Shown here piece by piece: positions 1 to 64,000 of a DNA stretch of 64,000 nt. The translations under genes and the position numbers were made by a program. Source of the stretch: Bacteroides rodentium JCM 16496 (GTDB taxonomy: Bacteria; Bacteroidota; Bacteroidia; Bacteroidales; Bacteroidaceae); contig NZ_BAKJ01000015.1 of the NCBI RefSeq assembly GCF_000614125.1, forward strand, positions 1 to 64,000, in the 5' to 3' direction. Below the pieces are notes generated by a model. It searched no databases. It was not told the origin of the DNA and was given only the letters and a program-made list of their open reading frames with translations. Every line of letters begins with the position of its first letter. The first letter of the stretch is position 1.

Positions 1-4
1 GCTC

Positions 5-29
5 CGGTATTTTCCCCGAAAACCTTGCC
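5..29 (+). repeat. Imperfect 25-bp direct repeat, copy 1
   Basis: The sequence from 5 to 29 matches 611-635 at 22 of 25 positions and shares the core CGGTATTTT and CCCGAAA. Similarity weakens but continues a little downstream. Function unknown. Confidence 0.55.
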
Positions 30-610
30 TGTGGAGGCGGTCCGCATCCTGGCCCCTGAAATTGGAAATGACATGTTTCACCTTTTAATAGCAAATGATC
101 ATGAAAGCAAAGGAATGTATCGAAAAACCGAGAACCGGCAAATGGATAAAAAGAATGGCACTGGCCGCCGCAGCTTCATAATGTTCAGTTATCTTTATTC
201 AAGAGGGATTTCACCGGTATGGGCGGCAGTCGCCATCGTCTGTTTCAGGGGATTCTTCAGGTTCCTCTATAAAATCGCCTGCCTTCTGGTAGCGGCGGCG
301 ATACTTTTCTGCATCCTCAGCTGCCTGGTATTCTGATTCCACCGGCATACAATATCGGGAAATGAAACAAATGCGGCATATAAACCACTGCAACACCTTG
401 CAGGACAGGGCTGTCCCAACGGACGGCTCTTTTGGTATCCCATACTTTATGAAGACAAGGATGACGGGATCAGGGACGGAAAGGAAAGAGAGGCATATAC
501 AGCCATTGGCAGACCGGGAACTACAGGGCAAAGTTGGCAAACGCTTCTTTTCGGACGGCAAGGCCGGGACTTCGGGTTTCGCGGAAAATCATCCTCGCCC
601 GGAGGGCTTG

Positions 611-635
611 CGGTATTTTTCCCGAAAGCTTTGCC
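611..635 (+). repeat. Imperfect 25-bp direct repeat, copy 2
   Basis: Second copy of the repeat at 5-29, with three mismatches. It lies about 80 bases before the small ORF that precedes the PRTRC genes. It could be an intergenic repeat of the mobile element or a ParB-type binding site. Neither is shown by the sequence. Confidence 0.55.
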
Positions 636-717
636 TTTCCGGAAGCGTCTGCCGTAAAGCCCATGTAGTTCAACGGGCTGCCAAAGCCCGAGTATCCACA
701 ATTAAAATGATAAAGTC

Positions 718-936
718 ATGAATCAAGCAATCATCTCAAGACCGCCGACGGCACCGGTACAGATACCAATGCCGATACCGGCAAGAAGAAAGTACCATGT
801 CCCGGAACCGACCGTCAAATTCCCTCCACGGGAAAAGGGCGGACCCGTACACATCTCCACACTGCTGGACCCGATACTGGAGATAAGCAGTCATCCTGAC
901 CGGAACAGGCTGCTAGCAGAGTTCTTCAACAGATAG
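718..936 (+). CDS. Hypothetical 72-residue protein upstream of PRTRC E
   Basis: This small ORF starts at an ATG at 718 and ends 37 bases before the PRTRC protein E gene, on the same strand. The product is rich in proline and basic residues in its first half (PVQIPMPIPARRKYHVPEP) and has a short polar C-terminus. There is no signal peptide, membrane segment or recognisable domain. Its spacing and orientation suggest membership of the PRTRC operon. It could be a small accessory protein of the cassette, but no family was recognised. Confidence 0.5.
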   Translation: MNQAIISRPPTAPVQIPMPIPARRKYHVPEPTVKFPPREKGGPVHISTLLDPILEISSHPDRNRLLAEFFNR

Positions 937-973
937 AAAGAATACGGTTATTCACACTTTAATCCATATAATT

Positions 974-1924
974 ATGTTTTTTACAGCAATCAACCAGATG
1001 ATGACAGAAGGAGTCGACCTGACACTCGTCATCCGTAAAGCGAACGGACAAATGGCGGTATCCGTACTGCCGAAGTCAAACGGGCTGAAAGACGAAGCCC
1101 AGAACCACATTATCCCGTTGACCCTCAAGGGAGTTCCGCAGGAACTGGATACCGGATTCCTGCAAGCCGTCGCCCGGCCGGTGCAGAAAGCCACGGGACT
1201 GATCACCAACATGGCGCAGTTCGAGGCACAGACGGAAAAGGCCGCTTCCGAGAGCAAGGCGGCGAAGGATGCAAAGGCCAAGGAGACGAAAGAGGAGAAA
1301 GAGAAACGGGAGAAGTACGAGAAGCATCTCAAGAAAGCTGAGGAACTGATTGCCGCGGGAAACCATAAGGATGCAGTGACGGCTCTCGGACAGGCCCGAC
1401 TTTATGCCAAGCCGCAGGACCAGAAGAAGATTGACGAGATGCTGGAGCAGCAGAAAAAGGCCATGAACCGGGGAAGCCTGTTCGAGCTGATGGAAGAATC
1501 GCCTGCACCGCAACAGCTTCGGTCACAACTACCGGCAGCAACGGCACAACAGTTGCAGCCTGCACCGCACTGTCCACCGCAATCCCAGGCATCAGGACCG
1601 GCGGGCGGACAAATTCCTGACGGGCAGCAGCAGACAATGTGGCCGCCACAGCAGCCTGCGCAAAGGCCGGCACCGCATCAGGCTCCCCCACAGCCGCAAT
1701 ACGCCGGACAACGGCCGATGAGCCGCCAGCTCCCTCCACAGCCTGCATACGCGGAACAACAGATTTCATACCGGCAGGAACAGGAGCAAAATCCCGAAGA
1801 CCTCTATCCGTACTATCAGAGGGGACAGGAAGTCCCTACCTACCGCCCGGAAGATTATGAGGAATATCCCGATTTTCCGCAATCCATGTTAGAACCCAAT
1901 GTTTCACATTATCAAAGCATTTAA
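974..1924 (+). CDS. PRTRC system protein E
   Basis: This 316-residue protein fits PRTRC (ParB-related, ThiF-related cassette) protein E. The cassette occurs on plasmids and integrative elements, and its biochemical role is unknown. Residues 1-95 form the conserved domain, beginning MFFTAINQMMTEG. A Lys/Glu/Ala-rich helical stretch follows at about 95-130, then a TPR-like helical pair at about 115-160 (KAEELIAAGNHKDAVTAL). A long Pro/Gln-rich low-complexity tail from about 175 to 300 probably is disordered. The gene is followed five bases later by protein C, and the C, F, B, ThiF order supports the assignment. No enzymatic motif is visible. Confidence 0.8.
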   Translation: MFFTAINQMMTEGVDLTLVIRKANGQMAVSVLPKSNGLKDEAQNHIIPLTLKGVPQELDTGFLQAVARPVQKATGLITNMAQFEAQTEKAASESKAAKDAKAKETKEEKEKREKYEKHLKKAEELIAAGNHKDAVTALGQARLYAKPQDQKKIDEMLEQQKKAMNRGSLFELMEESPAPQQLRSQLPAATAQQLQPAPHCPPQSQASGPAGGQIPDGQQQTMWPPQQPAQRPAPHQAPPQPQYAGQRPMSRQLPPQPAYAEQQISYRQEQEQNPEDLYPYYQRGQEVPTYRPEDYEEYPDFPQSMLEPNVSHYQSI

Positions 1925-1928
1925 TATT

Positions 1929-2150
1929 ATGGCATTAGAAATCAAGGGAATGACACGTTCATTCACATTCAAGAAAGGCAACGGTATGGTCACACTCGAT
2001 GACCCGAACACGTCGGACAGCCCCGAAATGGTCATGAACTACTACTCGAACTTCTATCCGGAACTGACCACGGCAACGGTGCACGGGCCGGTCATCAAGG
2101 AAGACAAGGCGGTGTATGAATTCAAAACTACCATCGGGACAAAAGGATAA
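1929..2150 (+). CDS. PRTRC system protein C
   Basis: This 73-residue protein begins MALEIKGMTRSFTFKKGNG and matches the short PRTRC protein C family in length, position and sequence style. It is a small, single-domain, probably beta-rich cytoplasmic protein without catalytic motifs. The ATG at 1929 is chosen because it lies just after the protein E stop and gives the family's N-terminus. An upstream in-frame start overlapping protein E is less likely. Its role in the cassette is unknown. Confidence 0.8.
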   Translation: MALEIKGMTRSFTFKKGNGMVTLDDPNTSDSPEMVMNYYSNFYPELTTATVHGPVIKEDKAVYEFKTTIGTKG

Positions 2151-2155
2151 AAGCA

Positions 2156-3269
2156 ATGGGAAAGGACAATAAAAAACAGAAGAAATCATGTGTACCATTG
2201 GACGAACAGCAGGTGGAACGGCTTGCAAGGCTCATCATCGGACAGACCGTACGCAATATCCATTACAGTACGGACAGGAAAGAAAGGATTACGGCACCGG
2301 GGGGTGCCGTTCCTCTTTTCTGAACGCCACGTTTCAGCCAAAACCTTTGCCGAGTCTTGTCGTGGAAGATTCCGACGGGAAAAGGCATAATCTCATCACG
2401 CGGGACAACTACAGGTTCCTGCGTGACTCCTTCTTCAGATATGCCTGCCTAATGGAGAAGGAGGCGGTACATACCCCGGGCCGGACGTTCGGGGAAGGGA
2501 TCGCAAGGCTGCACGAGGAGATGGATGCCCTTGTCGGTGAGGGCTGAACGTCAATATCGAAGAGCAAGACGGACGGTTGCTGTTCAAGCTCTGGAAAGCC
2601 CATCATTGGGGAAAACTGACACTGTATTATTTCCCGATGAAATTCGTGGAGGCGCTCGGACCGGAATTGAGGCGTATCTCCATCACATTCATCCATGAAT
2701 TGATGAAGGCAAACGGAATACAGACCGTTCTGGACGAGGACGACACGGAATATGTCCTGACCTGGATTTCAGAGGAAGTACCGGAAGAGGCCCCGGAGGA
2801 AAGGAAAAAACGGCTGAGGCTCCTGCACTCCTACGAGAACGGCAGAATAAAGAGGCTGCTCCAAAGGGTGGAACGCAAGTGCTACTACAAGAACCTGCCG
2901 AAGGCACTTGACAGGTATAAAGCCCAGAACGACTACGAACGGTCGCTGGTCTCCGCCATGAAGGAGGGGTTACAATTCCTGTCACCGGAACGCGGCATCA
3001 TGGAATACTGCTACGATCCTTTTTATGAGGAGGAACCGGAGTTCCACCCCATGTACCTCTACCAACAGATACGTGTAATCTATGACAGTTACGATATGGT
3101 GACGGACTATCTCGTGAATTGTTACAATTCCCACAGCAGGGAGACCTACGACATCATACCGGTCACGACACTCGCCCTGTCTCCCGAAACGGGAGAGCTG
3201 TTCCACATGGATGACTACCCGGAACGCTTTTTCAAATGGGCGGACAAATTCATCAACATAATAATTTGA
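2156..3269 (+). CDS. PRTRC system protein F (two frameshifts)
   Basis: Three reading-frame pieces join into one protein of about 370 residues, consistent with PRTRC protein F. The first piece starts at ATG 2156 (MGKDNKKQKKSCVPLDEQQ) and stops at about 2321. The second runs in the next frame to 2547, and the third runs to 3269, ending FKWADKFINIII. Both shifts are -1. The first falls near a G6 run at 2299-2304, and the second at the GGG at 2541-2543, where a fourth G would restore EGLNVNIEE. The gene sits between proteins C and B, where F is expected. The shifts may be sequencing errors or real inactivation. Function is unknown. Confidence 0.65.
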
Positions 3270-3274
3270 ACACT

Positions 3275-3976
3275 ATGATGGAGACAAACGAACTTACAAG
3301 AACTTTGAAGACCCAGCTTATCCCCAAGGCGGCACTGATAGCCTACGTCTCGGAGGATGACAAGAATTTTTTTCTGGAGATACGGGACATAAACGATCGT
3401 GGAAACATGGCGGAAGGCAGGCCTATAACGCAGGAATTCATGAACGAGCTTGTAAAGGGATATTCGGAAAGGCATAGCAGCACGCCTTACGGAAAAGTAC
3501 CGTCCAACCTGATCTATTGCGATTCACGCAAGGGCAGCGAGCGGTATGTATGGTACAATCCCCCGCATAAACGGATGATGTTCTTCAGTCCGGGACTTGA
3601 AATAGAGAATGCGGAATACAACCTGCCGGGAGTCGTTTATGAGGCGGGAGAACACGGAATGAGGATATATGCCTACAAGGGTGACATGCCCGGCAAGGAC
3701 ACGCCGCTATATGCCGCGCCGTTCTTTAATGTGACCGGCTCCAGTGTATGCCTGGGTTCTGCCAATATAGACTTGCCCAAGGACCTGACATACGAAAGCC
3801 TGCTGCAATACTGGGAAAAGAAATTCTGGCTGACGGAGTTCTCCCATCTGGGAGGTGACGGAAACCCGACCAGATCCAACCTGGTTCTGGTAACGAAAGC
3901 AGCCAGGGACATGCCTTTCAATCTCGATGAACTGAAACCGTTGAACAATATGAAACTTAAAGACATACTGACATGA
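3275..3976 (+). CDS. PRTRC system protein B
   Basis: This 233-residue protein matches PRTRC protein B. The ATG at 3275 (MMETNELTRTLKTQLIPKAA) is preferred to an upstream in-frame start at 3236, which would overlap protein F. No signal peptide or membrane helix is visible. The gene overlaps the ThiF-family gene by four bases (ATGA), indicating translational coupling. The protein may work with the ThiF-like adenylating protein, but this is inferred only from gene order. Confidence 0.8.
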   Translation: MMETNELTRTLKTQLIPKAALIAYVSEDDKNFFLEIRDINDRGNMAEGRPITQEFMNELVKGYSERHSSTPYGKVPSNLIYCDSRKGSERYVWYNPPHKRMMFFSPGLEIENAEYNLPGVVYEAGEHGMRIYAYKGDMPGKDTPLYAAPFFNVTGSSVCLGSANIDLPKDLTYESLLQYWEKKFWLTEFSHLGGDGNPTRSNLVLVTKAARDMPFNLDELKPLNNMKLKDILT

Positions 3977-4760
3977 AAAGAGTACATTATACCGACAGTT
4001 ACCTGATGAGTCCGCAGCATCCGGTAACGGTAAACCTGATCGGAGCGGGAGGAACCGGGTCGCAGGTACTCACCTGCCTGGCACGTCTTGACACAGCTCT
4101 GAGGGGACTCGGACACCCGGGACTGTTTGTTACACTGTACGACCCTGACACCGTGACGGAAGCCAACATCGGTCGCCAGCTTTTCGGACCGTCCGACCTG
4201 GGACAGAACAAGGCACAATGCCTCGTCACCCGGATAAACAACTTTTTCGGGAATGACTGGAAGGCGCAAGCGGACATCTATCCGGCAGTATTGAAGGATA
4301 CCAGACGGGACAACCTGGCCAATATCACGATTACCTGTACCGACAACATCAAGTCACGGATTGACTTGTGGAATCTGTTGAAGCTTTGCCGCAACCGACA
4401 TACTGCACTTACGAGACCCCGCTGTACTGGATGGATTTCGGGAACACGCAGACCACGGGGCAAGTCGTGCTGGGTACCGTACCGAAGAAAATCAAACAGC
4501 CGGCGTCCAAACTCTATGAGACCGTCAATTCGCTGAAAGTCATCACCCGCATGGTGAAATACACGAGAGTGAAGGAAACCGATTCCGGTCCGAGCTGTTC
4601 GTTGGCTGAAGCGTTGGAAAAACAGGACCTGTTCATCAACTCCACACTGGCACAACTCGGATGCGGCATCCTATGGAAAATGTTCCGAAACGGAGTGATC
4701 GAGCATAACGGATTGTACCTGAATCTGGACACGATGAAAGTGAATTCGATAATCATATAG
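3973..4760 (+). CDS. PRTRC system ThiF-family protein (frameshifted)
   Basis: ThiF/MoeB/E1-type adenylating fold. The nucleotide-binding loop GAGGTGSQV lies at about residues 17-25, followed by the DPDTVTEANIGRQLF segment typical of the family, where the Asp and Arg contact ATP. Members activate the C-terminus of a partner protein; the partner here is unknown. The frame breaks at TTT 4385-4387. One more T would join NLLKL to LPQPTYCTYETPLYWMDFG, giving a protein of about 262 residues. No obvious programmed slippery heptamer is present. This is the last gene of the cassette and is followed by a hairpin terminator. Confidence 0.75.
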
Positions 4761-4787
4761 ACAGGTCAGCGGTTATAAATTCTTTCG

Positions 4788-4829
4788 CTCGAATGGAAAG
4801 AACTCAGGAAACAGCCTTTCCATTTCGAG
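4788..4829. terminator. Hairpin terminator after the PRTRC cassette
   Basis: Arms at 4788-4800 and 4816-4829 pair over 13 bp with one bulged base, and TTTT follows on the plus strand. It ends the PRTRC operon. The remaining sequence to 5081 is AT-rich and shows no gene. Confidence 0.7.
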
Positions 4830-5081
4830 TTTTCCATTTTCTATATGGCAAGATATTCTTTGCATTGGCTCTGACACTCCGTTTCAAGTCTTCACGCAAT
4901 ATACAGAACGCGGTCTTTTACTTTGTCATATTATTCAATATAATGCTTTTCAGAGATAAAAATAATTAAAGCGTTTTTTATCAATCAAGAATAGTTTAGC
5001 AGGAGATATACATAACAGCTTGAAGTTTTTTGAATTGCTTCCTGTTTTTATTCCATATGTTAAACTAATAATTGATTATTT

Positions 5082-6290
5082 ATGACTAGTGTAAAAGTAA
5101 AATTCACTCCTTCATCCGTTATCCTTAAAGAGGGAACGGTTCATTATCAAATAATTCATCATTGTAAAGTACGGCATATCCGCACCGGTTACAAACTGTT
5201 TCCAAGTGAGTGGATTTCTGCTTCTAGTGAAATCAATGTCTCGGCAGGAAGTGGAGAAGGCCGAAAAAGCTATCTTGTTGCATTAAAAAATCAAATTGAT
5301 AAAGACCTTTTCCGAATAAAGAAATGCATTAACCGATTGAATCAGGAGAACAGCCCTTTCACAGTAGACCGTATAATAGAACTTTACACTACTCCAGAAG
5401 GAAATTCCACCTTTCTTCTATATGGAAAAGAACTGCTGGTTGAATTGAGGCAAATAGGTAAGGTGCGTACAGCTGGTACCTATCAGAGTGCCTTGAACAG
5501 CTTTGAACGTTACTTGAATAACCGTGGAGATGTCCCGTTGGACGAAGTGGATTCCAATCAGATGATAGCCTATGAAAGCTGGCTCAAAGGGAATGGCATC
5601 TGCCCGAATAGCTGTTCGTATTATATGCGTAACCTCAGGGCCATTTATAACCGGGCCGTGAATGAAGGGCTTGTTGTTCAACGAAATCCCTTCAAGCATG
5701 TCTATACCGGTATAGACAAAACGAAGAAACGGGCGGTTTCCCTCAGCGTGATTCGAAGAATACGGGATTTGGATCTTAATAAGAAGTCTCTCATTTTTGC
5801 CAGAGACATCTTTATGTTCAGTTTTTATACACGTGGAATGTCCTTTGTGGATATGGCATTCCTGAAAAAGAAAGACCTCCAGAATGGAATCCTGACCTAT
5901 CGGAGAAAAAAAACCGGTCAGCAATTGTTTATCAAATGGGAAAAGCCCATGCAGGAACTTATTGATAAATACAATACCTCTGAAACTTCCTACCTGCTAC
6001 CAATTATTCAGAACAATGGTGTGGACGAATGGCATCAATACCAAAATGAAGCGCACCGTATCAACAGAAATCTGAAACTGATTGGCAAACAAATAGGTTT
6101 GGGTATTCCACTTACCACCTATGTTGCCCGCCATGCTTGGGCCAGCATCGCCCAAAGTAAAAATGTTTCTTTGCCTGTCATCAGTGAGGCACTGGGGCAT
6201 GATTCGGAGCAAACTACCCGAATTTATCTTGCCTCTTTAGACACATCTATTGTAGACAAGGCAAATAGTCTCATTTTGATGTCTATATAA
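5082..6290 (+). CDS. Tyrosine recombinase adjacent to the invertible capsule promoter
   Basis: This 402-residue recombinase has an arm-type N-terminal domain (about 1-100), a SAM-like core-binding domain (about 110-210) and a C-terminal catalytic domain. Visible catalytic features are the Arg of FYTRGMSFVDM (about residue 250), the Arg-His pair at about 350-351 and the Tyr nucleophile at about 382 in TTRIYLASL. Bacteroides capsule loci commonly have such a recombinase next to upxY, where it inverts the local promoter. Here the gene ends 21-24 bases before the first inverted-repeat copy, so control of the switch at 6312-6585 is the natural inference. An element integrase is the alternative. 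Confidence 0.85.
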   Translation: MTSVKVKFTPSSVILKEGTVHYQIIHHCKVRHIRTGYKLFPSEWISASSEINVSAGSGEGRKSYLVALKNQIDKDLFRIKKCINRLNQENSPFTVDRIIELYTTPEGNSTFLLYGKELLVELRQIGKVRTAGTYQSALNSFERYLNNRGDVPLDEVDSNQMIAYESWLKGNGICPNSCSYYMRNLRAIYNRAVNEGLVVQRNPFKHVYTGIDKTKKRAVSLSVIRRIRDLDLNKKSLIFARDIFMFSFYTRGMSFVDMAFLKKKDLQNGILTYRRKKTGQQLFIKWEKPMQELIDKYNTSETSYLLPIIQNNGVDEWHQYQNEAHRINRNLKLIGKQIGLGIPLTTYVARHAWASIAQSKNVSLPVISEALGHDSEQTTRIYLASLDTSIVDKANSLILMSI

Positions 6291-6311
6291 ATAAATACCG
6301 AAAATGGTACA

Positions 6312-6335
6312 TATCTTCTTAAGAGAAGTACATCT
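6312..6335 (+). repeat. Recombinase site A (left inverted repeat)
   Basis: Positions 6314-6335 are the exact reverse complement of 6564-6585 (22 bp). The site contains the imperfect palindrome CTTCTTAAGAGAAG around CTTAAG, as expected for a tyrosine-recombinase crossover site. Confidence 0.9.
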
Positions 6336-6370
6336 ACATATAAAACTTGAAAGAGTAGCTACGGTCACTT

Positions 6371-6392
6371 TATCTTCTTAAGAGAAGTACAT
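6371..6392 (+). repeat. Recombinase site B (second left copy)
   Basis: This copy is identical to site A over 22 bases (compare 6312-6333) and lies in the same orientation 59 bases downstream. It is therefore also inverted relative to site C over 20 bp. Either A-C or B-C could recombine. A-B recombination would delete 59 bp. Confidence 0.85.
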
Positions 6393-6400
6393 TTTGAGTG

Positions 6401-6429
6401 CAAAAATACAAAAAAAATCTAAAAATCAA
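6401..6429 (-). promoter_or_regulatory. Invertible capsule promoter, OFF orientation as assembled
   Basis: On the minus strand, TTG at 6427-6429 is followed after 18 bases by TATTTTTG at 6401-6408, matching the Bacteroidota promoter pattern TTTG/TTG, about 19, TAnnTTTG. It lies inside both possible inversion units. In this orientation it reads left, toward the 3' end of the recombinase gene. A-C inversion would place the -7 box near 6491-6498 on the plus strand, and B-C inversion near 6550-6557. Either would read into upxY with a leader of roughly 200-250 bases. No equally good plus-strand promoter is visible before upxY. Confidence 0.75.
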
Positions 6430-6563
6430 GGTATAAAGTGAACTCTTTTTTTATTACTTATTTTTAAGAATCTTCAACATAATGTGTAAAATGAAAAACA
6501 ATCATCCCCATATATCCTCTAACATGACTTTGTTTATCAAGTTATTATCGCTTTATAACTAAA

Positions 6564-6585
6564 AGATGTACTTCTCTTAAGAAGA
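6564..6585 (-). repeat. Recombinase site C (right inverted repeat)
   Basis: Perfect 22-bp inverted copy of 6314-6335. The A-C interval encloses 228 bp containing the promoter at complement(6401..6429). Confidence 0.9.
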
Positions 6586-6692
6586 GTAGTATGTTTTAGT
6601 ATAAGTGAACACTTGCCTTTTAGAATAGCGATGCAAGGGATGATTAAAGGAATAAAAGATTCCTACTTTTGGAAAGTGTTTTGTAACTGCTT

Positions 6693-6715
6693 GATTATTA
6701 ACAAATAAAATAATC
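6693..6715 (+). promoter_or_regulatory. Small hairpin in the upxY leader
   Basis: GATTATT at 6693-6699 pairs with AATAATC at 6709-6715 around a 9-base loop, 40 bases before upxY. UpxY-type antiterminators are known to act through the leader of their own operon. This hairpin is a candidate leader element, though it is weak and AT-rich. Confidence 0.35.
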
Positions 6716-6755
6716 ATGCAGGATTGGTGATATTTGCCTGAACTAAAGTATATCA

Positions 6756-7292
6756 ATGGGAAATACTGAATACGCACAATGGTATGTCATGCGTGATTTG
6801 AAACGGTGCAATGCTAAAAAGCCGGCATACAAACAATTGCAAGAAGCGGGTGTAAAGGTATTTGTCCCCTTGAAATGGCAAATCATTTTGCAAAAGGGCA
6901 AAAAGGTGCGTGAGAAAGTTCCGGCCATTCAAGATTTGCTCTTTGTTTATGATTCCCGTCAGCATTTGGACTCCATTGTGGAAAGAACCAAAACGCTTCA
7001 ATACCGTTGGTTGCGGAATACGTTCCGGGAACCTATGACTGTGTCTGATTTGGAAATGGACAGATTCATACAAGCCGTCAGCAGTTCCGATTCCCCCAAA
7101 TATTATTTGCCGGAAGAGATAACCCCTCAGATGTGCGGACGCAAAATTCGGATTATAGGAGGTCCTCTCAATGGATATGAGGGCTGTTTGCTTAAAATAC
7201 GAGGCAGCAAGATAAAACGCTTGCTTGTCGAATTAAAGGGTTATCTCGCTGTTGGTGTGGAGGTTCTTCCTGAATATATTCAATTTGTCTGA
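6756..7292 (+). CDS. UpxY-family capsule transcription antiterminator
   Basis: This 178-residue NusG-like protein has an NGN-type domain at about residues 5-105 (starting near YAQWYVMRDLKR) and a KOW domain at about 125-175 (GRKIRIIGGPLNGYEG). UpxY proteins are encoded first in Bacteroides capsule operons and prevent premature termination in their own leader, so that the downstream genes are transcribed. It is the first gene after the invertible promoter. The usual partner UpxZ, which inhibits UpxY proteins of other loci, is not found downstream. The ATG at 6756 gives a normal family length. Confidence 0.9.
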   Translation: MGNTEYAQWYVMRDLKRCNAKKPAYKQLQEAGVKVFVPLKWQIILQKGKKVREKVPAIQDLLFVYDSRQHLDSIVERTKTLQYRWLRNTFREPMTVSDLEMDRFIQAVSSSDSPKYYLPEEITPQMCGRKIRIIGGPLNGYEGCLLKIRGSKIKRLLVELKGYLAVGVEVLPEYIQFV

Positions 7293-7302
7293 TACGATAT
7301 TT

Positions 7303-8448
7303 ATGACTGTTATTTTGAATGTAATGGACAATCCTAGGGCCTTTTGGGTTGTCAATTCCTTGTTTGTATTCGCCTTGAGCGTATTTTGTGCCGGCGTCTT
7401 GATTCCACAAATCTTGTTGATATCATTTCGTAAGCGTCTGTTTGATGTGCCTGATGAACGGAAGATCCATCAGGGGGTAGTACCCCGTTTAGGAGGGATA
7501 GCCTTCAAACCGGTTGTCTTTTTCTCGGTGGCACTTGCTTTGGGACTCAGTATGTTGTTGGGATACAGTCAGCTTCTTGGTAATATCGGCAGTGAAAGCC
7601 GCCCGTTGGCATTCGGCTTCTGTACCATTATGATGCTTTATCTGGTTGGGATGGCTGATGACCTGATTGGTATCCGTTACCGTGCCAAGTTCGCCATACA
7701 GATTATTTGCGGATTACTGGTTATTGCAGGCGGGCTGTGGATCAATAACCTGCACGGTTTGCTGTTTATTCACGCTCTTCCTGAATGGATTGGATACCCC
7801 ATTACCGTATTCGCTGTGGTATTTATTATCAATGCCATCAATCTGATAGATGGGATAGACGGATTGGCTTCCGGATTGTGTGGAGTGGCTATGCTTTTTT
7901 ATGGATTGGTGTTTTTTATAATAGGCGAATACATTTATGCCCTGCTCGCTTTTGCGACACTTGGAGTGCTCGTTCCCTTTTTCTATTATAACGTATTTGG
8001 AGATCCTGCCAAAAAGAACAAAATATTCATGGGTGATACCGGTAGCTTGACGATTGGTATGATGACTTGCATTTTAAGTCTGAAACTGCTTGACGGGTTT
8101 CCGGTAAATCACTCTATGCAACAGCCTAATGCTTTCTTTTTAGCCTATTCACCGCTTATCATTCCCTGTTTTGATGTGGTACGGGTTTATTTGCACCGTG
8201 TGCGAAACGGAAAGAATCCCTTTTTGCCAGATAAGAACCATATCCATCACAAAATGCTTGCTGTTGGCATGAGACAGCGTACAGTTATGATTGCCATTGT
8301 ACTGGTATCTGTCTGTTTTACACTGTGCAATATTCTGCTTTCACGTTATATAAATGTAACCTTGCTTTTAATACTGGACATCTTTATATGGACCTTGGGT
8401 AATCTATGGTTAACCCGTAGAATCCATATTACTCATTCGAAACTATAG
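7303..8448 (+). CDS. WecA/MraY-family undecaprenyl-phosphate glycosyl-1-phosphate transferase
   Basis: A polytopic inner-membrane enzyme of about 381 residues. It should transfer a sugar-1-phosphate (typically GlcNAc-1-P or a derivative) from a UDP-sugar to undecaprenyl phosphate, starting the capsule repeat unit. Family motifs are MADDLIG (Mg/substrate aspartates), NAINLIDGIDGLASG and the C-terminal HIHH motif in KNHIHHKML. About ten hydrophobic helices are visible. The ATG at 7303 avoids the 41-bp overlap with upxY that an upstream TTG would create; ATG 7324 is also possible. No other initiating transferase is seen in the locus. Confidence 0.88.
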   Translation: MTVILNVMDNPRAFWVVNSLFVFALSVFCAGVLIPQILLISFRKRLFDVPDERKIHQGVVPRLGGIAFKPVVFFSVALALGLSMLLGYSQLLGNIGSESRPLAFGFCTIMMLYLVGMADDLIGIRYRAKFAIQIICGLLVIAGGLWINNLHGLLFIHALPEWIGYPITVFAVVFIINAINLIDGIDGLASGLCGVAMLFYGLVFFIIGEYIYALLAFATLGVLVPFFYYNVFGDPAKKNKIFMGDTGSLTIGMMTCILSLKLLDGFPVNHSMQQPNAFFLAYSPLIIPCFDVVRVYLHRVRNGKNPFLPDKNHIHHKMLAVGMRQRTVMIAIVLVSVCFTLCNILLSRYINVTLLLILDIFIWTLGNLWLTRRIHITHSKL

Positions 8449-8460
8449 TTTTATATCAAT

Positions 8461-9256
8461 ATGAATTTTTGCAAATTTAATTGGGGCAATATTACTCCTG
8501 TTTTTAGGAGCTTGCTCAACTTCAAAAGAAGTCACTTATTTTCAAGATTTACGTCCGGGCGAAAGCGAATTGGCGCTAACTGCTCCGGTAGAGATTAAGA
8601 TTCAACCGAAAGACAAATTGTCTATTTTAGTCAACAGCCAGGATTTGCGCCTGACCAACCTGTTTAACTTGCCAATTGTTTCTCAACAGATCGGCATGGA
8701 GGGCTCTTCCGGTTCTAATCGTGGTGTGTCTGGTTATACGGTAGATTCCAAAGGGAACATTGACTTTCCCGTGTTGGGAGAAATTCACATAGCCGGTATG
8801 ACCCGTGAAGAGGTGGCTGCCTATATTAAGAAAGAGCTACAGTCGCATGATTTGATTAAAGACCCTGTCGTTACGGTGGAATATATGAATCTCAGCGTAG
8901 CCGTAATGGGTGAAGTGAACAATCCCGGCCGTTTTAGTATCGACAAGGATAACCTTACAATCCTGGATGCCTTAAGCCAGGCGGGAGACCTCACTATCTA
9001 CGGAAAGCGGGAAAAGGTATTGGTGTTGCGTCAAGAAGAAGGAAAACAACGGGTTTATGGAGTCAATCTTTGCTCTGCCGAGCATCTTTACACTTCGCCT
9101 GCTTATTATCTGCAACAGAATGATGTGGTATATGTGGAGCCTAATGCTACCAAAGCCCGTCAGTCTACCGTAAACGGGAACAATGTGCGCAGCACCTCTT
9201 TCTGGATTTCCCTGGCTTCTTTATTGACCTCCATCGCTGTACTTATCGCTAAATAA
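8461..9256 (+). CDS. Polysaccharide export lipoprotein, Wza-like (5' frameshift)
   Basis: Outer-membrane polysaccharide export protein with a poly-export/SLBB architecture. The reading frame open through 9256 contains a lipoprotein signal, LIGAILLLFLGAC followed by STSKEV, but no ATG of its own. The only good ATG (8461) is two bases short of that frame, and AAAA instead of AA at 8464-8465 would give MKIFANLIGA. The poly-export domain begins near IKIQPKDKLSI, and SLBB-type sequence follows (VAVMGEVNNPGRFSI). The C-terminus is a hydrophobic segment. It should work with the downstream Wzc-like protein in capsule export. Confidence 0.8.
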
Positions 9257-9265
9257 AAAAGAGAA

Positions 9266-11655
9266 ATGGCTACTATTCAGAATAAATCAACAGTACAAAA
9301 TACGCAGGATTTCATTACCATACAGGATTTATTTTACCTCTGTCTCAACAAATGGCACTGGTTTGCCATTTCATTGGCCTTATGTTTGGGGGGTGCGACC
9401 TTTTATCTGTTAAGAACCCCATCGGTATATGTCAGAACTGCCTCTATTTTGATTAAGGACGATTCCAAAGGGAAATCTTCTTCTACGGATATGGAGTCTT
9501 TTTCCGATCTGGGACTGTTCACGACCAACACCAACGTTTATAACGAGATGGGAACTTTGAAGTCTCCCGACATCATGCGTGAAGTGGTGTCTCGATTGCA
9601 TTTGGAAATGAATTATCAGACAGACGGACGTTTTCATAAACAGACTGTGTATGGAAACCAACTTCCTGTCCAGGTGGTGATTCCTAATCTTTCCGAGAAT
9701 GAATCCGCAACTTTCGAACTGCATCTGGCAAAGGATGGTGCAGTGGAATTATCCTCTTTTACACGGAATGGAACAGAAATAGAAAATGATGGTTTTGTGA
9801 AAGGCAATTTGAATGACAGTATTCAAAGCCCCCTAGGCCCTATTGTCGTTATTCCATCGGCTGCCTATTCAGATAAAACGGTAAGCACAATTTATGTAAC
9901 CCGCCAGTCTTTGTCTGCGGCATCAGCTGGCTGTTCTGCTCGCTTGAATATATCCCAGAACGATGAGAAGTCCAATATCATCACGTTGTCTTTCCAGGAT
10001 GTGTCCACCCAACGGGCGGAAGATGTGCTCAATACCCTTATATCCGTTTACAATGAGAACTGGGTAAGGGACAAGAATCAGATAGCGGTTAGTACATCCA
10101 TGTTCATCAATGAGCGTTTGGGTGTGATTGAGGGTGAGCTTGGCAATGTGGATGATGATATATCTTCTTTCAAAAGTGAGCATTTGCTGCCGGATGTACA
10201 GGCGGCGGCAAATATGTATATGACTCAAGCCAATGAAGCCAATGCTGCAATTCGTGAATTGAACAACCAGGCATATATGGCCCGATACATAAAGAACTAT
10301 TTGACCAATGAAAACAATAAACATCAGTTACTCCCTGCCAATTCCGGCATTGAAAATGCAAGCCTTGCCACACAACTGAATGAATATAATACCAAGTTAT
10401 TGGAGCGCAATAGCTTGGTGTCTCACAGTAGTGTCAAGAACCCCTTAGTCAGGGAAATGGACAAGTCGTTGGATGATATGCGAAGCGCTTTGATCACTTC
10501 CATTGACAACCAAATGGTAGCTTTGCGTGCACAAATCAGAAGTTTGGAGGCCATTGGGGGACAGGCTACTTCGCAGATTGCCTCCAACCCGAAGCAATCC
10601 AAATACCTGCTTAGCGTGGAACGCCAACAAAAGGTGAAGGAGTCACTTTACCTATATCTGTTACAAAAACGTGAGGAGAACGAGCTTTCTCAGGCATTTA
10701 CGGCCTACAATACCCGTATTATAACAAAGCCTGGAGGAAGCATGATTCCTACCGCTCCCGTAAAGAAGAACATTTTCCTGGTGGCTTTTGCTTGGGTATA
10801 TTGATACCGGTAGTCATTGTGTTCATGCGTGAAAACATGAATACCCGTGTTCGTGGAAGAAAAGACCTGGAGGGCTTGAGCGTTCCTTTTATCGGAGAGA
10901 TTCCTTTGTCTATACGTGGTAAGAAAAGAGTAAAATCACATGAGGCACATACCATTGTGGTTAAAGAAGGAAGCCGTGATATTATGAATGAGGCTTTTCG
11001 TGTCTTGCGTACCAATCTGGAATTCATGATTGGCAAAGATCAATCCTCCAATGTGATTGTAGTTACCTCGTTCAATCCGGGCAGTGGAAAATCGTTCTTG
11101 ACCATGAACATAGCCATGAGTCTTGCCATTAAAAATAAAAAAGTATTGGTTATTGACGGCGACCTTCGCCATGCCTCTGCTTCAGCTTATATCCATTCGC
11201 CCAAAATTGGTTTGAGTAATTATTTAGGAGGACAAATCGACAAACTTTCGGATATTATTGTTACGGACGAGCAGCACCCTTCATTCAGTTTCATCCCTGT
11301 CGGCACTATCCCCCCCAATCCGACCGAACTGTTGTTTGATGACCGGTTACGGGAAGCAATCGATACTTTAAAGCAACAATATGATATTGTATTGATTGAC
11401 TGTCCGCCGGTTGAACTGGTAGCCGATACGCAAATCATAGAGAAATTGGCCGATCGTACGATTTTTGTGGTACGTGCAGGCCTGTTGGAGCGCAGCATGC
11501 TTCCAGAGTTGGAAAATATTTACCGAGAAAAGAAGTACAAGAATATGTCTGTAATTCTCAATGGAACGGAAGGATCTGGCGGACGGTACGGTTATCAGTA
11601 TGGTTACAAGTACGGCTACAATTATGGATATGCCGGATATACGAAGGAAGAGTAA
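9266..11655 (+). CDS. Wzc-like chain-length determinant/tyrosine autokinase (frameshifted)
   Basis: The N-terminal half (9266 to about 10804) has a Wzz domain with a membrane segment near residues 33-53 and a long coiled-coil periplasmic region. The C-terminal half (to 11655) is a BY-kinase with Walker A in FNPGSGKSF, Walker A' in VLVIDGDLRH and Walker B in IVLIDCPP. The tail holds nine tyrosines in a YGY repeat pattern, the usual autophosphorylation cluster. The frame breaks at GGG 10794-10796, and a fourth G gives continuous VAFAWGILIPVVIVFMREN. The intact protein would be about 796 residues, normal for the family. It controls chain length and export with Wza. A C7 run at 11310-11316 is in frame. 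Confidence 0.85.
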
Positions 11656-11663
11656 ACGGAAAG

Positions 11664-12377
11664 ATGTGGCCTTTCAGAAAGCGTATCAGCCTTGCTGACA
11701 GTGGAATCTTTCGGGAATTCACCGACTGGCACTGTCATCTGCTCCCCGGAGTGGATGACGGCGTGCAGACAATGGAAGAGAGTCTGCAAATCCTATCCCT
11801 CTATGAACAGTTGGGTGTAAAAGATGTTTGGTTGACTCCGCACATCATGGAGGATATGCCAAATACGACATCCATTCTGAAAGCCCGTTTTGAGGAATTG
11901 AAAACTGTTTATCAAGGAAACATCGCACTGCATCTTGCAGCTGAGAATATGCTCGATAACCTCTTCGAGGAACGCTTGGCGAAGAGTGACCTGCTTCCGT
12001 TGAGCAAAAACGGGAAGCACCTATTAGTAGAGACTTCCTACTTCAATCCTCCGATAGGATTGAACAACATCCTACTCCGCATCAAGTCGAAAGGATATAC
12101 ACCTGTTCTGGCGCATCCTGAACGGTATAATTACATGGAGGAGAGCGACTACCGTCAATTGAAAGGATTGAGTGTAAAATTTCAACTTAATCTCTTCTCT
12201 TTGGTCGGTGCATACGGAACAGAAGTAAGGAAGAAAGCCAGATGGCTGATGAAAAAAGGTTTCTATGACTTGGCGGGCAGCGACACACACGGTTTCGCTG
12301 TCTTGGAGTCAACTATATACAAACAAAAATTACCACAAACCGGCTATGAACAGATGTTCAAAGCCGATCTATGGTAA
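11664..12377 (+). CDS. CpsB/CapC-type PHP tyrosine-protein phosphatase
   Basis: A 237-residue PHP-fold metal-dependent phosphatase. Metal-ligand motifs are DWHCHLLPGVDDG near residue 22, HPERYNY near 150 and GSDTHG near 212. CpsB-type enzymes dephosphorylate the BY-kinase tyrosine tail and so modulate capsule polymer length. It follows the Wzc-like gene by eight bases, the expected partner order. No signal peptide is present, so it is cytoplasmic. Confidence 0.88.
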   Translation: MWPFRKRISLADSGIFREFTDWHCHLLPGVDDGVQTMEESLQILSLYEQLGVKDVWLTPHIMEDMPNTTSILKARFEELKTVYQGNIALHLAAENMLDNLFEERLAKSDLLPLSKNGKHLLVETSYFNPPIGLNNILLRIKSKGYTPVLAHPERYNYMEESDYRQLKGLSVKFQLNLFSLVGAYGTEVRKKARWLMKKGFYDLAGSDTHGFAVLESTIYKQKLPQTGYEQMFKADLW

Positions 12378-12426
12378 CTGAAAACAGATTAAGTAGCAGA
12401 TTCAATGTTATGGTATTCACACATTC

Positions 12427-12622
12427 GTAACTATTCAGCAATAAATATTTTCACTAATGGTTGTATTAAGAAGAAAATAGTTTTATGCAAGAAAAATAAA
12501 AAAGAATATGTAAACAAATAGAAAGTAGATGTATCTATTTTGCATGCTTTTCTCTTTTTCTTAGCAAACACTATCATCGGAAATATCTGATTATCAACTT
12601 TGTTTAATCGCTGAATAGTTAC
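12427..12622. repeat. 13-bp perfect inverted repeat pair around an AT-rich spacer
   Basis: GTAACTATTCAGC at 12427-12439 is exactly repeated in inverse at 12610-12622. The 170-bp interior holds a nested palindrome (12516-12522 with 12534-12540). The pair lies 50 bases after the phosphatase gene and about 460 bases before a truncated recombinase gene. It could be the remains of a second invertible segment or a small insertion. No perfect promoter was found inside. Confidence 0.6.
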
Positions 12623-12665
12623 ATACATTCTTTTAATTGTTAATTATGTGTAAAGTAAATTTGTA

Positions 12666-12809
12666 TCATGTCAGAAGGACACGGACATGATGTACCGCAC
12701 CGGACACTTTATCTTTATAATCGAACTCTCCGAAGTCTTCCAATGAACTGCGGATCGTATCCGTGAAATGTTTCTTATTTCTGAAAGCCAAGCCATCATT
12801 GCTAACCAT
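12666..12809 (-). CDS. Possible small 47-residue ORF, unknown
   Basis: Minus-strand ORF beginning MVSNDGLAFRNKK and ending HHVRVLLT. The interval is less AT-rich than its surroundings, as if it were a fragment inserted or left behind. No family is recognised. It lies between the capsule phosphatase and the truncated recombinase. It may be a gene remnant rather than a functional gene. Confidence 0.3.
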   Translation of the reverse strand: MVSNDGLAFRNKKHFTDTIRSSLEDFGEFDYKDKVSGAVHHVRVLLT

Positions 12810-13081
12810 TATGACAACATTTATAAAAAAATAGATAGTGTGTCCAGTTTGATGTCCTAGCTTTTAGTTCAAAAAAGATATGATATAAGTTCCAAAGTTT
12901 TGATAATCACACCTCTTTAAAACATAATGACCTCATGAATTAGCAATACTTTTTCGTCTGTTAAAATTGTACCTAAAAACAATACTATTTCAGTTAATAA
13001 TCAATAGATTAAGTTGTTAATTCAATATCAAAAACGAGAACGTAGAACAGGACACCCTAAAAAATAGATGCTTACAAGAGA
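12810..13081. other. AT-rich intergenic sequence, no gene seen
   Basis: This stretch lies between the small minus-strand ORF and the truncated recombinase. It contains no convincing coding frame, hairpin terminator or perfect promoter. Confidence 0.5.
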
Positions 13082-13399
13082 ATGCCTACAGTCGTTGCAC
13101 GCTTAGAACCAAGTAAGAAAAATGCCGGGTATGGTACGGTTTATTATCGAATCTACAAGGGGCACAATCGGAGGATGGAATTTTCTTCTCGTCTTCACAT
13201 ATCTGTTATTTCTTGGGATGAAGCCATGCGGACAGTAAAAGGAGATAATCCCGAAGCTTGTCGCTTCCGTACCCAAATCCGGACAGACCTTGAACTTTTG
13301 CGTAAAATCATTACGGAAGATGATGCCGGTCTTCTGACTATGGGCGACATAATACATATTTTCAAACGCCAAAGAACGGTTTTTAATCATCCAAAATAG
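13082..13399 (+). pseudogene. Truncated tyrosine recombinase (N-terminal fragment)
   Basis: A 105-residue ORF begins MPTVVARLEPSKKNAGYGTVY. It resembles the arm-type DNA-binding and SAM-like start of Bacteroides recombinases such as the one at 5082-6290. It stops before any catalytic domain, so no Arg/His/Tyr catalytic residues are encoded and a normal protein would be about four times longer. It sits inside the capsule operon next to an inverted repeat pair. It probably is the relic of an older recombinase or locus boundary. A translated small DNA-binding protein cannot be excluded. Confidence 0.6.
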
Positions 13400-13560
13400 A
13401 AAGATGGAAATTTTAAAAAAAACTTTTAACGGATGTAGGGACTATGTCAACATGGTGTATAGTAAAATCACTTTGGCTGTAAGTTACTATTAAATTCAGA
13501 TTCTATATTGATTTTGTTTAACATTTGGCATATTTAAAATATTAAATTAAGACAATCTTT

Positions 13561-14535
13561 ATGAAATTATCAATTATCATACCAGCTTACAACGTTGAGC
13601 AATATATAGGTAAATGTCTGGATTCCGTTTATAAATATCCCTCATCTGAAAGGGATTTTGAGGTGATAGTTATTGATGATGGTTCATCGGATAACACCTT
13701 GACTATTGCAAATGACATAAAGTATGCACATACGAATCTAAAGGTAATCCACAAGGAGAATGAAGGTGTGTGTACTGCTAGAAATTTAGGATTGGAGGAA
13801 GCAAAGGGTGAATATGTCATGTTTGTAGATGCCGATGACTGGATAATGGGGGTAAAACAGCTTATTGAAAGTATAGATAGGCATAAAGGGGCAGAAGTAA
13901 TAGCTTTTCGTTGCTATTTGGATGACGGGACAACAGAGTTCGGAAAATGGAACTTCCCAACATACAAAGTATATAAAGGAACCGACTTGTTCTTGTCACA
14001 TAGTTTTGTTCGAGGCAGTGTGTGTGGGGCTTTCTATTCCCTGAAATTTCTGAATAAGTATTCCATAAGATTTCCGCTTGGTATCACACACGGTGAGGAC
14101 ACATTTTTCTCTACCCTTGTAGGAATGTATGCTGAAAACTACCAATTTGAAGACAAACATATATACACCGTTTACGCAAGACAAGGAAGCGCATGCAGGA
14201 CACATGATATGAAACGGGTATATCGATATAAAAACAACTTGATAACCATTAACGAATATCTGAACGATCATCCAAACCTTACCGAAGAACAAAAAAGCAT
14301 GATGAGAAATCTCTTATTCAATGTACTAAGTAGTTCCATCATCATGTATATGTTCGTAGGCGGGCGCAATCCATGGTATCTAAAACGAATGTTAGGAATC
14401 AAGCAATACCTGCCCATCAGTATCAACGGTGTATCAAACATGATAACGAAAAACAAGATACGGTTAATGAATTTCTCGTACGTACTGTATTTCGTATTGT
14501 ATCAAGTGTATTTTAAATTCAAGAAAATAATATAG
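13561..14535 (+). CDS. Family 2 glycosyltransferase
   Basis: This 324-residue GT-A fold transferase starts MKLSIIIPAYNVEQYIGKCL, the standard GT2 N-terminus. The IDDGSSDNT loop and the metal-binding DADD motif (about residue 90-95) complete the nucleotide-sugar site. It is cytoplasmic or peripheral, with weak hydrophobic segments at the C-terminus. It should add one sugar to the lipid-linked capsule repeat unit. Donor and linkage cannot be read from sequence. The flippase gene follows after ten bases. Confidence 0.88.
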   Translation: MKLSIIIPAYNVEQYIGKCLDSVYKYPSSERDFEVIVIDDGSSDNTLTIANDIKYAHTNLKVIHKENEGVCTARNLGLEEAKGEYVMFVDADDWIMGVKQLIESIDRHKGAEVIAFRCYLDDGTTEFGKWNFPTYKVYKGTDLFLSHSFVRGSVCGAFYSLKFLNKYSIRFPLGITHGEDTFFSTLVGMYAENYQFEDKHIYTVYARQGSACRTHDMKRVYRYKNNLITINEYLNDHPNLTEEQKSMMRNLLFNVLSSSIIMYMFVGGRNPWYLKRMLGIKQYLPISINGVSNMITKNKIRLMNFSYVLYFVLYQVYFKFKKII

Positions 14536-14545
14536 GATTACAATA

Positions 14546-16000
14546 ATGGTAAGCAGTGTAAGAAGCAATTTCCTTTGGAATTTATTACTTAATATATCAG
14601 GTTACTTATACTCCATTCTCACATTTCCATATGTAACACGGGTATTGGGAGCTGAAGGACTTGGTATTGCGAGTTTTGCTTTGAGCATCATTGATTATGC
14701 AATACTGTTGGCTTCACTCGGAATAAGTGCAGTAGGAATACGCTATATCGCACAAAATAGCGACGATGAGAAGAAAAGGACAGAAGTGTTTAATGGATTG
14801 ACTTCGATACATTTGACTTTGTCACTTGTTTTGTTGCTAATTTACTTGCTTTGTGTTACTTATATCCCCCAATTAAGCGAATATAAGACGCTTTATTGGA
14901 TAGGCGGAACAAAGATACTGTTCAATGTCTTTCTCGTGGAATGGTTGTTTCAGGGTATGCAGGATTTTAGATATATTACGCTGAGAACCTTGTTTATAAG
15001 AACACTATATATTTTAGGCATCTTTCTTTTTGTCAGGGATAGAGGTGATTATGATAACTACTTTTATGTGACCATTGGTCAAATAGCCGTTAATGCTACA
15101 ATAAACTGGAAATATTCAAGGAGATATGCCGGATTTAAGTACAGTATTCGGAAATGCAAAGAATATCTTTTTCCTATCTTATCTATGGGAATAGACAAGA
15201 TACTGCTATCTTTCTACGCTACATTCAATGTTCTGTTTTTGGGATTCAGTTGCGGGAATCTTGCAGTAGGCTACTATACAGCTGCAATAAAGTTATATAC
15301 AATCATCCTGTCTGTAATCGTTGCATTCAACTCTGTATTTGTTCCCTATCTTAATGATATCTATGCAAAAGGTAACTTGAATGCATTTCGGGAGATAATC
15401 ATAAGGTCGATACGACTGATTAGTACAGTATCTATACCATTAATTGTAGGTGGAATCATACTGGCACCACAGATAATCATGTTAGTCGCAGGGGCAGGTT
15501 ATGAGAATGCAGTCTTTCCTTTCAGGGTGATACTCATTCAAGTTTTGTTTGTCGGCTTGGCACAAGTATTCAAAGACCAGATATTATTAACATATAAAAA
15601 ATTCAAGCAGATACTTTTTGTCACATGTTTGACAACCAGTCTTTCACTTTTGATGATTGTCATATTAGTTCCTCATTATGCAGAAAAAGGAACGGCATTG
15701 GCAGTTGCAGTACCGCACCTGATTGAAATTATCATGTTTACTCATTATGCACGTAAATGCATAGACATTCCCCCTATATATCAGCATTTGGCTACTAATT
15801 GTCTGATTAGCGTTCCCATCATTGTAATATGCGAAATCGCAAAAACATATATAAACCATTATGTGATAGTATTGGTGACAGCTATCATTATTTCTTTTAC
15901 CTATTGGACTTTTGTGCAGTTCTATATCATAAAAGACACACTTTTGTTAGATCAAATAAAAAAGATAATATGTCAAGTTATGCTGAAAAAGAACGGATAG
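14546..16000 (+). CDS. Wzx-type polysaccharide flippase
   Basis: This 484-residue protein has about twelve to fourteen hydrophobic helices and the MOP-superfamily N-terminus VRSNFLWNLLLNISGYLYSI. It should move undecaprenyl-linked repeat units across the inner membrane. It pairs with the Wzy-like polymerase at 17641-18915. The acyltransferase reading frame starts inside its last 31 bases, indicating an operon. Confidence 0.88.
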   Translation: MVSSVRSNFLWNLLLNISGYLYSILTFPYVTRVLGAEGLGIASFALSIIDYAILLASLGISAVGIRYIAQNSDDEKKRTEVFNGLTSIHLTLSLVLLLIYLLCVTYIPQLSEYKTLYWIGGTKILFNVFLVEWLFQGMQDFRYITLRTLFIRTLYILGIFLFVRDRGDYDNYFYVTIGQIAVNATINWKYSRRYAGFKYSIRKCKEYLFPILSMGIDKILLSFYATFNVLFLGFSCGNLAVGYYTAAIKLYTIILSVIVAFNSVFVPYLNDIYAKGNLNAFREIIIRSIRLISTVSIPLIVGGIILAPQIIMLVAGAGYENAVFPFRVILIQVLFVGLAQVFKDQILLTYKKFKQILFVTCLTTSLSLLMIVILVPHYAEKGTALAVAVPHLIEIIMFTHYARKCIDIPPIYQHLATNCLISVPIIVICEIAKTYINHYVIVLVTAIIISFTYWTFVQFYIIKDTLLLDQIKKIICQVMLKKNG

Positions 16001-17000
16001 CTTGGATTGACTGGGCAAAGGCGTTACTGATTTATTTTGTCGTAGTGGGACATGCCGGTTGTAAAGACAATGTACAAATCATACTGTATGCATTTCATAT
16101 GCCCGCATTTTTTGTCATTTCCGGCTATCTGTATAGACCTAGGCAATGCCTGAAAACCATCAAGTGTCTGGTCGTTCCCATTATCATCTATTCCACCATT
16201 AATTTGGTTTTCAAGTTTGCCTTGGACATGACAAGACAAGGATGCATAGATCTATTCCATTATGCTACGATGTCTTGGAGGGCTTTTTATGCAGTGGCAT
16301 GGGGGAAGGATGGTTACGTCACCTTATTTGTCGGAGTATGGTTCGTCGTTGTACTCGCCTTGTGCCGTTGTCTTATGGGAGATGTGAAGAACTTCAAATT
16401 CATCAGCCAACATTACATTGAATTAGCACTTTTGATGATGTTATGGATGGTTTGTGAAAAATATATATTCCCGACTAATTCGAGTGATATACAAGATATG
16501 TATCTTTATAGAGTACTATCTTGTTTCCCATTCATGGCATTAGGGAAATTTATAAAAGAAGAAGAACTACAACTTGTTGGTTTTATGAATTATAAATTCC
16601 CCCCCCCCCTAAAAAGCTGCATGGTACATTAAGCATAATACTAATCTTGATATTGGGTATTATTGTTGCACTGGATAATGGATTGGTCTATGTATGGAGT
16701 AATGATTATGGTGATAACACGTTCGTGTTTTTCGCAGGTGCAATCATTCTGTCATTCTCATTGTTCAAAGCCTGCAACTATTTAAAAGCAAATATGTTTA
16801 TCAAGACCATAAGTAGCGGAACACTGATGATATTGGGTGTGCATAGCATAACAATAGTAGTATTTCATAACGCTCTTGAATTGTGTTATATAGCCAATAC
16901 ATTCATCGAACCGTGGATAGTCGGATTGCTAACAATGTTAGTTTGCTACTATCCTATCCGGTGGTTATCTTTAAAATTTCCCATCTTGTTGGGTAAATAA
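15970..17000 (+). CDS. Acyltransferase family 3 protein with C11 tract (out of frame)
   Basis: A polytopic acyltransferase-3 (OafA/WecH-type) protein that would O-acetylate capsule sugars at the inner membrane. The N-terminus reads MSSYAEKERIAWIDWAKAL, followed by the family's first helix and a histidine in VGHAGC. A run of eleven C at 16599-16609 interrupts the frame. Upstream codons terminate at 16632, while the matching C-terminal half (KKLHGTLSIILILILG onward) continues in the -1 frame to 17000. One added C, or two removed, restores a 343-residue protein of normal family length. The tract is a candidate for slipped-strand phase variation. Confidence 0.8.
16599..16609 (+). repeat. Poly-C tract (C11) inside the acyltransferase gene
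   Basis: Eleven consecutive C in otherwise AT-rich DNA, the longest G/C run in the window. The gene is out of frame at this length. Confidence 0.9.
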
Positions 17001-17009
17001 AATCAATCC

Positions 17010-17638
17010 ATGCAGCAGTTTCAGAGTTTATTATGTAACTTCTACCTCTTTGTAAAATATTGCTGGGGGGGGTAAAACGACGTTTGACTCAAGCAATCGT
17101 CGTCACAATACTAAAGAACGCGAAAGTTAATTTTCATGAAGAGAGTATTATTTTTTATGGAATGCCTGTCTTGAACATTCAAAAAGGAGCGCATATCTTC
17201 ATTGGTCGACATTTTATATGCACATCAGGTATACAATATCCAATAGACAACAAAATATGCAGTAAGATTAACGTCATGAAAGATGCCACATTGTCTATAG
17301 GGGATGATGTGGGAATGTCGAATACGTGTATTCACTGTCATAAAAGTATTACCATCGAAAAGGGAACAAAGATAGGTGCGGGATGCTTGATTGTTGATAC
17401 AGACTTTCATAGTCTACATTGGGAGGACAGAGCCGACCATACAGACATAGAAAAAAGACAGTGTAAGCCAGTCTATATAGGAGCATACGCATTCATCGGT
17501 ACTAACAGTATCATACTGAAAGGCGTAAATATCGGAGAAAAAGCAATAATAGGAGCAGGGAGTGTCGTGTCAAGAGATATTCCTTCCGGTGAAATTTGGG
17601 GTGGTAATCCTGCCAAATTTATCAAGAAGATACCATAG
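17010..17638 (+). CDS. Left-handed beta-helix O-acetyltransferase with G8 tract (out of frame)
   Basis: Hexapeptide-repeat (LbH) acetyltransferase resembling WcaF/maltose-acetyltransferase relatives. Its repeats run from about IIFYGMPVLNI to the C-terminal coil IIGAGSVVSRDIPSGEIWGG and the family ending NPAKFIKKIP. Starting at ATG 17010 the frame reads MQQFQSLLCNFYLF and stops right after G8 at 17065-17072. The rest continues in the -1 frame. One more G gives a protein of about 209 residues. It probably acetylates a capsule or precursor sugar using acetyl-CoA. Confidence 0.8.
17065..17072 (+). repeat. Poly-G tract (G8) near the start of an acetyltransferase gene
   Basis: Eight consecutive G at codon 19-21 of the LbH acetyltransferase. 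TAA follows immediately in the start frame, so a change in length switches the gene on or off. Confidence 0.9.
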
Positions 17639-17640
17639 TC

Positions 17641-18915
17641 ATGATAAAAGAAATTGAAGTAGAAGAAGAGAGGTTGATATTTCAGGATTATATTCTATTT
17701 ATCATCATCTTTCTCTGTACATATTTTAATTGGGGGGTCTGGAGTACGGTGACATCGTTTTTGCCGCTACTGAAACTAATGGGTGCGCCATTGTTGTGCT
17801 TCATTCTTTCGCTCTACTTATTTTCCCATTCGCTAATGAGGAATTATAGAACCTTGTACCAACCTCTCCATTTATTAATCATCATAGCTTCCTTTTGGAC
17901 TTTTTTCAAACTTTTCCAAACTATACAAGTCACAGGATTCAATGCCGCTTTTACCGTATATCGCCGCAATTATATCGTTCTACCCTCATTCCTGCTGTGT
18001 ATGCCCTATATATCAGCAATGAGTATTCAACGTCTTGAAAAATTCGCTGGTCTAATACTGAAATGGATCATTCCGCTGACAATCCTGTATGTACTACAAT
18101 GCTGTGGCGTTCCATTGTTTTCCAGCAATATTACTTACCAAACAAGTGGAGATGTCACAGTACTTCGCAACATTTTAGGTATGCCACCTGTACTTCCTGT
18201 GATTTTGGCATTTTGCTTTGTTTGTTACCTCAAACTCCACGAAAAGAGATTCTTGAAATTTGTATTAATAGCCCTTTTCGTAACCTTTATTTCGTTTACG
18301 CGTAGCCTGATTGCGTCTGCTGCTTTTGTAGTTACACTTGCAATGCTATTTTACATTTGGAAAAATGGTATACACTCCCGCTTGTTCATGTTGGTGTTCT
18401 ATGTCTTACTGGCTACAATGCTATTGATGATCATCTACCCCTCAGCATTTTACTTTTGGGACAATCTGATAGATAACACCCTAAATTCACAGCTTGCCAA
18501 GAATCAAGGTACCTATGCCTTTAGACAACGACTGATTGAGAACGTTATCATCAAATTAGAAAATCATGATGATATTCTAACAGGATTAGGCTATGTGAGA
18601 GATGTCGCCAAAGGAAAATACAGCTTTGTCTTAGGAGGAGATACATATATCGCTCCCATCCTATGGTGCGAAGGCTTCATCGGACTTACATTACGATGCT
18701 TGCCGTTTGTATATCTCTTATGGAGCGGTTTTAAGTTGTATAGTCATTCTTTAGACGAAATGGAAGAAGTAATTGGCATAGTGATTCTGGCTTGCGTACT
18801 TTCAGAGATTCCCAATTACGTGCAATCATCGGTTATCATGCATTATAATCATGTGATGGCTATGTTATATATGCTTTTGGTATATGCATATAAAAGGCGC
18901 AATGAATTTGATTAA
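17641..18915 (+). CDS. Wzy-type capsule repeat-unit polymerase
   Basis: This 424-residue protein has about ten to twelve hydrophobic helices and a long periplasmic loop between about residues 280 and 350. It has no soluble catalytic domain, which is typical of Wzy/O-antigen polymerases, whose primary sequences are poorly conserved. It starts three bases after the preceding stop. As the only Wzy-like protein beside Wzx, Wza and Wzc homologues, it should polymerise the repeat units at the periplasmic face. The call rests on topology and context. Confidence 0.72.
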   Translation: MIKEIEVEEERLIFQDYILFIIIFLCTYFNWGVWSTVTSFLPLLKLMGAPLLCFILSLYLFSHSLMRNYRTLYQPLHLLIIIASFWTFFKLFQTIQVTGFNAAFTVYRRNYIVLPSFLLCMPYISAMSIQRLEKFAGLILKWIIPLTILYVLQCCGVPLFSSNITYQTSGDVTVLRNILGMPPVLPVILAFCFVCYLKLHEKRFLKFVLIALFVTFISFTRSLIASAAFVVTLAMLFYIWKNGIHSRLFMLVFYVLLATMLLMIIYPSAFYFWDNLIDNTLNSQLAKNQGTYAFRQRLIENVIIKLENHDDILTGLGYVRDVAKGKYSFVLGGDTYIAPILWCEGFIGLTLRCLPFVYLLWSGFKLYSHSLDEMEEVIGIVILACVLSEIPNYVQSSVIMHYNHVMAMLYMLLVYAYKRRNEFD

Positions 18916-18930
18916 AAATAAGATAGCAAT

Positions 18931-19722
18931 ATGCTTAAAATTTCAATTGTAACAGTGTCGTTCAATCAAGGACGATTTATCCGTCAAAATATAGAATCAG
19001 TTTTGAATCAGGGATATACGAACTTTGAACATATCATCATAGATGGCGGTTCCTGTGATGAAACCATCTCTATACTGAAAGAGTATTCACACCTAAATTG
19101 GGTTTCAGAGAAGGACAAAGGGCAATCAGATGGACTGAACAAGGGGTTCAGAAAGGCGACAGGTGAAATAATAGTCTGGATAAATAGTGACGATATGCTC
19201 GCACCTGGAGCGTTGCATATCATCGATAATTTTTTCTCCAATAACCCGGACAAGTATCTGCTTACAGGGCATCAAGTCATCATTGATGGTGACGGAAAGA
19301 AACTTCGTGTATTGAAAGCACATCCTTTTACATACGACCATTTACTCAATGAGCCGTCGTCTGTAATGCAAAACTCCACCGTATTCAGACGTTCAGTATT
19401 AGAGGATGTTGGCTACTTGGACGAACGATTTCACTACACGATGGATCATGAACTGTTCGTGAGAATAGTCCGTAAATATAAAAGCTATACCGTAGATGCG
19501 GAAATTGGTTATTTCCGGGTATGGGAAGAAAGTAAAACGACTACATCTCAAATATGCTTTTTCAAGGAATTAGCCCACATGAAAATTAAACATCATGCAC
19601 GCTTAATTTCCAAAGGAAATGTTTGGTTGGTTTGGCAATTTATCAAAGAGCCATTCAAACGGATACCGGGTTTTAGAAACCTGATAAGAAGAATAAAAGG
19701 AGTGGAACTTATACATTGTTGA
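18931..19722 (+). CDS. Family 2 glycosyltransferase
   Basis: A 263-residue GT-A fold transferase beginning MLKISIVTVSFNQGRFI, with IIDGGSCDET and the WINSDD metal-binding motif near residue 85-90. This resembles the WcaA/GT2 subgroup whose members often have YTMDHELFVRI near the catalytic base; that motif is present near residue 165. It is predicted to be cytoplasmic and to add one sugar to the growing repeat unit. Donor unknown. Confidence 0.88.
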   Translation: MLKISIVTVSFNQGRFIRQNIESVLNQGYTNFEHIIIDGGSCDETISILKEYSHLNWVSEKDKGQSDGLNKGFRKATGEIIVWINSDDMLAPGALHIIDNFFSNNPDKYLLTGHQVIIDGDGKKLRVLKAHPFTYDHLLNEPSSVMQNSTVFRRSVLEDVGYLDERFHYTMDHELFVRIVRKYKSYTVDAEIGYFRVWEESKTTTSQICFFKELAHMKIKHHARLISKGNVWLVWQFIKEPFKRIPGFRNLIRRIKGVELIHC

Positions 19723-19735
19723 TTAGTAGAGTAAT

Positions 19736-20836
19736 ATGGCTGTAAATGTATTGATCATCTCGTCTGCTATCAGTCCAAATGGAGGTACGATAGGCAAAAT
19801 ACGAAAACTTATAACTACATCCAATAGCATTAATTATTCTATCTATTTTGCGTGCAACAAACAGAATATAGCCAGTGCGAAGGAAGAAGACTGTTTTTAT
19901 AGGTGCAATGGCATTAAAGCCTTTTATGGCGATTATGGGAGGAATCTGTTTCGTTTTGCTTGGGATATACATAATGTGGTAAAGCAGGAAAAAATAGATA
20001 TTGTACATTTCTATTTTAATGTTGAACATTCATTTGTTTTGGTTTTAAGGCTATTGTGTCCCAAGACCATCTATGTTCGCTCTTTTGTCGGATATATTCC
20101 TCTGTCCGGGCTGCAAAAGAGGCTGATGTCACTGGCTATACGCATGGTTGATAATTATATCTATATATCCAAATACATAGAAGCTATGTATCAAAAAGAT
20201 TTCAAGCAATTGAAATCAAAAAAAGGGACAATCATTTATAACTGTCCGGTGAATGTAGCTGAGGTTTCAAATAGTCAAGAAAGAAACCTTGTATTGTATG
20301 TAGGGGGACTCAATAGGCATAAGAACGTATTCCTTCTTGTTGAGATGATGAACCAAGTTGTGAATACATACAGACGTTCAGACATTATCCTGACAATCAT
20401 TGGTGACGGACCATATCGTGAGGATTTAGAGAAGATGATACATGAGTACGGTGTTGCAGATAATGTCCGGCTGTTGGGATACAAGAAGAATATAGCGGAT
20501 TATTTAAACAAAGCACAGATTTACGTGCATCCCGCAACAAACGAGGGATTTGGAATCAGTGTGGTAGAAGCTATGTTTATGAAATGTCCTTGCATGGTAG
20601 CGAATGCCTCGGCACTGCCCGAACTAATTGATGAGCATTGCGGATACATCCTGCCGCCATCGGATTCTACAGCCTGGGCAAAACAGTTGATAGCGATGGT
20701 AGATAATCCATCATTGTGTTGTAGGATGGGGGAAGAGGCCTCTAAAAGAGCACGAAAAATGTTTTCGGAAGAGGCGTTTGTCCATAATCACGACAATTAT
20801 TATCGTAGTTTAATTAAAAGTAATCATAGACAATGA
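19736..20836 (+). CDS. Family 4 (GT1-type) glycosyltransferase
   Basis: This 366-residue GT-B fold enzyme has the second Rossmann domain beginning near NLVLYVGGLNRHKNV, then LTIIGDGPYREDLEKM and the nucleotide-diphosphate-binding E-x7-E motif in NEGFGISVVEAMF. It is a retaining transferase acting at the cytoplasmic face of the inner membrane. Its last four bases overlap the start of the dehydrogenase gene, so the two are probably co-translated. Confidence 0.87.
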   Translation: MAVNVLIISSAISPNGGTIGKIRKLITTSNSINYSIYFACNKQNIASAKEEDCFYRCNGIKAFYGDYGRNLFRFAWDIHNVVKQEKIDIVHFYFNVEHSFVLVLRLLCPKTIYVRSFVGYIPLSGLQKRLMSLAIRMVDNYIYISKYIEAMYQKDFKQLKSKKGTIIYNCPVNVAEVSNSQERNLVLYVGGLNRHKNVFLLVEMMNQVVNTYRRSDIILTIIGDGPYREDLEKMIHEYGVADNVRLLGYKKNIADYLNKAQIYVHPATNEGFGISVVEAMFMKCPCMVANASALPELIDEHCGYILPPSDSTAWAKQLIAMVDNPSLCCRMGEEASKRARKMFSEEAFVHNHDNYYRSLIKSNHRQ

Positions 20837-22107
20837 AAGAAATTGAAATTGCAGTAATCGGACTTGGTTATGTGGGATTGCCATTAGCAAGATTATTCTC
20901 CACCAAATTTAGAACAGTGGGATTTGATATGAACAAGGATCGGGTCGAGAGCCTGATGAGTGGACACGATGCAACTCTTGAGGTAGAAGATTCGTTGCTC
21001 CAAGAAGCGATTCAGAAGAATGGATTCAAATGTACCACTGACTTGGAAGATATAAGAGACTGCAACTTCTATGTCGTGGCAGTTCCAACTCCTGTGGATG
21101 AGAACAACCGACCCGACCTCAAACCATTGTGGGGTGCGAGCGAGACCGTGGGTAAGGTAATATCTAAGGGCGATATTGTGGTTTACGAATCCACTGTATA
21201 TCCCGGTGTGACCGAAGAGGAATGTTTGCCCGTGGTGGAACGTGTGAGCGGATTAAAATTTAATGTTGATTTCTACGCCGGTTACAGTCCTGAACGCATC
21301 AATCCCGGTGATAAACTGCATACCGTCGAGAAAATAAAGAAAGTAACCTCGGGGTCTACACCCGAAATTGCCGATATCGTAGATAGTGTGTACAACTCAG
21401 TACTCATCAACGGCACGCATAAAGCACCTTCGATAAAAGTTGCAGAGGCATCGAAGATAATTGAGAACAGCCAGCGTGATGTAAACATTGCCTTTATGAA
21501 CGAGTTGGCCAAAATATTCAATGCCATGGGAATCGACACGCATGATGTTATTGAAGCGGCAGCCTCGAAGTGGAATTTCATCAAGCTGAGCCCGGGTCTT
21601 GTGGGAGGACACTGTATCTCGGTTGACCCCTATTATCTGATTCAGAAAGCACAGGTGTATGGTGTGCTGCCACGTGTGATGTCGAATGCACGTCGCCTTA
21701 ACGACGGCATGGGAGAGTATGTGGCACAACAGGTCATCAAACTGATGAATAAAAAAGGTGTGCTGGTAAAAGATGCGCATATCTTACTATTGGGCATCAC
21801 ATTCAAGGAGAATTGTCCTGATATCCGTAATACCAAAGTGGTGGATATTTATCATACACTAAAGGAATATACAGCCAATATGACTGTTTGTGACCCATGG
21901 GCTGATGCAGATGCTGTAAAGCATGAATACGGGATTAATATTGTCAAAGAAGTCATAAACGATGAAAAGTATGATGCAGTGGTACTTTGTGTGGCACATC
22001 ATATATTCCTAAATATGGACATACGCAGTATGCTGCGTGATGAGACCAGCGTAGTGTATGATGTGAAAGGAGTGCTTGACCGTACAGTAATCGATGGGAG
22101 ACTGTAA
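20833..22107 (+). CDS. Nucleotide-sugar dehydrogenase (UDP-HexNAc 6-dehydrogenase, TviB/WbpO type)
   Basis: A 424-residue UDP-glucose/GDP-mannose dehydrogenase-family enzyme. The NAD-binding loop is VIGLGYVGLPLA (about 8-19). The catalytic Cys is near residue 261 in VGGHCISVDPYYL, and a UDP-binding C-terminal domain includes ITFKENCPDIRNTK. Sequence style is closest to TviB/WbpO/CapL enzymes, which oxidise UDP-N-acetylhexosamines to uronic acids. The capsule therefore probably contains an acidic amino sugar. No dedicated C4- or C2-epimerase is in the locus. Substrate choice between UDP-GlcNAc and UDP-GalNAc is inferred, not shown. Confidence 0.85.
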   Translation: MKEIEIAVIGLGYVGLPLARLFSTKFRTVGFDMNKDRVESLMSGHDATLEVEDSLLQEAIQKNGFKCTTDLEDIRDCNFYVVAVPTPVDENNRPDLKPLWGASETVGKVISKGDIVVYESTVYPGVTEEECLPVVERVSGLKFNVDFYAGYSPERINPGDKLHTVEKIKKVTSGSTPEIADIVDSVYNSVLINGTHKAPSIKVAEASKIIENSQRDVNIAFMNELAKIFNAMGIDTHDVIEAAASKWNFIKLSPGLVGGHCISVDPYYLIQKAQVYGVLPRVMSNARRLNDGMGEYVAQQVIKLMNKKGVLVKDAHILLLGITFKENCPDIRNTKVVDIYHTLKEYTANMTVCDPWADADAVKHEYGINIVKEVINDEKYDAVVLCVAHHIFLNMDIRSMLRDETSVVYDVKGVLDRTVIDGRL

Positions 22108-22108
22108 T

Positions 22109-22662
22109 ATGACAATACTCGATCTTATCAAGACAGATCTCGCAGCCATACACGCAAAGAGTGATATGTGGCATATCATCTTATACTCCCTTTTCAGTCA
22201 TGATAAGCGTGCCTTACTCCTCATCAGATTAGCAAACCGGGGGGGGTAATTTCAAGGCTTTGCAAGCATATACTTAAACATTATTATTTTATAGAAGCTA
22301 ATTGTAAGGATATTGGTCCTTATTTCCGGATGCCCCATCCTTATGGAATCATATTGAGTGCAGAAAAAATCGGTCAGAACTGTCTGATAGGGCAATATGT
22401 GACATTGGGTGGCAATAATTGCAAAGAACGCCTTGAGGGAGGAAAATGTATAAGGACCCCTATCGTAGGCGACAATGTAAATATCCTTGCAGGAAGTGTC
22501 GTGGCAGGACCAATTATTATTGGAAATGATGTAGTCATCGGATCCAATAGCACTGTTACGTTTGATGTAGAAGCCAATACCCTATTATACAATAGACCGA
22601 TTGTATCAAAACATAAAATCATTGTCCCTGGCTATAAAGGGGCATTTATTAAGCAAGAATGA
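22109..22662 (+). CDS. Serine-acetyltransferase-like LbH acetyltransferase with G8 tract (out of frame)
   Basis: Hexapeptide-repeat acetyltransferase of the CysE-like subgroup often found in capsule loci. Its N-terminal helical part is MTILDLIKTDLAAIHAKSD, and the beta-helix includes GIILSAEKIGQNCLIGQ and VVIGSNSTVTFDV. The frame from ATG 22109 stops after G8 at 22239-22246, and the matching C-terminal part (VISRLCKHILKHYYF onward) is in the -1 frame. One more G gives a protein of about 184 residues. It likely O-acetylates a sugar, not serine. It overlaps the next glycosyltransferase start by four bases. Confidence 0.8.
22239..22246 (+). repeat. Poly-G tract (G8) inside an acetyltransferase gene
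   Basis: Eight consecutive G followed at once by TAA in the start frame. This is the third long G/C tract, again in an acetyltransferase gene. Confidence 0.9.
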
Positions 22663-23774
22663 ATCATACATCCCGTCTGTTAGTTTTCCATCGCACCATT
22701 GCGCCATACCGCATTGATTTCTTCAACGATTTGTCGGAGGCATTTGATGCGCGCGTGTGTCTACAGTACAAGAATCTGTTGAATCAGAAATTCGATTACG
22801 ACAAGATAATCAAGCAGTTTCGTTTCAATCCCATCTATCTTAAAGAACTGGTACGTGTAAAATCGCTCATCATTAGCTGTAACTATTGGAAACAACTGGA
22901 TGAACACCGCCCGGATGTTGTATTGGTCAGCGAGTTCGGTCTTGACTGCATTGCAGTGCTGTTGCATCGCTGGCTGAAACGAAGAGCATACAAGGTGGTA
23001 TCGGTCTGTGACGATAGTTATAATATGGTGGCGGAATACAACGACTTCTCCGCACTGCACCGTCGACTCCGAAAATGGATAACTCCCAAATTGGATGAAC
23101 TGATTCTGGTGGAACCGAAAGTGACGGAATGGTATAGAAACCACTATGGCAAAGGTTATTGTTTCCCTATATTGAAAGAAGACCATCAGGCTCGTGAGGT
23201 GTACAGTCGCCTGCTCCTTAAAAGCAAGATATTGGCAGAGCGGAATCGATTGACAGGCAAACGTGTGATTCTCTTTGTAGGTCGTTTGGTGACACTGAAG
23301 AATGTGGAGACGATAATTGAAGCATTCACCGCCATACAAACGGATGAGTGTGCTTTGGTGATTGTCGGTGACGGACCCGAGCGGAAGAAGTTGGAGCATT
23401 TGGTCGCTGGAAAAGATGCTCAAATTCTTTTTACAGGACGCTTGGAAGGCGATGAACTGTATGCTTGGTATAATATCGCAAGTACTTTTATATTAGCAAG
23501 TTACCAAGAGCCTTTCGGGACTGTGGTCAATGAAGCACTACTGGCAGGATGCAAGAGTCTTGTATCACGCCGCGCCGGATCGTCCTGCTTGATAGAAGAA
23601 GGAAAAAACGGATACACATTCGATCCAACTGATGTGAATGACTTAGTTGCAAAGTTGAAAAAACTGAACGCTAAAGTACAACCCGCTACTTTTGATACGT
23701 TACGATCGTCACAGATGAAACAGACCTATGGAGCGTCTATGCAAGGACTTATACATCATCTTAAGACTTTATAA
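22659..23774 (+). CDS. Family 4 glycosyltransferase
   Basis: This 371-residue GT-B fold transferase has RVILFVGRLVTLKNVETII at the start of the second domain, then LVIVGDGPERKKLEHL and the E-x7-E-like motif EPFGTVVNEAL near residue 285. It is predicted at the cytoplasmic membrane face. Donor and linkage are unknown. The start overlaps the previous acetyltransferase stop (ATGA), suggesting coupled translation. Confidence 0.87.
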   Translation: MNHTSRLLVFHRTIAPYRIDFFNDLSEAFDARVCLQYKNLLNQKFDYDKIIKQFRFNPIYLKELVRVKSLIISCNYWKQLDEHRPDVVLVSEFGLDCIAVLLHRWLKRRAYKVVSVCDDSYNMVAEYNDFSALHRRLRKWITPKLDELILVEPKVTEWYRNHYGKGYCFPILKEDHQAREVYSRLLLKSKILAERNRLTGKRVILFVGRLVTLKNVETIIEAFTAIQTDECALVIVGDGPERKKLEHLVAGKDAQILFTGRLEGDELYAWYNIASTFILASYQEPFGTVVNEALLAGCKSLVSRRAGSSCLIEEGKNGYTFDPTDVNDLVAKLKKLNAKVQPATFDTLRSSQMKQTYGASMQGLIHHLKTL

Positions 23775-23790
23775 AATCGACAATATAGGA

Positions 23791-25125
23791 ATGAAACCGA
23801 ATACTATTACCTTGTCGCTGTTCAGACTGCTGAACGAGCGGCAGGTCAGCTATTGTGTGCTACGCCACTACGAAGAATTGCCTGAATCGACAAATAAGAG
23901 TGATCTTGACATCTATGTAGCCCCCAAAGATCACAACGCTTTTATTCAGATTTTGGATGATGTGTGCAGAGAGACTGGGGCTAAATTGGTGTCATATAAA
24001 GCAGATAAAATGTGTCCACAGTTTGCATTGTGTGCATATCTATCTGGCTTGCAGATAGATATGTACGATGGCTTTGCAAACCATCGTACATGTGTTTACA
24101 TAGATGAAGATATTATTACTGCCAACACGTTCGTCACAGAAAAGGGCATTCGGGCTCTCGCGCCTGAAGCTGATGGTTTGATGAGCTTTCTGAAGGAGAC
24201 GTTGAATAATAAGAAATGCAAAGATGCCTATTGTCGGAAAGCGCAAACGAGCATAGCCGGAAAGGATGAAGCAACAATCAATCATATTCTGAAAGCTTTC
24301 TCGCCTAAAGTGAGAAAACTGATTGTTGATACGTTGCGAGAAGGACGCTTCGATAAGCGGCATATCAGAGAGGTGGGTATCGCTGCCTCCAATGATCTGC
24401 AGAGTATGGCTTCGCGCATACACTACTATCTCGGTCAGTTGGGTAAGCTGAAACGATTCGGGAAACCACTGGGTTACACCGTGGCTTTCCTTGGTACTGA
24501 CGGCTCGGGGAAGAGTACTATCATAGAAGCCGTTACGCCTGTACTCGGCGAGGCATTCCACAAAGGCGTTCATTACGAGCATATGCGCCCCAACTACTTG
24601 CCTGCACTGGCAGTGCTAACGGGAAAGCGATGCAAAAACGCACCGCCGGTGGTGTGTAGCGACCCGCATGCAGGGAATACCTCGGGGGTCTTGGGTTCAC
24701 TGTTGCGCATCAGCTATTACTGGATAGATTATACCTATGGTTATTTCAGAAAGATATATATGGACAAGGCGGTGAAAAATCACGTATGGATATTTGACCG
24801 CTATTTCTACGATTATATTAACGACCCTCAGCGTGCCTGTATCGGTTTGCCTAAATGGTTGCTGAAGTGCTATGGGCTGTTTGTACCAACTCCTGATCTT
24901 GTCATCTGCGTAGGTACAGACCCGGAGAAGATACACCAACGTAAGCCCGAACTGCCGATAGAAGAGGTGCGCCGACAAGTGGAGACACTGCGGAAGTTTG
25001 CCGATAAAAACCCTCGTGCCGTATGGGTAGATACGGGAGGCAGCATCGAGGAGAGCGTACATCAGTCCATGACGGCAATTCTCAACATGATGTCGAAACG
25101 ATTTGAAAATATACCCCTCCGATGA
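23791..25125 (+). CDS. Nucleotidyltransferase-like / thymidylate-kinase-like fusion protein
   Basis: A 444-residue two-domain protein. The N-terminal part (about 5-110) contains SYCVLRHYEELP and NKSDLDIYV, the S-D-x-D pattern of minimal nucleotidyltransferase folds. The C-terminal half is a P-loop kinase domain related to thymidylate kinase, with VAFLGTDGSGKST at about residues 231-243 and an IFDRYFYDYIND lid/DRY-like segment. Such proteins recur in polysaccharide clusters but have no proven reaction. A role phosphorylating a sugar or lipid carrier is inference. ATG 23791 is chosen over an in-frame start at 23728 that would overlap the preceding gene. The next gene overlaps by four bases. Confidence 0.7.
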   Translation: MKPNTITLSLFRLLNERQVSYCVLRHYEELPESTNKSDLDIYVAPKDHNAFIQILDDVCRETGAKLVSYKADKMCPQFALCAYLSGLQIDMYDGFANHRTCVYIDEDIITANTFVTEKGIRALAPEADGLMSFLKETLNNKKCKDAYCRKAQTSIAGKDEATINHILKAFSPKVRKLIVDTLREGRFDKRHIREVGIAASNDLQSMASRIHYYLGQLGKLKRFGKPLGYTVAFLGTDGSGKSTIIEAVTPVLGEAFHKGVHYEHMRPNYLPALAVLTGKRCKNAPPVVCSDPHAGNTSGVLGSLLRISYYWIDYTYGYFRKIYMDKAVKNHVWIFDRYFYDYINDPQRACIGLPKWLLKCYGLFVPTPDLVICVGTDPEKIHQRKPELPIEEVRRQVETLRKFADKNPRAVWVDTGGSIEESVHQSMTAILNMMSKRFENIPLR

Positions 25126-26330
25126 AGATATTAGTCAGTTGTTACGCCTGTTCGCCCTACAAAGGGTCTGAACCGGGCATGGGATGGAACTTCGTGCGAG
25201 AGATAGCGCGAAGACATGAACTGCATATTTTGGTGGAAAGCAAGTTTCAAAATGATATAGAACGATACTTGGCGCAATACCCGAAAGAGTGCATCAATAA
25301 GCATTTCTATTTTATCACCAAGCAGCGTCATAAATTGCTTCGGAAATTATGGCCCCCTTCGTATTATTGGTTCTATCAGGAATGGCAAAGGAAAGCATAC
25401 CGCAAAGCTTTGGATTTGGACAAGATACATCACTTTGATCTCGTTCACCAACTCAATATGGTGGGTTACCGTGAACCTGGCTATCTGTGGAAATTGGACA
25501 AGCCATTGGTGTGGGGACCTATCGGAGGATTCAACATCACTCCGTGGCGGATGCTCTGCTCCATGGGACTGAGAGGTGCGGTGTTCTATTTCTCACGGAA
25601 TGTGATTAATCTGTGGCAGATGCATACCAATCGGCGCGTGAAAGCGGCAATGCAGTACGCCAAGGCTCTGATAGCCGCCACGCAGAATGAGGCTGATACA
25701 ATAAAGGGGCTTTATGATCGTGAATCCACCATCATACCAGAGGTGGGGTTTTCGGGTAAAGGAGAGGTATACGCATCTTATGGCAAAAGTAAAGTATTGA
25801 AAATCTGCTGGTCCGGTCAATTTACACCCCGAAAGTCACTGAACCTGTTGATAGAGGCTGCGGCACAAGTGCAGTCTCCCATTGAACTGCACATCATCGG
25901 CAACGGAGCGTGCGAGAAGCGATGGAAAAAGATGGCGGCACGCTATTCTCAACTCCGAATTGAATGGTATGGATGGGTGGAGAAGGCAAAGGCTATGGTT
26001 ATCATGCAAAAGTGCGACTTGTTTTGCATCACCAGCTTGTCAGACTTGACCTCCACCGTGCTATTGGAAGCACTTTCTTATGGATTGCCGACAATAGCAT
26101 TGGATCATTGTGGCTTCACAAATGTAATAACAGATGAATGTGGTATCAAAATATCTATCCGTGGAAAAAGACAAGTGATAAAAGACATAGCTAAGGCTAT
26201 AGATGAAATAGCAACAGACGATGAAAGAAGGAAGAGAATGTCTATTGCGGCCTATCGTCGTTCATTAGCGTATGGTTGGGAAGAGAAAGGCAGACAGATT
26301 GACCGAATTTACAAAAAAGTTTTAGAATGA
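25122..26330 (+). CDS. Family 4 glycosyltransferase
   Basis: This 402-residue GT-B enzyme begins MKILVSCYACSPYKGSEPGMGW, the SEPGMGW signature of a glycosyltransferase subgroup common in Bacteroidota capsule loci. The second domain starts near LKICWSGQFTPRKSL, and the donor-binding region is SDLTSTVLLEALSYGLPT, where the first Glu of the usual E-x7-E pair is replaced by Asp. It is predicted to be cytoplasmic and membrane-associated. It overlaps the genes on both sides by four bases. Confidence 0.85.
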   Translation: MKILVSCYACSPYKGSEPGMGWNFVREIARRHELHILVESKFQNDIERYLAQYPKECINKHFYFITKQRHKLLRKLWPPSYYWFYQEWQRKAYRKALDLDKIHHFDLVHQLNMVGYREPGYLWKLDKPLVWGPIGGFNITPWRMLCSMGLRGAVFYFSRNVINLWQMHTNRRVKAAMQYAKALIAATQNEADTIKGLYDRESTIIPEVGFSGKGEVYASYGKSKVLKICWSGQFTPRKSLNLLIEAAAQVQSPIELHIIGNGACEKRWKKMAARYSQLRIEWYGWVEKAKAMVIMQKCDLFCITSLSDLTSTVLLEALSYGLPTIALDHCGFTNVITDECGIKISIRGKRQVIKDIAKAIDEIATDDERRKRMSIAAYRRSLAYGWEEKGRQIDRIYKKVLE

Positions 26331-27232
26331 AATACTATCGATTCAAAACATTCCGTACATCCTATTATTTCCCAAAAACAGATTTGCGGTCGAGATTCCT
26401 ATACGGCATTTATCATCCATACGGGAGTCTGCCGGTGAGACTTTACTGGAAGATGTTCACGTCTTGCAAATGGGTACGTGCTCTATCTTCTATAGATGAA
26501 AGCCGATTGGATTTTCCTTACCGGAAGATTATGGATATGTGTCCGGAAAATGCTTTGGTTTCATTTAATTTGGGTACGCCGGGAGATGAACAGAAGATTT
26601 CCATGTTAGGGTATATTCCCGAAGAAAACAAAAGCTTTTTCGCCAAGTATTCTATCAAAGATAAGGCTAAAACCCTATCAAGGAATGAAATACGGGTTTT
26701 AAGGGAATTAGAGGGCAAGAATCTTTCTCCGGCATTGCTGAATGTTAAGGATAACGGTGAAGAAGTGTTCTTTGTCACTTCAAGAGTGTGTGGAAGAGCT
26801 TATTTTTCGTTTGACTTGTCCGACCAAATTCTAGATATACTTATTTCTTTAGGTGCAATCAAATTGGAAGATGATACAACAAGCGAGTTGGAGACTTGTC
26901 TTTCCCATGGTGATTTCTGTCCATGGAATATGTTGCAGGATAGTACGGAGATTCGGTTGATTGATTGGGAAATGGCGACTAACCGTCCTTTGGGTTACGA
27001 CCTATTTCTATTCATTATACATACTCGGTTGGTGATGGGGGCTGATGAAAGTAAAATACTGGGACTGCTGAAAGAAAATGTCGATTATATTCTTAAATAT
27101 TTCAGTGCGTTCAATATCTCCGACTATCGCCCTTATCTTCTTTCTTTCCTTACAACACGTTTGAAGAGTGAAAAGGATAAAGGGAACATACAAATGGCAA
27201 GATGTTATCAGCAAATACTTCTAAACATATAA
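26327..27232 (+). CDS. APH/choline-kinase-fold phosphotransferase-like protein
   Basis: A 301-residue protein whose C-terminal lobe carries the aminoglycoside/choline phosphotransferase catalytic loop, SHGDFCPWNML (about 193-203; Brenner-type HxDxxxxN), and the metal-binding LIDWEMA (about 213-219). A weak N-lobe is visible with FFAKYSIKD and ELEG. In capsule loci such proteins could phosphorylate a sugar, choline or ethanolamine, or act in export as a kinase-like accessory. No partner cytidylyltransferase (LicC type) is nearby, so the substrate is open. It lies between two GT4 genes in the same operon. Confidence 0.68.
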   Translation: MKYYRFKTFRTSYYFPKTDLRSRFLYGIYHPYGSLPVRLYWKMFTSCKWVRALSSIDESRLDFPYRKIMDMCPENALVSFNLGTPGDEQKISMLGYIPEENKSFFAKYSIKDKAKTLSRNEIRVLRELEGKNLSPALLNVKDNGEEVFFVTSRVCGRAYFSFDLSDQILDILISLGAIKLEDDTTSELETCLSHGDFCPWNMLQDSTEIRLIDWEMATNRPLGYDLFLFIIHTRLVMGADESKILGLLKENVDYILKYFSAFNISDYRPYLLSFLTTRLKSEKDKGNIQMARCYQQILLNI

Positions 27233-27240
27233 ACTGCGTT

Positions 27241-28341
27241 ATGATGGCAAAAAAAAGGATTCTTTTTATCACTCCTCTTCCGCCTCCAGTTCACGGCTCT
27301 GCCATGATGAGCCAATACATTAAGGAGAGCAAGCTTATAAACGGGGCGTTTGATTGTGACTTTGTGAACCTTTCCACTTCACGACGGATGGATGAGATTG
27401 GCAAGAAGCCACTACTGAAAATGGTACGTTTTGTATGGGCTTATTGTTTAGTCTTAGAAAAATTGATTCACCGTCGTTATGACCTCTGTTACTTGGCAAT
27501 AACCTGTCATGGAATAGGTTTTTTGAAAGATGCTCCGTTTGTGTTGCTATGTAAACTATTCGGAAAGAAGATCGTGATCCATCAGCATAATAAAGGGATG
27601 AGTCGGGATGTGGAGCGGTGGCCTTATCGTTGGCTGTTGCCTCTGGTTTATCGGAATACGAAAGTGATATTGCTTTCTTGGCGGTTGTATCCGGATATAG
27701 AGAGTGTGGTAAGAAAAGAGCAGGTATTGATTTGTCCTAACGGTATTCCGGAAGAGACGCATAGGATGAAAATCACATCTCATACCATTCCTTGTATTCT
27801 CTTTTTATCTAATCTACTGATAGATAAAGGTGTTTTAACTTTGTTGGATGCCTGCGAAATGCTGAAGAGCAAAGGGAATAAAATCATTTGCCGATTTGTT
27901 GGTGGCGAAACGAAAGACATAGACAGCAGAATGTTTGCAGAAGAAACAAAGAAACGCCGTATAGATGATTGCGTGTTTTACGTAGGAAAAAAATACGGTA
28001 AAGAAAAGGCAGAAGCGTTTGGCGATGCTGATATTTTCGTGCAACCCACGTTTGATGATTGTTTCCCATTGACGGTATTGGAAGCCATGCAATATAAGTT
28101 GCCAATAGTAGCTACAAGTCAAGGTGCCATTGCCGAAATGGTGGAACACGGTAAAACGGGATTAATTTGCCAAACGAAGGATGCGGCAGATTTGGCTGGG
28201 AAATTGAAAGTGTTATTGGATAATCCACAATTAAGATTACAATATGGGGAGGCTGGTTACGAATGTTTCAAATCCCGATATACGCTGGACAGGTTTGAAA
28301 AATGTATGGTTTCGTGTCTGTCTTTCTGCGTAAATGAATAA
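27241..28341 (+). CDS. Family 4 glycosyltransferase
   Basis: A 366-residue GT-B transferase with the glycine/proline-rich acceptor loop ITPLPPPVHGSAMMSQYI at the N-terminus. It has a second domain starting near PCILFLSNLLIDKGVLTLL and the donor motif PTFDDCFPLTVLEAMQYKL near residue 280. ATG 27241 lies nine bases after the previous stop and gives the family start MMAKKRILFITP. An upstream in-frame start overlaps the previous gene. Linkage unknown. Confidence 0.86.
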   Translation: MMAKKRILFITPLPPPVHGSAMMSQYIKESKLINGAFDCDFVNLSTSRRMDEIGKKPLLKMVRFVWAYCLVLEKLIHRRYDLCYLAITCHGIGFLKDAPFVLLCKLFGKKIVIHQHNKGMSRDVERWPYRWLLPLVYRNTKVILLSWRLYPDIESVVRKEQVLICPNGIPEETHRMKITSHTIPCILFLSNLLIDKGVLTLLDACEMLKSKGNKIICRFVGGETKDIDSRMFAEETKKRRIDDCVFYVGKKYGKEKAEAFGDADIFVQPTFDDCFPLTVLEAMQYKLPIVATSQGAIAEMVEHGKTGLICQTKDAADLAGKLKVLLDNPQLRLQYGEAGYECFKSRYTLDRFEKCMVSCLSFCVNE

Positions 28342-28346
28342 CTAAT

Positions 28347-29116
28347 ATGCAAACTTATTTCAATATCCGTTACGAGTTCGATAAAGAACTTGTAAGAACT
28401 CGTATTGCCCAACAAGTGAAAAAGAAAGAGGCAGACTATATCTGTGTGGCCGACGGTGTGATACTGAATGTGGCAAATCGAAACCCTAACTATCTGAAAG
28501 TGGTGAATGGGGGAATGTTCTCTATCTGTGATAGCAGTTATGTCCCATTGTATATCCGTTGGATTTACGGAAAGCGGTATGAGCAATATTGCGGAAGCCA
28601 AATCTTCATGGATATTATCCGCAGCAAGAGATACCGGATGATTTTCATGGGAACTTCGCAAGCCACGCTGAAAGGTTTACAAAACAATCTACTGAAAGAA
28701 AATATAGACGTGAAGGATATGACATTTCTGGAACTTCCATATAGGACGGTAGAAGACTTTGATTATGAAAGTATTGCTAAAGACATAGAAGCGGATAAAG
28801 CCGACATTATATGGATAGCTTTGGGCGCTCCCAAGCAGGAGATATTTATGAGTCTACTGAAACCCCATTTGGAACGAGGGTGATGATTGCGGTGGGGGCT
28901 GTCTTCAAGTTTTATAGTGGAACGGACACCAAGCGTGCTCCGCAATGGATGATAAGATGGCATTTAGAATTCGCACATAGGATATTCAAGGAACCAAAAA
29001 AACAAATAAAACGGTGTAGCATGATTTTGTTGACATTGCCTAAACTGTTTATGAAAGAGATGATATGTAAGCATAGAAAAAAGATATGTAGAATAGAAAA
29101 CGATACTATTGTCTGA
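28347..29116 (+). CDS. WecG/TagA/CpsF-family glycosyltransferase (frameshifted)
   Basis: GT26-type transferase, usually adding ManNAc or a ManNAcA-type residue to the lipid-linked acceptor. Family signatures are ADGVILNVANR near residue 35, IFMGTSQATLKGL, and WIALGAPKQEIFM near 155-167. The frame ends at 28883 right after GGG 28878-28880. A fourth G joins it to VMIAVGAVFKFYSGT and KRAPQWMIRWHLEF, the conserved C-terminal motif, giving about 256 residues. It is the last transferase of the locus before the 700-base gap. Confidence 0.82.
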
Positions 29117-29816
29117 TTTGCTCCTTTCGTTATCCTCGACTGGGTTTTGTTAGCAGAAAACTGATAGCATTGGAATATTATGTGGATTCGGATATGATCA
29201 CTACCATCACCAGACAAAAAATGTGAACAGACAAAGGAGGACAAACTATACGGTAGAAGCAAACGGAAAAGTCACGGTAACAGCAAACCAATTCACATCC
29301 TCCTCTCCGCTTTGTACTGCAACCAGTACTTAATTAATGACTTCTGAAACTCTCAACTGAGTGGGATAATCTATACGGGGGTGGTGACATATCGCTCCTT
29401 TCCGTATCCTAATTCTTACAAGATAGGTACAGATATTATCTCTTCCGGCGCAAGCAAGATTACTTCTTATCTGATAGAAATAGTGGTATGTATCGCAGGT
29501 TTTGGCGTGACAACAGCAACAGGTACTTATCTCATCAATATGACCTTACTGGTTGGTGCAGCCATGAGCATTAGCAACCAGCAGGAGGTGACCACGCTAA
29601 TCGCATTTGCACTTGAGGGAATCGTTTTCGACAGATAGTACAGAACAGTGTATGTAATCACAAGAACCTGGATTCGTAATCATATAGGAGATGGAAATAT
29701 CGGATAGATGTAAATGAATTTGATTACTTTACTGAAAAATATACTTAATAACTGATATTGTTGGAAGGTATTGTGCAATCATATATTTCGATACCCTCTA
29801 ATTTATTTTTATAAAC
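29117..29816. other. 700-base region of unclear content between wecG-like and gmd genes
   Basis: No recognised gene was found. One plus-strand ORF (about 29381-29638, 85 codons) has a hydrophobic middle (TSYLIEIVVCIAGFG) but no family resemblance. Neighbouring frames contain scattered stops, as in decayed coding DNA. Just before gmd, TTGG at about 29760 and TATATTTC at about 29782 loosely resemble a promoter. The region may be the scar of a deleted capsule gene or of recombination between modules. Confidence 0.4.
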
Positions 29817-30907
29817 ATGAAGAAAATAGCTTTAATTACTGGAATTACAGGGCAAGACGGTTCGTTTCTTGCAGAATTTTTGTTGGACAAAGGATACGAT
29901 GTTCATGGTATTATCCGTCGTTCTTCGGTAGATTATCGGGAACGTATTGCTCATTTAGAGGGAAAACCTCATTTTCACTTGCACTATGCGGATATGGGGG
30001 ACTCCATGTCTTTGGTGAAATTGGTTGGAAAAGTACAGCCTACGGAAATTTATAATTTGGCAGCGCAAAGCCATGTGCAGGTATCGTTTGATGCGCCTGA
30101 ATTTACGGCTGATGTAGATGCGGTGGGGGTACTTCGTATCTTGGAAGCTGTTCGCACCAATCATTTGGAAGAGAGTTGTAAGATTTATCAGGCTTCCACT
30201 TCCGAACTTTATGGCAAGGTGGAGGAAGTCCCTCAGAATGAGAATACCCCGTTCCATCCTTATAGCCTTATGCTGTGGCTAAGCTTTATGGGTTTTGGAT
30301 TGTGAAAGAGTATCGTGAGGCTTATAATATGTTCTGCTGTTCGGGCATCTTGTTTAACCATGAGAGCGAACGCCGTGGTGAGACTTTTGTGACACGCAAG
30401 ATAACCCTTGCCGCCGCACGCATCGCACAAGGCAAGCAGGACTGCCTCTACCTGGGTAACTTGGATTCGCTGCGCGATTGGGGATATGCCAAAGATTATG
30501 TGGAATGTATGTGGTTGATTCTTCAGCAGGAGAAGCCGCAGGATTTCGTCATTGCAACAGGTGTACAGCATACTGTTCGTGAATTTGCAACATTGGCTTT
30601 TCATTATGCCGGCATTGAATTACGTTGGGAAGGTGAGGGGATTAACGAGAGAGGTATCGACGTGAAAACCGGTAAGGTACTGGTGGCAGTGAGTGAGGAT
30701 TTTTACCGACCGACGGATGTTGTTAATTTGTGGGGAGATCCGACGAAAGCTAAGAATGAATTGGGCTGGAATCCGCAATCTACTTCTTTCGAGGAACTGG
30801 TAAAGATTATGGTCGCGCATGATATGCGAAAGGTGGCAGCGGAACATGTGGTCAGTGTAATGCATACCAACTTGGCTGAATACCTGGAGAAAGGGATTGT
30901 AAAATGA
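29817..30907 (+). CDS. gmd: GDP-mannose 4,6-dehydratase (frameshifted)
   Basis: Short-chain dehydrogenase-type enzyme converting GDP-mannose to GDP-4-keto-6-deoxymannose, the first step of GDP-fucose synthesis. The NADP-binding loop is [19 protein letters not shown] (residues 4-22), and [14 protein letters not shown] and [16 protein letters not shown] are family signatures. The frame breaks at TT 30268-30269. One more T gives [19 protein letters not shown], including the catalytic YxxxK. The restored protein has about 363 residues, normal for Gmd. The fcl gene follows with a four-base overlap. Confidence 0.9.
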
Positions 30908-31847
30908 TGGATAAGAACGCAAAAATATATGTGGCAGGACACAAGGGAATGGTGGGCTCTGCCATTGTCCGTGAGTTACATCGGCAAGGGTATATAAATA
31001 TTATCACTCGTACTCATGCAGAGTTGGATCTGACACGGCAGAAAGCTGTTGAAAAATTCTTTGCAGAGGAAAAGCCGGAATATGTCTTTTTGGCAGCAGC
31101 CAAAGTAGGTGGCATCATTGCCAACCAATCTGCATTGGCTGATTTCATGTATGACAACATGATACTGGAGATGAATGTGATTCACGCAGCTTGGAAGAAT
31201 GGCTGTAAAAAGTTGGAGTTCTTAGGCTCTTCATGTATTTACCCGCGTTTGGCTCCTCAACCCATGCCGGAGTCTTGTTTGCTGACATCAGAGTTGGAGA
31301 AAACGAATGAAGCGTATGCTTTGGCAAAAATCTCGGGCTTGAAATATTGTGAATTTTTGAATCGGCAATATGGTACGGATTTCATTAGCGTGATGCCTAC
31401 TAATCTCTATGGTCCCAATGATAACTATCATTCTGAACATAGTCATGTACTTCCTGCTTTAATCCGCCGTTTCCACGAAGCAAAAGAGGCGGGTTTGAAT
31501 GAAGTGACTTGCTGGGGCGACGGAAGCCGCTTCGGGAGTTTTTATATGTAGATGATCTGGCTAATCTGTGTGTGTTCTTGATGAATAACTATTCGGGGAA
31601 TGAAACAGTAAATGCAGGAACTGGCAAAGAATTGACTATTAAATCCCTTACAGAATTGGTGGCTAAGGTTGTAGGATTTACAGGCGAAATCAAATGGGAT
31701 ACCTCACGTCCGAATGGCACACCCCGAAAGCTTTTGGATGTATCGAAAGCAACGGCTTTGGGGTGGTCTTACCAAACTGAATTGGAAGATGGTATCCGAT
31801 TGGCTTATGATGATTTCCTGCATAATCCCATGCGTGCAGAAAGGTAA
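30904..31847 (+). CDS. fcl: GDP-L-fucose synthase (frameshifted)
   Basis: Epimerase-reductase producing GDP-L-fucose from the Gmd product. It has the NADP-binding motif [16 protein letters not shown], the catalytic SSCIYP segment and the YxxxK (YALAK) near residue 140. The frame breaks at CC 31527-31528. A third C gives [17 protein letters not shown], the conserved SDR segment. The joined protein has about 315 residues, as expected. With gmd and manC it forms a complete GDP-mannose to GDP-fucose branch, so the capsule probably contains fucose or a related deoxysugar. Confidence 0.9.
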
Positions 31848-31865
31848 CGATTTAAAACATTATTT

Positions 31866-33212
31866 ATGCAAATTCTTTTATTATCCGGAGGCTCTGGGAA
31901 ACGTCTTTGGCCTCTATCAAATAACAGTCGTTCCAAACAGTTTATAAAATTACTCAATTCTCCCGATGGTCAAAAAGAGTCGATGGTACAACGGGTTATT
32001 CGTCAATTGGGAGAATCCGATTTAAAAGGTCATGTAACCGTGGCTACCAGCTTGTCTCAGGCTGATGTTATTTACAATCAGCTGGGTGAATACATCGATG
32101 TAGTGGTGGAGCCAGAAAGACGTGATACATTTCCAGCCATTGCTTTGGCAGCTTCATATCTGAAATATGAGAAATCATGTGCCGATGAAGAAGTAGTTGT
32201 TGTTATGCCTTGTGACCCTTTTACGGAAGCTGGATATTTCAAAGTTATTGAGCAGATGGTGCATGCGGTGGATGACAATGTAGCCGAGCTGGTTCTTATG
32301 GGGATTACTCCAACCTATCCATCTGCTAAATATGGATATGTAGTGCCTGATGAATCGAAACTGAAAGGTGGAATCTTTTCGGTCAAACGGTTTACGGAAA
32401 AGCCGAATGTAGCTACAGCGGAATATCTTATAAAAGAAAATGCATTTTGGAACGGTGGCGTATTTGCTTTTAAGTTGGGATATATGATGAATATTGTGGA
32501 GCAATATATCCGGGCTGTTTCTTTTTCGGAAATCCGTAACAGATATAGTGAATTCCCCAAAATCAGTTTCGATTATGAGGTGGCAGAAAAGGCCAAATTG
32601 GTAGCAGTAGTTCCTTTCTCTGGCAAATGGAAAGATTTAGGGACTTGGAATACACTTACAGATGAGTTGGAAGACCATGTAATCGGTAATGTTATCACTG
32701 ATGGAGAGGCAGAAAATACACATATCATTAATGAATTGGATCTTCCGATTATGTGTATAGGAACCAAAGATTTGGTGATTGCAGCATCGAATGACGGTAT
32801 TTTAATTTCCGAAAAGAGCAAGAGCGAGAACATAAAAAAATACGCAGACCGGCTACAGTGTTGTCCAATGTATGAGGAAAGACATTGGGGAGAATACAAG
32901 ATTATTCATAATGTTCAATATTCAGATGGCTTTCAATCGTTGACGAAGCAATTGATTATAAAGGCAGGAAAAAGTCTCACATATCAAGCTCATCATCTAC
33001 GGAAAGAGGTATGGACGGTTGTTGACGGAGAGGGACTGTTGGCTATAGAAGGAAAAATTACCCCAGTTAAGCAGGGAGATACTGTTTGTATCCTTCAAGA
33101 TATGCGCCACGGTCTAAAAGCCATAAATGACTTGACCCTGATAGAAACGCAAACCGGAAGCGATCTTCTTGAAGATGATGTGGAATTGTTTGATTGGAAT
33201 TGGCAAAAGTAG
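31866..33212 (+). CDS. manC: Mannose-1-phosphate guanylyltransferase
   Basis: This 448-residue enzyme makes GDP-mannose from mannose-1-phosphate and GTP. The N-terminal nucleotidyltransferase signature is LLSGGSGKRLWPLSNNSRSK, followed by the FTEKPNVATA motif. The C-terminal cupin region (about 340-445, with VWTVVDGEGLLAIEG) corresponds to the phosphomannose-isomerase-like domain of bifunctional ManC/CpsB enzymes. It is shorter than many bifunctional homologues, so isomerase activity is uncertain. It supplies GDP-mannose to Gmd and is the last clear capsule gene. Confidence 0.88.
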   Translation: MQILLLSGGSGKRLWPLSNNSRSKQFIKLLNSPDGQKESMVQRVIRQLGESDLKGHVTVATSLSQADVIYNQLGEYIDVVVEPERRDTFPAIALAASYLKYEKSCADEEVVVVMPCDPFTEAGYFKVIEQMVHAVDDNVAELVLMGITPTYPSAKYGYVVPDESKLKGGIFSVKRFTEKPNVATAEYLIKENAFWNGGVFAFKLGYMMNIVEQYIRAVSFSEIRNRYSEFPKISFDYEVAEKAKLVAVVPFSGKWKDLGTWNTLTDELEDHVIGNVITDGEAENTHIINELDLPIMCIGTKDLVIAASNDGILISEKSKSENIKKYADRLQCCPMYEERHWGEYKIIHNVQYSDGFQSLTKQLIIKAGKSLTYQAHHLRKEVWTVVDGEGLLAIEGKITPVKQGDTVCILQDMRHGLKAINDLTLIETQTGSDLLEDDVELFDWNWQK

Positions 33213-33317
33213 CTACAAAGTTTGGCGAGAACTTCCAGATAATCAAATCCGATTAAATATTTTACACAAAATTTAGAATTATAAAAGGCAAGGGCTTTTG
33301 TGATTCTTCCATTGATT

Positions 33318-33518
33318 ATGAAAATCGAGTTTATGGGAGAATCAAAATTTATATTGCATTCCAAAAATGCAAATGTTCAGTGGATAGTATCAAAATATTC
33401 CGGTGTTAATCCATTAAGAATTTATCTTATGCTATTTCGTATGGGAATGAAGAAAGAACAAGAAGTGTTGGAACAAACTGCGTCTTGTACATCACTTTTT
33501 GTTCTTTTGATATCTTGA
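33318..33518 (+). CDS. Hypothetical 66-residue protein
   Basis: Small ORF between manC and the helicase gene. From ATG 33318 the product reads MKIEFMGESKFILHSKNANV and ends in a short hydrophobic segment. No domain was recognised. The position, just downstream of manC and 18 bases before the helicase start, allows a leader peptide or small accessory protein. It may equally be a chance ORF in intergenic DNA. Confidence 0.3.
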   Translation: MKIEFMGESKFILHSKNANVQWIVSKYSGVNPLRIYLMLFRMGMKKEQEVLEQTASCTSLFVLLIS

Positions 33519-33536
33519 AAACATTGATTGTATAAC

Positions 33537-35810
33537 ATGGTTTCTTCGTTATCGGTTTATTATCGAAAACTTGCTTATCACGTAATAGAATCGGACGGCT
33601 TCCTATGGGTCGGATTCAAGCCGGGAATGGTACATTTTATTGCTAAAGAGGTTTGGAATATTCGCCCCTTGACCCGAACGGACGTTGAGAGATATTATGA
33701 GGAGTTTACAGTATTAACCCAAGGTAAAGGGAGTCTTTATTTTCGGATTGTAGCTCATGGTGGATTTCTGAAAGAGGCGTTGGTTTATGAGTTGCATGGT
33801 TTGACTGTTTCTGACGACAACTACCTCAGAAGCCTTAATTCCGGCAGACATGTAGAACTTTACCCGCATAACGAGAAAGCTTATCGTGCTATTATAAAAG
33901 GCTTTGAACAGCATCGTATCGGTACCGTTGTGCAAGCGACCGGGACGGGAAAGTCATATCTGCTGGCTCGTTATATATCAGAACATGCCACAGAACGAAT
34001 TTGCGTATTTGCTCCAAATGTCACAATCCTGGAGGAGATCAAAAAGGCGGTAGGCTTTACCTCTCCTTATATCTGCTATCGAACGTTTCAGTCATTGATA
34101 TATTATCGAAAAAATGATAAACAACTCAAAGCAGATCATATTTTGATTGATGAGTTTCATCATTTCGGTGCAGAAATATGGGGGGCTGCTTTGCAGGAGG
34201 TAATTGAATCCAATCCGCAGGCCTATATATTAGGAACATCGGCCACTCCTATTCGCCCGGAGGGAATGATTGATACGGTGGATCTTTATTTCGAGGGAAA
34301 TCTGTTTTATGAACTTACCTTACCTCAGGCTTGGTATTACCGTATTTTACCAGTCCCAATCCTGGTACAAAGTGCCTATGGATTAGACGGTGAACTGAAT
34401 CGTTTACAAAAGCGATTGGATCGAAGCGGATGTTCAATTCGACGAAAAGAACAAGTCCAAAAGAAACTGGATGTGGCTCGCGTTGATTTTAAAGGGGCGT
34501 TAGGAGCTCCTGAGGTAATCCGAAAGTTCTTGCCCAAAGATGTATGTAAACTGCTGGTTTTTTGCCGTGATCTTACCGACCTGAAACAGATGGTTCCTGA
34601 GGTGTGTGGCTGGCTGACACAAGCCGGACGGGTAATCATACCATTTGAGATCCATCACACTCAAAGCGAACGGACTAATAATCAAATACTAAAGGCTTTC
34701 CAAAAAGAATCTGGGAAATTGCATGTATTGTTCTCTGTCAATATGCTGATAGAAGGACTGCATGTGGAGGGCATAGATGCCGTCTTGTTTCTACGGCGGA
34801 CAGAATCCTATATTGTTACCCTGCAACAGCTGGGCCGTTGCTTGGATGCCGGAAGCGGGAAACAGCCTGTCGTATTGGATTTTGTGAACAACCTATCGGG
34901 CAAATCTGTATATGACATGATGGCCTTGCACATGGAACGCCTTGCCTGTCAGCCTTCACCCAAGGGATTTGAAGGGGTGACCTCTTTTCTGACCACAGGT
35001 TTCCTATCAGACATACGGCTTCGTATTGAGGAGATATTGACAGAGTTGGAACCTTGGCAGATCATGTATGAGAGGCTTATTGAGTTCCGTAAGAAAGAAA
35101 ATGACTGGCCTTCGGTTACAGAGGGGAAGCTGGGCTTGTGGTGCAATACGCAGCGCATGGCTTACAAACGGGGAAGACTCTCGGAGGAGCGTTACAAACT
35201 GCTGGAGTCTGTCGGCTTTGAATGGAACTTGCTGGATTCAAACTGGATGAAGGAATTCCAATCATTGAAAGTCTTCTTTGCGACTCAAGGCCGCTGGCCC
35301 AAACGGGAGGATGGAGCTTTGGCTACCTGGTGTTATACTCAACGGGAAAGACGCAAGAAAGGACGTTTGAGCAAAGAACGTATTCGTGTGTTGGATGAGA
35401 TCGGATTTGTGTGGAGTCAGGACTTGAACGGTGAATGGATGAAAAATTATGAAGCGTTGAAAATCTTTCTTGACAAACAGCAGCGCTTTCCCAAATCAGC
35501 CGAAGGTTATTTGGGCGAGTGGTGCAGTAGACAGCGGAAAATGCGCAAGCAAGGGAAACTTTCCCCTGATCGTCAAACACTATTAGATCGAATAGGATTT
35601 GTCTGGTCGGTGGAGCAGATCTGGCGAAGCTACTTGGAACAGTTGCACCAGTTTCATGTCCAAAATGGGCGGTGGCCTGGATGTCGTGAAGGGGCGTTGG
35701 GGCGTTGGTGTACGGTTCAAAGACGGAATTATCGAAGAGGAAGCTTGTCGGATCAAAAAATCGCCCAATTGGAACAAATAGGATTTATACCCTTGAAAGG
35801 AGACAAGTAA
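33537..35810 (+). CDS. DEAD/DEAH-type helicase with four C-terminal helicase-associated repeats
   Basis: A 757-residue superfamily 2 helicase. Residues 1-110 form an unassigned N-terminal domain. The helicase core follows, with Walker A ATGTGKS at about 134-140, the DEAH-box variant DEFHH at about 205-209, SATP, and motif VI QQLGRCLDAG near 430. From about 505 to the end there are four helicase-associated (HA) repeats with Trp-Cys-Gln-Arg cores such as LGLWCNTQRMAYKRG. HA-repeat helicases are found on Bacteroides mobile elements. The substrate is unknown; replication, defence or element maintenance are all possible. ATG 33537 is chosen over an in-frame TTG at 33528. Confidence 0.8.
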   Translation: MVSSLSVYYRKLAYHVIESDGFLWVGFKPGMVHFIAKEVWNIRPLTRTDVERYYEEFTVLTQGKGSLYFRIVAHGGFLKEALVYELHGLTVSDDNYLRSLNSGRHVELYPHNEKAYRAIIKGFEQHRIGTVVQATGTGKSYLLARYISEHATERICVFAPNVTILEEIKKAVGFTSPYICYRTFQSLIYYRKNDKQLKADHILIDEFHHFGAEIWGAALQEVIESNPQAYILGTSATPIRPEGMIDTVDLYFEGNLFYELTLPQAWYYRILPVPILVQSAYGLDGELNRLQKRLDRSGCSIRRKEQVQKKLDVARVDFKGALGAPEVIRKFLPKDVCKLLVFCRDLTDLKQMVPEVCGWLTQAGRVIIPFEIHHTQSERTNNQILKAFQKESGKLHVLFSVNMLIEGLHVEGIDAVLFLRRTESYIVTLQQLGRCLDAGSGKQPVVLDFVNNLSGKSVYDMMALHMERLACQPSPKGFEGVTSFLTTGFLSDIRLRIEEILTELEPWQIMYERLIEFRKKENDWPSVTEGKLGLWCNTQRMAYKRGRLSEERYKLLESVGFEWNLLDSNWMKEFQSLKVFFATQGRWPKREDGALATWCYTQRERRKKGRLSKERIRVLDEIGFVWSQDLNGEWMKNYEALKIFLDKQQRFPKSAEGYLGEWCSRQRKMRKQGKLSPDRQTLLDRIGFVWSVEQIWRSYLEQLHQFHVQNGRWPGCREGALGRWCTVQRRNYRRGSLSDQKIAQLEQIGFIPLKGDK

Positions 35811-36036
35811 TACAGAAGAAATGGAAATACTCTCATTTCATACGAAACAATAGAGTTTCCGCAGCCTTATTATCGCAGTTCAAAGTACACTATGATTTTA
35901 GAATACAATATACCCAATCGCTTTTCGTACTAATAGGCATATTACCGTTTATACAAGCCACCCTTAAATTTCGGATAGAAGGACTGGTTGCTTTCCACAT
36001 ACATATAGTGTCTAAATAAACAGCAAATATTGATAA

Positions 36037-38328
36037 ATGAGTATTCAATATAAAATCATCTTTGGATATATGGTGTTGATTGTGGCTATAATCGGTATGA
36101 TTATAATCATGGTACGTGAGCGGAATAGGGTTTTGGTGATTGAAACTGAGGCACAAACAATTCATCGGGTTCAACACAATGGAAATATAGTCCAGCATCA
36201 CATCACGATTCTCTCAACTTATGGTGAAACAGCCCTTTCTTGGGAAGAGGAGGATTTTGCGAACTATCATTCTCTTCGTCTGCATATCGATTCCATGTTG
36301 CAGGCCATGCACAAGGGGTATGAGGAATTTGTCAGCCAAAGTCAAATAGACTCGCTGCGCTATCTATTATCCAGTAAAGAAGAGCATTTATACCAAATTA
36401 TGCAACTTTTCCATAGTCAGAACAGTCAGGAAGGTATGCAATTCTCTCATTTACCAGCGGAAGCTCAACCGCGTACTGTTATTCGTAAAAAGAAAGGTTT
36501 TACAGGATTTTTAGGGGCAAAAGAAACTCTGGAGATAGTTCCTTCCGCATCTACAATTCTCAAGACATTGAACAAGGAATTGCTATCCATGCAGGAAGAA
36601 CGGCAGGAAAGTATCAATGCTTATACCGATAGCCTTCGCAACCACAACAAGGAACTCAACCGAAAGCTTCGCCATCTGATAACCACGATGAACAACCAGA
36701 CAGAACGTGTACTTGAAGCGAAGGAATGTCATCTTAGAGAATCTTACAACCGTTCCATATGTGTCATCTCCTGGCTGATTATCTCTGCCATTATTCTGCT
36801 TGTCATATCCTATCTGATTATTCAAAAAGATTTACGGGAAAAGGCAAGAACAAGGAAGCGTTTGGAAGATACGATACAACAAAACACTGCGCTGTTGGAA
36901 ATGCGCAAGAATATTATCCTGACCATATCGCATGACATACGTGCCCCTTTGAATGTCATTGACGGCAGTGCCGATCTGGCAATGGATACACGTGAAAAGA
37001 AACGGAGGAATATCCATCTGAATAATATAAGGAGGGTGTGCAAGCATGTGGTACATCTGCTTAACAACCTGTTGGATGTGTACCGGTTAAACGAGGCGAA
37101 AGAAATACGGAACGATGTCCCATTCGACCTGCATGAATTATTGGAACGTACCGCTGCCGGTTTTTCTCATATAATCAATAATAAGGGTATCCTGTTCAAT
37201 TGTGATTTTAAGGATACGGAAGTCAAGTTATATGGTGATGCAGACCGCATAGAACAGATTATAGACAATCTGCTTACCAATGCAGTTAAGTTCACGGAGA
37301 CCGGCACAATCAATTTCAATGTGCACTATCTCAATGGACTGCTGGTCATGGAAATAGTGGATACCGGTGTTGGTATGAGTGAGGAGACACTTTCCCGTAT
37401 CTTTCGTCCTTTTGAACGCCAGACCTCTGCAACCAATGCGGACGGATTCGGATTGGGGCTTCCGATCACGCAAGGACTTGTCAATCTTCTTGATGGGACA
37501 ATAGAAGTAACAAGTTTGATTAATTGTGGAAGCACATTTCGTGTGACCCTTCCCATGCCGGAAACGGATGAACCGTTGGAAAGCGAAAAACATGTCCCGG
37601 CGCATTTCACACACCTGCATCACAATGTACTTGTTATTGATGACGACAGTATGTTGCAAGCTGTCATTAAAGAAATGTTAGAGCGTAATGGCATGACCTG
37701 TACAACTTGTACCACAGTCAAAGAGGTAGTAAAAGCCATGCGGGAAAAAGATTATGACCTGTTGCTTACAGATATCCTGATGCCTTACACCAACGGGTTT
37801 GAATTGTTGACTTTGTTACGTAACTCAAGTATTGGCAATTCAAAGACTATACCCATTGTCGCTATGACTGCACGTGGAGAGAAGGAGAAAGATGCTTTTT
37901 TGAATGTCGGATTTACAGCCTGTATTTATAAGCCGTTCTCATCTACAGAATTGATCGGTCTGTTGTCAACTATAGAAAGAGGTTGCCCTGACAAAAAGCA
38001 TGATGTAGATTTCAGCATGATGTTGTGTGAGGTGAGCGATAAGATAAAATTATTATGTTCCTTTATTGACCAGTCGAAAAAAGATGTTGAAGAACTCAAT
38101 TCGGCCATAGAAAATTGTAATAGGAAGAAATTGCGTGAAACGGTTCACCGTATGCTGCCGATGTGGGAATTATTACATAATGAAGAAATGTTGTTCGCTT
38201 ATCGTTCCCTTTTAAAAGATGAAAGGGCCAGTGACACTGCTTTAAAAGAATATACTCAACGGATAATAAATCATACCGATATGTTGATGGCAGCAGCAAA
38301 AAATGAAATGAAAAAGACAGACAAATGA
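36037..38328 (+). CDS. rteA: RteA-like hybrid sensor histidine kinase
   Basis: A 763-residue membrane sensor. Membrane helices lie at about 6-26 (MVLIVAIIGMIIIMV) and 243-264 and flank a periplasmic sensor region. The HisKA phospho-acceptor His is near residue 299 in SHDIRAPLN. The HATPase motifs NLLTNAVKF and GFGLGLPI follow, then a receiver domain with its Asp near 579 in LLLTDILMPYTNG, and an Hpt-like helical C-terminus. The organisation and the overlapping response-regulator gene match RteA-RteB of CTnDOT-family conjugative transposons, which control excision and transfer. The input signal here is unknown, and no tetQ is present in this window. Confidence 0.82.
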   Translation: MSIQYKIIFGYMVLIVAIIGMIIIMVRERNRVLVIETEAQTIHRVQHNGNIVQHHITILSTYGETALSWEEEDFANYHSLRLHIDSMLQAMHKGYEEFVSQSQIDSLRYLLSSKEEHLYQIMQLFHSQNSQEGMQFSHLPAEAQPRTVIRKKKGFTGFLGAKETLEIVPSASTILKTLNKELLSMQEERQESINAYTDSLRNHNKELNRKLRHLITTMNNQTERVLEAKECHLRESYNRSICVISWLIISAIILLVISYLIIQKDLREKARTRKRLEDTIQQNTALLEMRKNIILTISHDIRAPLNVIDGSADLAMDTREKKRRNIHLNNIRRVCKHVVHLLNNLLDVYRLNEAKEIRNDVPFDLHELLERTAAGFSHIINNKGILFNCDFKDTEVKLYGDADRIEQIIDNLLTNAVKFTETGTINFNVHYLNGLLVMEIVDTGVGMSEETLSRIFRPFERQTSATNADGFGLGLPITQGLVNLLDGTIEVTSLINCGSTFRVTLPMPETDEPLESEKHVPAHFTHLHHNVLVIDDDSMLQAVIKEMLERNGMTCTTCTTVKEVVKAMREKDYDLLLTDILMPYTNGFELLTLLRNSSIGNSKTIPIVAMTARGEKEKDAFLNVGFTACIYKPFSSTELIGLLSTIERGCPDKKHDVDFSMMLCEVSDKIKLLCSFIDQSKKDVEELNSAIENCNRKKLRETVHRMLPMWELLHNEEMLFAYRSLLKDERASDTALKEYTQRIINHTDMLMAAAKNEMKKTDK

Positions 38329-39633
38329 AACGGAAAATACTGATAGTTGAAGACAATATCAGCCTGTCTCAGATGCAGAAGGACTGGTTTGCACAAGCTG
38401 GTTATGATGTCGTGACAGCTATGAACGAACCGATAGCCCGTTCACTGATACGCAAAATACAATTTGATCTGATTCTATCGGACGTACGTCTACCCGAAGG
38501 ACGGAATATCTCTACTGGAATGGCTGCGCAAGGAAAGAAAGGATATTCCTTTCATCATCACGACCGAGTATGTGTCGGTTCCCGATGTGGTGCGCACTAT
38601 TAAGTTGGGAGCGATAGACTACCTTCCCAAGCCGGTACGCAAGGAACATCTGCTGGAACTGGCAGAAGATGTGTTCCGCCCCATGGTTACGGTACGGAAA
38701 CAGGAAAAGGTACTGTTTCACCGTACAAGTCCGAAGATCCTACAAGTGGAGAAACTTGCCAGACTGGTAGCTCCATCGGAAATGTCGGTGATGGTACTTG
38801 GTGCCAACGGTACAGGGAAGGAGTCGGTGGCACAGAGCATCCATCTGGGCAGCGAACGCCGGGAGATGCCTTTCGTGGCGGTGAACTGCGGGGCACTGCC
38901 ACGTGAACTGGCCGCCTCGTTGTTCTTCGGTCACGAGAAAGGGGCATTTACCGGTGCCGACACCGCCAAGACCGGATATTTCGACATGGCGAAAGGCGGA
39001 ACTCTGTTTCTGGACGAGATAGGTACAATGTCCTATGAGATTCAGTCCATGTTGCTGCGCGTGTTACAGGAGAATACCTATACTCCGATAGGCAGTGACA
39101 AGGAACGGGTAGCGGACGTGCGTATCGTTACCGCCACAAATGAGAATTTGCAACTGGCCATCAAGGAAGGGCGGTTCAGGGAAGACCTTTACCACCGCCT
39201 TTGCGAATTCGAGATACGTCAGCCTTCATTGGCGGAATGTCCGGAAGACATCATCCCTTTGGCTGAGTTTTTCCGTGAACGCCATTCGAAAGAACTGAAA
39301 AGGGAAACACAAGGCTTTACGGAAGATGCCAAGCGCAGGATGCTTACCTATTCATGGCCGGGCAATGTCCGGGACTTACAGAACCGGATCAAACGTGCTG
39401 TATTGATTGCGGAGACTCCGATGCTGGATATGGAAGGATTGGATATTGAGATCCGCCAAAGTGGAGATACGCACTCCCCGGTAATTCAGCCGTTGAAGGA
39501 TGAGTCATTGGAGAAAATGAAAATTATCAATGCTCTTAAAGCTTGCAACGGACACCGGGAACAGGCTGCCGCACTGCTGAACATCAACCCAGCAACACTG
39601 TACCGGAAGATGAAGAAATACGGGGTGAAATAA
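38325..39633 (+). CDS. rteB: RteB-like sigma-54-type response regulator (frameshifted)
   Basis: NtrC-family activator. The receiver domain has its phospho-Asp near residue 53 (LILSDVRLPEG). The AAA+ domain follows, with Walker A GANGTGKES and the sigma-54-contact motif GAFTGAD, then a Fis-type HTH at the C-terminus (EQAAALLNINPATLYRKMKK). The frame breaks near 38494-38503. Two missing bases (GA in GGAGACGG) or one extra G would explain the jump from LPEG to DGISLLEWLRK. The joined protein has about 436 residues. It overlaps rteA by four bases. If the break is real, element excision control would be lost. Confidence 0.82.
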
Positions 39634-39753
39634 AAATGAGCCTGCCGTTAGTGCAAATCTCACTGAATATGTGTACATTTGCAAACAAATAGAGAAAAAT
39701 CGACATATTGTCTCTAAGACAATTGCTGACTGTATATGACATAAGACCGCAAG

Positions 39754-40356
39754 GTGTTTCTAATGGGAATCTGGAAAATTAACATTGAAAGGAACTATTG
39801 CGTGATTGCTTATGCTATGCCTACGCATAGCGTGCATTCACCTATTCCTTTCAAAGGCATTCCAGAGCCTCCATTAGAAGTAGCGTGTTTGCACGCTTCT
39901 TTTTTTGACGGCTTACGGTCCGGTATCAAAACAGAATTTATGCCAAAAGTCCAAGCTGTAACGGCGATGACACTGGACGGCTTCCTGCCGGAAACCGACA
40001 ACGTGCTGATGCGATGGGTAATGAACCACAGGAAAGGTTTTGCCCGTTGGCGGGAGCGTTGTGATGCCCGGATTTTACCCCATTACATACTAGACCTTCT
40101 TTGTGAAAAAGACACTAAAGGCGATTCCTTTATCTACCTGGCAGAAGTTTCTGATGCAGAAACATTGGATCTCCTGCGTGGCCTCTTCCATTACAATCTT
40201 GTGGAAGAACTTATTATCTACCTTTTTCCTTATTCCGCCGGCAAAGGGAATTCCATACAGGCCATCTTTCCCGTCCGGCAATGGCAGTTACACAAGGCCG
40301 TTGTCCTGCCTGGTGGCATCTGCCGTCTGATTTATCGTAATCCTTGCAGGATGTAA
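39754..40356 (+). CDS. Hypothetical protein downstream of rteB
   Basis: This ORF of 200 codons has no family I recognise. The product is moderately hydrophobic with aromatic-rich segments (MRWVMNHRKGFARWRERC; NLVEELIIYLFPYSAG) and no signal peptide. The coding start is uncertain, because the first 30 codons contain a strong nested hairpin (39785-39854). ATG 39754 and ATG 39817 are both possible. The location between the Rte regulators and the Xis-like genes suggests an element regulatory or accessory role comparable to position-equivalent genes in other conjugative transposons. This is context only. Confidence 0.5.
   Translation: MFLMGIWKINIERNYCVIAYAMPTHSVHSPIPFKGIPEPPLEVACLHASFFDGLRSGIKTEFMPKVQAVTAMTLDGFLPETDNVLMRWVMNHRKGFARWRERCDARILPHYILDLLCEKDTKGDSFIYLAEVSDAETLDLLRGLFHYNLVEELIIYLFPYSAGKGNSIQAIFPVRQWQLHKAVVLPGGICRLIYRNPCRM
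39785..39854 (+). promoter_or_regulatory. Nested hairpin at the 5' end of the post-rteB gene
   Basis: An outer 10-bp perfect stem (TTGAAAGGAA 39785-39794 with 39845-39854) encloses an inner 7-bp stem (GCTATGC 39814-39820 with 39825-39831, 4-base loop). It overlaps the candidate start codons, so it could control translation or be a protein/recombinase site. Confidence 0.55.
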
Positions 40357-40374
40357 CTTGCAGATTGCGAGAAT

Positions 40375-40391
40375 CCTTGCATCCTGCAAGG
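40375..40391. terminator. Hairpin after the post-rteB gene
   Basis: CCTTGCA (40375-40381) and TGCAAGG (40385-40391) form a perfect 7-bp stem with a three-base loop. It lies 19 bases after the stop codon and a short T-containing tract follows. A related palindrome, ATCCTTGCAGGAT, overlaps the gene's last codons. Confidence 0.5.
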
Positions 40392-40572
40392 TTAATTTCC
40401 CATCAAATATTTCTCCTTTATTTTTTTATTGTGCTGTATTTCAACGGAATAGCTATGTCATTTCGTGAAATACAGAGCCATTGGCACGCCGTTAGCCCTA
40501 TATCATAATATAACCTGTTGCGCGACAAGGTGTAACCAGTCAATTATTTACACTTTAAAGACAGACCGTATT

Positions 40573-40890
40573 ATGATACAGACAGACCGTGAGACCTTCC
40601 AGATGATGCTTCATCAGATTATGGAAAGGTTCGACAGGATTGAAGACAGGCTGAGCCGTATGAACCGCCAGACCTCTGCGCTTGACGGAGACAAGCTGCT
40701 GGACAATCAGGACATGTGCGAGCTGCTCAGCATTACCAAACGCACTCTCGCGCGGTACCGCCAGAAGAAACTCGTGACCTATTACATGATAGACGGGCGT
40801 ACCTATTACAAGTCCTCCGAGGTCGAGGCGTTCCTCAACCAAAAGGGCAGGCGTTTGCCGGCGAGACTGAAAAAACAGATGGAAAATTAA
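40573..40890 (+). CDS. Xis-like helix-turn-helix protein 1
   Basis: A 105-residue protein with an N-terminal amphipathic helix (about 8-38, QMMLHQIMERFDRIEDRLSR) and a MerR/excisionase-type winged HTH at about 45-95 (LLDNQDMCELLSITKRTLA...YYKSSEVEAFL). Proteins of this form (Xis2c/Xis2d type) assist excision in CTnDOT-family elements. It is the first of three tandem paralogues upstream of two integrases. ATG 40573 gives the normal family length. Confidence 0.75.
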   Translation: MIQTDRETFQMMLHQIMERFDRIEDRLSRMNRQTSALDGDKLLDNQDMCELLSITKRTLARYRQKKLVTYYMIDGRTYYKSSEVEAFLNQKGRRLPARLKKQMEN

Positions 40891-40905
40891 TATAAATGAA
40901 AGAAT

Positions 40906-41202
40906 ATGGAACTTGTATGTATTGACAAACAGACTTTTGAAGAACTGCGTGTCCGTTTTTGCGAATTTGAGGACCGGGTGACACGCCTGTGCCGTCCGGT
41001 CGAGGATCTCGGCCTGAAAAACTGGCTGGACAACCAGGAGGTGTGCGACGTACTCCGCATCAACAAAAAGACCCTTCAGGCGTATCGTGCCAAAGGTCTC
41101 CTTCCTTTCAGTCGCATCAAGAACAAGCTTTTCTACAAACCGGAAGATATACGGAGATTATTGGAATTGAGTTACCACCCTTTAATAAAGAGCAAATTAT
41201 GA
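40906..41202 (+). CDS. Xis-like helix-turn-helix protein 2
   Basis: A 98-residue paralogue of the preceding protein, again with an N-terminal helix followed by an excisionase-type HTH (WLDNQEVCDVLRINKKTLQA and LFYKPEDIRRLL). It begins 15 bases after protein 1, and its stop overlaps the start of protein 3 (ATGA), so the three form one operon. It probably binds DNA at the element end or at transfer promoters. Exact targets are unknown. Confidence 0.75.
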   Translation: MELVCIDKQTFEELRVRFCEFEDRVTRLCRPVEDLGLKNWLDNQEVCDVLRINKKTLQAYRAKGLLPFSRIKNKLFYKPEDIRRLLELSYHPLIKSKL

Positions 41203-41510
41203 GCTATCATTTTATAGACAAGAAAGACCCACGCATTGACGTGATGTTCCAGGGACTGGAGAAAATGGAGAGGATGCTTTCAGTAATGGAAGATGTACCG
41301 AGATCACTCTTCAACGGTGAACGTTTCCTTACGGACGAGGAACTTTCCAAAGTCCTGCGGGTAAGCAGGCGTACATTGCAGGAATACCGTACATTCGGTG
41401 TAATCCCTTACTATCTGGTACAGGGGAAGGCACTCTATAAAGAGTCCGATATCATGAAAATACTGGACGATGCCTACAAACGGTGCCGGGAGGAACAGCG
41501 CTGGGTATAG
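41199..41510 (+). CDS. Xis-like helix-turn-helix protein 3
   Basis: A 103-residue third member of the tandem HTH set. The N-terminal helix (MFQGLEKMERMLSVMEDV) precedes the HTH with FLTDEELSKVLRVSRRTLQE and ALYKESDIMKIL. A strong bidirectional terminator follows at 41532-41569. The three proteins differ in recognition-helix residues, suggesting different binding sites. Confidence 0.75.
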   Translation: MSYHFIDKKDPRIDVMFQGLEKMERMLSVMEDVPRSLFNGERFLTDEELSKVLRVSRRTLQEYRTFGVIPYYLVQGKALYKESDIMKILDDAYKRCREEQRWV

Positions 41511-41531
41511 TACTGCTTCTTTAATCAAGCA

Positions 41532-41569
41532 CGGAGAAACTGCCCGGCTGACAGCAGGCAGTTTCTCCG
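41532..41569. terminator. Strong bidirectional terminator between HTH operon and integrase
   Basis: A perfect 13-bp stem pairs CGGAGAAACTGCC (41532-41544) with 41557-41569 around a 12-base loop, followed by TTTT. It separates the plus-strand HTH operon from the convergent integrase gene. Confidence 0.85.
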
Positions 41570-41578
41570 TTTTCCATT

Positions 41579-42880
41579 TCATACAGCCGGTGATTTTATT
41601 TTCCGCTTTTTCCTGACGGTGAAATCCTCCTCGCAAAGGTCTATCCTGTTTCCGAAACCTGTGGACCTCAACCGTTTCATGTCCTCGTCCACTTTCGTGT
41701 CCGTAACCTGCGCGTAAATCTGCGTGGTGGAAATAGAGGTATGTCCCATCATCCGGCTTACCGTCTCTATCGGAACGCCGAGCGAAAGGGTGATGTGGGT
41801 ACCGAAATTATGCCGGGCCTGGTGAAAGGTCAAATCAAAACCATATACCTGCCCCAATTCCCTAGTCAACAGGATAAAATACCTGCGGGCATAAATATTG
41901 AACACCTTGTCTCCGCTTCTTTGGCCGCGGTATTTCTCTATGATTTGAAGAGGAATATCCAGCAGACGGACAGAAGAGAGCGTATCGGTCTTTTTCCGGT
42001 GGATATGAATCCACCATGTGCCGTCGCCGGTCTGCGTGATGTCCTTGTCCGAAAGCCGTTTCAGATCCGCATACGCCAGTCCGGTAAAGGTTGAAAAGAT
42101 GAACATATCCCGCACGAATTGCAGTTGCGGTTTCTCCACCGGAGTGGTCATGAGTGTTTTAAGGTCTTCCAGTTTCATGTGGCGGCTCTTCCTTTTGGGC
42201 AGTTCGGGATGCAGGCGGCAATAAGGGTCGCGTCGCAACGTGCCCTGGCTCACAGCCCGCATCGTGAGCTTTTTCAAACGGTACAGGTGTTCATGCACGC
42301 TTTTGGGTTTCAGGTTGCGGTCAGTCCGCAGGAATACCTCGAAATCGTCATAAAACGTCCGGTCAAGGCTTCGCAGCGTCACATCTTCCACGCCTTTCTT
42401 TTCCCGGACAAAAGCGGAAAGATGCTTGTAGGAACGCTGATAGGAGTCGTATGTTTCCTGTATGCGGTCTATCCCGACCCGTTTCCTGAACTCCTCGTTA
42501 TGCTCCTTGAAAAGAGCCAGCAGGGTAAGCGGTTTCTGTCCGATACCCTTGACTGCGTTTTTGACCAGTTCAGCCGTGATGAACCCCAGGCTGTTTCTTA
42601 TCCGCTCATAATGTCCGGCAATCTCACGTGTCAGGTCATCTATGGCACGGTTCACGGTAACGGCATTCTCGCTCCTTCCGTTGGCACGGCCTTTCTCCGG
42701 ATTCCAGATGCCCGGATTGACAGAGACTTTGGTTCCTATCTGTGCCCATTCGGCATCAATGCTCACCTTGCACAATAGCTGGCACATTCCGTCCTTTCGC
42801 ACTTTCGTGCGGTTAATATAAAACAGCACGGCAAAAGTGCTGCGTCGTTTGACATTCTGTTTTTCAGTATTCTTTTCCAT
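41579..42880 (-). CDS. Tyrosine integrase 1 of the element
   Basis: This 433-residue Bacteroides-type integrase has an arm-binding N-terminus (about 15-110, RRSTFAVLFYINRTK), a core-binding SAM-like domain (about 120-220) and a catalytic domain. The His-Arg segment is HQARHNFGTH and the Tyr nucleophile is in STTQIYAQVTD. The usual first catalytic Arg is not visible in STFTGLAYADLKRL, as in IntDOT-type integrases. It lies 22 bases downstream of integrase 2 on the same strand, suggesting co-transcription. One of the pair should integrate and excise the element. Confidence 0.85.
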   Translation of the reverse strand: MEKNTEKQNVKRRSTFAVLFYINRTKVRKDGMCQLLCKVSIDAEWAQIGTKVSVNPGIWNPEKGRANGRSENAVTVNRAIDDLTREIAGHYERIRNSLGFITAELVKNAVKGIGQKPLTLLALFKEHNEEFRKRVGIDRIQETYDSYQRSYKHLSAFVREKKGVEDVTLRSLDRTFYDDFEVFLRTDRNLKPKSVHEHLYRLKKLTMRAVSQGTLRRDPYCRLHPELPKRKSRHMKLEDLKTLMTTPVEKPQLQFVRDMFIFSTFTGLAYADLKRLSDKDITQTGDGTWWIHIHRKKTDTLSSVRLLDIPLQIIEKYRGQRSGDKVFNIYARRYFILLTRELGQVYGFDLTFHQARHNFGTHITLSLGVPIETVSRMMGHTSISTTQIYAQVTDTKVDEDMKRLRSTGFGNRIDLCEEDFTVRKKRKIKSPAV

Positions 42881-42902
42881 ATTCTTTCCATTTAAAAGGT
42901 TA

Positions 42903-44126
42903 TTAAATGACGACAGAAAAACGCTCCGAGATTTTTCGGTTCAAAGTCTTGGTGTCGGCGTCTATCTTCTCATCGGTCACTTTCGCGTAGATTTGTGTGG
43001 TCTCTATCTGACTATGGCCGAGCATCCTGCTGACCGTTTCAAGGGGGACCCCATGAGAGAGTGTGATTTCCGTTGCGTATGTATGCCGTCCTGCATGGAA
43101 GACCAACGGACGGTCAATGTGGCAGATTCGGGCAATCTCTTTCAAGTAGAGGTTCAGCGTGGAATTGCAATACATTGGCAGCAGCTTGTCACCGGGAGCT
43201 GTACCGCTATATTTCTTCAGAATCTGCAACGGTAAATCCAAAAGAGGAATCTCAAATTCTATCTTGGTTTTCTGCCTGGCACTCTTGATCCACCATATTC
43301 CATCTTCCGCAAGGCATAGGTTGTCCTTTGTCAGCAGGCGCATATCTCCGTATGGAATGCCGGTAAAACAGGAAAAAAGGAACATGTCACGGACATGATA
43401 GAGGGTCTGCCTGTGAAGCGGGGTGGTCATAATCCTGTGCAACTCTTCTGCCGTGAGATATTTCTGCACGTGCTTCGGGCGCACCGGCTCGTAGCCCATG
43501 AACGGGCTGGCGGTAATAATACCGTCAGCAATGGCCTCTCCGACAATGGTTTTCAGTTGGACGGTCAAGTTGATGATTGTTCCGGGAGCGAGGTTCCGTT
43601 CCGTCCGGAGATACAAATCATACTTGTCAATGAAAGAACGGTCCAACGCAGAAAACGGAATATCGGAGAGCTTGTATTGCGCCTGCAAGAATCTTTCGAT
43701 ATGGCTATAGGCATTGCTATAGGCTCTCAGGCTTCCTACCGTACGGTTTATCCCCACACGCTTTTCAAAGTTGCGGATGAACCGCCTGAAATATCCCAGA
43801 AGCGTTTCCTGCCCGCTTGCCATTCCAAGCAGTATGCCTTTCACCTCTTCGGCCGTCACACCGTCACGGACTGCCGACTGTTCCATATAGATATTCAATG
43901 CCATCGCACGTATCTCATCCAGCCGGTTGTTGATTTCCTTTGCCGCCACGCTTTTTCCGGAAGCGCGTCCCGAAGACCAGCGGGATTGCGGGACTTTTAT
44001 CTTCACACTGAATGCCGCTTCGGAATATTTTCCGACATTCAACTTTGCCATTACGGGGCAATTCCCGTCGGCATCCGCCTCGCTCTTTTTCAGGTAGAAC
44101 GACACCTTTACATTTGCCTGATTCAT
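42903..44126 (-). CDS. Tyrosine integrase 2 of the element
   Basis: A 407-residue integrase paralogous to the neighbouring gene. The start MNQANVKVSFYLKKSEAD at 44126 is preferred to an in-frame start 33 codons upstream that encodes atypical sequence. The catalytic domain carries HAGRHTYATEI and the Tyr in TTQIYAKVTD. The first-Arg position again reads SCFTGIPYGDMRLL without the canonical Arg. It is the outermost gene of the putative element, adjacent to chromosomal genes. The pair may act together or at different sites. Confidence 0.85.
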   Translation of the reverse strand: MNQANVKVSFYLKKSEADADGNCPVMAKLNVGKYSEAAFSVKIKVPQSRWSSGRASGKSVAAKEINNRLDEIRAMALNIYMEQSAVRDGVTAEEVKGILLGMASGQETLLGYFRRFIRNFEKRVGINRTVGSLRAYSNAYSHIERFLQAQYKLSDIPFSALDRSFIDKYDLYLRTERNLAPGTIINLTVQLKTIVGEAIADGIITASPFMGYEPVRPKHVQKYLTAEELHRIMTTPLHRQTLYHVRDMFLFSCFTGIPYGDMRLLTKDNLCLAEDGIWWIKSARQKTKIEFEIPLLDLPLQILKKYSGTAPGDKLLPMYCNSTLNLYLKEIARICHIDRPLVFHAGRHTYATEITLSHGVPLETVSRMLGHSQIETTQIYAKVTDEKIDADTKTLNRKISERFSVVI

Positions 44127-44560
44127 AACCAATTCCTTTGTTCGCAAAATTATTATATGCAGAGCAAATGAACGGCATGAAAAATATAGCGGAACGTAGA
44201 ATAAGACCCCTCGGCCTGCAAACAAAGCCTGTATTTTTTTTTCTGATACGGAAAAATATGACTAAGTTTGCGTCAGCAGACATGGAAAAAACAGCGTTCT
44301 TTGCGGTGGTAAACGGGGTAATCAATGAAAGACGAAAGCTTGTTTTTCAAGCCTCTTTTTTTATCCCGAAAAGGCAACGGATAAGTAGTGATTTGTCCTC
44401 CTAACTCCACCTAAAACTTGCTAAAAGCCCCCTGCGGAAGAATGTGGTACAAAACGACATATCCCTTTTGCTATCAAACACTTTACATTATTTTCTCCAA
44501 AGTTATCCGTATGTGAGCGAGTTTCCTTATATTTGGAGCAACCGAGAAAAAACACCGTGT
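44127..44560. other. Putative element boundary and upstream region of the sigma-factor operon
   Basis: No convincing gene was found. This interval should contain the element's right attachment site, but it cannot be identified without the other end or an empty site. A Bacteroidota -7 box, TAAGTTTG, is at 44263-44270 on the plus strand, with a T-rich stretch about 20 bases upstream. It may drive the downstream sigma-factor gene. Confidence 0.45.
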
Positions 44561-45112
44561 ATGCTGGACGAACTGATGATACTGGCCAGAATAAAGGAGG
44601 GCGATATAAAGGCGTTCGAAGGAATCTTCCGCCGGTATTATTCCCCCCTTTGCTGGTATGCTGCGGGCATCACGGGTGATACGGCGTCTGCCGAGGAAAT
44701 TGTGGAGGAGCTGTTCTACGTGCTGTGGAAGAACCGAGAGCGGTTACAAGTGTTCCAGTCCGTGAAGAGCTATCTCTACCGTTCTGTGAGGAATGAAGCC
44801 GTGCAGTTTTGTGAGCATCAGGAGGTCAAGGAACGCTATCGGGCATCTGTCCGTACGGAGTCCGGGCCGGGCTATTCGTCCGACCCCCACGCATATTTGG
44901 AATACGAGGAACTCCAGACCCTCATCCGGCATACGCTCGACAAGCAGCCCCGGCGCCGGCAGCAGATTTTCAGGATGCACCGCATGGAGGGGAAGAAATA
45001 TGCAGAGATTGCCTTGTCGCTTTCGTTGTCCGTCAAGACGGTGGAGGCGGAAATGACCAAGGTACTCCGAACCTTACGAAATGAAATTGATAATTATATC
45101 CGGACACAATGA
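44561..45112 (+). CDS. ECF sigma factor (RpoE/FecI-type)
   Basis: A 183-residue extracytoplasmic-function sigma factor. Region 2 includes GDIKAFEGIFRRYYSPLCWYA and EEIVEELFYVLW. Region 4 has a HTH ending AEIALSLSLSVKTVEAEMTK near the C-terminus. ATG 44561 (MLDELMILARIKEG) gives the standard length; an upstream start at 44444 would add an atypical N-terminal extension. The next gene is an anti-sigma factor overlapping by four bases, so this is a FecI/FecR-like pair. Confidence 0.88.
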   Translation: MLDELMILARIKEGDIKAFEGIFRRYYSPLCWYAAGITGDTASAEEIVEELFYVLWKNRERLQVFQSVKSYLYRSVRNEAVQFCEHQEVKERYRASVRTESGPGYSSDPHAYLEYEELQTLIRHTLDKQPRRRQQIFRMHRMEGKKYAEIALSLSLSVKTVEAEMTKVLRTLRNEIDNYIRTQ

Positions 45113-45969
45113 TGGAAGTAGATAAAAAGAAGACAAGGACCGACGAGGCATGGGTACGGCTTTATGCCCGCTTCGAAACGGACTGCCTGCTGCCGGCAGA
45201 TGCGGAACACGCTCCGGCAATGCACCGCAGGCTTTACCTCAAGTGGGGGAACGTTGCGGCAGCCGTGATTGCCGGAATCGTTTGTTTTGCCGCATGGTGG
45301 GCCGTACCGGAACAAGGTGGGGACAGTCGTAGCTTGCTGACGGAGGAGAACCGGGAGAAGCCCACACTGGTCAAGACCCTTGAAGACGGTTCGGTGGTAT
45401 ATCTGGCGCAGGAAAGCACGCTGAAGTATCCCGAACATTTTGCGGAAGACAAGCGGGAAGTGAACCTGCAGGGTGAAGCCTTCTTCGATGTGGCAAAGAA
45501 ACCCGAGCAGACTTTTACGATTGAGACGGCGAGGGTGCGTGTGGAGGTGCTGGGCACGGCTTTCAATGTCAGGAGCAATGAAGAGGTCCCCTTCAGCTTG
45601 TCCGTGAAGCGCGGGAAGGTGAAGGTGCTGCTGAAACAAGAGGAACAGACGGTCTTTGTAGAGGCGGGAGAAACGGTTACCTTGCAGGGGGGCAGTCTGC
45701 TCGTCAGCGAGACGGAGAATCCGGAGCTTTTTGACCGCTACACCAGCAACATCCGTTTCAAGGACGAGTGCCTGGAGGATGTGCTGCGTGCCATCAATAA
45801 GGAGTCTGCCGGCCGGCAGATAGAAGTCGCGTCGCCAACCCTGGGCAAACGGCGGCTGACGGTCGAATTTTCGAATAACTCCCCGGAGTCTGTGGCCGAG
45901 CTGATATGCTGGACGTTCGACTTGAAGTGTACACGTCAGGGCAATAGACTGATATTGTCGGAACAATGA
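45109..45969 (+). CDS. FecR-family anti-sigma factor
   Basis: This 286-residue inner-membrane regulator has one membrane segment at about 48-66 (AAAVIAGIVCFAAWWAV). A FecR domain follows (about 90-190, LEDGSVVYLAQESTLKYP and VLGTAFNVRS). A DUF4974-type C-terminal domain is at about 210-285 and resembles a secretin/TonB N-terminal domain (IRFKDECLEDVLRAIN). It should hold the ECF sigma factor inactive until a periplasmic signal arrives. It overlaps both neighbours by four bases. Confidence 0.88.
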   Translation: MMEVDKKKTRTDEAWVRLYARFETDCLLPADAEHAPAMHRRLYLKWGNVAAAVIAGIVCFAAWWAVPEQGGDSRSLLTEENREKPTLVKTLEDGSVVYLAQESTLKYPEHFAEDKREVNLQGEAFFDVAKKPEQTFTIETARVRVEVLGTAFNVRSNEEVPFSLSVKRGKVKVLLKQEEQTVFVEAGETVTLQGGSLLVSETENPELFDRYTSNIRFKDECLEDVLRAINKESAGRQIEVASPTLGKRRLTVEFSNNSPESVAELICWTFDLKCTRQGNRLILSEQ

Positions 45970-47519
45970 ATTCAATGAAATGCTTCATTCTCCATTTTTC
46001 ACTCTTCATTTTCTTCCTGGCAGGCAGTGCAAGAGCGGACGGAGGCGATGTGCTGGACCGCATCGTCCGGCTGCCCGGAATGAAGGGAACGGTTTATGCG
46101 CTGTTGGGGAAAGTCTCGGAGCAATCCGGCTATCTGTTTATCTATGACAGCAAGGTCATCCATAACGACTCAGTAGTGAGGGTCAGGAAGCAGGAGTGTT
46201 CCGTGAGGCAGGCCATTCATAGGATAACCGGCAGCCGGGACCTCGAATTGAAGGTATTAGGCAACCATATATTGATAACACGGGCGGCAGAAAGGAAGAG
46301 TATGGAAGAAACGGTACTCCTGCCGCCCCGACCGGCGTATTCCACCATTGCCGGAATCCTGCTGGACAAGGAGACGGGAGAGCCCGTCGTCAGTGCGTCG
46401 GTCATCGCACAAGGAACCTCACTGGGTAACATTACCAACCAGAACGGTGAATTCCGGCTCAACCTGCCCGACTCGTTGAGGCGCTGCATGCTCTCCTTCT
46501 CCCATCTGGGTTATGTGGGGCAAACGGTGGAAGCCTCTGCTTTGGAAGGACGCAGCAATGTCCTGAGCCTTGAGCCGAAAGTCATTTCCTTGCAAGAAGT
46601 GCTTATCCGCCTGGTGGAGCCTAAAAAGTTGCTTCGCGAGATGATAGAGCACCGGGATAGGAACTGCTCCACTTCTCCGGTCTATCTGACCACCTTCTAC
46701 CGGGAAGGCGTACAACTGAAGAACAAGTTCCAAAGCTTGACGGAGGCGGTTTTCAAGGTCTACAAATCGCCCACGCTGGAGCCCGGACTGAAGGACCAGG
46801 TGAAGTTGCTCAAGATGAGCAAGATAGACAACCGGGAGCAGACGGACAGTGTGCTTGCCAAAATCAGCTCCGGGGTGGAGGCGTGTCTGCAGTTGGACAT
46901 CATGAAGGATCTTCCTGACTTCCTCTTGCTGGAATCCGGCGAGGAACTTTATACCTATACTTCGGGCGACATCGTATCGGTGGATGACCGTACTGCCAAC
47001 GTCGTCTATTTTGAGCAGAAACGTGGGGTAAAGGAGCCTTTGTTCTGCGGAGAACTCTATATAGACTCGGAGAACAGCGCCTTGCTGCGTGCCCGCTTCG
47101 AAATTCATCCCCGGTATGTGAAGGCCGCCACACGGCTTTTCGTGATACGCCAGGCTCCGAAAATCAGGCTGACAACGGAGAAACTTGTCTATACCGTCTC
47201 ATACAAACCCTGGAACGGTACCTATTATGTCCACCACATCCGTGGCGACCTTTACTTCAAGATGAAGAGAAAACGCATGCTCTTCAGTAATCCCACTCTG
47301 TATACCTGGTTCGAGATGGTGACCTGCCGGATTGACGGGGAGAACGTGACGCGCTTCCCGCGTGCGGAACGGCTGCCGGTGCATACCGTCTTCTCTGAAA
47401 CCGACTTCAAGTATGACGCCGATTTCTGGGGCGACTTCAATGTGATTCCGCTGGAAGAGGAGCTTGGAAAGATTATCGAAAAGGTGTCCTTGAAGATAGA
47501 GCAGACGGAAGCTCCGTAA
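45966..47519 (+). CDS. STN and carboxypeptidase-regulatory-like domain protein without TonB barrel
   Basis: This 517-residue exported protein has a signal peptide (MNSMKCFILHFSLFIFFLAG). An STN domain lies at about 45-105 and a CarboxypepD_reg-like beta-sandwich at about 120-205 (IAGILLDKETGEPVVSASV, DUF4480/DUF5686-like). About 310 residues follow that I do not assign to a family. Unlike the usual third gene of such operons, it has no TonB-dependent receptor plug and barrel. As the operon is ECF sigma, FecR, STN-protein, it may pass a periplasmic signal to FecR through its STN domain. Transport function is not indicated. Confidence 0.75.
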   Translation: MNSMKCFILHFSLFIFFLAGSARADGGDVLDRIVRLPGMKGTVYALLGKVSEQSGYLFIYDSKVIHNDSVVRVRKQECSVRQAIHRITGSRDLELKVLGNHILITRAAERKSMEETVLLPPRPAYSTIAGILLDKETGEPVVSASVIAQGTSLGNITNQNGEFRLNLPDSLRRCMLSFSHLGYVGQTVEASALEGRSNVLSLEPKVISLQEVLIRLVEPKKLLREMIEHRDRNCSTSPVYLTTFYREGVQLKNKFQSLTEAVFKVYKSPTLEPGLKDQVKLLKMSKIDNREQTDSVLAKISSGVEACLQLDIMKDLPDFLLLESGEELYTYTSGDIVSVDDRTANVVYFEQKRGVKEPLFCGELYIDSENSALLRARFEIHPRYVKAATRLFVIRQAPKIRLTTEKLVYTVSYKPWNGTYYVHHIRGDLYFKMKRKRMLFSNPTLYTWFEMVTCRIDGENVTRFPRAERLPVHTVFSETDFKYDADFWGDFNVIPLEEELGKIIEKVSLKIEQTEAP

Positions 47520-47595
47520 ACATGGCCCTCAATCGTTTGCGGTGGTTAGATTGTATATTCTACACTAAAATTATCTCTATGTTGTTTTTTTATCG

Positions 47596-47603
47596 TAATT
47601 TTG
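47596..47603 (+). promoter_or_regulatory. -7 box of the DUF4250 gene
   Basis: TAATTTTG matches TAnnTTTG and lies 35 bases before the start codon. An upstream TTTG element is not obvious at the ideal spacing. Confidence 0.45.
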
Positions 47604-47638
47604 CCCCCGGTATTAGTTTAAATTTAAAGATTGTAACT

Positions 47639-47815
47639 ATGAGATTACCTGAGGACCCGGTGATGCTGTACAGCTTCATCAACATGAAACTGCGTGATTT
47701 CTATCCTTCGCTGGACGCGCTCTGCGAGGATATGAACGTAGAGAAAGAGGACATTGTACGAAAATTGAAGCTCGTGGGATTTGAGTATAATCCTGCAAAG
47801 AACAGATTTTGGTAA
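47639..47815 (+). CDS. DUF4250 domain-containing small protein
   Basis: A 58-residue protein beginning MRLPEDPVMLYSFINMKLRD and ending with YNPAKNRFW, matching the full length of the DUF4250 family. It is all-helical and cytoplasmic, with a HTH-like feel (SLDALCEDMNVEKEDIVRKL), but its function is unknown. It is a single-gene unit: a -7 promoter box is 35 bases upstream, and a strong terminator begins 15 bases downstream. Confidence 0.85.
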   Translation: MRLPEDPVMLYSFINMKLRDFYPSLDALCEDMNVEKEDIVRKLKLVGFEYNPAKNRFW

Positions 47816-47830
47816 ATAATGTTTCTGTAT

Positions 47831-47884
47831 AAAACAACTCCCGTTGCTTGTTGTTGTAAAGCGCAAGTTAACGGGAGTTGTTTT
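47831..47884. terminator. 15-bp stem hairpin between DUF4250 gene and clc
   Basis: AAAACAACTCCCGTT at 47831-47845 pairs perfectly with 47870-47884, which ends in TTTT. It terminates the DUF4250 transcript. The channel gene's start codon is only four bases further on. Confidence 0.85.
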
Positions 47885-47887
47885 ATT

Positions 47888-49486
47888 ATGAAACTATGGG
47901 ATAAGGCAGAACGTCTTTGGACGAGGGTCAAGAACTGGAAAACAGTACGCGGCTGGCACATCTGGAAGTTGAAGCTGGTGGATGCCCGGCTGTATTTCGT
48001 CAGCATGTTCGTCGGTTTGCTGACGGGACTGGTCGCTGTGCCCTATCACTATCTTCTCTATTATCTGTTCCACCTTCGCAGTGGTTTCTTCGCCTCGCAT
48101 CCGGCCTGGTACTGGCACATTCCACTCTTTCTGTTTTCTTGGGGCATTCTCGTCTTCGTCATGTGGCTCGTGGGGAAAATGCCGCTTATCGGCGGGGGAG
48201 GTATTCCGCAGACACGCGGCGTGATTAACGGGCGCATCACTTACCGGCATCCTTTCATCGAGATGGTATCCAAGTTTGTAGGGGGCATTCTGTCCTTCTC
48301 GGCGGGGCTGTCTTTGGGGCGCGAAGGGCCTTCCGTGCAGATAGGCTCTTATGTGGGTAGCCTGGTATCCCGCTGGACCCATATCCTGAAAGGCGAACAG
48401 AAACAGTTGCTGGCAGCCGGGGCGGGAGCGGGGCTCGCTGCGGCTTTTGCAGCACCACTGGCTTCCTCGCTCATTGTAATAGAATCCATTGAACGCTTCG
48501 ATGCCCCTAAGACGGCCATCACTACCTTGCTGGCAGGCGTTGTGGCAGGAGCCGTGGCAAGCATGGTCTTTCCCGTGAATCCTTACCATCTGATAGAAGT
48601 AACGGAACCGGTTTTCGCCTTCTTTGTCCAGATGAAGTATTTCTTGATATTGGCGGTGATTGTCTCCGTATGCGGGAAGTTCTACTCCTCCACCATGAAT
48701 GCTTTCAGGCATGTGTATGCCAAAGTCAATTCTCCGGCGTATGTCAAGATGTTCTATCTGGTGCTGGTGGCCTACATCATTTCGCTGATGCAGGTCAATC
48801 TGACCGGAGGCGGGGAGCAGTTTCTGCTGGCCCAGGCGCAGAACGGCAGTACGCAGATTATGTGGGTGACGGCTGTCATGTTGCTGCATTTCGTCTTTTC
48901 CGTTTTCTCTGTCTCTTCCGGATTGCCGGGCGGCAGTTTCATTCCGACGCTGGTTACGGGAGGGTTGTTGGGACAGATTGTCGGGCTGGTGGGAGTGAGG
49001 TATGGCATTATCGGGCAAGAGAATGTCAGTTATGTCATGCTTGTTTCCATGTCGGCTTTTCTGGTGGCCGTGGTCCGTACACCGCTCACGGCCATTGTGC
49101 TGATTACGGAGATTACAGGGCATTTTGAGGTCTTTTACCCTTCGGTGGTGGTAGGCGGGCTGACTTACTATTTTACGGAACTGCTGCAAATGAAGCCTTC
49201 CAATGTCTCCCTCTATGAAGATATGATTCATGCTCCCTATTTTAAGGAGGAGAAGCGCTATACGCTTTCAGTGGAGATTATGACGGATTCTTATCTGGAC
49301 GGGAAACTGGTGGACGAACTGTCCCTGCCGGAACGTTGCGCCATTATCAATGTGCATCGGGATGGAAAAAATCTGGTCCCCGCAGGAACTCGTTTGATTC
49401 CGGGGGACCAGGTACAGATTGAGATGGACTCGCAGGACATAGAGAAACTCTATGAACCGCTTGTCAGTATGGCGAATATCTACTAA
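47888..49486 (+). CDS. ClC-family chloride channel/transporter
   Basis: This 532-residue polytopic membrane protein has ClC selectivity motifs GGGGIPQTRG (the GSGIP equivalent, with Gly for Ser), GREGPSVQIG with the gating glutamate, and GLPGGSFIP. About ten membrane segments run from 40 to 430. A TrkA-C/RCK-like cytoplasmic domain ends the protein (about 450-530, VHRDGKNLVPAGTRLIPGD). Such proteins exchange Cl- for H+ or conduct Cl-. ATG 47888 is used because the upstream extension would translate through the terminator hairpin. It converges on trpB with overlapping stop codons. Confidence 0.88.
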   Translation: MKLWDKAERLWTRVKNWKTVRGWHIWKLKLVDARLYFVSMFVGLLTGLVAVPYHYLLYYLFHLRSGFFASHPAWYWHIPLFLFSWGILVFVMWLVGKMPLIGGGGIPQTRGVINGRITYRHPFIEMVSKFVGGILSFSAGLSLGREGPSVQIGSYVGSLVSRWTHILKGEQKQLLAAGAGAGLAAAFAAPLASSLIVIESIERFDAPKTAITTLLAGVVAGAVASMVFPVNPYHLIEVTEPVFAFFVQMKYFLILAVIVSVCGKFYSSTMNAFRHVYAKVNSPAYVKMFYLVLVAYIISLMQVNLTGGGEQFLLAQAQNGSTQIMWVTAVMLLHFVFSVFSVSSGLPGGSFIPTLVTGGLLGQIVGLVGVRYGIIGQENVSYVMLVSMSAFLVAVVRTPLTAIVLITEITGHFEVFYPSVVVGGLTYYFTELLQMKPSNVSLYEDMIHAPYFKEEKRYTLSVEIMTDSYLDGKLVDELSLPERCAIINVHRDGKNLVPAGTRLIPGDQVQIEMDSQDIEKLYEPLVSMANIY

Positions 49487-50850
49487 GCCAAATTGCCTAT
49501 CTCGTCCAGGTTCTTCTGGATGTCGGCATCCGTCAGCTCGTAATTCACTAAATCGCCGGACAAATACTTGTCGTAGGATGCCATGTCGATAAGTCCGTGA
49601 CCGGAAAGGTTGAACAGAATCACCTTCTCTTCACCCGTTTCCTTGCATTTGTTTGCTTCGCGGATGGTGGCGGCAATGGCATGGCAGGACTCGGGGGCGG
49701 GGATGATGCCCTCTGCTTGCGCAAACAGACAACCGGCGTCGAATGATTCGAGCTGCTTGATGTCCACCGCTTCCATATAACCGTCCTTCAGCAGTTGTGA
49801 TACGATGACACCTGCACCGTGATAGCGTAGGCCGCCGGCATGGATATTGGCGGGGGCAAAGTTGTGTCCCAGTGTAAACATGGGCAGCAACGGAGTGTAT
49901 CCGGCCTCGTCACCGAAGTCGTATTGGAATTTGCCGCGTGTCAGCTTCGGACATGAGGCAGGCTCGGCAGCGACAAAGCGTGTTTTCTTTCCTTCGAGGA
50001 TGTTGTGGCGCATGAAGGGGAAGGCGATACCGCCAAAGTTGGAACCTCCTCCGAAGCAGGCGATGACGGTGTCGGGATATTCACCCGCCATTTCCATCTG
50101 CTTTTCGGCTTCCAGCCCGATGACGGTCTGGTGCAGGGTCACGTGGCTCAATACGGAGCCGAGAGTGTATTTGCAGTTTGGGGTGGTCTGTGCCAGCTCT
50201 ATGGCTTCGGAAATGGCTGTCCCCAGAGAGCCTTGATGGTTGGGATGGGCGGTCAGTATATCTTTTCCGGCACGGGTAGACATGGAGGGCGACGGGGTGA
50301 CTTGCGCACCGAATGTCTGCATCACGCTCCGGCGGTAAGGCTTCTGTTCGTAACTGATTTTCACCTGATATACGGCGGCTTCCAGTCCGAAGAGACGGGC
50401 GGCGTATGCCAGGGAAGCACCCCATTGTCCGGCACCGGTCTCGGTGGTCACGTTGGTCACTCCTTCCTGCTTGCAATAGTATGCCTGCGGGATGGCGGAA
50501 TTCAGCTTGTGCGAGCCCATCGGGCTGACGCTCTCGTTCTTGAAGTAGATATGTGCCGGTGTGCCGAGTGCTTTCTCCAATCCATAAGCGCGCACCAGCG
50601 GAGTGCTGCGGTAGTATTTGTACATTTCGCGGACTTCTTCGGGAATTTCAATCCACGCGTCGGTCTGATTCAGTTCCTGGCGGCAGAGTTCCTCGGCAAA
50701 GATAGGATACAAGTCTTCTGCTTTCAGCGGTTGCTTGGTGCCGGGGTGAAGCGGCGGCATGGGCTTGTTCACCATATCGGCTTGTATGTTATACCAGTAC
50801 TGTGGGATTTCCTCTTCCGGGAGAATGAATCTTTTCTTTTTGTTGCTCAT
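49483..50850 (-). CDS. trpB: Tryptophan synthase beta-like protein TrpB2
   Basis: A 455-residue PLP-dependent fold-type II enzyme of the longer TrpB2 class. The PLP lysine is in GSHKLNSAIPQAYY, the phosphate-binding loop is CFGGGSNFGGIA, and catalytic-site GAGQWG follows TTET. TrpB2 enzymes condense indole and serine, often as a stand-alone indole-salvage enzyme, since no trpA neighbour is present here. The start MSNKKKRFILPEEEIPQYWY at 50850 is chosen over an in-frame extension 11 codons upstream. On the minus strand, TACATTTG at 50881-50888 is a good -7 box. Confidence 0.9.
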   Translation of the reverse strand: MSNKKKRFILPEEEIPQYWYNIQADMVNKPMPPLHPGTKQPLKAEDLYPIFAEELCRQELNQTDAWIEIPEEVREMYKYYRSTPLVRAYGLEKALGTPAHIYFKNESVSPMGSHKLNSAIPQAYYCKQEGVTNVTTETGAGQWGASLAYAARLFGLEAAVYQVKISYEQKPYRRSVMQTFGAQVTPSPSMSTRAGKDILTAHPNHQGSLGTAISEAIELAQTTPNCKYTLGSVLSHVTLHQTVIGLEAEKQMEMAGEYPDTVIACFGGGSNFGGIAFPFMRHNILEGKKTRFVAAEPASCPKLTRGKFQYDFGDEAGYTPLLPMFTLGHNFAPANIHAGGLRYHGAGVIVSQLLKDGYMEAVDIKQLESFDAGCLFAQAEGIIPAPESCHAIAATIREANKCKETGEEKVILFNLSGHGLIDMASYDKYLSGDLVNYELTDADIQKNLDEIGNLA

Positions 50851-50926
50851 AGTGGTTAAAATTATTAATAATTCAATGCCCAAATGTAGCTATTATTTTT
50901 GAACCAATTTCTTTTTCCTTTTGTTT

Positions 50927-50958
50927 TTTGTATATCAAGGTATATTTGTCTAAGTTTG
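50927..50958 (+). promoter_or_regulatory. Promoter of the trkH-trkA operon
   Basis: TTTG at 50927-50930, a 20-base spacer and TAAGTTTG at 50951-50958 fit the Bacteroidota promoter consensus closely. Transcription would start just upstream of ATG 50984. Confidence 0.7.
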
Positions 50959-50983
50959 CCGCGTTTCATTAATCGATGCATTT

Positions 50984-52811
50984 ATGAAGATTTATCATAA
51001 ATTCCTTTTGTATCAAAATAAATGGATTCACCCTTACGTACGGATGACAGTGGGAGTAATGACTTCCATCACTTATTTGGCCTCCATCCTGCTGATTGTC
51101 GGCGTGGTCTATGAGCATGGCTTTACGATTTCCGAGGCCGAGGCGCATCAGCTCCAGCGCTTGTATCATGGGGTGTGGATTGTTTTCCTGGCAGACGTCA
51201 CTCTGCGCATTTTGCTGGAATACAAGGATACCCGGCGCACGTTCAGTAAGCTCACCTGGATACTGACCATTCTGCTCTATCTGACCCTTATCCCGGTCAT
51301 TTTCCATCGTCCGGAGGAGGAGGGCGCCATCTTGCAGTTCTGGGAATTTCTGCATGGCAAGGCCTATCACCTTGTCCTGCTGCTGGTGTTTTCCTTTTTC
51401 AGCCTTTCCAACGGGCTGGTACGGTTGCTGGGGCGGCGTACGAACTTCGCTTATCCTGGCTGCCAGTTTTTTGATAATCATAATGATAGGCACGGGGCTG
51501 TTGATGTTGCCACGCTGCACGGTGAACGGCATATCGTGGGTCGACTCGCTGTTCATATCCACCAGTGCGGTGTGCGTCACGGGGCTGACGTCTGTCGATG
51601 TGGCGTCCACTTTTACCCCGACCGGTTTTGTGGTAATCATTCTGCTGATTCAGATAGGCGGTCTGGGAGTGATGACACTGACGAGCTTCTTTGCCATGTT
51701 CTTCATGGGTAATACCTCGTTGTACAATCAGTTGGTGGTGCGCGACATGGTGAGTTCTAATTCCTTGAATTCCCTGCTCTCCACCCTGGTCTATATTCTG
51801 GCCTTTACGCTGGTGATTGAAGGAATAGGGATGCTTGCCATCTGGGGAGACATTCACGGGACGATGGGGATGGACCTTCAGGAAGAGCTGGCCTTTTCCG
51901 CTTTTCATGCCATTTCCGCTTTCTGTAATGCGGGATTCTCCACGTTGCCCGGAAATCTGGGTAATCCGTTGGTGATGACGGGGCACAATCCGTTTTTCAT
52001 CTATATTTCCCTGTTGGTTATTCTGGGTGGCATCGGTTTCCCCATCCTGGTGAACTTCAAGGATATTATTCTTTACCATCTGCGTCGTCTGTGGCACTTC
52101 CTGCGTACGTGGCATTGGGACGGCAGGCGTTTCTACCATCTGTACAACCTGAATACAAAGATTGTACTGATAGTCACCTTCCTGCTGCTGGTGCTGGGCA
52201 CGGTGGGCATTGCTGTCTTTGAGTGGAATGCCGCCTTTGCCGGCATGTCGGTGGCAGACAAATGGACGCAGGCGTTTTTCAATGCCACGTGTCCCCGTAC
52301 GGCAGGCTTTACCAGTGTGGACCTGGCCGGCTTGGGGGTACAGACATTGCTTATTTATCTGTTCCTGATGTGGGTGGGAGGCGGTTCCCAGTCTACGGCA
52401 GGCGGTATCAAGGTAAATGCCTTTGCGGTAGTGGTGCTGAATCTGGTGGCTGTGTTGCGCGGCACGGAGCGGGTAGAGGTGTTTGGACGTGAGCTGTCAC
52501 ACGATTCCATCCGTCGTTCCAATGCCACGGTGGTGATGTCGTTCGGCATTTTGTTGCTGTTTGTTTTCATCATTAGCATTCTGGAGCCGGGTACGTCGCT
52601 TTTAGCCATTACCTTCGAGTGTGTGTCGGCATTGAGCACGGTGGGGTCCAGTTTGAACCTTACCCCGCAGCTGGGGGACGACAGCAAGCTGCTGGTGTCG
52701 TTGCTGATGTTTGTGGGGCGTGTGGGGCTAATTACGCTGATGCTTGGCATCATCAAGCAGAAGAAGCATACGAAGTATCAGTATCCAAGTGGTCAGATTA
52801 TAATCAATTAA
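50984..52811 (+). CDS. trkH: TrkH-family potassium uptake protein (frameshifted)
   Basis: This large polytopic K+ transporter has four pore-loop repeats, visible as STSAVCVTGLTSVDV, SAFCNAGFSTLPGN, CPRTAGFTSVDLAGLG and ECVSALSTVGSSL. The first five membrane segments are in one frame up to about 51440 (RLLGRRTN), and the rest is in another. Two missing C at about 51443-51446 (AACCCTTCG) would give RTNPSLILAASFLIII. The restored length is about 610 residues, as in Bacteroides TrkH/TrkG. It works with the NAD-binding TrkA encoded five bases downstream. Confidence 0.87.
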
Positions 52812-52816
52812 ATAAG

Positions 52817-53503
52817 ATGAAGTATATTATTATCGGTTTAGGGAATTATGGTCACGTGCTGGCAGAAGAGCTTTCTGCACTGGGGCACGAAGTGATAGGT
52901 GCGGACATGAGCGCCGGTCGGGTAGACAGTCTGAAGGAAAAGATTGCTACAGCCTTTGTCATCGATGCGACGGACGAACAGGCGCTGTCCGTGTTGCCGC
53001 TGAACAGTGTGGACGTAGTGATTGTTGCCATCGGCGAGAATTTCGGTGCATCCATCCGTGTAGTGGCTTTGCTGAAGCAGAAGAAGGTGCAGCATATCTA
53101 TGCCCGCGCCATTGACGCTGTCCACCGTTCCGTGCTCGAGGCCTTTGAGCTGGAACGGATTCTTACTCCCGAGGAGGATGCCGCACGCGGACTGGTACAG
53201 TTACTGGAATTCGGTGCCGATATGGAGACCTTCCGCGTGGCACCGGATTATTATGTAGTCAAGTTCACCGTTCCGGACAAGTTCATTGGCTATTATGCCA
53301 ACGAATTGAATCTCGATAAGGAGTTTGGTCTGAAGATGCTCGCCTTGAAACGTGCCGAGACTTTGAAGAATTGCCTGGGCATCTCGTATGTGGAACACAA
53401 TGTACTGAACGAACTGCCGGAAAATGACCAGATACAAGCCGGCGACCAGTTAGTGTGCTACGGACGGTATAAGGATTTCCAGAAGTTCTGGAAAGCACTA
53501 TGA
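52817..53503 (+). CDS. trkA: TrkA-family potassium channel regulatory protein
   Basis: A 228-residue cytoplasmic RCK protein. The N-terminal Rossmann domain has IIGLGNYGHVLAEELSALGH and VIDATDEQAL, which bind NAD(H) or ATP. A C-terminal TrkA-C domain lies at about 145-225 (PDKFIGYYANELNL and IQAGDQLVCYG). It gates the TrkH pore. An in-frame upstream extension into trkH is rejected, because ATG 52817 gives the canonical MKYIIIGLGNYG start. Confidence 0.9.
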   Translation: MKYIIIGLGNYGHVLAEELSALGHEVIGADMSAGRVDSLKEKIATAFVIDATDEQALSVLPLNSVDVVIVAIGENFGASIRVVALLKQKKVQHIYARAIDAVHRSVLEAFELERILTPEEDAARGLVQLLEFGADMETFRVAPDYYVVKFTVPDKFIGYYANELNLDKEFGLKMLALKRAETLKNCLGISYVEHNVLNELPENDQIQAGDQLVCYGRYKDFQKFWKAL

Positions 53504-53536
53504 TAATTGGTAGTTGGAAATGTGTTAAAAGTGGTA

Positions 53537-53631
53537 TTCACCACAGATTACACAGATTTGCACAGATAAGCATCCTTTGATTATCAGTAGATTAAGTCCA
53601 TTCTGTGTTAATCCGTGTAATCTGTGGTGAA
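53537..53631. repeat. Long imperfect palindrome downstream of trkA
   Basis: The 22-base arms 53537-53558 and 53610-53631 pair with one mismatch around a 51-base loop that holds further partial copies of CACAGAT/ATCTGTG. It lies between convergent genes, so it may act as a bidirectional terminator. It resembles dispersed palindromic repeats containing TAATCTGTGGTGAA seen in many bacteria. Confidence 0.75.
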
Positions 53632-53654
53632 TTTTGACACACCCCCATTTTCAA

Positions 53655-55163
53655 CTAATCAAAGTCCTTCTCCCGACACCGATAGTGGAAATAATCAGTC
53701 AGGAAGTGTGCATTCTTGCGTATGAACTCTTGTCCGTATTCTTTTCCTTGCAAACTGTTCAGATAAGCATCCGGAAGCATGCCTTCGTCTTGCAGGATGC
53801 AACTCAGTTGGTAAGGGATAATGTCTGGGTTGACGATGAACATAATGGCGTTTTTCTCTGCTTCCTCCTTATTATAATTGGGGTTGTCCGGAGATTTGAT
53901 GCATTCGCACAGCTTGAATTGGATATGTAGGCCGGTGTGCGGGTTGGCCATCAGCATGGCTCCGGTTTCTGTATGTATGCGTGGTATGTCCAGGTCTTCT
54001 TTCAAGCCGTATCCCATCTTGTTCAGCAGAAAATCAGAAATTTCCTCTTGCGATTGGCAGAATACAAAAGATTTCCCGCCGGATGCTTTTATGAAATCAT
54101 GGAATGCAGCCTTTTCATTCGTCTTTTCTTTCTGTTTCGTCAAGTCGTCCACATATTCCGCCATTTTCTGGTCGTACTTGTTTTCGAGAAGCATGCCGCA
54201 CTGCCACCATGCGTTGCCAAAATAAATCAGTTCGCAGATAAGGGTGCTTTTCCCTACCTCTCTGCTACGGATAGCCGAGAGGTTCAAGGACTTCTTGGTT
54301 ATCTTGAATTCGCCTTCGTCTTCACTACACAAATCTTTGACGTACAGATATTCATCGTCTTCTTTCTCCAGCAGATAGCAACTGTTTTCCCGTGCCTTCA
54401 CCTTGCCCCAAAGCTGATGTTCGGGATGGGCTTTGCTGATGAGAGCCAGCCATTCCGGTGAGGTCAGTGACAGCAGGTTGCGGCGGCCTTTGAACGTCAG
54501 CGAGGTGCGTGTGGCATATATGAGGGTCTCTGCCATTTCGGGAGTAATCTCTTCATCATCCAGCAACCGTTCAGCTTCGTCCCGGTATTGGGCGACATTT
54601 TCGATGTTGAAGTAACATTGGTAGTGAAACCAATCCAGTATCTCCCGGTAGCGGAAGAAATCTTCTTCTCCCATGGCAGAGTGGTATAGAAATTCCTGCA
54701 TCCTTTCATTTTCGGGAGCGGTTTCGTATTCCTCTGCAAGCAGTCCGTATATCTCTTGTGCAGTCTGCTCTATTCCGGGATTCTCGGGGTTGATGGCGCT
54801 TATTCCCCGGCACAGATATTGTATATGGTGCCAAAGCAGAAAGCGTATGTCCTCCAGATTAATTTCATCCGGAAAATAATCGCCTTTGATGGGGTAGAAG
54901 GGCAGATAGGCCCCGTATCGCTTCCGGCACTCGGCAGTGAATGTCTGCCAGATGCCGGTCTGGGAGATGACGTCCTCAAACCATGCGGCGAGGCAAAGGC
55001 TTGTATAGCGTATGTTTCCCTCTTCTTCGAAGGCGTCGGCTATCGTTGAAGAGTAAAGTCTTTTGTGGATTTCGTTTGCAATGCCGACGTAGTACTGGTC
55101 AACGCTGTTTGTCTGCTTGTACGGATGCAGTTCCAACCATTCTTTGGGATATATTTTCTTCAT
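53655..55163 (-). CDS. DUF3843-like uncharacterised protein
   Basis: A cytoplasmic protein of 502 residues starting MKKIYPKEWLELHPYKQTNS, which I recognise tentatively as the Bacteroides DUF3843 family. The first half is helical and rich in Tyr/Trp, with many acidic residues. A central segment (about 270-320) contains short beta-like repeats around YLYVKDLCSEDEGEFKI. No catalytic motif or export signal is visible. The start at 55163 is preferred to one 14 codons upstream. Function unknown. Confidence 0.7.
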   Translation of the reverse strand: MKKIYPKEWLELHPYKQTNSVDQYYVGIANEIHKRLYSSTIADAFEEEGNIRYTSLCLAAWFEDVISQTGIWQTFTAECRKRYGAYLPFYPIKGDYFPDEINLEDIRFLLWHHIQYLCRGISAINPENPGIEQTAQEIYGLLAEEYETAPENERMQEFLYHSAMGEEDFFRYREILDWFHYQCYFNIENVAQYRDEAERLLDDEEITPEMAETLIYATRTSLTFKGRRNLLSLTSPEWLALISKAHPEHQLWGKVKARENSCYLLEKEDDEYLYVKDLCSEDEGEFKITKKSLNLSAIRSREVGKSTLICELIYFGNAWWQCGMLLENKYDQKMAEYVDDLTKQKEKTNEKAAFHDFIKASGGKSFVFCQSQEEISDFLLNKMGYGLKEDLDIPRIHTETGAMLMANPHTGLHIQFKLCECIKSPDNPNYNKEEAEKNAIMFIVNPDIIPYQLSCILQDEGMLPDAYLNSLQGKEYGQEFIRKNAHFLTDYFHYRCREKDFD

Positions 55164-55350
55164 GGCTCTAAAGTGAGTTTGGTGTGTATTTTTTATATGT
55201 TTCATTTCCGGTGTAAAGATATGCTTTTTATGGGAATTTTCTTGCTTTTAGAGGTATGTACAGACTTCATTTTGTTTTGTTTTTCGGTTTTCTCCCTGCT
55301 TGTTTCCTGTTTTCCCCCTATCTGCTCCGTGTATATGTAGACGGACCAAA

Positions 55351-55383
55351 TAGGGAGCAGGTAGGGAGCGGATAGGGAGAAGG
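55351..55383 (+). repeat. Three tandem 11-bp repeats
   Basis: Units at 55351-55361, 55362-55372 and 55373-55383 share TAGGGAG and a purine-rich tail. A fourth degenerate unit follows. They lie in a gene-poor stretch (55164-55688). Confidence 0.6.
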
Positions 55384-55445
55384 TAGGAAAATGTTCTGTT
55401 TGTCGGTATTTCCGCATGATTTAATTCTGCCAATGGGTAATATAT

Positions 55446-55520
55446 ATGAGTGCGTATTACGGCCTTTTCAAGAAACCCGACGTCTGCCAAACCGGCGAGC
55501 AACAATCCCTTTATGCCTGA
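55446..55520 (+). pseudogene. Possible remnant of an HU-like DNA-binding protein gene
   Basis: ATG 55446 opens MSAYYGLFKKPDVCQTGEQQ, which resembles the N-terminus of Bacteroides HU-fold DNA-binding proteins. It stops after 24 codons at a TGA. Translation past the stop (ALSYSIWT) still looks related for a few residues before degenerating. The usual length is well over 100 residues. The fragment is followed by a strong terminator, as if the body of the gene had been deleted. This assignment rests on a short match. Confidence 0.35.
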
Positions 55521-55580
55521 GCCTTATCGTACAGTATCTGGACGAACCTTAATATTCTTTTCAACCTCATTTATTATGTT

Positions 55581-55613
55581 AAAGCGGGAAGTTGCGGTTA
55601 AACTTCCCGCTTT
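55581..55613. terminator. Rho-independent terminator
   Basis: A 13-bp perfect stem pairs AAAGCGGGAAGTT (55581-55593) with 55601-55613 around a 7-base loop, followed by TGTTTTT. It sits downstream of the HU-like remnant and upstream of the DUF4890 gene. Confidence 0.85.
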
Positions 55614-55688
55614 TGTTTTTGTCATAGATACGTTGCAACACGATAGGTATAGCTGATACCAAGTATTCATTTAAAAAAAGAAGAAGTT

Positions 55689-56203
55689 ATGAAAAAATTT
55701 ATTTTGATAGGAATGGCTGCCTTTCTGATGGGCGGCATGGCGATGGCACAACAGCAGGAAAACCGCAATGGCAAGAGACCCGACCCGAAAGTGCGTGCCG
55801 AGCGTATGACAGAACGTATGGTGAAGGAATACTCCCTGAACGATACGCAGAAGAAGCAACTGCTTGAAGCCAACTTGGAGCTGACCGAGAAAATGAAAGA
55901 TATGCCGTGAGTCGCAGGGCAGATATGAGAAAAGGCGGAAGTGACAATGGTTGTTGTTGCTGTTGCGACAAGAAGTGCGATGCAAAAGCACGCAAACATC
56001 AGAAAGCAAATAGGCACCAACGGCTGACAGACGAGCAACGCGCACAGAAAAAAGCGGAGATGGAAAAGAAGCGTGAAGAGATGAAGACTGCCCGTATTGC
56101 TTATGATTCACAACTCCAGAAGATTATGACGGAAGAACAATATGCTGCATACAGCAAGAAAGTGCAGGATAGAAAAGCAAAAATGGAATCTAAAAGAAAA
56201 TAA
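55689..56203 (+). CDS. DUF4890-like small periplasmic protein (frameshifted)
   Basis: An exported protein with signal peptide MKKFILIGMAAFLMGGMAMA, followed by charged helices rich in Arg, Lys, Glu and Met (KVRAERMTERMVKEYSLND). These resemble the Spy/CpxP-like two-helix pattern, and the length and composition fit DUF4890. The frame breaks at CC 55905-55906. A third C continues to VSRRADMRKGGSDNG, a cluster CCCCC, and a second repeat with RLTDEQRAQKKAEMEKKREE, giving about 171 residues. Five consecutive Cys is unusual in a predicted periplasmic protein. It may have a chaperone or metal-stress role, but that is inference. Confidence 0.7.
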
Positions 56204-56228
56204 ATTTTCTATTGCATTCAATTTGTAC

Positions 56229-56236
56229 TATTTTTG
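56229..56236 (+). promoter_or_regulatory. -7 box of the DUF4738 lipoprotein gene
   Basis: TATTTTTG matches TAnnTTTG and lies 28 bases before ATG 56264. No perfect upstream element was found. Confidence 0.45.
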
Positions 56237-56263
56237 TCCGGTCAACTACTAAAAAACAGAACG

Positions 56264-56812
56264 ATGAAGAATATAGTCTATATTTTAGTGTGTGCATCGG
56301 TCATCTTCTTCACTGCTTGTTCGTCGCAAGACAAGAATAAGAAAGACGGTACGCAGGTATTGATGCAGGATAGTACAGAAATTGCCGGCCCACAGCGCAT
56401 GCAGGTGTCTGATGTAAAAACATCCTTTACGTATAAGGGAAAAGAGTATCAGTCTTCTGTAGTGCGCCGGCCGGATGAATCTCTGCCGATAGTGAAAAAC
56501 GAGCAGGGGGAGAAATTTGTGGATAACCGTATCACCTTGCGCATCACGTGCGGCGGGAAGCAGGTGGTGGATAAAGTGTTCACCAAAGATAATTTTGCTT
56601 CGTTGGTGGATGCCAAGTTCATGAAGTACTCCATTCTTGAGGGGCTGGTCTATGACAAGACCACTCCGCAAGGAATCATATACGCGGCGAGCGTCTGCTA
56701 TCCGCAATCCGACCTTTATGTTCCCATCAGACTGACCATTACGGCTGACGGGAAAATCTCCATGGCAAAAGAAGAACTGATGGAGGACTATCAGACAGAC
56801 AGCATTGATTAG
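56264..56812 (+). CDS. DUF4738-like lipoprotein
   Basis: A 182-residue lipoprotein with signal and lipobox MKNIVYILVCASVIFFTACS (Cys at about residue 19). The mature part is a single beta-rich domain with SFTYKGKEYQSSVVRRPDES and ends near LMEDYQTDSID. It fits the DUF4738 family of Bacteroides lipoproteins, whose function is unknown. ATG 56264 is used because it gives the signal peptide directly. It is followed by a two-component system 49 bases downstream. Confidence 0.75.
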   Translation: MKNIVYILVCASVIFFTACSSQDKNKKDGTQVLMQDSTEIAGPQRMQVSDVKTSFTYKGKEYQSSVVRRPDESLPIVKNEQGEKFVDNRITLRITCGGKQVVDKVFTKDNFASLVDAKFMKYSILEGLVYDKTTPQGIIYAASVCYPQSDLYVPIRLTITADGKISMAKEELMEDYQTDSID

Positions 56813-56861
56813 TGGATAGTTTTCCAGATTGTTTCCAGTTTTGCAGACCATCTTTGCCGGT

Positions 56862-57539
56862 ATGAAAATCCTGATTGTAGAAGATGAGCAAGATTTGCGG
56901 GAAACCATCCGCACTTCGCTCTTGAAAGAAAAGTTTGTTGTAGAGACCGCTGCCGACTATTTTTCGGCATTGGATAAAATCAATGACTACGATTACGACT
57001 GCATTTTGCTGGATATCATGTTGCCTGGCGGGAGCGGTCTGGACTTGCTGCGTGAGCTGAAACGGCTGCACCGCAGTGACAGTGTGCTTATTATCTCGGC
57101 CAAAGACTCGCTGGACGACAAGGTGGACGGGCTGGAACTGGGAGCCGACGATTACCTTACAAAGCCTTTCCATCTGGCAGAACTCAATGCACGTGTCAAG
57201 TCATTGATACGTCGGCGGCAGGCGAAGGGAGATGTGACCGTCACCCTTGGAAATCTTTTGCTCTACCCCGACAAACGGCAGGTAGAGATAAACGGAAAAC
57301 CCTTGCAGCTGAACCGCAAGGAGTTCGACCTGCTTTATTATTTTGTAGTCAACCCCGGCCGGGTCATCAATAAAATGAGCCTTGCCGAGTCGGTGTGGGG
57401 AGACAATATAGACCAGGCGGATTCGTTGGATTTTATCTACTCGCAAGTGAAGAATCTGCGTAAGAAATTGAAACAAGCTGAGGCTACCATAGAATTAAAG
57501 GCTGTCTATGGATTCGGCTACAAACTCTCCGAACTATGA
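56862..57539 (+). CDS. OmpR-family response regulator
   Basis: A 225-residue regulator with a receiver domain, phospho-Asp near residue 51 (CILLDIMLPGGSG), Lys in LTKPF near 101, and a winged-helix DNA-binding domain at about 130-225 (LQLNRKEFDLLYYFVVNPG). ATG 56862 (MKILIVEDEQDLRETIR) is the canonical start; an in-frame upstream start is less typical. It overlaps the sensor kinase gene by four bases. The adjacent PepSY-like genes are plausible targets. Confidence 0.9.
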   Translation: MKILIVEDEQDLRETIRTSLLKEKFVVETAADYFSALDKINDYDYDCILLDIMLPGGSGLDLLRELKRLHRSDSVLIISAKDSLDDKVDGLELGADDYLTKPFHLAELNARVKSLIRRRQAKGDVTVTLGNLLLYPDKRQVEINGKPLQLNRKEFDLLYYFVVNPGRVINKMSLAESVWGDNIDQADSLDFIYSQVKNLRKKLKQAEATIELKAVYGFGYKLSEL

Positions 57540-58825
57540 AGCTGCTGAGCTACACCTACCGCAAACTTGCATTGCTGCTGTTTCTGTTGATGGCGGTGTG
57601 GGGTGTGCTGTTCTATTACGCAATCATTGACGAGGTGGTGGATGAGACGGACGATACGTTGGAGAATTACGGTGAGATATTGATGGAGAGTGCGCTTCAC
57701 GACCCCTCGATACTCGAAACGGAAGGCTCGTTGATGTCTTTCTATAAGTTCACTCCTATATCCGAAGAGGAAGGGCGGCATTACAGACAAGTGTTCTATG
57801 ATGCTACGGTTTATATCGAACTGGAGGATGAAGACGAACCGGTACGTGTCATGTGTACCGCTTTCCGTATGCCCGACGGGCAATATTATGAGTTGAAACT
57901 GATGATTTCCATTTTGGAGCGGGATGACATGGTGGAGGCTATGCTTTGGTATCTGGGAGCGCTGTTCCTGTTGTTTCTCATCTGTACTTCCATCGGCATC
58001 CAGTTGGTGCTGAAGGGAGTGTTCCGTCCGTTACATAGGTTGCTTGACTGGCTGCACTGCATTCAGCCCGGCAAGGAGGTGCCTCCATTGGACAACCCGA
58101 CGAAGATACGGGAGTTCCGCCAGCTGAGCGATGCTGCATTGGATATGGGTAACCGCAGCTACAAGGCATACGAGGAGCAGAAGCAGTTCATCGAGAATGC
58201 CTCGCATGAGTTGCAGACACCGCTTGCCATCGTGAGGGGAAAAGTGGAACTGCTGGCTGAGAGTGAAGGGATGACGGAACAGCAAATGGAGCAGCTGGAC
58301 GAGATATATGCCACGCTGGGGCGTGCCGTAAAACTGAACAAGTCCCTGCTGTTGCTTTCCCGTATAGAGAACGGGCAGTATACCGAGATGGAGGATGTCT
58401 CGGTGGATGAGATATTGGATGAACTCTTGCCCGACTTGATGGATATCTATGAACATAAGCAGGTGAGACTGATACGAAAACGGGAGGAGCAGCCTTTTAT
58501 CATCCGTTGCAACCATTCGCTGGCGCAAATACTGGTTTCCAATCTGGTGAAGAATTCGTTGCTGCACAATAGGGAAGGGGGAGAGTTGCAGGTACTTACC
58601 ACTCCAACTTCGCTGGTCATAAAGAATACGGGTGATGTTCCTTTGGATGGAGAGAAGTTGTTCCGGCGTTTCTATCATGGCATGGATGGCAAGAAAGACT
58701 CCACCGGACTGGGGCTTGCCATAGCGCGTTCCATTGCGTTGTCGTCTTCATTGAAGCTCACGTATGAATGGCAGGACGGTATGCATACCTTCCGTCTGGT
58801 TAAAGAAAGTAAAATTTACTGTTAA
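57536..58825 (+). CDS. Sensor histidine kinase
   Basis: A 429-residue kinase with membrane segments at about 10-31 and 146-170 flanking a periplasmic region of about 115 residues. A HAMP-like linker follows, then the HisKA phospho-acceptor His near residue 224 (ENASHELQTPLAIV). The HATPase domain has NLVKNSLLHN and STGLGLAIARSI. Together with the upstream regulator it forms a two-component system. The sensed signal is unknown; its nearest downstream neighbours are two PepSY-like exported proteins, a common envelope-sensing arrangement in Bacteroides. Confidence 0.9.
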   Translation: MKLLSYTYRKLALLLFLLMAVWGVLFYYAIIDEVVDETDDTLENYGEILMESALHDPSILETEGSLMSFYKFTPISEEEGRHYRQVFYDATVYIELEDEDEPVRVMCTAFRMPDGQYYELKLMISILERDDMVEAMLWYLGALFLLFLICTSIGIQLVLKGVFRPLHRLLDWLHCIQPGKEVPPLDNPTKIREFRQLSDAALDMGNRSYKAYEEQKQFIENASHELQTPLAIVRGKVELLAESEGMTEQQMEQLDEIYATLGRAVKLNKSLLLLSRIENGQYTEMEDVSVDEILDELLPDLMDIYEHKQVRLIRKREEQPFIIRCNHSLAQILVSNLVKNSLLHNREGGELQVLTTPTSLVIKNTGDVPLDGEKLFRRFYHGMDGKKDSTGLGLAIARSIALSSSLKLTYEWQDGMHTFRLVKESKIYC

Positions 58826-58917
58826 CTGCGGTTATTCCCAAATCTTTCCTAATTCTCTACCGTTATTTGCAGTGTGAATAATATGAAATTTATTAGTAAC
58901 ATTAAAAAATAACGATT

Positions 58918-59358
58918 ATGAAGAAAGTATTGTCTATTCTTGTGTTGGCTCTTGTAGCTGTTCAGTTTGCCTTTGCCGGTGATGTCATCACTCAGGATAC
59001 CAAGCAGCTTCCGCTGACGGCACGCAATTTTATCAACCAGTATTTCTCGAAACCGCACATTTCACACATCAAGATTGAAAGTGAAATATTGCAGACTAAA
59101 AAATATGAAGTGCTGTTGACAGACCGTACGGAAATAGACTTCGACAAGAAAGGAAATTGGTTGGAAGTGGATTGCAAGAAGTCCGCTGTTCCCGAAGCAT
59201 TGATTCCGGTTCCGGTAAAGGAGTATGTGAAGGCTAACTTCCCGAGAGAGATTATTACTAAAATCGAACGCGGACGTACCGGTGTGGAAATTGAATTGGG
59301 TAATGACTACTCTTTGAAGTTCAACAAAAAGGGAAAGTTCGTCAGCATGGACGATTGA
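58918..59358 (+). CDS. PepSY-like (DUF2874-type) periplasmic protein
   Basis: A 146-residue exported protein with signal peptide MKKVLSILVLALVAVQFAFA. Two tandem PepSY-like/BLIP-like repeats are visible, around residues 30-85 (LPLTARNFINQYF, TEIDFDKKGNWLEVDC) and 90-145 (VKEYVKANFP, LKFNKKGKFVSMDD). Such proteins are thought to bind or inhibit periplasmic partners, but no activity is established. It follows the two-component operon and may be regulated by it. Confidence 0.82.
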   Translation: MKKVLSILVLALVAVQFAFAGDVITQDTKQLPLTARNFINQYFSKPHISHIKIESEILQTKKYEVLLTDRTEIDFDKKGNWLEVDCKKSAVPEALIPVPVKEYVKANFPREIITKIERGRTGVEIELGNDYSLKFNKKGKFVSMDD

Positions 59359-59394
59359 TTCTCCAGTAACTATTAACCTAAACTTTATAGAGAA

Positions 59395-59898
59395 ATGATG
59401 AGAATGAAGATTCAAATGTTGGCGATGATGTTCATCGCCGCCTTGGCACTTGGTGCATGCAGTGATGATGACGACAAGGATGATGTCAAAGTGCCCGAAG
59501 CAATGTCACAAGCATTGAAGTCCAAATACCCTTCCGCAATCCATGTGGAATGGGAACAGAAAGGGGGCTATTTCGTTGCAGATTGTAAAGTGGATGGGCA
59601 GGAAAAGGATGTATGGTTCAATAATCAGGCGGAATGGCAACTGACGGAAACCGAATTGCTTTGGAATAATCTTCCGGGAACAGTACAGACCTCTTTCAGC
59701 GCCAGTGAGTATGCCGGTTGGAAGATAGAGGAGATTGTTCTTTTGGAGTATCCGGTAGTGCCTATGCAGTTTGTCATTGAAGTTGAAAAGGGAAATGCAG
59801 AGTATCAATTGTTCTATTCGGAAGAAGGAGGCCTGCTGCAGACAAAAGATGTGAGCGGTGATAAGGATGATACGCATTGGCCGGTAAAACTTGATTAA
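59395..59898 (+). CDS. PepSY-like lipoprotein
   Basis: A 167-residue lipoprotein with lipobox ALALGACSDDDDKDD, in which the Cys is followed by an acidic stretch that may favour surface export. The mature domain contains PepSY-like repeats (KSKYPSAIHVEWEQKGGYFV and EYAGWKIEEIVLLEYP). It is paralogous in form to the preceding gene and probably shares its operon (36-base gap). Confidence 0.78.
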   Translation: MMRMKIQMLAMMFIAALALGACSDDDDKDDVKVPEAMSQALKSKYPSAIHVEWEQKGGYFVADCKVDGQEKDVWFNNQAEWQLTETELLWNNLPGTVQTSFSASEYAGWKIEEIVLLEYPVVPMQFVIEVEKGNAEYQLFYSEEGGLLQTKDVSGDKDDTHWPVKLD

Positions 59899-59902
59899 GG
59901 AA

Positions 59903-59991
59903 AAGGATGAAGGATTAGGGATTAAGGGTTAAGGATTAAGGATGAAGGTTCAATATGATTGCACACCCCTAATCCCTAATCCTTCATCCTT
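59903..59991. repeat. 22-bp perfect inverted repeat with heptad repeats
   Basis: Arms at 59903-59924 and 59970-59991 are perfectly complementary. The left side continues as repeated heptads (GGATTAA, GGGTTAA, GGATTAA, GGATGAA). It lies between convergent genes, so it may terminate both. The repetitive character suggests a dispersed or slippage-made palindrome. Confidence 0.8.
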
Positions 59992-60000
59992 AATCCTTTA

Positions 60001-61211
60001 CTACATCGGCTTATAATCCTTCGCCAGTCCTCCTTCGCTGGTTTCTTTGTAGAGGGAGGGCAGGTCGTTTCCGGTTTCTTTCATGACTTCCACCACCTTG
60101 TCGAATGATACGCGGTGCATGCCGTCGGTGAAGGAGGAGTAAAGGTTTGCATCCAGGGCACGTGCGGCGGCGTAGGCATTACGTTCGATGCACGGGATTT
60201 GTACCAGCCCACAAACCGGGTCGCAGGTCATTCCCAAATGATGCTCCAATCCCATCTCGGCGGCATATTCTATTTGTGCCGGACTGCCTCCAAACAATTG
60301 GTTGGCTGCGGCTGATGCCATGGAACATGCTACGCCTACCTCTGCCTGGCATCCGGCTTCCGCTCCCGAAATGGAAGCGTTGGTCTTCACGATGTTTCCT
60401 ATCAGTCCGGCTGTGGCAAGGGCACGGAGTATGCGTGTGTCGCTGAACTCCCGGCTTTTTTGCAGATGATAGAGCACTGCCGGTACAATGCCACACGAAC
60501 CGCAGGTAGGTGCAGTGACAATGACCCCGCCTGACGCATTTTCTTCACTTACTGCCAAGCATAGGCAAATACCAGTCCGCGCGACTGGAGGGAAGCCTTG
60601 TAGCCACTGGCACGTATATAATAGGTAGAAGCCTTTCGGCGCAGGTTCAGAGGGCCGGGCAAGACTCCTTCACTATCCAATCCCCGTTTTACGGCAGCCT
60701 GCATGGTTTTCCATACCTCCTGCAGGTAATCCCAAATGTCACTTTCCTCGCATTCCTTGACGTACTCCCAGTAACTTTTTCCGGTACGTTCACACCATTG
60801 CAGTATTTCGGTCATACTGTTCATTTCGTATACATCCGGGGTGTTTACGGATGATGCTCCGTCATTCTCTTCTGCCAGGGCACCGCCGCCGACACTGAAT
60901 ACGGTCCATTGGTCCGTCTCCTTGCCTTCGCTGTCCAAAGAGACGAATTTCATGCCGTTGGGATGGAAGGGCAGGAATATTTTGGGTTCCCAGATTATTT
61001 CTACCGGTGCTGCGGGTTGCAGTGTCTCGGTGATGGCAACATTGGTCATGTGTCCCTTGCCGGTAGCGGCGAGGCTTCCGTATAGGGTTACTTGGAATGC
61101 GGCTGCTTCGGGATGCCTTTCCAGGAATATCTGAGCTGCCTTACGCGGTCCCATGGTGTGGCTGCTGGATGGACCGGTACCGATACGGTAGAGTTCTTTG
61201 ATTGATTTCAT
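60001..61211 (-). CDS. sdaA: L-serine ammonia-lyase (dehydratase), iron-sulfur type (frameshifted)
   Basis: Single-chain L-serine dehydratase converting serine to pyruvate and ammonia with a [4Fe-4S] cluster. The N-terminal beta domain has the TGPSSSHTMGPRKAA motif. The alpha domain has APTCGSCGIVPAVL, GAEAGCQAEVG and MTCDPVCGLVQIPC, whose Cys residues bind the cluster. The frame breaks at AA 60557-60558 on the plus strand. One more base gives RGLVFAYALAVSEENASGG, for a protein of about 403 residues as expected. This is a conserved housekeeping enzyme, so the break is more likely a sequence error than a mutation. Confidence 0.9.
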
Positions 61212-61267
61212 ATATTTCAGATTTATGATTTAGCTTTAACTATCAATTATCAACTGTCGATTATCCA

Positions 61268-63805
61268 TTAACTCAAGTCCACAACGGTGATGCCTGCTCC
61301 GCCGAACTGTATATGTTCGTCGGCAAAGTGGCGTACTCCGGGAACAGTTTCCAGATATTGACGGATAAGCATGCGCAGGATGCCTGTCCCCGTTCCGTGA
61401 AGGATACGCACGCGTGACATGCCGACAAGGATGGCGTCATCAATGAAATAGGTAACGGCTTGCAAGGCTTCATCGCCACGCATGCCGCGGACATCAATGT
61501 CTTGCTTGAAATGCAGTTTCTTCTCGTACATGCTGTCCTGGGTCTGGGCGCTGATGAAAGTGCTTTTGGTGGACACATCAGCTTGTTTAGGCTGCGCGTT
61601 GGTACGTTCCAGCCTGTCCAGCTTTACGGTAGTCTTGATGCTGCCGAACGCGATGACAGCATTCTTGCCATTCACTTCCATTACTTCGCCCACAGAGGTC
61701 TGGCCCTTTATTCTGACGTTGCAGCCGGGGGTGATGGCTGCAAGGCGTTCTGCCTCTTTCCGCGCCTGCTGTTCTGCCAAAGCCTGGGCAGACAGTCCGT
61801 TTTCTTTTCCTTTGCCCGCTTTCTTTTCCTTTTTCCGGTTCTGCTTCTCTTTCAGCTTTTCCATTTTGCGGGCGATTTTTTCTTCCAGTTCCTTGTTGGC
61901 AAGCGCTTCCATTGATTCACGGAAGTCCGTCAACTCCTGGCGGGCCTGGCGTGTTTTTTCTTTTTCTGCTTGGGCTTCTTTGATGGAGCGTATGGTGTTC
62001 TCGATGCGTGCATTGGCTTCCTGCATCAGTTGCTCCACTTCTTCCTTCGCTTTGCGCAGAATCTCCTTCCGGGATTTCTGCAAATCTTCGATTTCGGTTT
62101 GATAGCGCTCGATGGTCTCTTCCATGTGCTTTTCACGCTGGCGTATTGTCTGGCGTTTGCCTTCCCAATAGCGTTTGTCGCGCACAATGTCTTGCAGGTA
62201 CTTATCGGCATTGATGTATTCACTGCCCACAATTTCCGAGGCATCGGCGATGACATCTTCGGGCAGACCTATCTTGCGGGCAATCTCTACAGCGAACGAA
62301 CTGCCAGGATTGCCTATCTGCAACTGGAACAGTGCTTGCATCAGATGGCGGTCATAGAGCATGGCGCCGTTTACTACACCTTCGTGGTCTTCGGCAAAAT
62401 GTTTCAGGTTCTGATAGTGTGTGGTGATGACACCGAACGTCTGTTTTTGGTTGAAGCGTTTCAATACGGCTTCGGCGATGGCGCCTCCTATCTGGGGTTC
62501 CGTTCCACCACCGAATTCATCAATCAGGATGAGGCTCCGTTCATTGCAGCTTTTCATCATGATTTTCATGTTCGTAAGGTGGGAGGAGTAGGTACTCAAA
62601 TCATCTTCAATGGACTGCTCGTCACCGATGTCGATAAATATGCTGCTGAATATTCCGGCATGACTGCGTTCGTGCATCGGGATGAGTAGTCCGGATTGCA
62701 GCATGTATTGTAATAAGCCTACTGTCTTTAGGCAGACGGACTTGCCGCCTGCGTTCGGACCGGAGATAATGAGGATACGTTGCTTTTCATTCAGTTCGAT
62801 GTCAAGCGGTACTACTTTTTTGCCATGTTTGGCGAGAGAAAGTTGCAAGAGTGGGTGTACCGCCATTGTCCAGTCCAGCAGTTGCTTGTTTTCGAGAGCC
62901 GGTTTCAGTCCGGATATTTGCTCGGCAAACAATGCTTTGGCACGTATGAAGTCTATTTCGGCAAGGAACTCGTATGATAGCAGTACGTCGGGGATGGAGG
63001 GGCGCAACTGGTTGGAGAAGTCCGTCAGGATGCGGATAATTTCTCTGCGTTCGTCACCTTCAAGTTCTCGTATGCGATTGTTGGCTTCCACTACTTCGGC
63101 AGGCTCGATGAATACGGTTTTACCACTGGCCGACTCGTCGTGTACAATACCGCGTATTTTCCGTTTCAGTGCCGGTGCAACGGGAATGACCAGACGACCG
63201 TCACGCATGGTAGGCGTTACGTCTTTGTCCACAACGCCCTCGGACTGGGCATTTCGCAGAATACTGTTCAGTGAGCGGGAGATGCTTCCCATAGTACTTG
63301 CCAGTTCCCGGCGGATGCGTGCCAACTCTGTAGAGGCATTGTCCTTGATTTTTCCGTAAGGAGAGAGGATGCCGTTTATTTTTGCTATGAGCTGTGGGAA
63401 AACGGTGATGTCTCCCGCCAGTCTTTTCAGACAAGGGTAGGGGGAATCGCCCTCTTCCTCATCATCATCGCTTTTCTGTAGGAAGCGTACAATATCACGT
63501 ATGGTTTCCAGTGAACGGCGTAGGTCAAAGAGCTCTTGTTCATCCAGATACATGCCTTCCACGCGTATGCGTTTCAGTGACGGACGTACATCAAAAAAGT
63601 ATTGTGCCGGGAAGTTGTCTTCTTCTTGGAGTATGCGTACAAATTCAGTGACTTGGTCCAAACGCTCCTCCACCTCTCCAAAGTGGTCGGAGAATGCCAT
63701 GTCCATCACCCGTTCTTCGCCAAGTGTACTGAGGCATTTTTCTTTCAGCAATTGGCGTATTTGGTCGAAACCTATTTTCTGTTCAAAGTTCTGCGGATAT
63801 ATCAT
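61268..63805 (-). CDS. mutS2: MutS2-family endonuclease/ATPase
   Basis: An 845-residue MutS homologue without the mismatch-recognition domain. The ATPase Walker A is ISGPNAGGKSVCLKTVGL near residue 350, followed by LIDEFGGGTEP (Walker B). A long coiled coil with Lys/Glu-rich sequence spans about 520-650. The C-terminal Smr nuclease domain (about 770-845) contains IDVRGMRGDEA and RILHGTGTGILR. MutS2 proteins suppress recombination and rescue collided ribosomes in some bacteria. The length is slightly above the usual 780-830. Confidence 0.93.
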   Translation of the reverse strand: MIYPQNFEQKIGFDQIRQLLKEKCLSTLGEERVMDMAFSDHFGEVEERLDQVTEFVRILQEEDNFPAQYFFDVRPSLKRIRVEGMYLDEQELFDLRRSLETIRDIVRFLQKSDDDEEEGDSPYPCLKRLAGDITVFPQLIAKINGILSPYGKIKDNASTELARIRRELASTMGSISRSLNSILRNAQSEGVVDKDVTPTMRDGRLVIPVAPALKRKIRGIVHDESASGKTVFIEPAEVVEANNRIRELEGDERREIIRILTDFSNQLRPSIPDVLLSYEFLAEIDFIRAKALFAEQISGLKPALENKQLLDWTMAVHPLLQLSLAKHGKKVVPLDIELNEKQRILIISGPNAGGKSVCLKTVGLLQYMLQSGLLIPMHERSHAGIFSSIFIDIGDEQSIEDDLSTYSSHLTNMKIMMKSCNERSLILIDEFGGGTEPQIGGAIAEAVLKRFNQKQTFGVITTHYQNLKHFAEDHEGVVNGAMLYDRHLMQALFQLQIGNPGSSFAVEIARKIGLPEDVIADASEIVGSEYINADKYLQDIVRDKRYWEGKRQTIRQREKHMEETIERYQTEIEDLQKSRKEILRKAKEEVEQLMQEANARIENTIRSIKEAQAEKEKTRQARQELTDFRESMEALANKELEEKIARKMEKLKEKQNRKKEKKAGKGKENGLSAQALAEQQARKEAERLAAITPGCNVRIKGQTSVGEVMEVNGKNAVIAFGSIKTTVKLDRLERTNAQPKQADVSTKSTFISAQTQDSMYEKKLHFKQDIDVRGMRGDEALQAVTYFIDDAILVGMSRVRILHGTGTGILRMLIRQYLETVPGVRHFADEHIQFGGAGITVVDLS

Positions 63806-63847
63806 GGTGCAAAAGTACTATTAATTCATGAAAAAAGAGAAAGGAAG

Positions 63848-63878
63848 TTTGCAGAATTAAAAATGATTTGTACCTTTG
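63848..63878 (+). promoter_or_regulatory. Promoter of the tRNA-Ser gene
   Basis: TTTG at 63848-63851, a 19-base spacer and TACCTTTG at 63871-63878 match the Bacteroidota promoter consensus. The tRNA begins 43 bases after the -7 box. A small hairpin (ACTTCC/GGAAGT) lies in the leader. Confidence 0.75.
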
Positions 63879-63921
63879 CACCGCTTTAAGAGGAAAAGCA
63901 CTTCCCGAAAAGGAAGTTTTA

Positions 63922-64000
63922 GGAGAGGTGGCAGAGTGGTCGATTGCGGCGGTCTTGAAAACCGTTGTGCTGCGAGGCACCCGGGGTTCGAATCCCTGTC
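63922..64000 (+). tRNA. tRNA-Ser (anticodon TGA), 3' end beyond the window
   Basis: The gene begins GGAGAGGTGGCAGAGTGG, the serine-type acceptor and D-arm. The anticodon loop CTTGAAA gives TGA, reading UCA codons. A long variable arm (TGTGCTGCGAGGCA) is typical of class II tRNA-Ser, and the T-arm GGTTCGAATCC is present. About ten bases of the acceptor 3' strand are cut off by the window end. Confidence 0.93.

Follow-up and report, generated by a model that had tools for sequence, protein, structure and literature searches.

The locus examined here raises the question of how many states a capsule promoter can adopt when it is accompanied by three recombinase sites instead of two, and whether such an arrangement can last. 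It is part of the window, by which we mean the whole stretch of 64,000 nucleotides that was analysed. The preliminary description had read it as an invertible capsule promoter caught in the OFF orientation. We will show that the promoter orientation, the recombinase, the sites and the relatives all agree with this reading, the invertibility itself being predicted from the sequence. That the locus is an invertible capsule promoter, whatever the role of the additional site, we consider very likely. The more complete reading is that of a locally driven invertible UpxY-capsule promoter whose three sites make it an OFF, strong-ON and weak-ON switch. This we regard as probable, with a confidence that is lowered because the retention of the three sites rests on two lineages.

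A repeat search finds an inverted pair at 6314-6335 and 6564-6585 (22 nt, arms 100% complementary), together with a perfect direct repeat of 22 nt at 6312-6333 and 6371-6392, spaced by 59 bp. Both the perfect inverted repeats and the third copy in the same direction as the left one, as originally described, are thus present. We call the sites A, B and C. Site A, the outer and extra one, lies on the forward strand at 6308-6330 in its 23-bp form, TACATATCTT-CTT-AAGAGAAGTA (22-bp repeat 6314-6335), and site B, the standard promoter-proximal one, on the same strand at 6367-6389 (22-bp repeat 6373-6394). Site C, on the capsule side, has the opposite orientation and lies at 6569-6591 (22-bp repeat 6564-6585); the arm limits of A and C were set by hand. 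B and C also form an inverted pair, of 23 nt and 96% identity. The spacer is 167 bp for B-C and 228 bp for A-C, so that both pairs enclose a segment within the range of ca 130-300 bp that was looked for, and the gap between the arms of A and B is 37 bp. On the basis of the repeat search and the enumeration of states given below, the core invertible segment, from B to C, can be placed at 6393-6565. One of its ends carries a duplicated site, as in the Tsr19/IVp-I system discussed below.

The 20-mer core of the sites occurs exactly three times in the window at up to 3 mismatches and in none of 100 shuffles. In the whole assembly (148 contigs, 4.88 Mb, 85.85% complete) it also occurs exactly three times at up to 2 mismatches, which means that no further copy is found among these contigs. 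The matches of the outer arms, scored by hand, are 8/10 for A, 6/10 for B and 9/10 for C. An automatic dyad score gives 7/9, 6/9 (with a shifted centre) and 8/9, respectively, all inside the range of the family. B is the weakest in the hand scoring, and with its poor outer arm A-C could be the preferred pair.

The promoter is located inside the segment, next to one of the sites. It is of the Bacteroides type and lies on the minus strand at 6401-6429, with the -7 box TATTTTTG at 6401-6408, TTG at 6427-6429 and 18 nt between the two. The distance between the box and the AAGAG core is 16 bp for B and 75 bp for A. It is the sole TAnnTTTG box of the segment, no rightward one being present between the sites, and the earlier statement that the only good promoter reads left, away from upxY, is therefore correct. 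No intrinsic terminator was found in 6200-6800.

The apparently intact gene for a tyrosine recombinase of 402 amino acids (5082-6290, forward strand) ends just upstream of site A, as had been noted. It matches the Pfam families Phage_int_SAM_5 (E 2.9e-18) and Phage_integrase (E 2.8e-9), while a match to Arm-DNA-bind_5 (E 2.1e-4) is just short of the cut-off. In an alignment of 10 sequences, 3 of them without the N-terminal part, R251, K277, R350, H351, H373 and Y382 are invariant; these we take to be the catalytic residues of the tyrosine-recombinase family. Among solved sequences there are just two matches at E 0.001, and a XerC-like recombinase is the better of them (E 2.4e-4). Judged from its sequence and position, the protein is likely the invertase of the adjoining switch.

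On the other side of the sites, a capsule leader (6586-6755, forward strand) runs from C to upxY (6756-7292, forward strand), a NusG-family antiterminator gene (Pfam NusG, E 1.6e-5) that is the first of the operon. The start of the capsule operon proper (7303-12377, forward strand) encodes, according to Pfam, a family 4 glycosyl transferase, a Wza-like polysaccharide export protein, Wzz/GNVR and CpsB/CapC. The order is thus that of an UpxY-regulated capsule locus, with a NusG-family gene first and the transferase, export and Wzz genes after it. Within the operon, the Wzz/GNVR reading frame (9266-10804) overlaps one in a different frame (10792-11655), in which an ATP-binding-like GSGKS motif can be recognised by eye. 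The two together (9266-11655) may be a split or frameshifted co-polymerase/kinase.

We now turn our attention to related loci. For the survey, up to 900 bp of sequence following a related recombinase was taken from each of the 80 named loci listed by one scan, from 30 loci and 60 further matches among those listed by a second, and from the window. From these 171 regions, 4 shorter than 160 bp and 20 duplicates were removed, which leaves 147 unique ones; two close relatives of the window, L044 and L045, are merged into L015 in this count. An inverted pair of sites is found in 89 of the 147 regions, compared to 0 of 735 first-order Markov simulations, and the other 58 have no qualifying pair. 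The spacer is 133-200 bp in 76 of the 89 and 150-190 bp in 64, a range that leaves out L109, where a run of N lies between the arms, and L098, with another kind of repeat and a spacer of 65. For arms with a recognisable AAGAG core, the distance to the core is 13-18 bp for 57 of 61 leftward -7 boxes near the left site and 13-17 bp for 11 of 15 rightward boxes near the right site, these being counts of boxes and not of loci. Both promoter orientations occur among the relatives, and most promoters point to the recombinase. When TTG is also required, the 87 loci divide into 29 with a left promoter, 2 with a right one, 1 with both and 55 without a scored promoter. UpxY relatives are encoded downstream at 9 of the 62 named loci for which the downstream sequence exceeds 1 kb, L044 and L045 included (tblastn, by which distant UpxY proteins may be missed).

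In view of this spacing and of the promoter distance, 16 bp for B against 75 bp for A, the pair that conforms to the family is B-C, and A is an addition to it. The presence of three sites is confirmed, with a refinement of their roles, since it is B and not A that sits at the promoter-proximal position of the relatives.

Extra sites are not restricted to the window. An additional arm match is seen in 15 of the 89 regions, where 0.44 would be expected. Eight of these were set aside by eye, L026, L061, L067, L134, L164 and L167 for a different centre and L062 and L150 as noise-like. Inspection leaves 7 of 89 regions with a third site that has the same centre, namely the window, L015, L022, L036, L172, L180 and L181, a proportion which suggests that multi-site loci are not very rare. 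Counting the window and L015 as one lineage, these represent 6 lineages, or 5 if the orthologues L180 and L181 are joined. The extra copy begins 21-66 bp from the start of its neighbour in every one of the 7, lying towards the recombinase in 4 and away from it in 3. The -7 box faces the doubled end in 5 of them (window, L015, L022, L036 and L181), with the inner copy coming first at 6-12 bp; in the other two, L172 and L180, the box closest to a site is directed at the single one.

L180 and L181 (from genomes G175 and G088), in each of which a -7 box is directed away from the recombinase, have the third site at opposite ends, left in L180 and right in L181, which is what an inversion of the A x C type would give. 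They were rejected as evidence of inversion, as the DNA between the sites is, by eye, not recognisably reverse complementary. A separate observation concerns L134, where two complete site pairs (64/250 and 380/566) lie in tandem behind one recombinase, the two differing in centre sequence and each having a separate -7 box.

The closest relatives come from a scan of GTDB genomes with one genome per species, which gave at least 80 loci. L045 belongs to an isolate of Bacteroides bouchesdurhonensis (on a 5.26-Mb contig) and L044 to a contig of a rabbit metagenome-assembled genome (MAG). Each is ca 3% diverged from the window. The two differ from one another by 9 substitutions in ca 5.4 kb and, being nearly identical, are counted as one further lineage, which gives two lineages together with the window. 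The rabbit MAG is named as an uncultured Acetatifactor, a name at odds with its content, and the contig is probably mis-binned.

All three sites are kept in L045 and L044, with the same layout and the same OFF orientation. This is the outcome of the comparison of relatives, for site B and for promoter orientation, that the preliminary description had proposed. Both relatives have one substitution in B, just outside its 10-bp half-site. Between the window and L045, the cores of A and C differ at 0/20 positions each and that of B at 1, in total 1/60, compared to 13/82 in the DNA beside A and B. The latter consists of 7/39 (18%) in the DNA between the cores of A and B (6334-6372), which is free of features on inspection, and 6/43 from B to the -33 region. 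For comparison, the recombinase gene has 65 substitutions in 1209 positions and the leader 3 in 170 (2 relative to L044). The site cores have been conserved, in contrast to the drifting DNA around A and B. The corresponding binomial P is ca 0.03 for A alone and 0.009 for A and B together, values that are post hoc, as the comparison was chosen with the data in view.

The orientation is OFF in 3 of 3 records of the locus (two lineages). Among 158 genomes of the genus the locus is present in 2, those of the window and of B. bouchesdurhonensis, both OFF. Among 60 relatives there is one full-length match, that of B. bouchesdurhonensis (L045), in the same orientation, and 7 others that are short and partial. 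The opposite orientation was found in neither of these two sets. As to other origins of the site, neither the exact 20-mer core nor the one exact inverted-junction pattern searched for occurs in viral contigs. A plasmid, viral or dispersed site was rejected, with no megablast match to plasmids, no match in viral contigs and no other copy in the genome of the window.

It is now possible to consider which states the three sites would allow. With their short dyad arms and 3-bp centre, the sites would be the places where the adjacent tyrosine recombinase exchanges strands. Enumeration of the possible strand exchanges yields two OFF and two ON arrangements related by inversion, four in all, and two deletion products, which bears out the suggestion of more than two possible states. 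Inversion between B and C (ca 170 bp) would switch the promoter between the OFF form that was sequenced and an ON form with a leader of ca 192 nt that contains one site. Inversion between A and C would turn over a segment 59 bp longer, to give a second ON form, with a two-site leader of ca 251 nt, and a matching second OFF form. Both lengths assume that transcription starts 7 nt past the -7 box, and they reproduce the two ON configurations with leaders 59 bases apart that had been predicted. At its 5′ end, the ON transcript can form a hairpin of −8.3 kcal mol−1 from the leader sequence of site C, to which the second site contributes another, weaker hairpin of −3.4 kcal mol−1. By analogy with Tsr19/IVp-I of B. 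fragilis, the form with the two-site leader would be the weaker ON.

Deletion between A and B, which is possible on paper and would reduce the locus to a normal two-site switch, is probably rare, the sites being too close to pair easily. The preliminary description had suggested that the switch could erode in this manner. This is not borne out by the relatives, as A, B and the intervening DNA persist in the three records (two lineages) despite the 18% divergence of the DNA between them, and the A-B deletion is not seen in either lineage carrying the locus. In all 7 same-centre cases the gap between the copies is far below the shortest spacer of the survey, 133 bp, and DNA stiffness probably hinders the synapsis of sites so close together. 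A wider proposal, which we advance only tentatively, is that close duplicate sites constitute a stable multi-level switch (OFF, strong ON and weak ON, without erosion) that has arisen several times in the Bacteroidales. Here, the distance of 21-66 bp, being shorter than the shortest usable spacer of 133 bp, would block deletion between the direct copies through the stiffness of the DNA, and pairing of either close copy with the distant inverted site would still be possible.

Several other explanations of the third site have to be weighed. The locus could be an ordinary two-site switch of B and C, in which A is an inert duplicate from an earlier rearrangement. The spacing of B-C and its promoter distance are indeed standard, and 82 of the 89 pair-bearing regions do without a same-centre extra site. 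The core of A, however, is unchanged relative to L045 (0/20, against 13/82 beside A and B; P ca 0.03, post hoc), and the outer arm of A is, by hand, better than that of B. We see this as a possibility that should be taken seriously, without expecting it to be the correct one. The same sites can also be read the other way around, with A-C as the working pair and B as a decaying site, in which case the promoter would always have a spare site on one side. A-C is a perfect 22-bp pair, the outer arm of B is the poorest as scored by hand, and B has the one substitution in L045 and L044. This substitution falls outside the 10-bp half-site, however, and A-C has a spacing, 228 bp, that is long for the family, with A 75 bp from the box instead of 13-18 bp, so that a decaying B appears unlikely.

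A could furthermore be an accessory site (enhancer, decoy or arm-type) that is bound and not cut. The arm-binding-like N-terminal domain of the recombinase would fit such a function, as would the position of the same-centre extra sites, 21-66 bp from a core site in 7 of 7 cases. On the other hand, the core of A is complete and shares its 3-bp centre with B and C, and the 82 of 89 regions without such a copy also speak against this improbable alternative. Finally, the third site might have been created in the assembly, which is incomplete and consists of 148 contigs, from a mixture of orientations. The B. bouchesdurhonensis isolate, on its 5.26-Mb contig, and the rabbit contig have the same layout at ca 3% divergence from the window, and an artefact was rejected on this ground, its probability being close to nil. 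The reading that we prefer is accordingly still that of three sites serving an OFF, strong-ON and weak-ON switch.

Some of these properties have precedents. The B. fragilis invertible promoter IVp-I has duplicated repeats at one of its ends in strain NCTC 9343, and in YCH46 at both; the accessible text of that report states the effect of the duplication on inversion as not known (PMC3090145, 2010). In NCTC 9343, transcription is described as inversely correlated with how many repeats separate the promoter from the genes (PMC4747536, 2016, citing Chatzidaki-Livanis et al. 2008). For B. fragilis, the literature thus already contains a Tsr19-driven capsule promoter with additional sites at one end or at both, and an effect of site number on transcription. 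Tsr19 (BF2766 in YCH46) is likewise a tyrosine recombinase beside an invertible promoter of a polysaccharide operon, that of the large capsule/EPS. According to the available descriptions, IVp-I is OFF in three genome sequences, and ON mutants have one, two or three repeats before the genes. The operon genes named in these descriptions are WbaP-, Wza- and Wzc-like, upxY not being among them, while the operon of the window begins with upxY. Tsr19 is also described as acting on a distant promoter, whereas the genome of the window (assembly 85.85% complete) has no other copy of the site. A published primer sequence of the B. fragilis Tsr19 locus was not found in a first set of 4 genomes or in the 158 genomes of the genus, and the likeness to Tsr19 is one of description. 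By this analogy, the best reading of the locus is that of an invertible capsule promoter with multiple sites, of the Tsr19/IVp-I kind, in which the effect of site number would be carried over from the recombinase of another species.

Two further systems are similar in part. The one in PMC12118408 has the same order of invertase, inverted repeats, upxY and capsule operon. It differs in having two 20-bp repeats, of sequence GTTACTTCTTAGGTAACGGA, around 289-290 bp, and one repeat sequence common to several loci; a third repeat is not mentioned in the portion of the description at hand. The Mpi-controlled capsule promoters of B. fragilis are, as summarised in PMC4747536 and PMC12632263, likewise inverted between ON and OFF ahead of UpxY/UpxZ capsule operons. 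Mpi is, however, a serine recombinase that acts globally on different repeats, while the window has a tyrosine recombinase that would act locally. Capsule switching has been linked to the phage sensitivity of gut Bacteroides, as stated in the part of PMC12118408 available. If extra sites tune the ON level, plain counts of ON and OFF reads for invertible promoters would miss a quantitative layer. The value of the present locus is that it offers a compact, upxY-linked case common to a named isolate, as one of several recurrent examples.

The surroundings of the locus offer some minor observations. Upstream of the recombinase and the capsule locus, 974-4760 contains genes of a PRTRC system (PRTRC_E, Prok-E2_D and ThiF by Pfam), among which the ThiF reading frame (3973-4536) is followed by an overlapping one in another frame (4368-4760), possibly a frameshift. 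Past the first capsule genes, a reading frame of 105 amino acids (13082-13399) matches Arm-DNA-bind_5 alone (E 8.3e-7) and may represent part of a second tyrosine recombinase.
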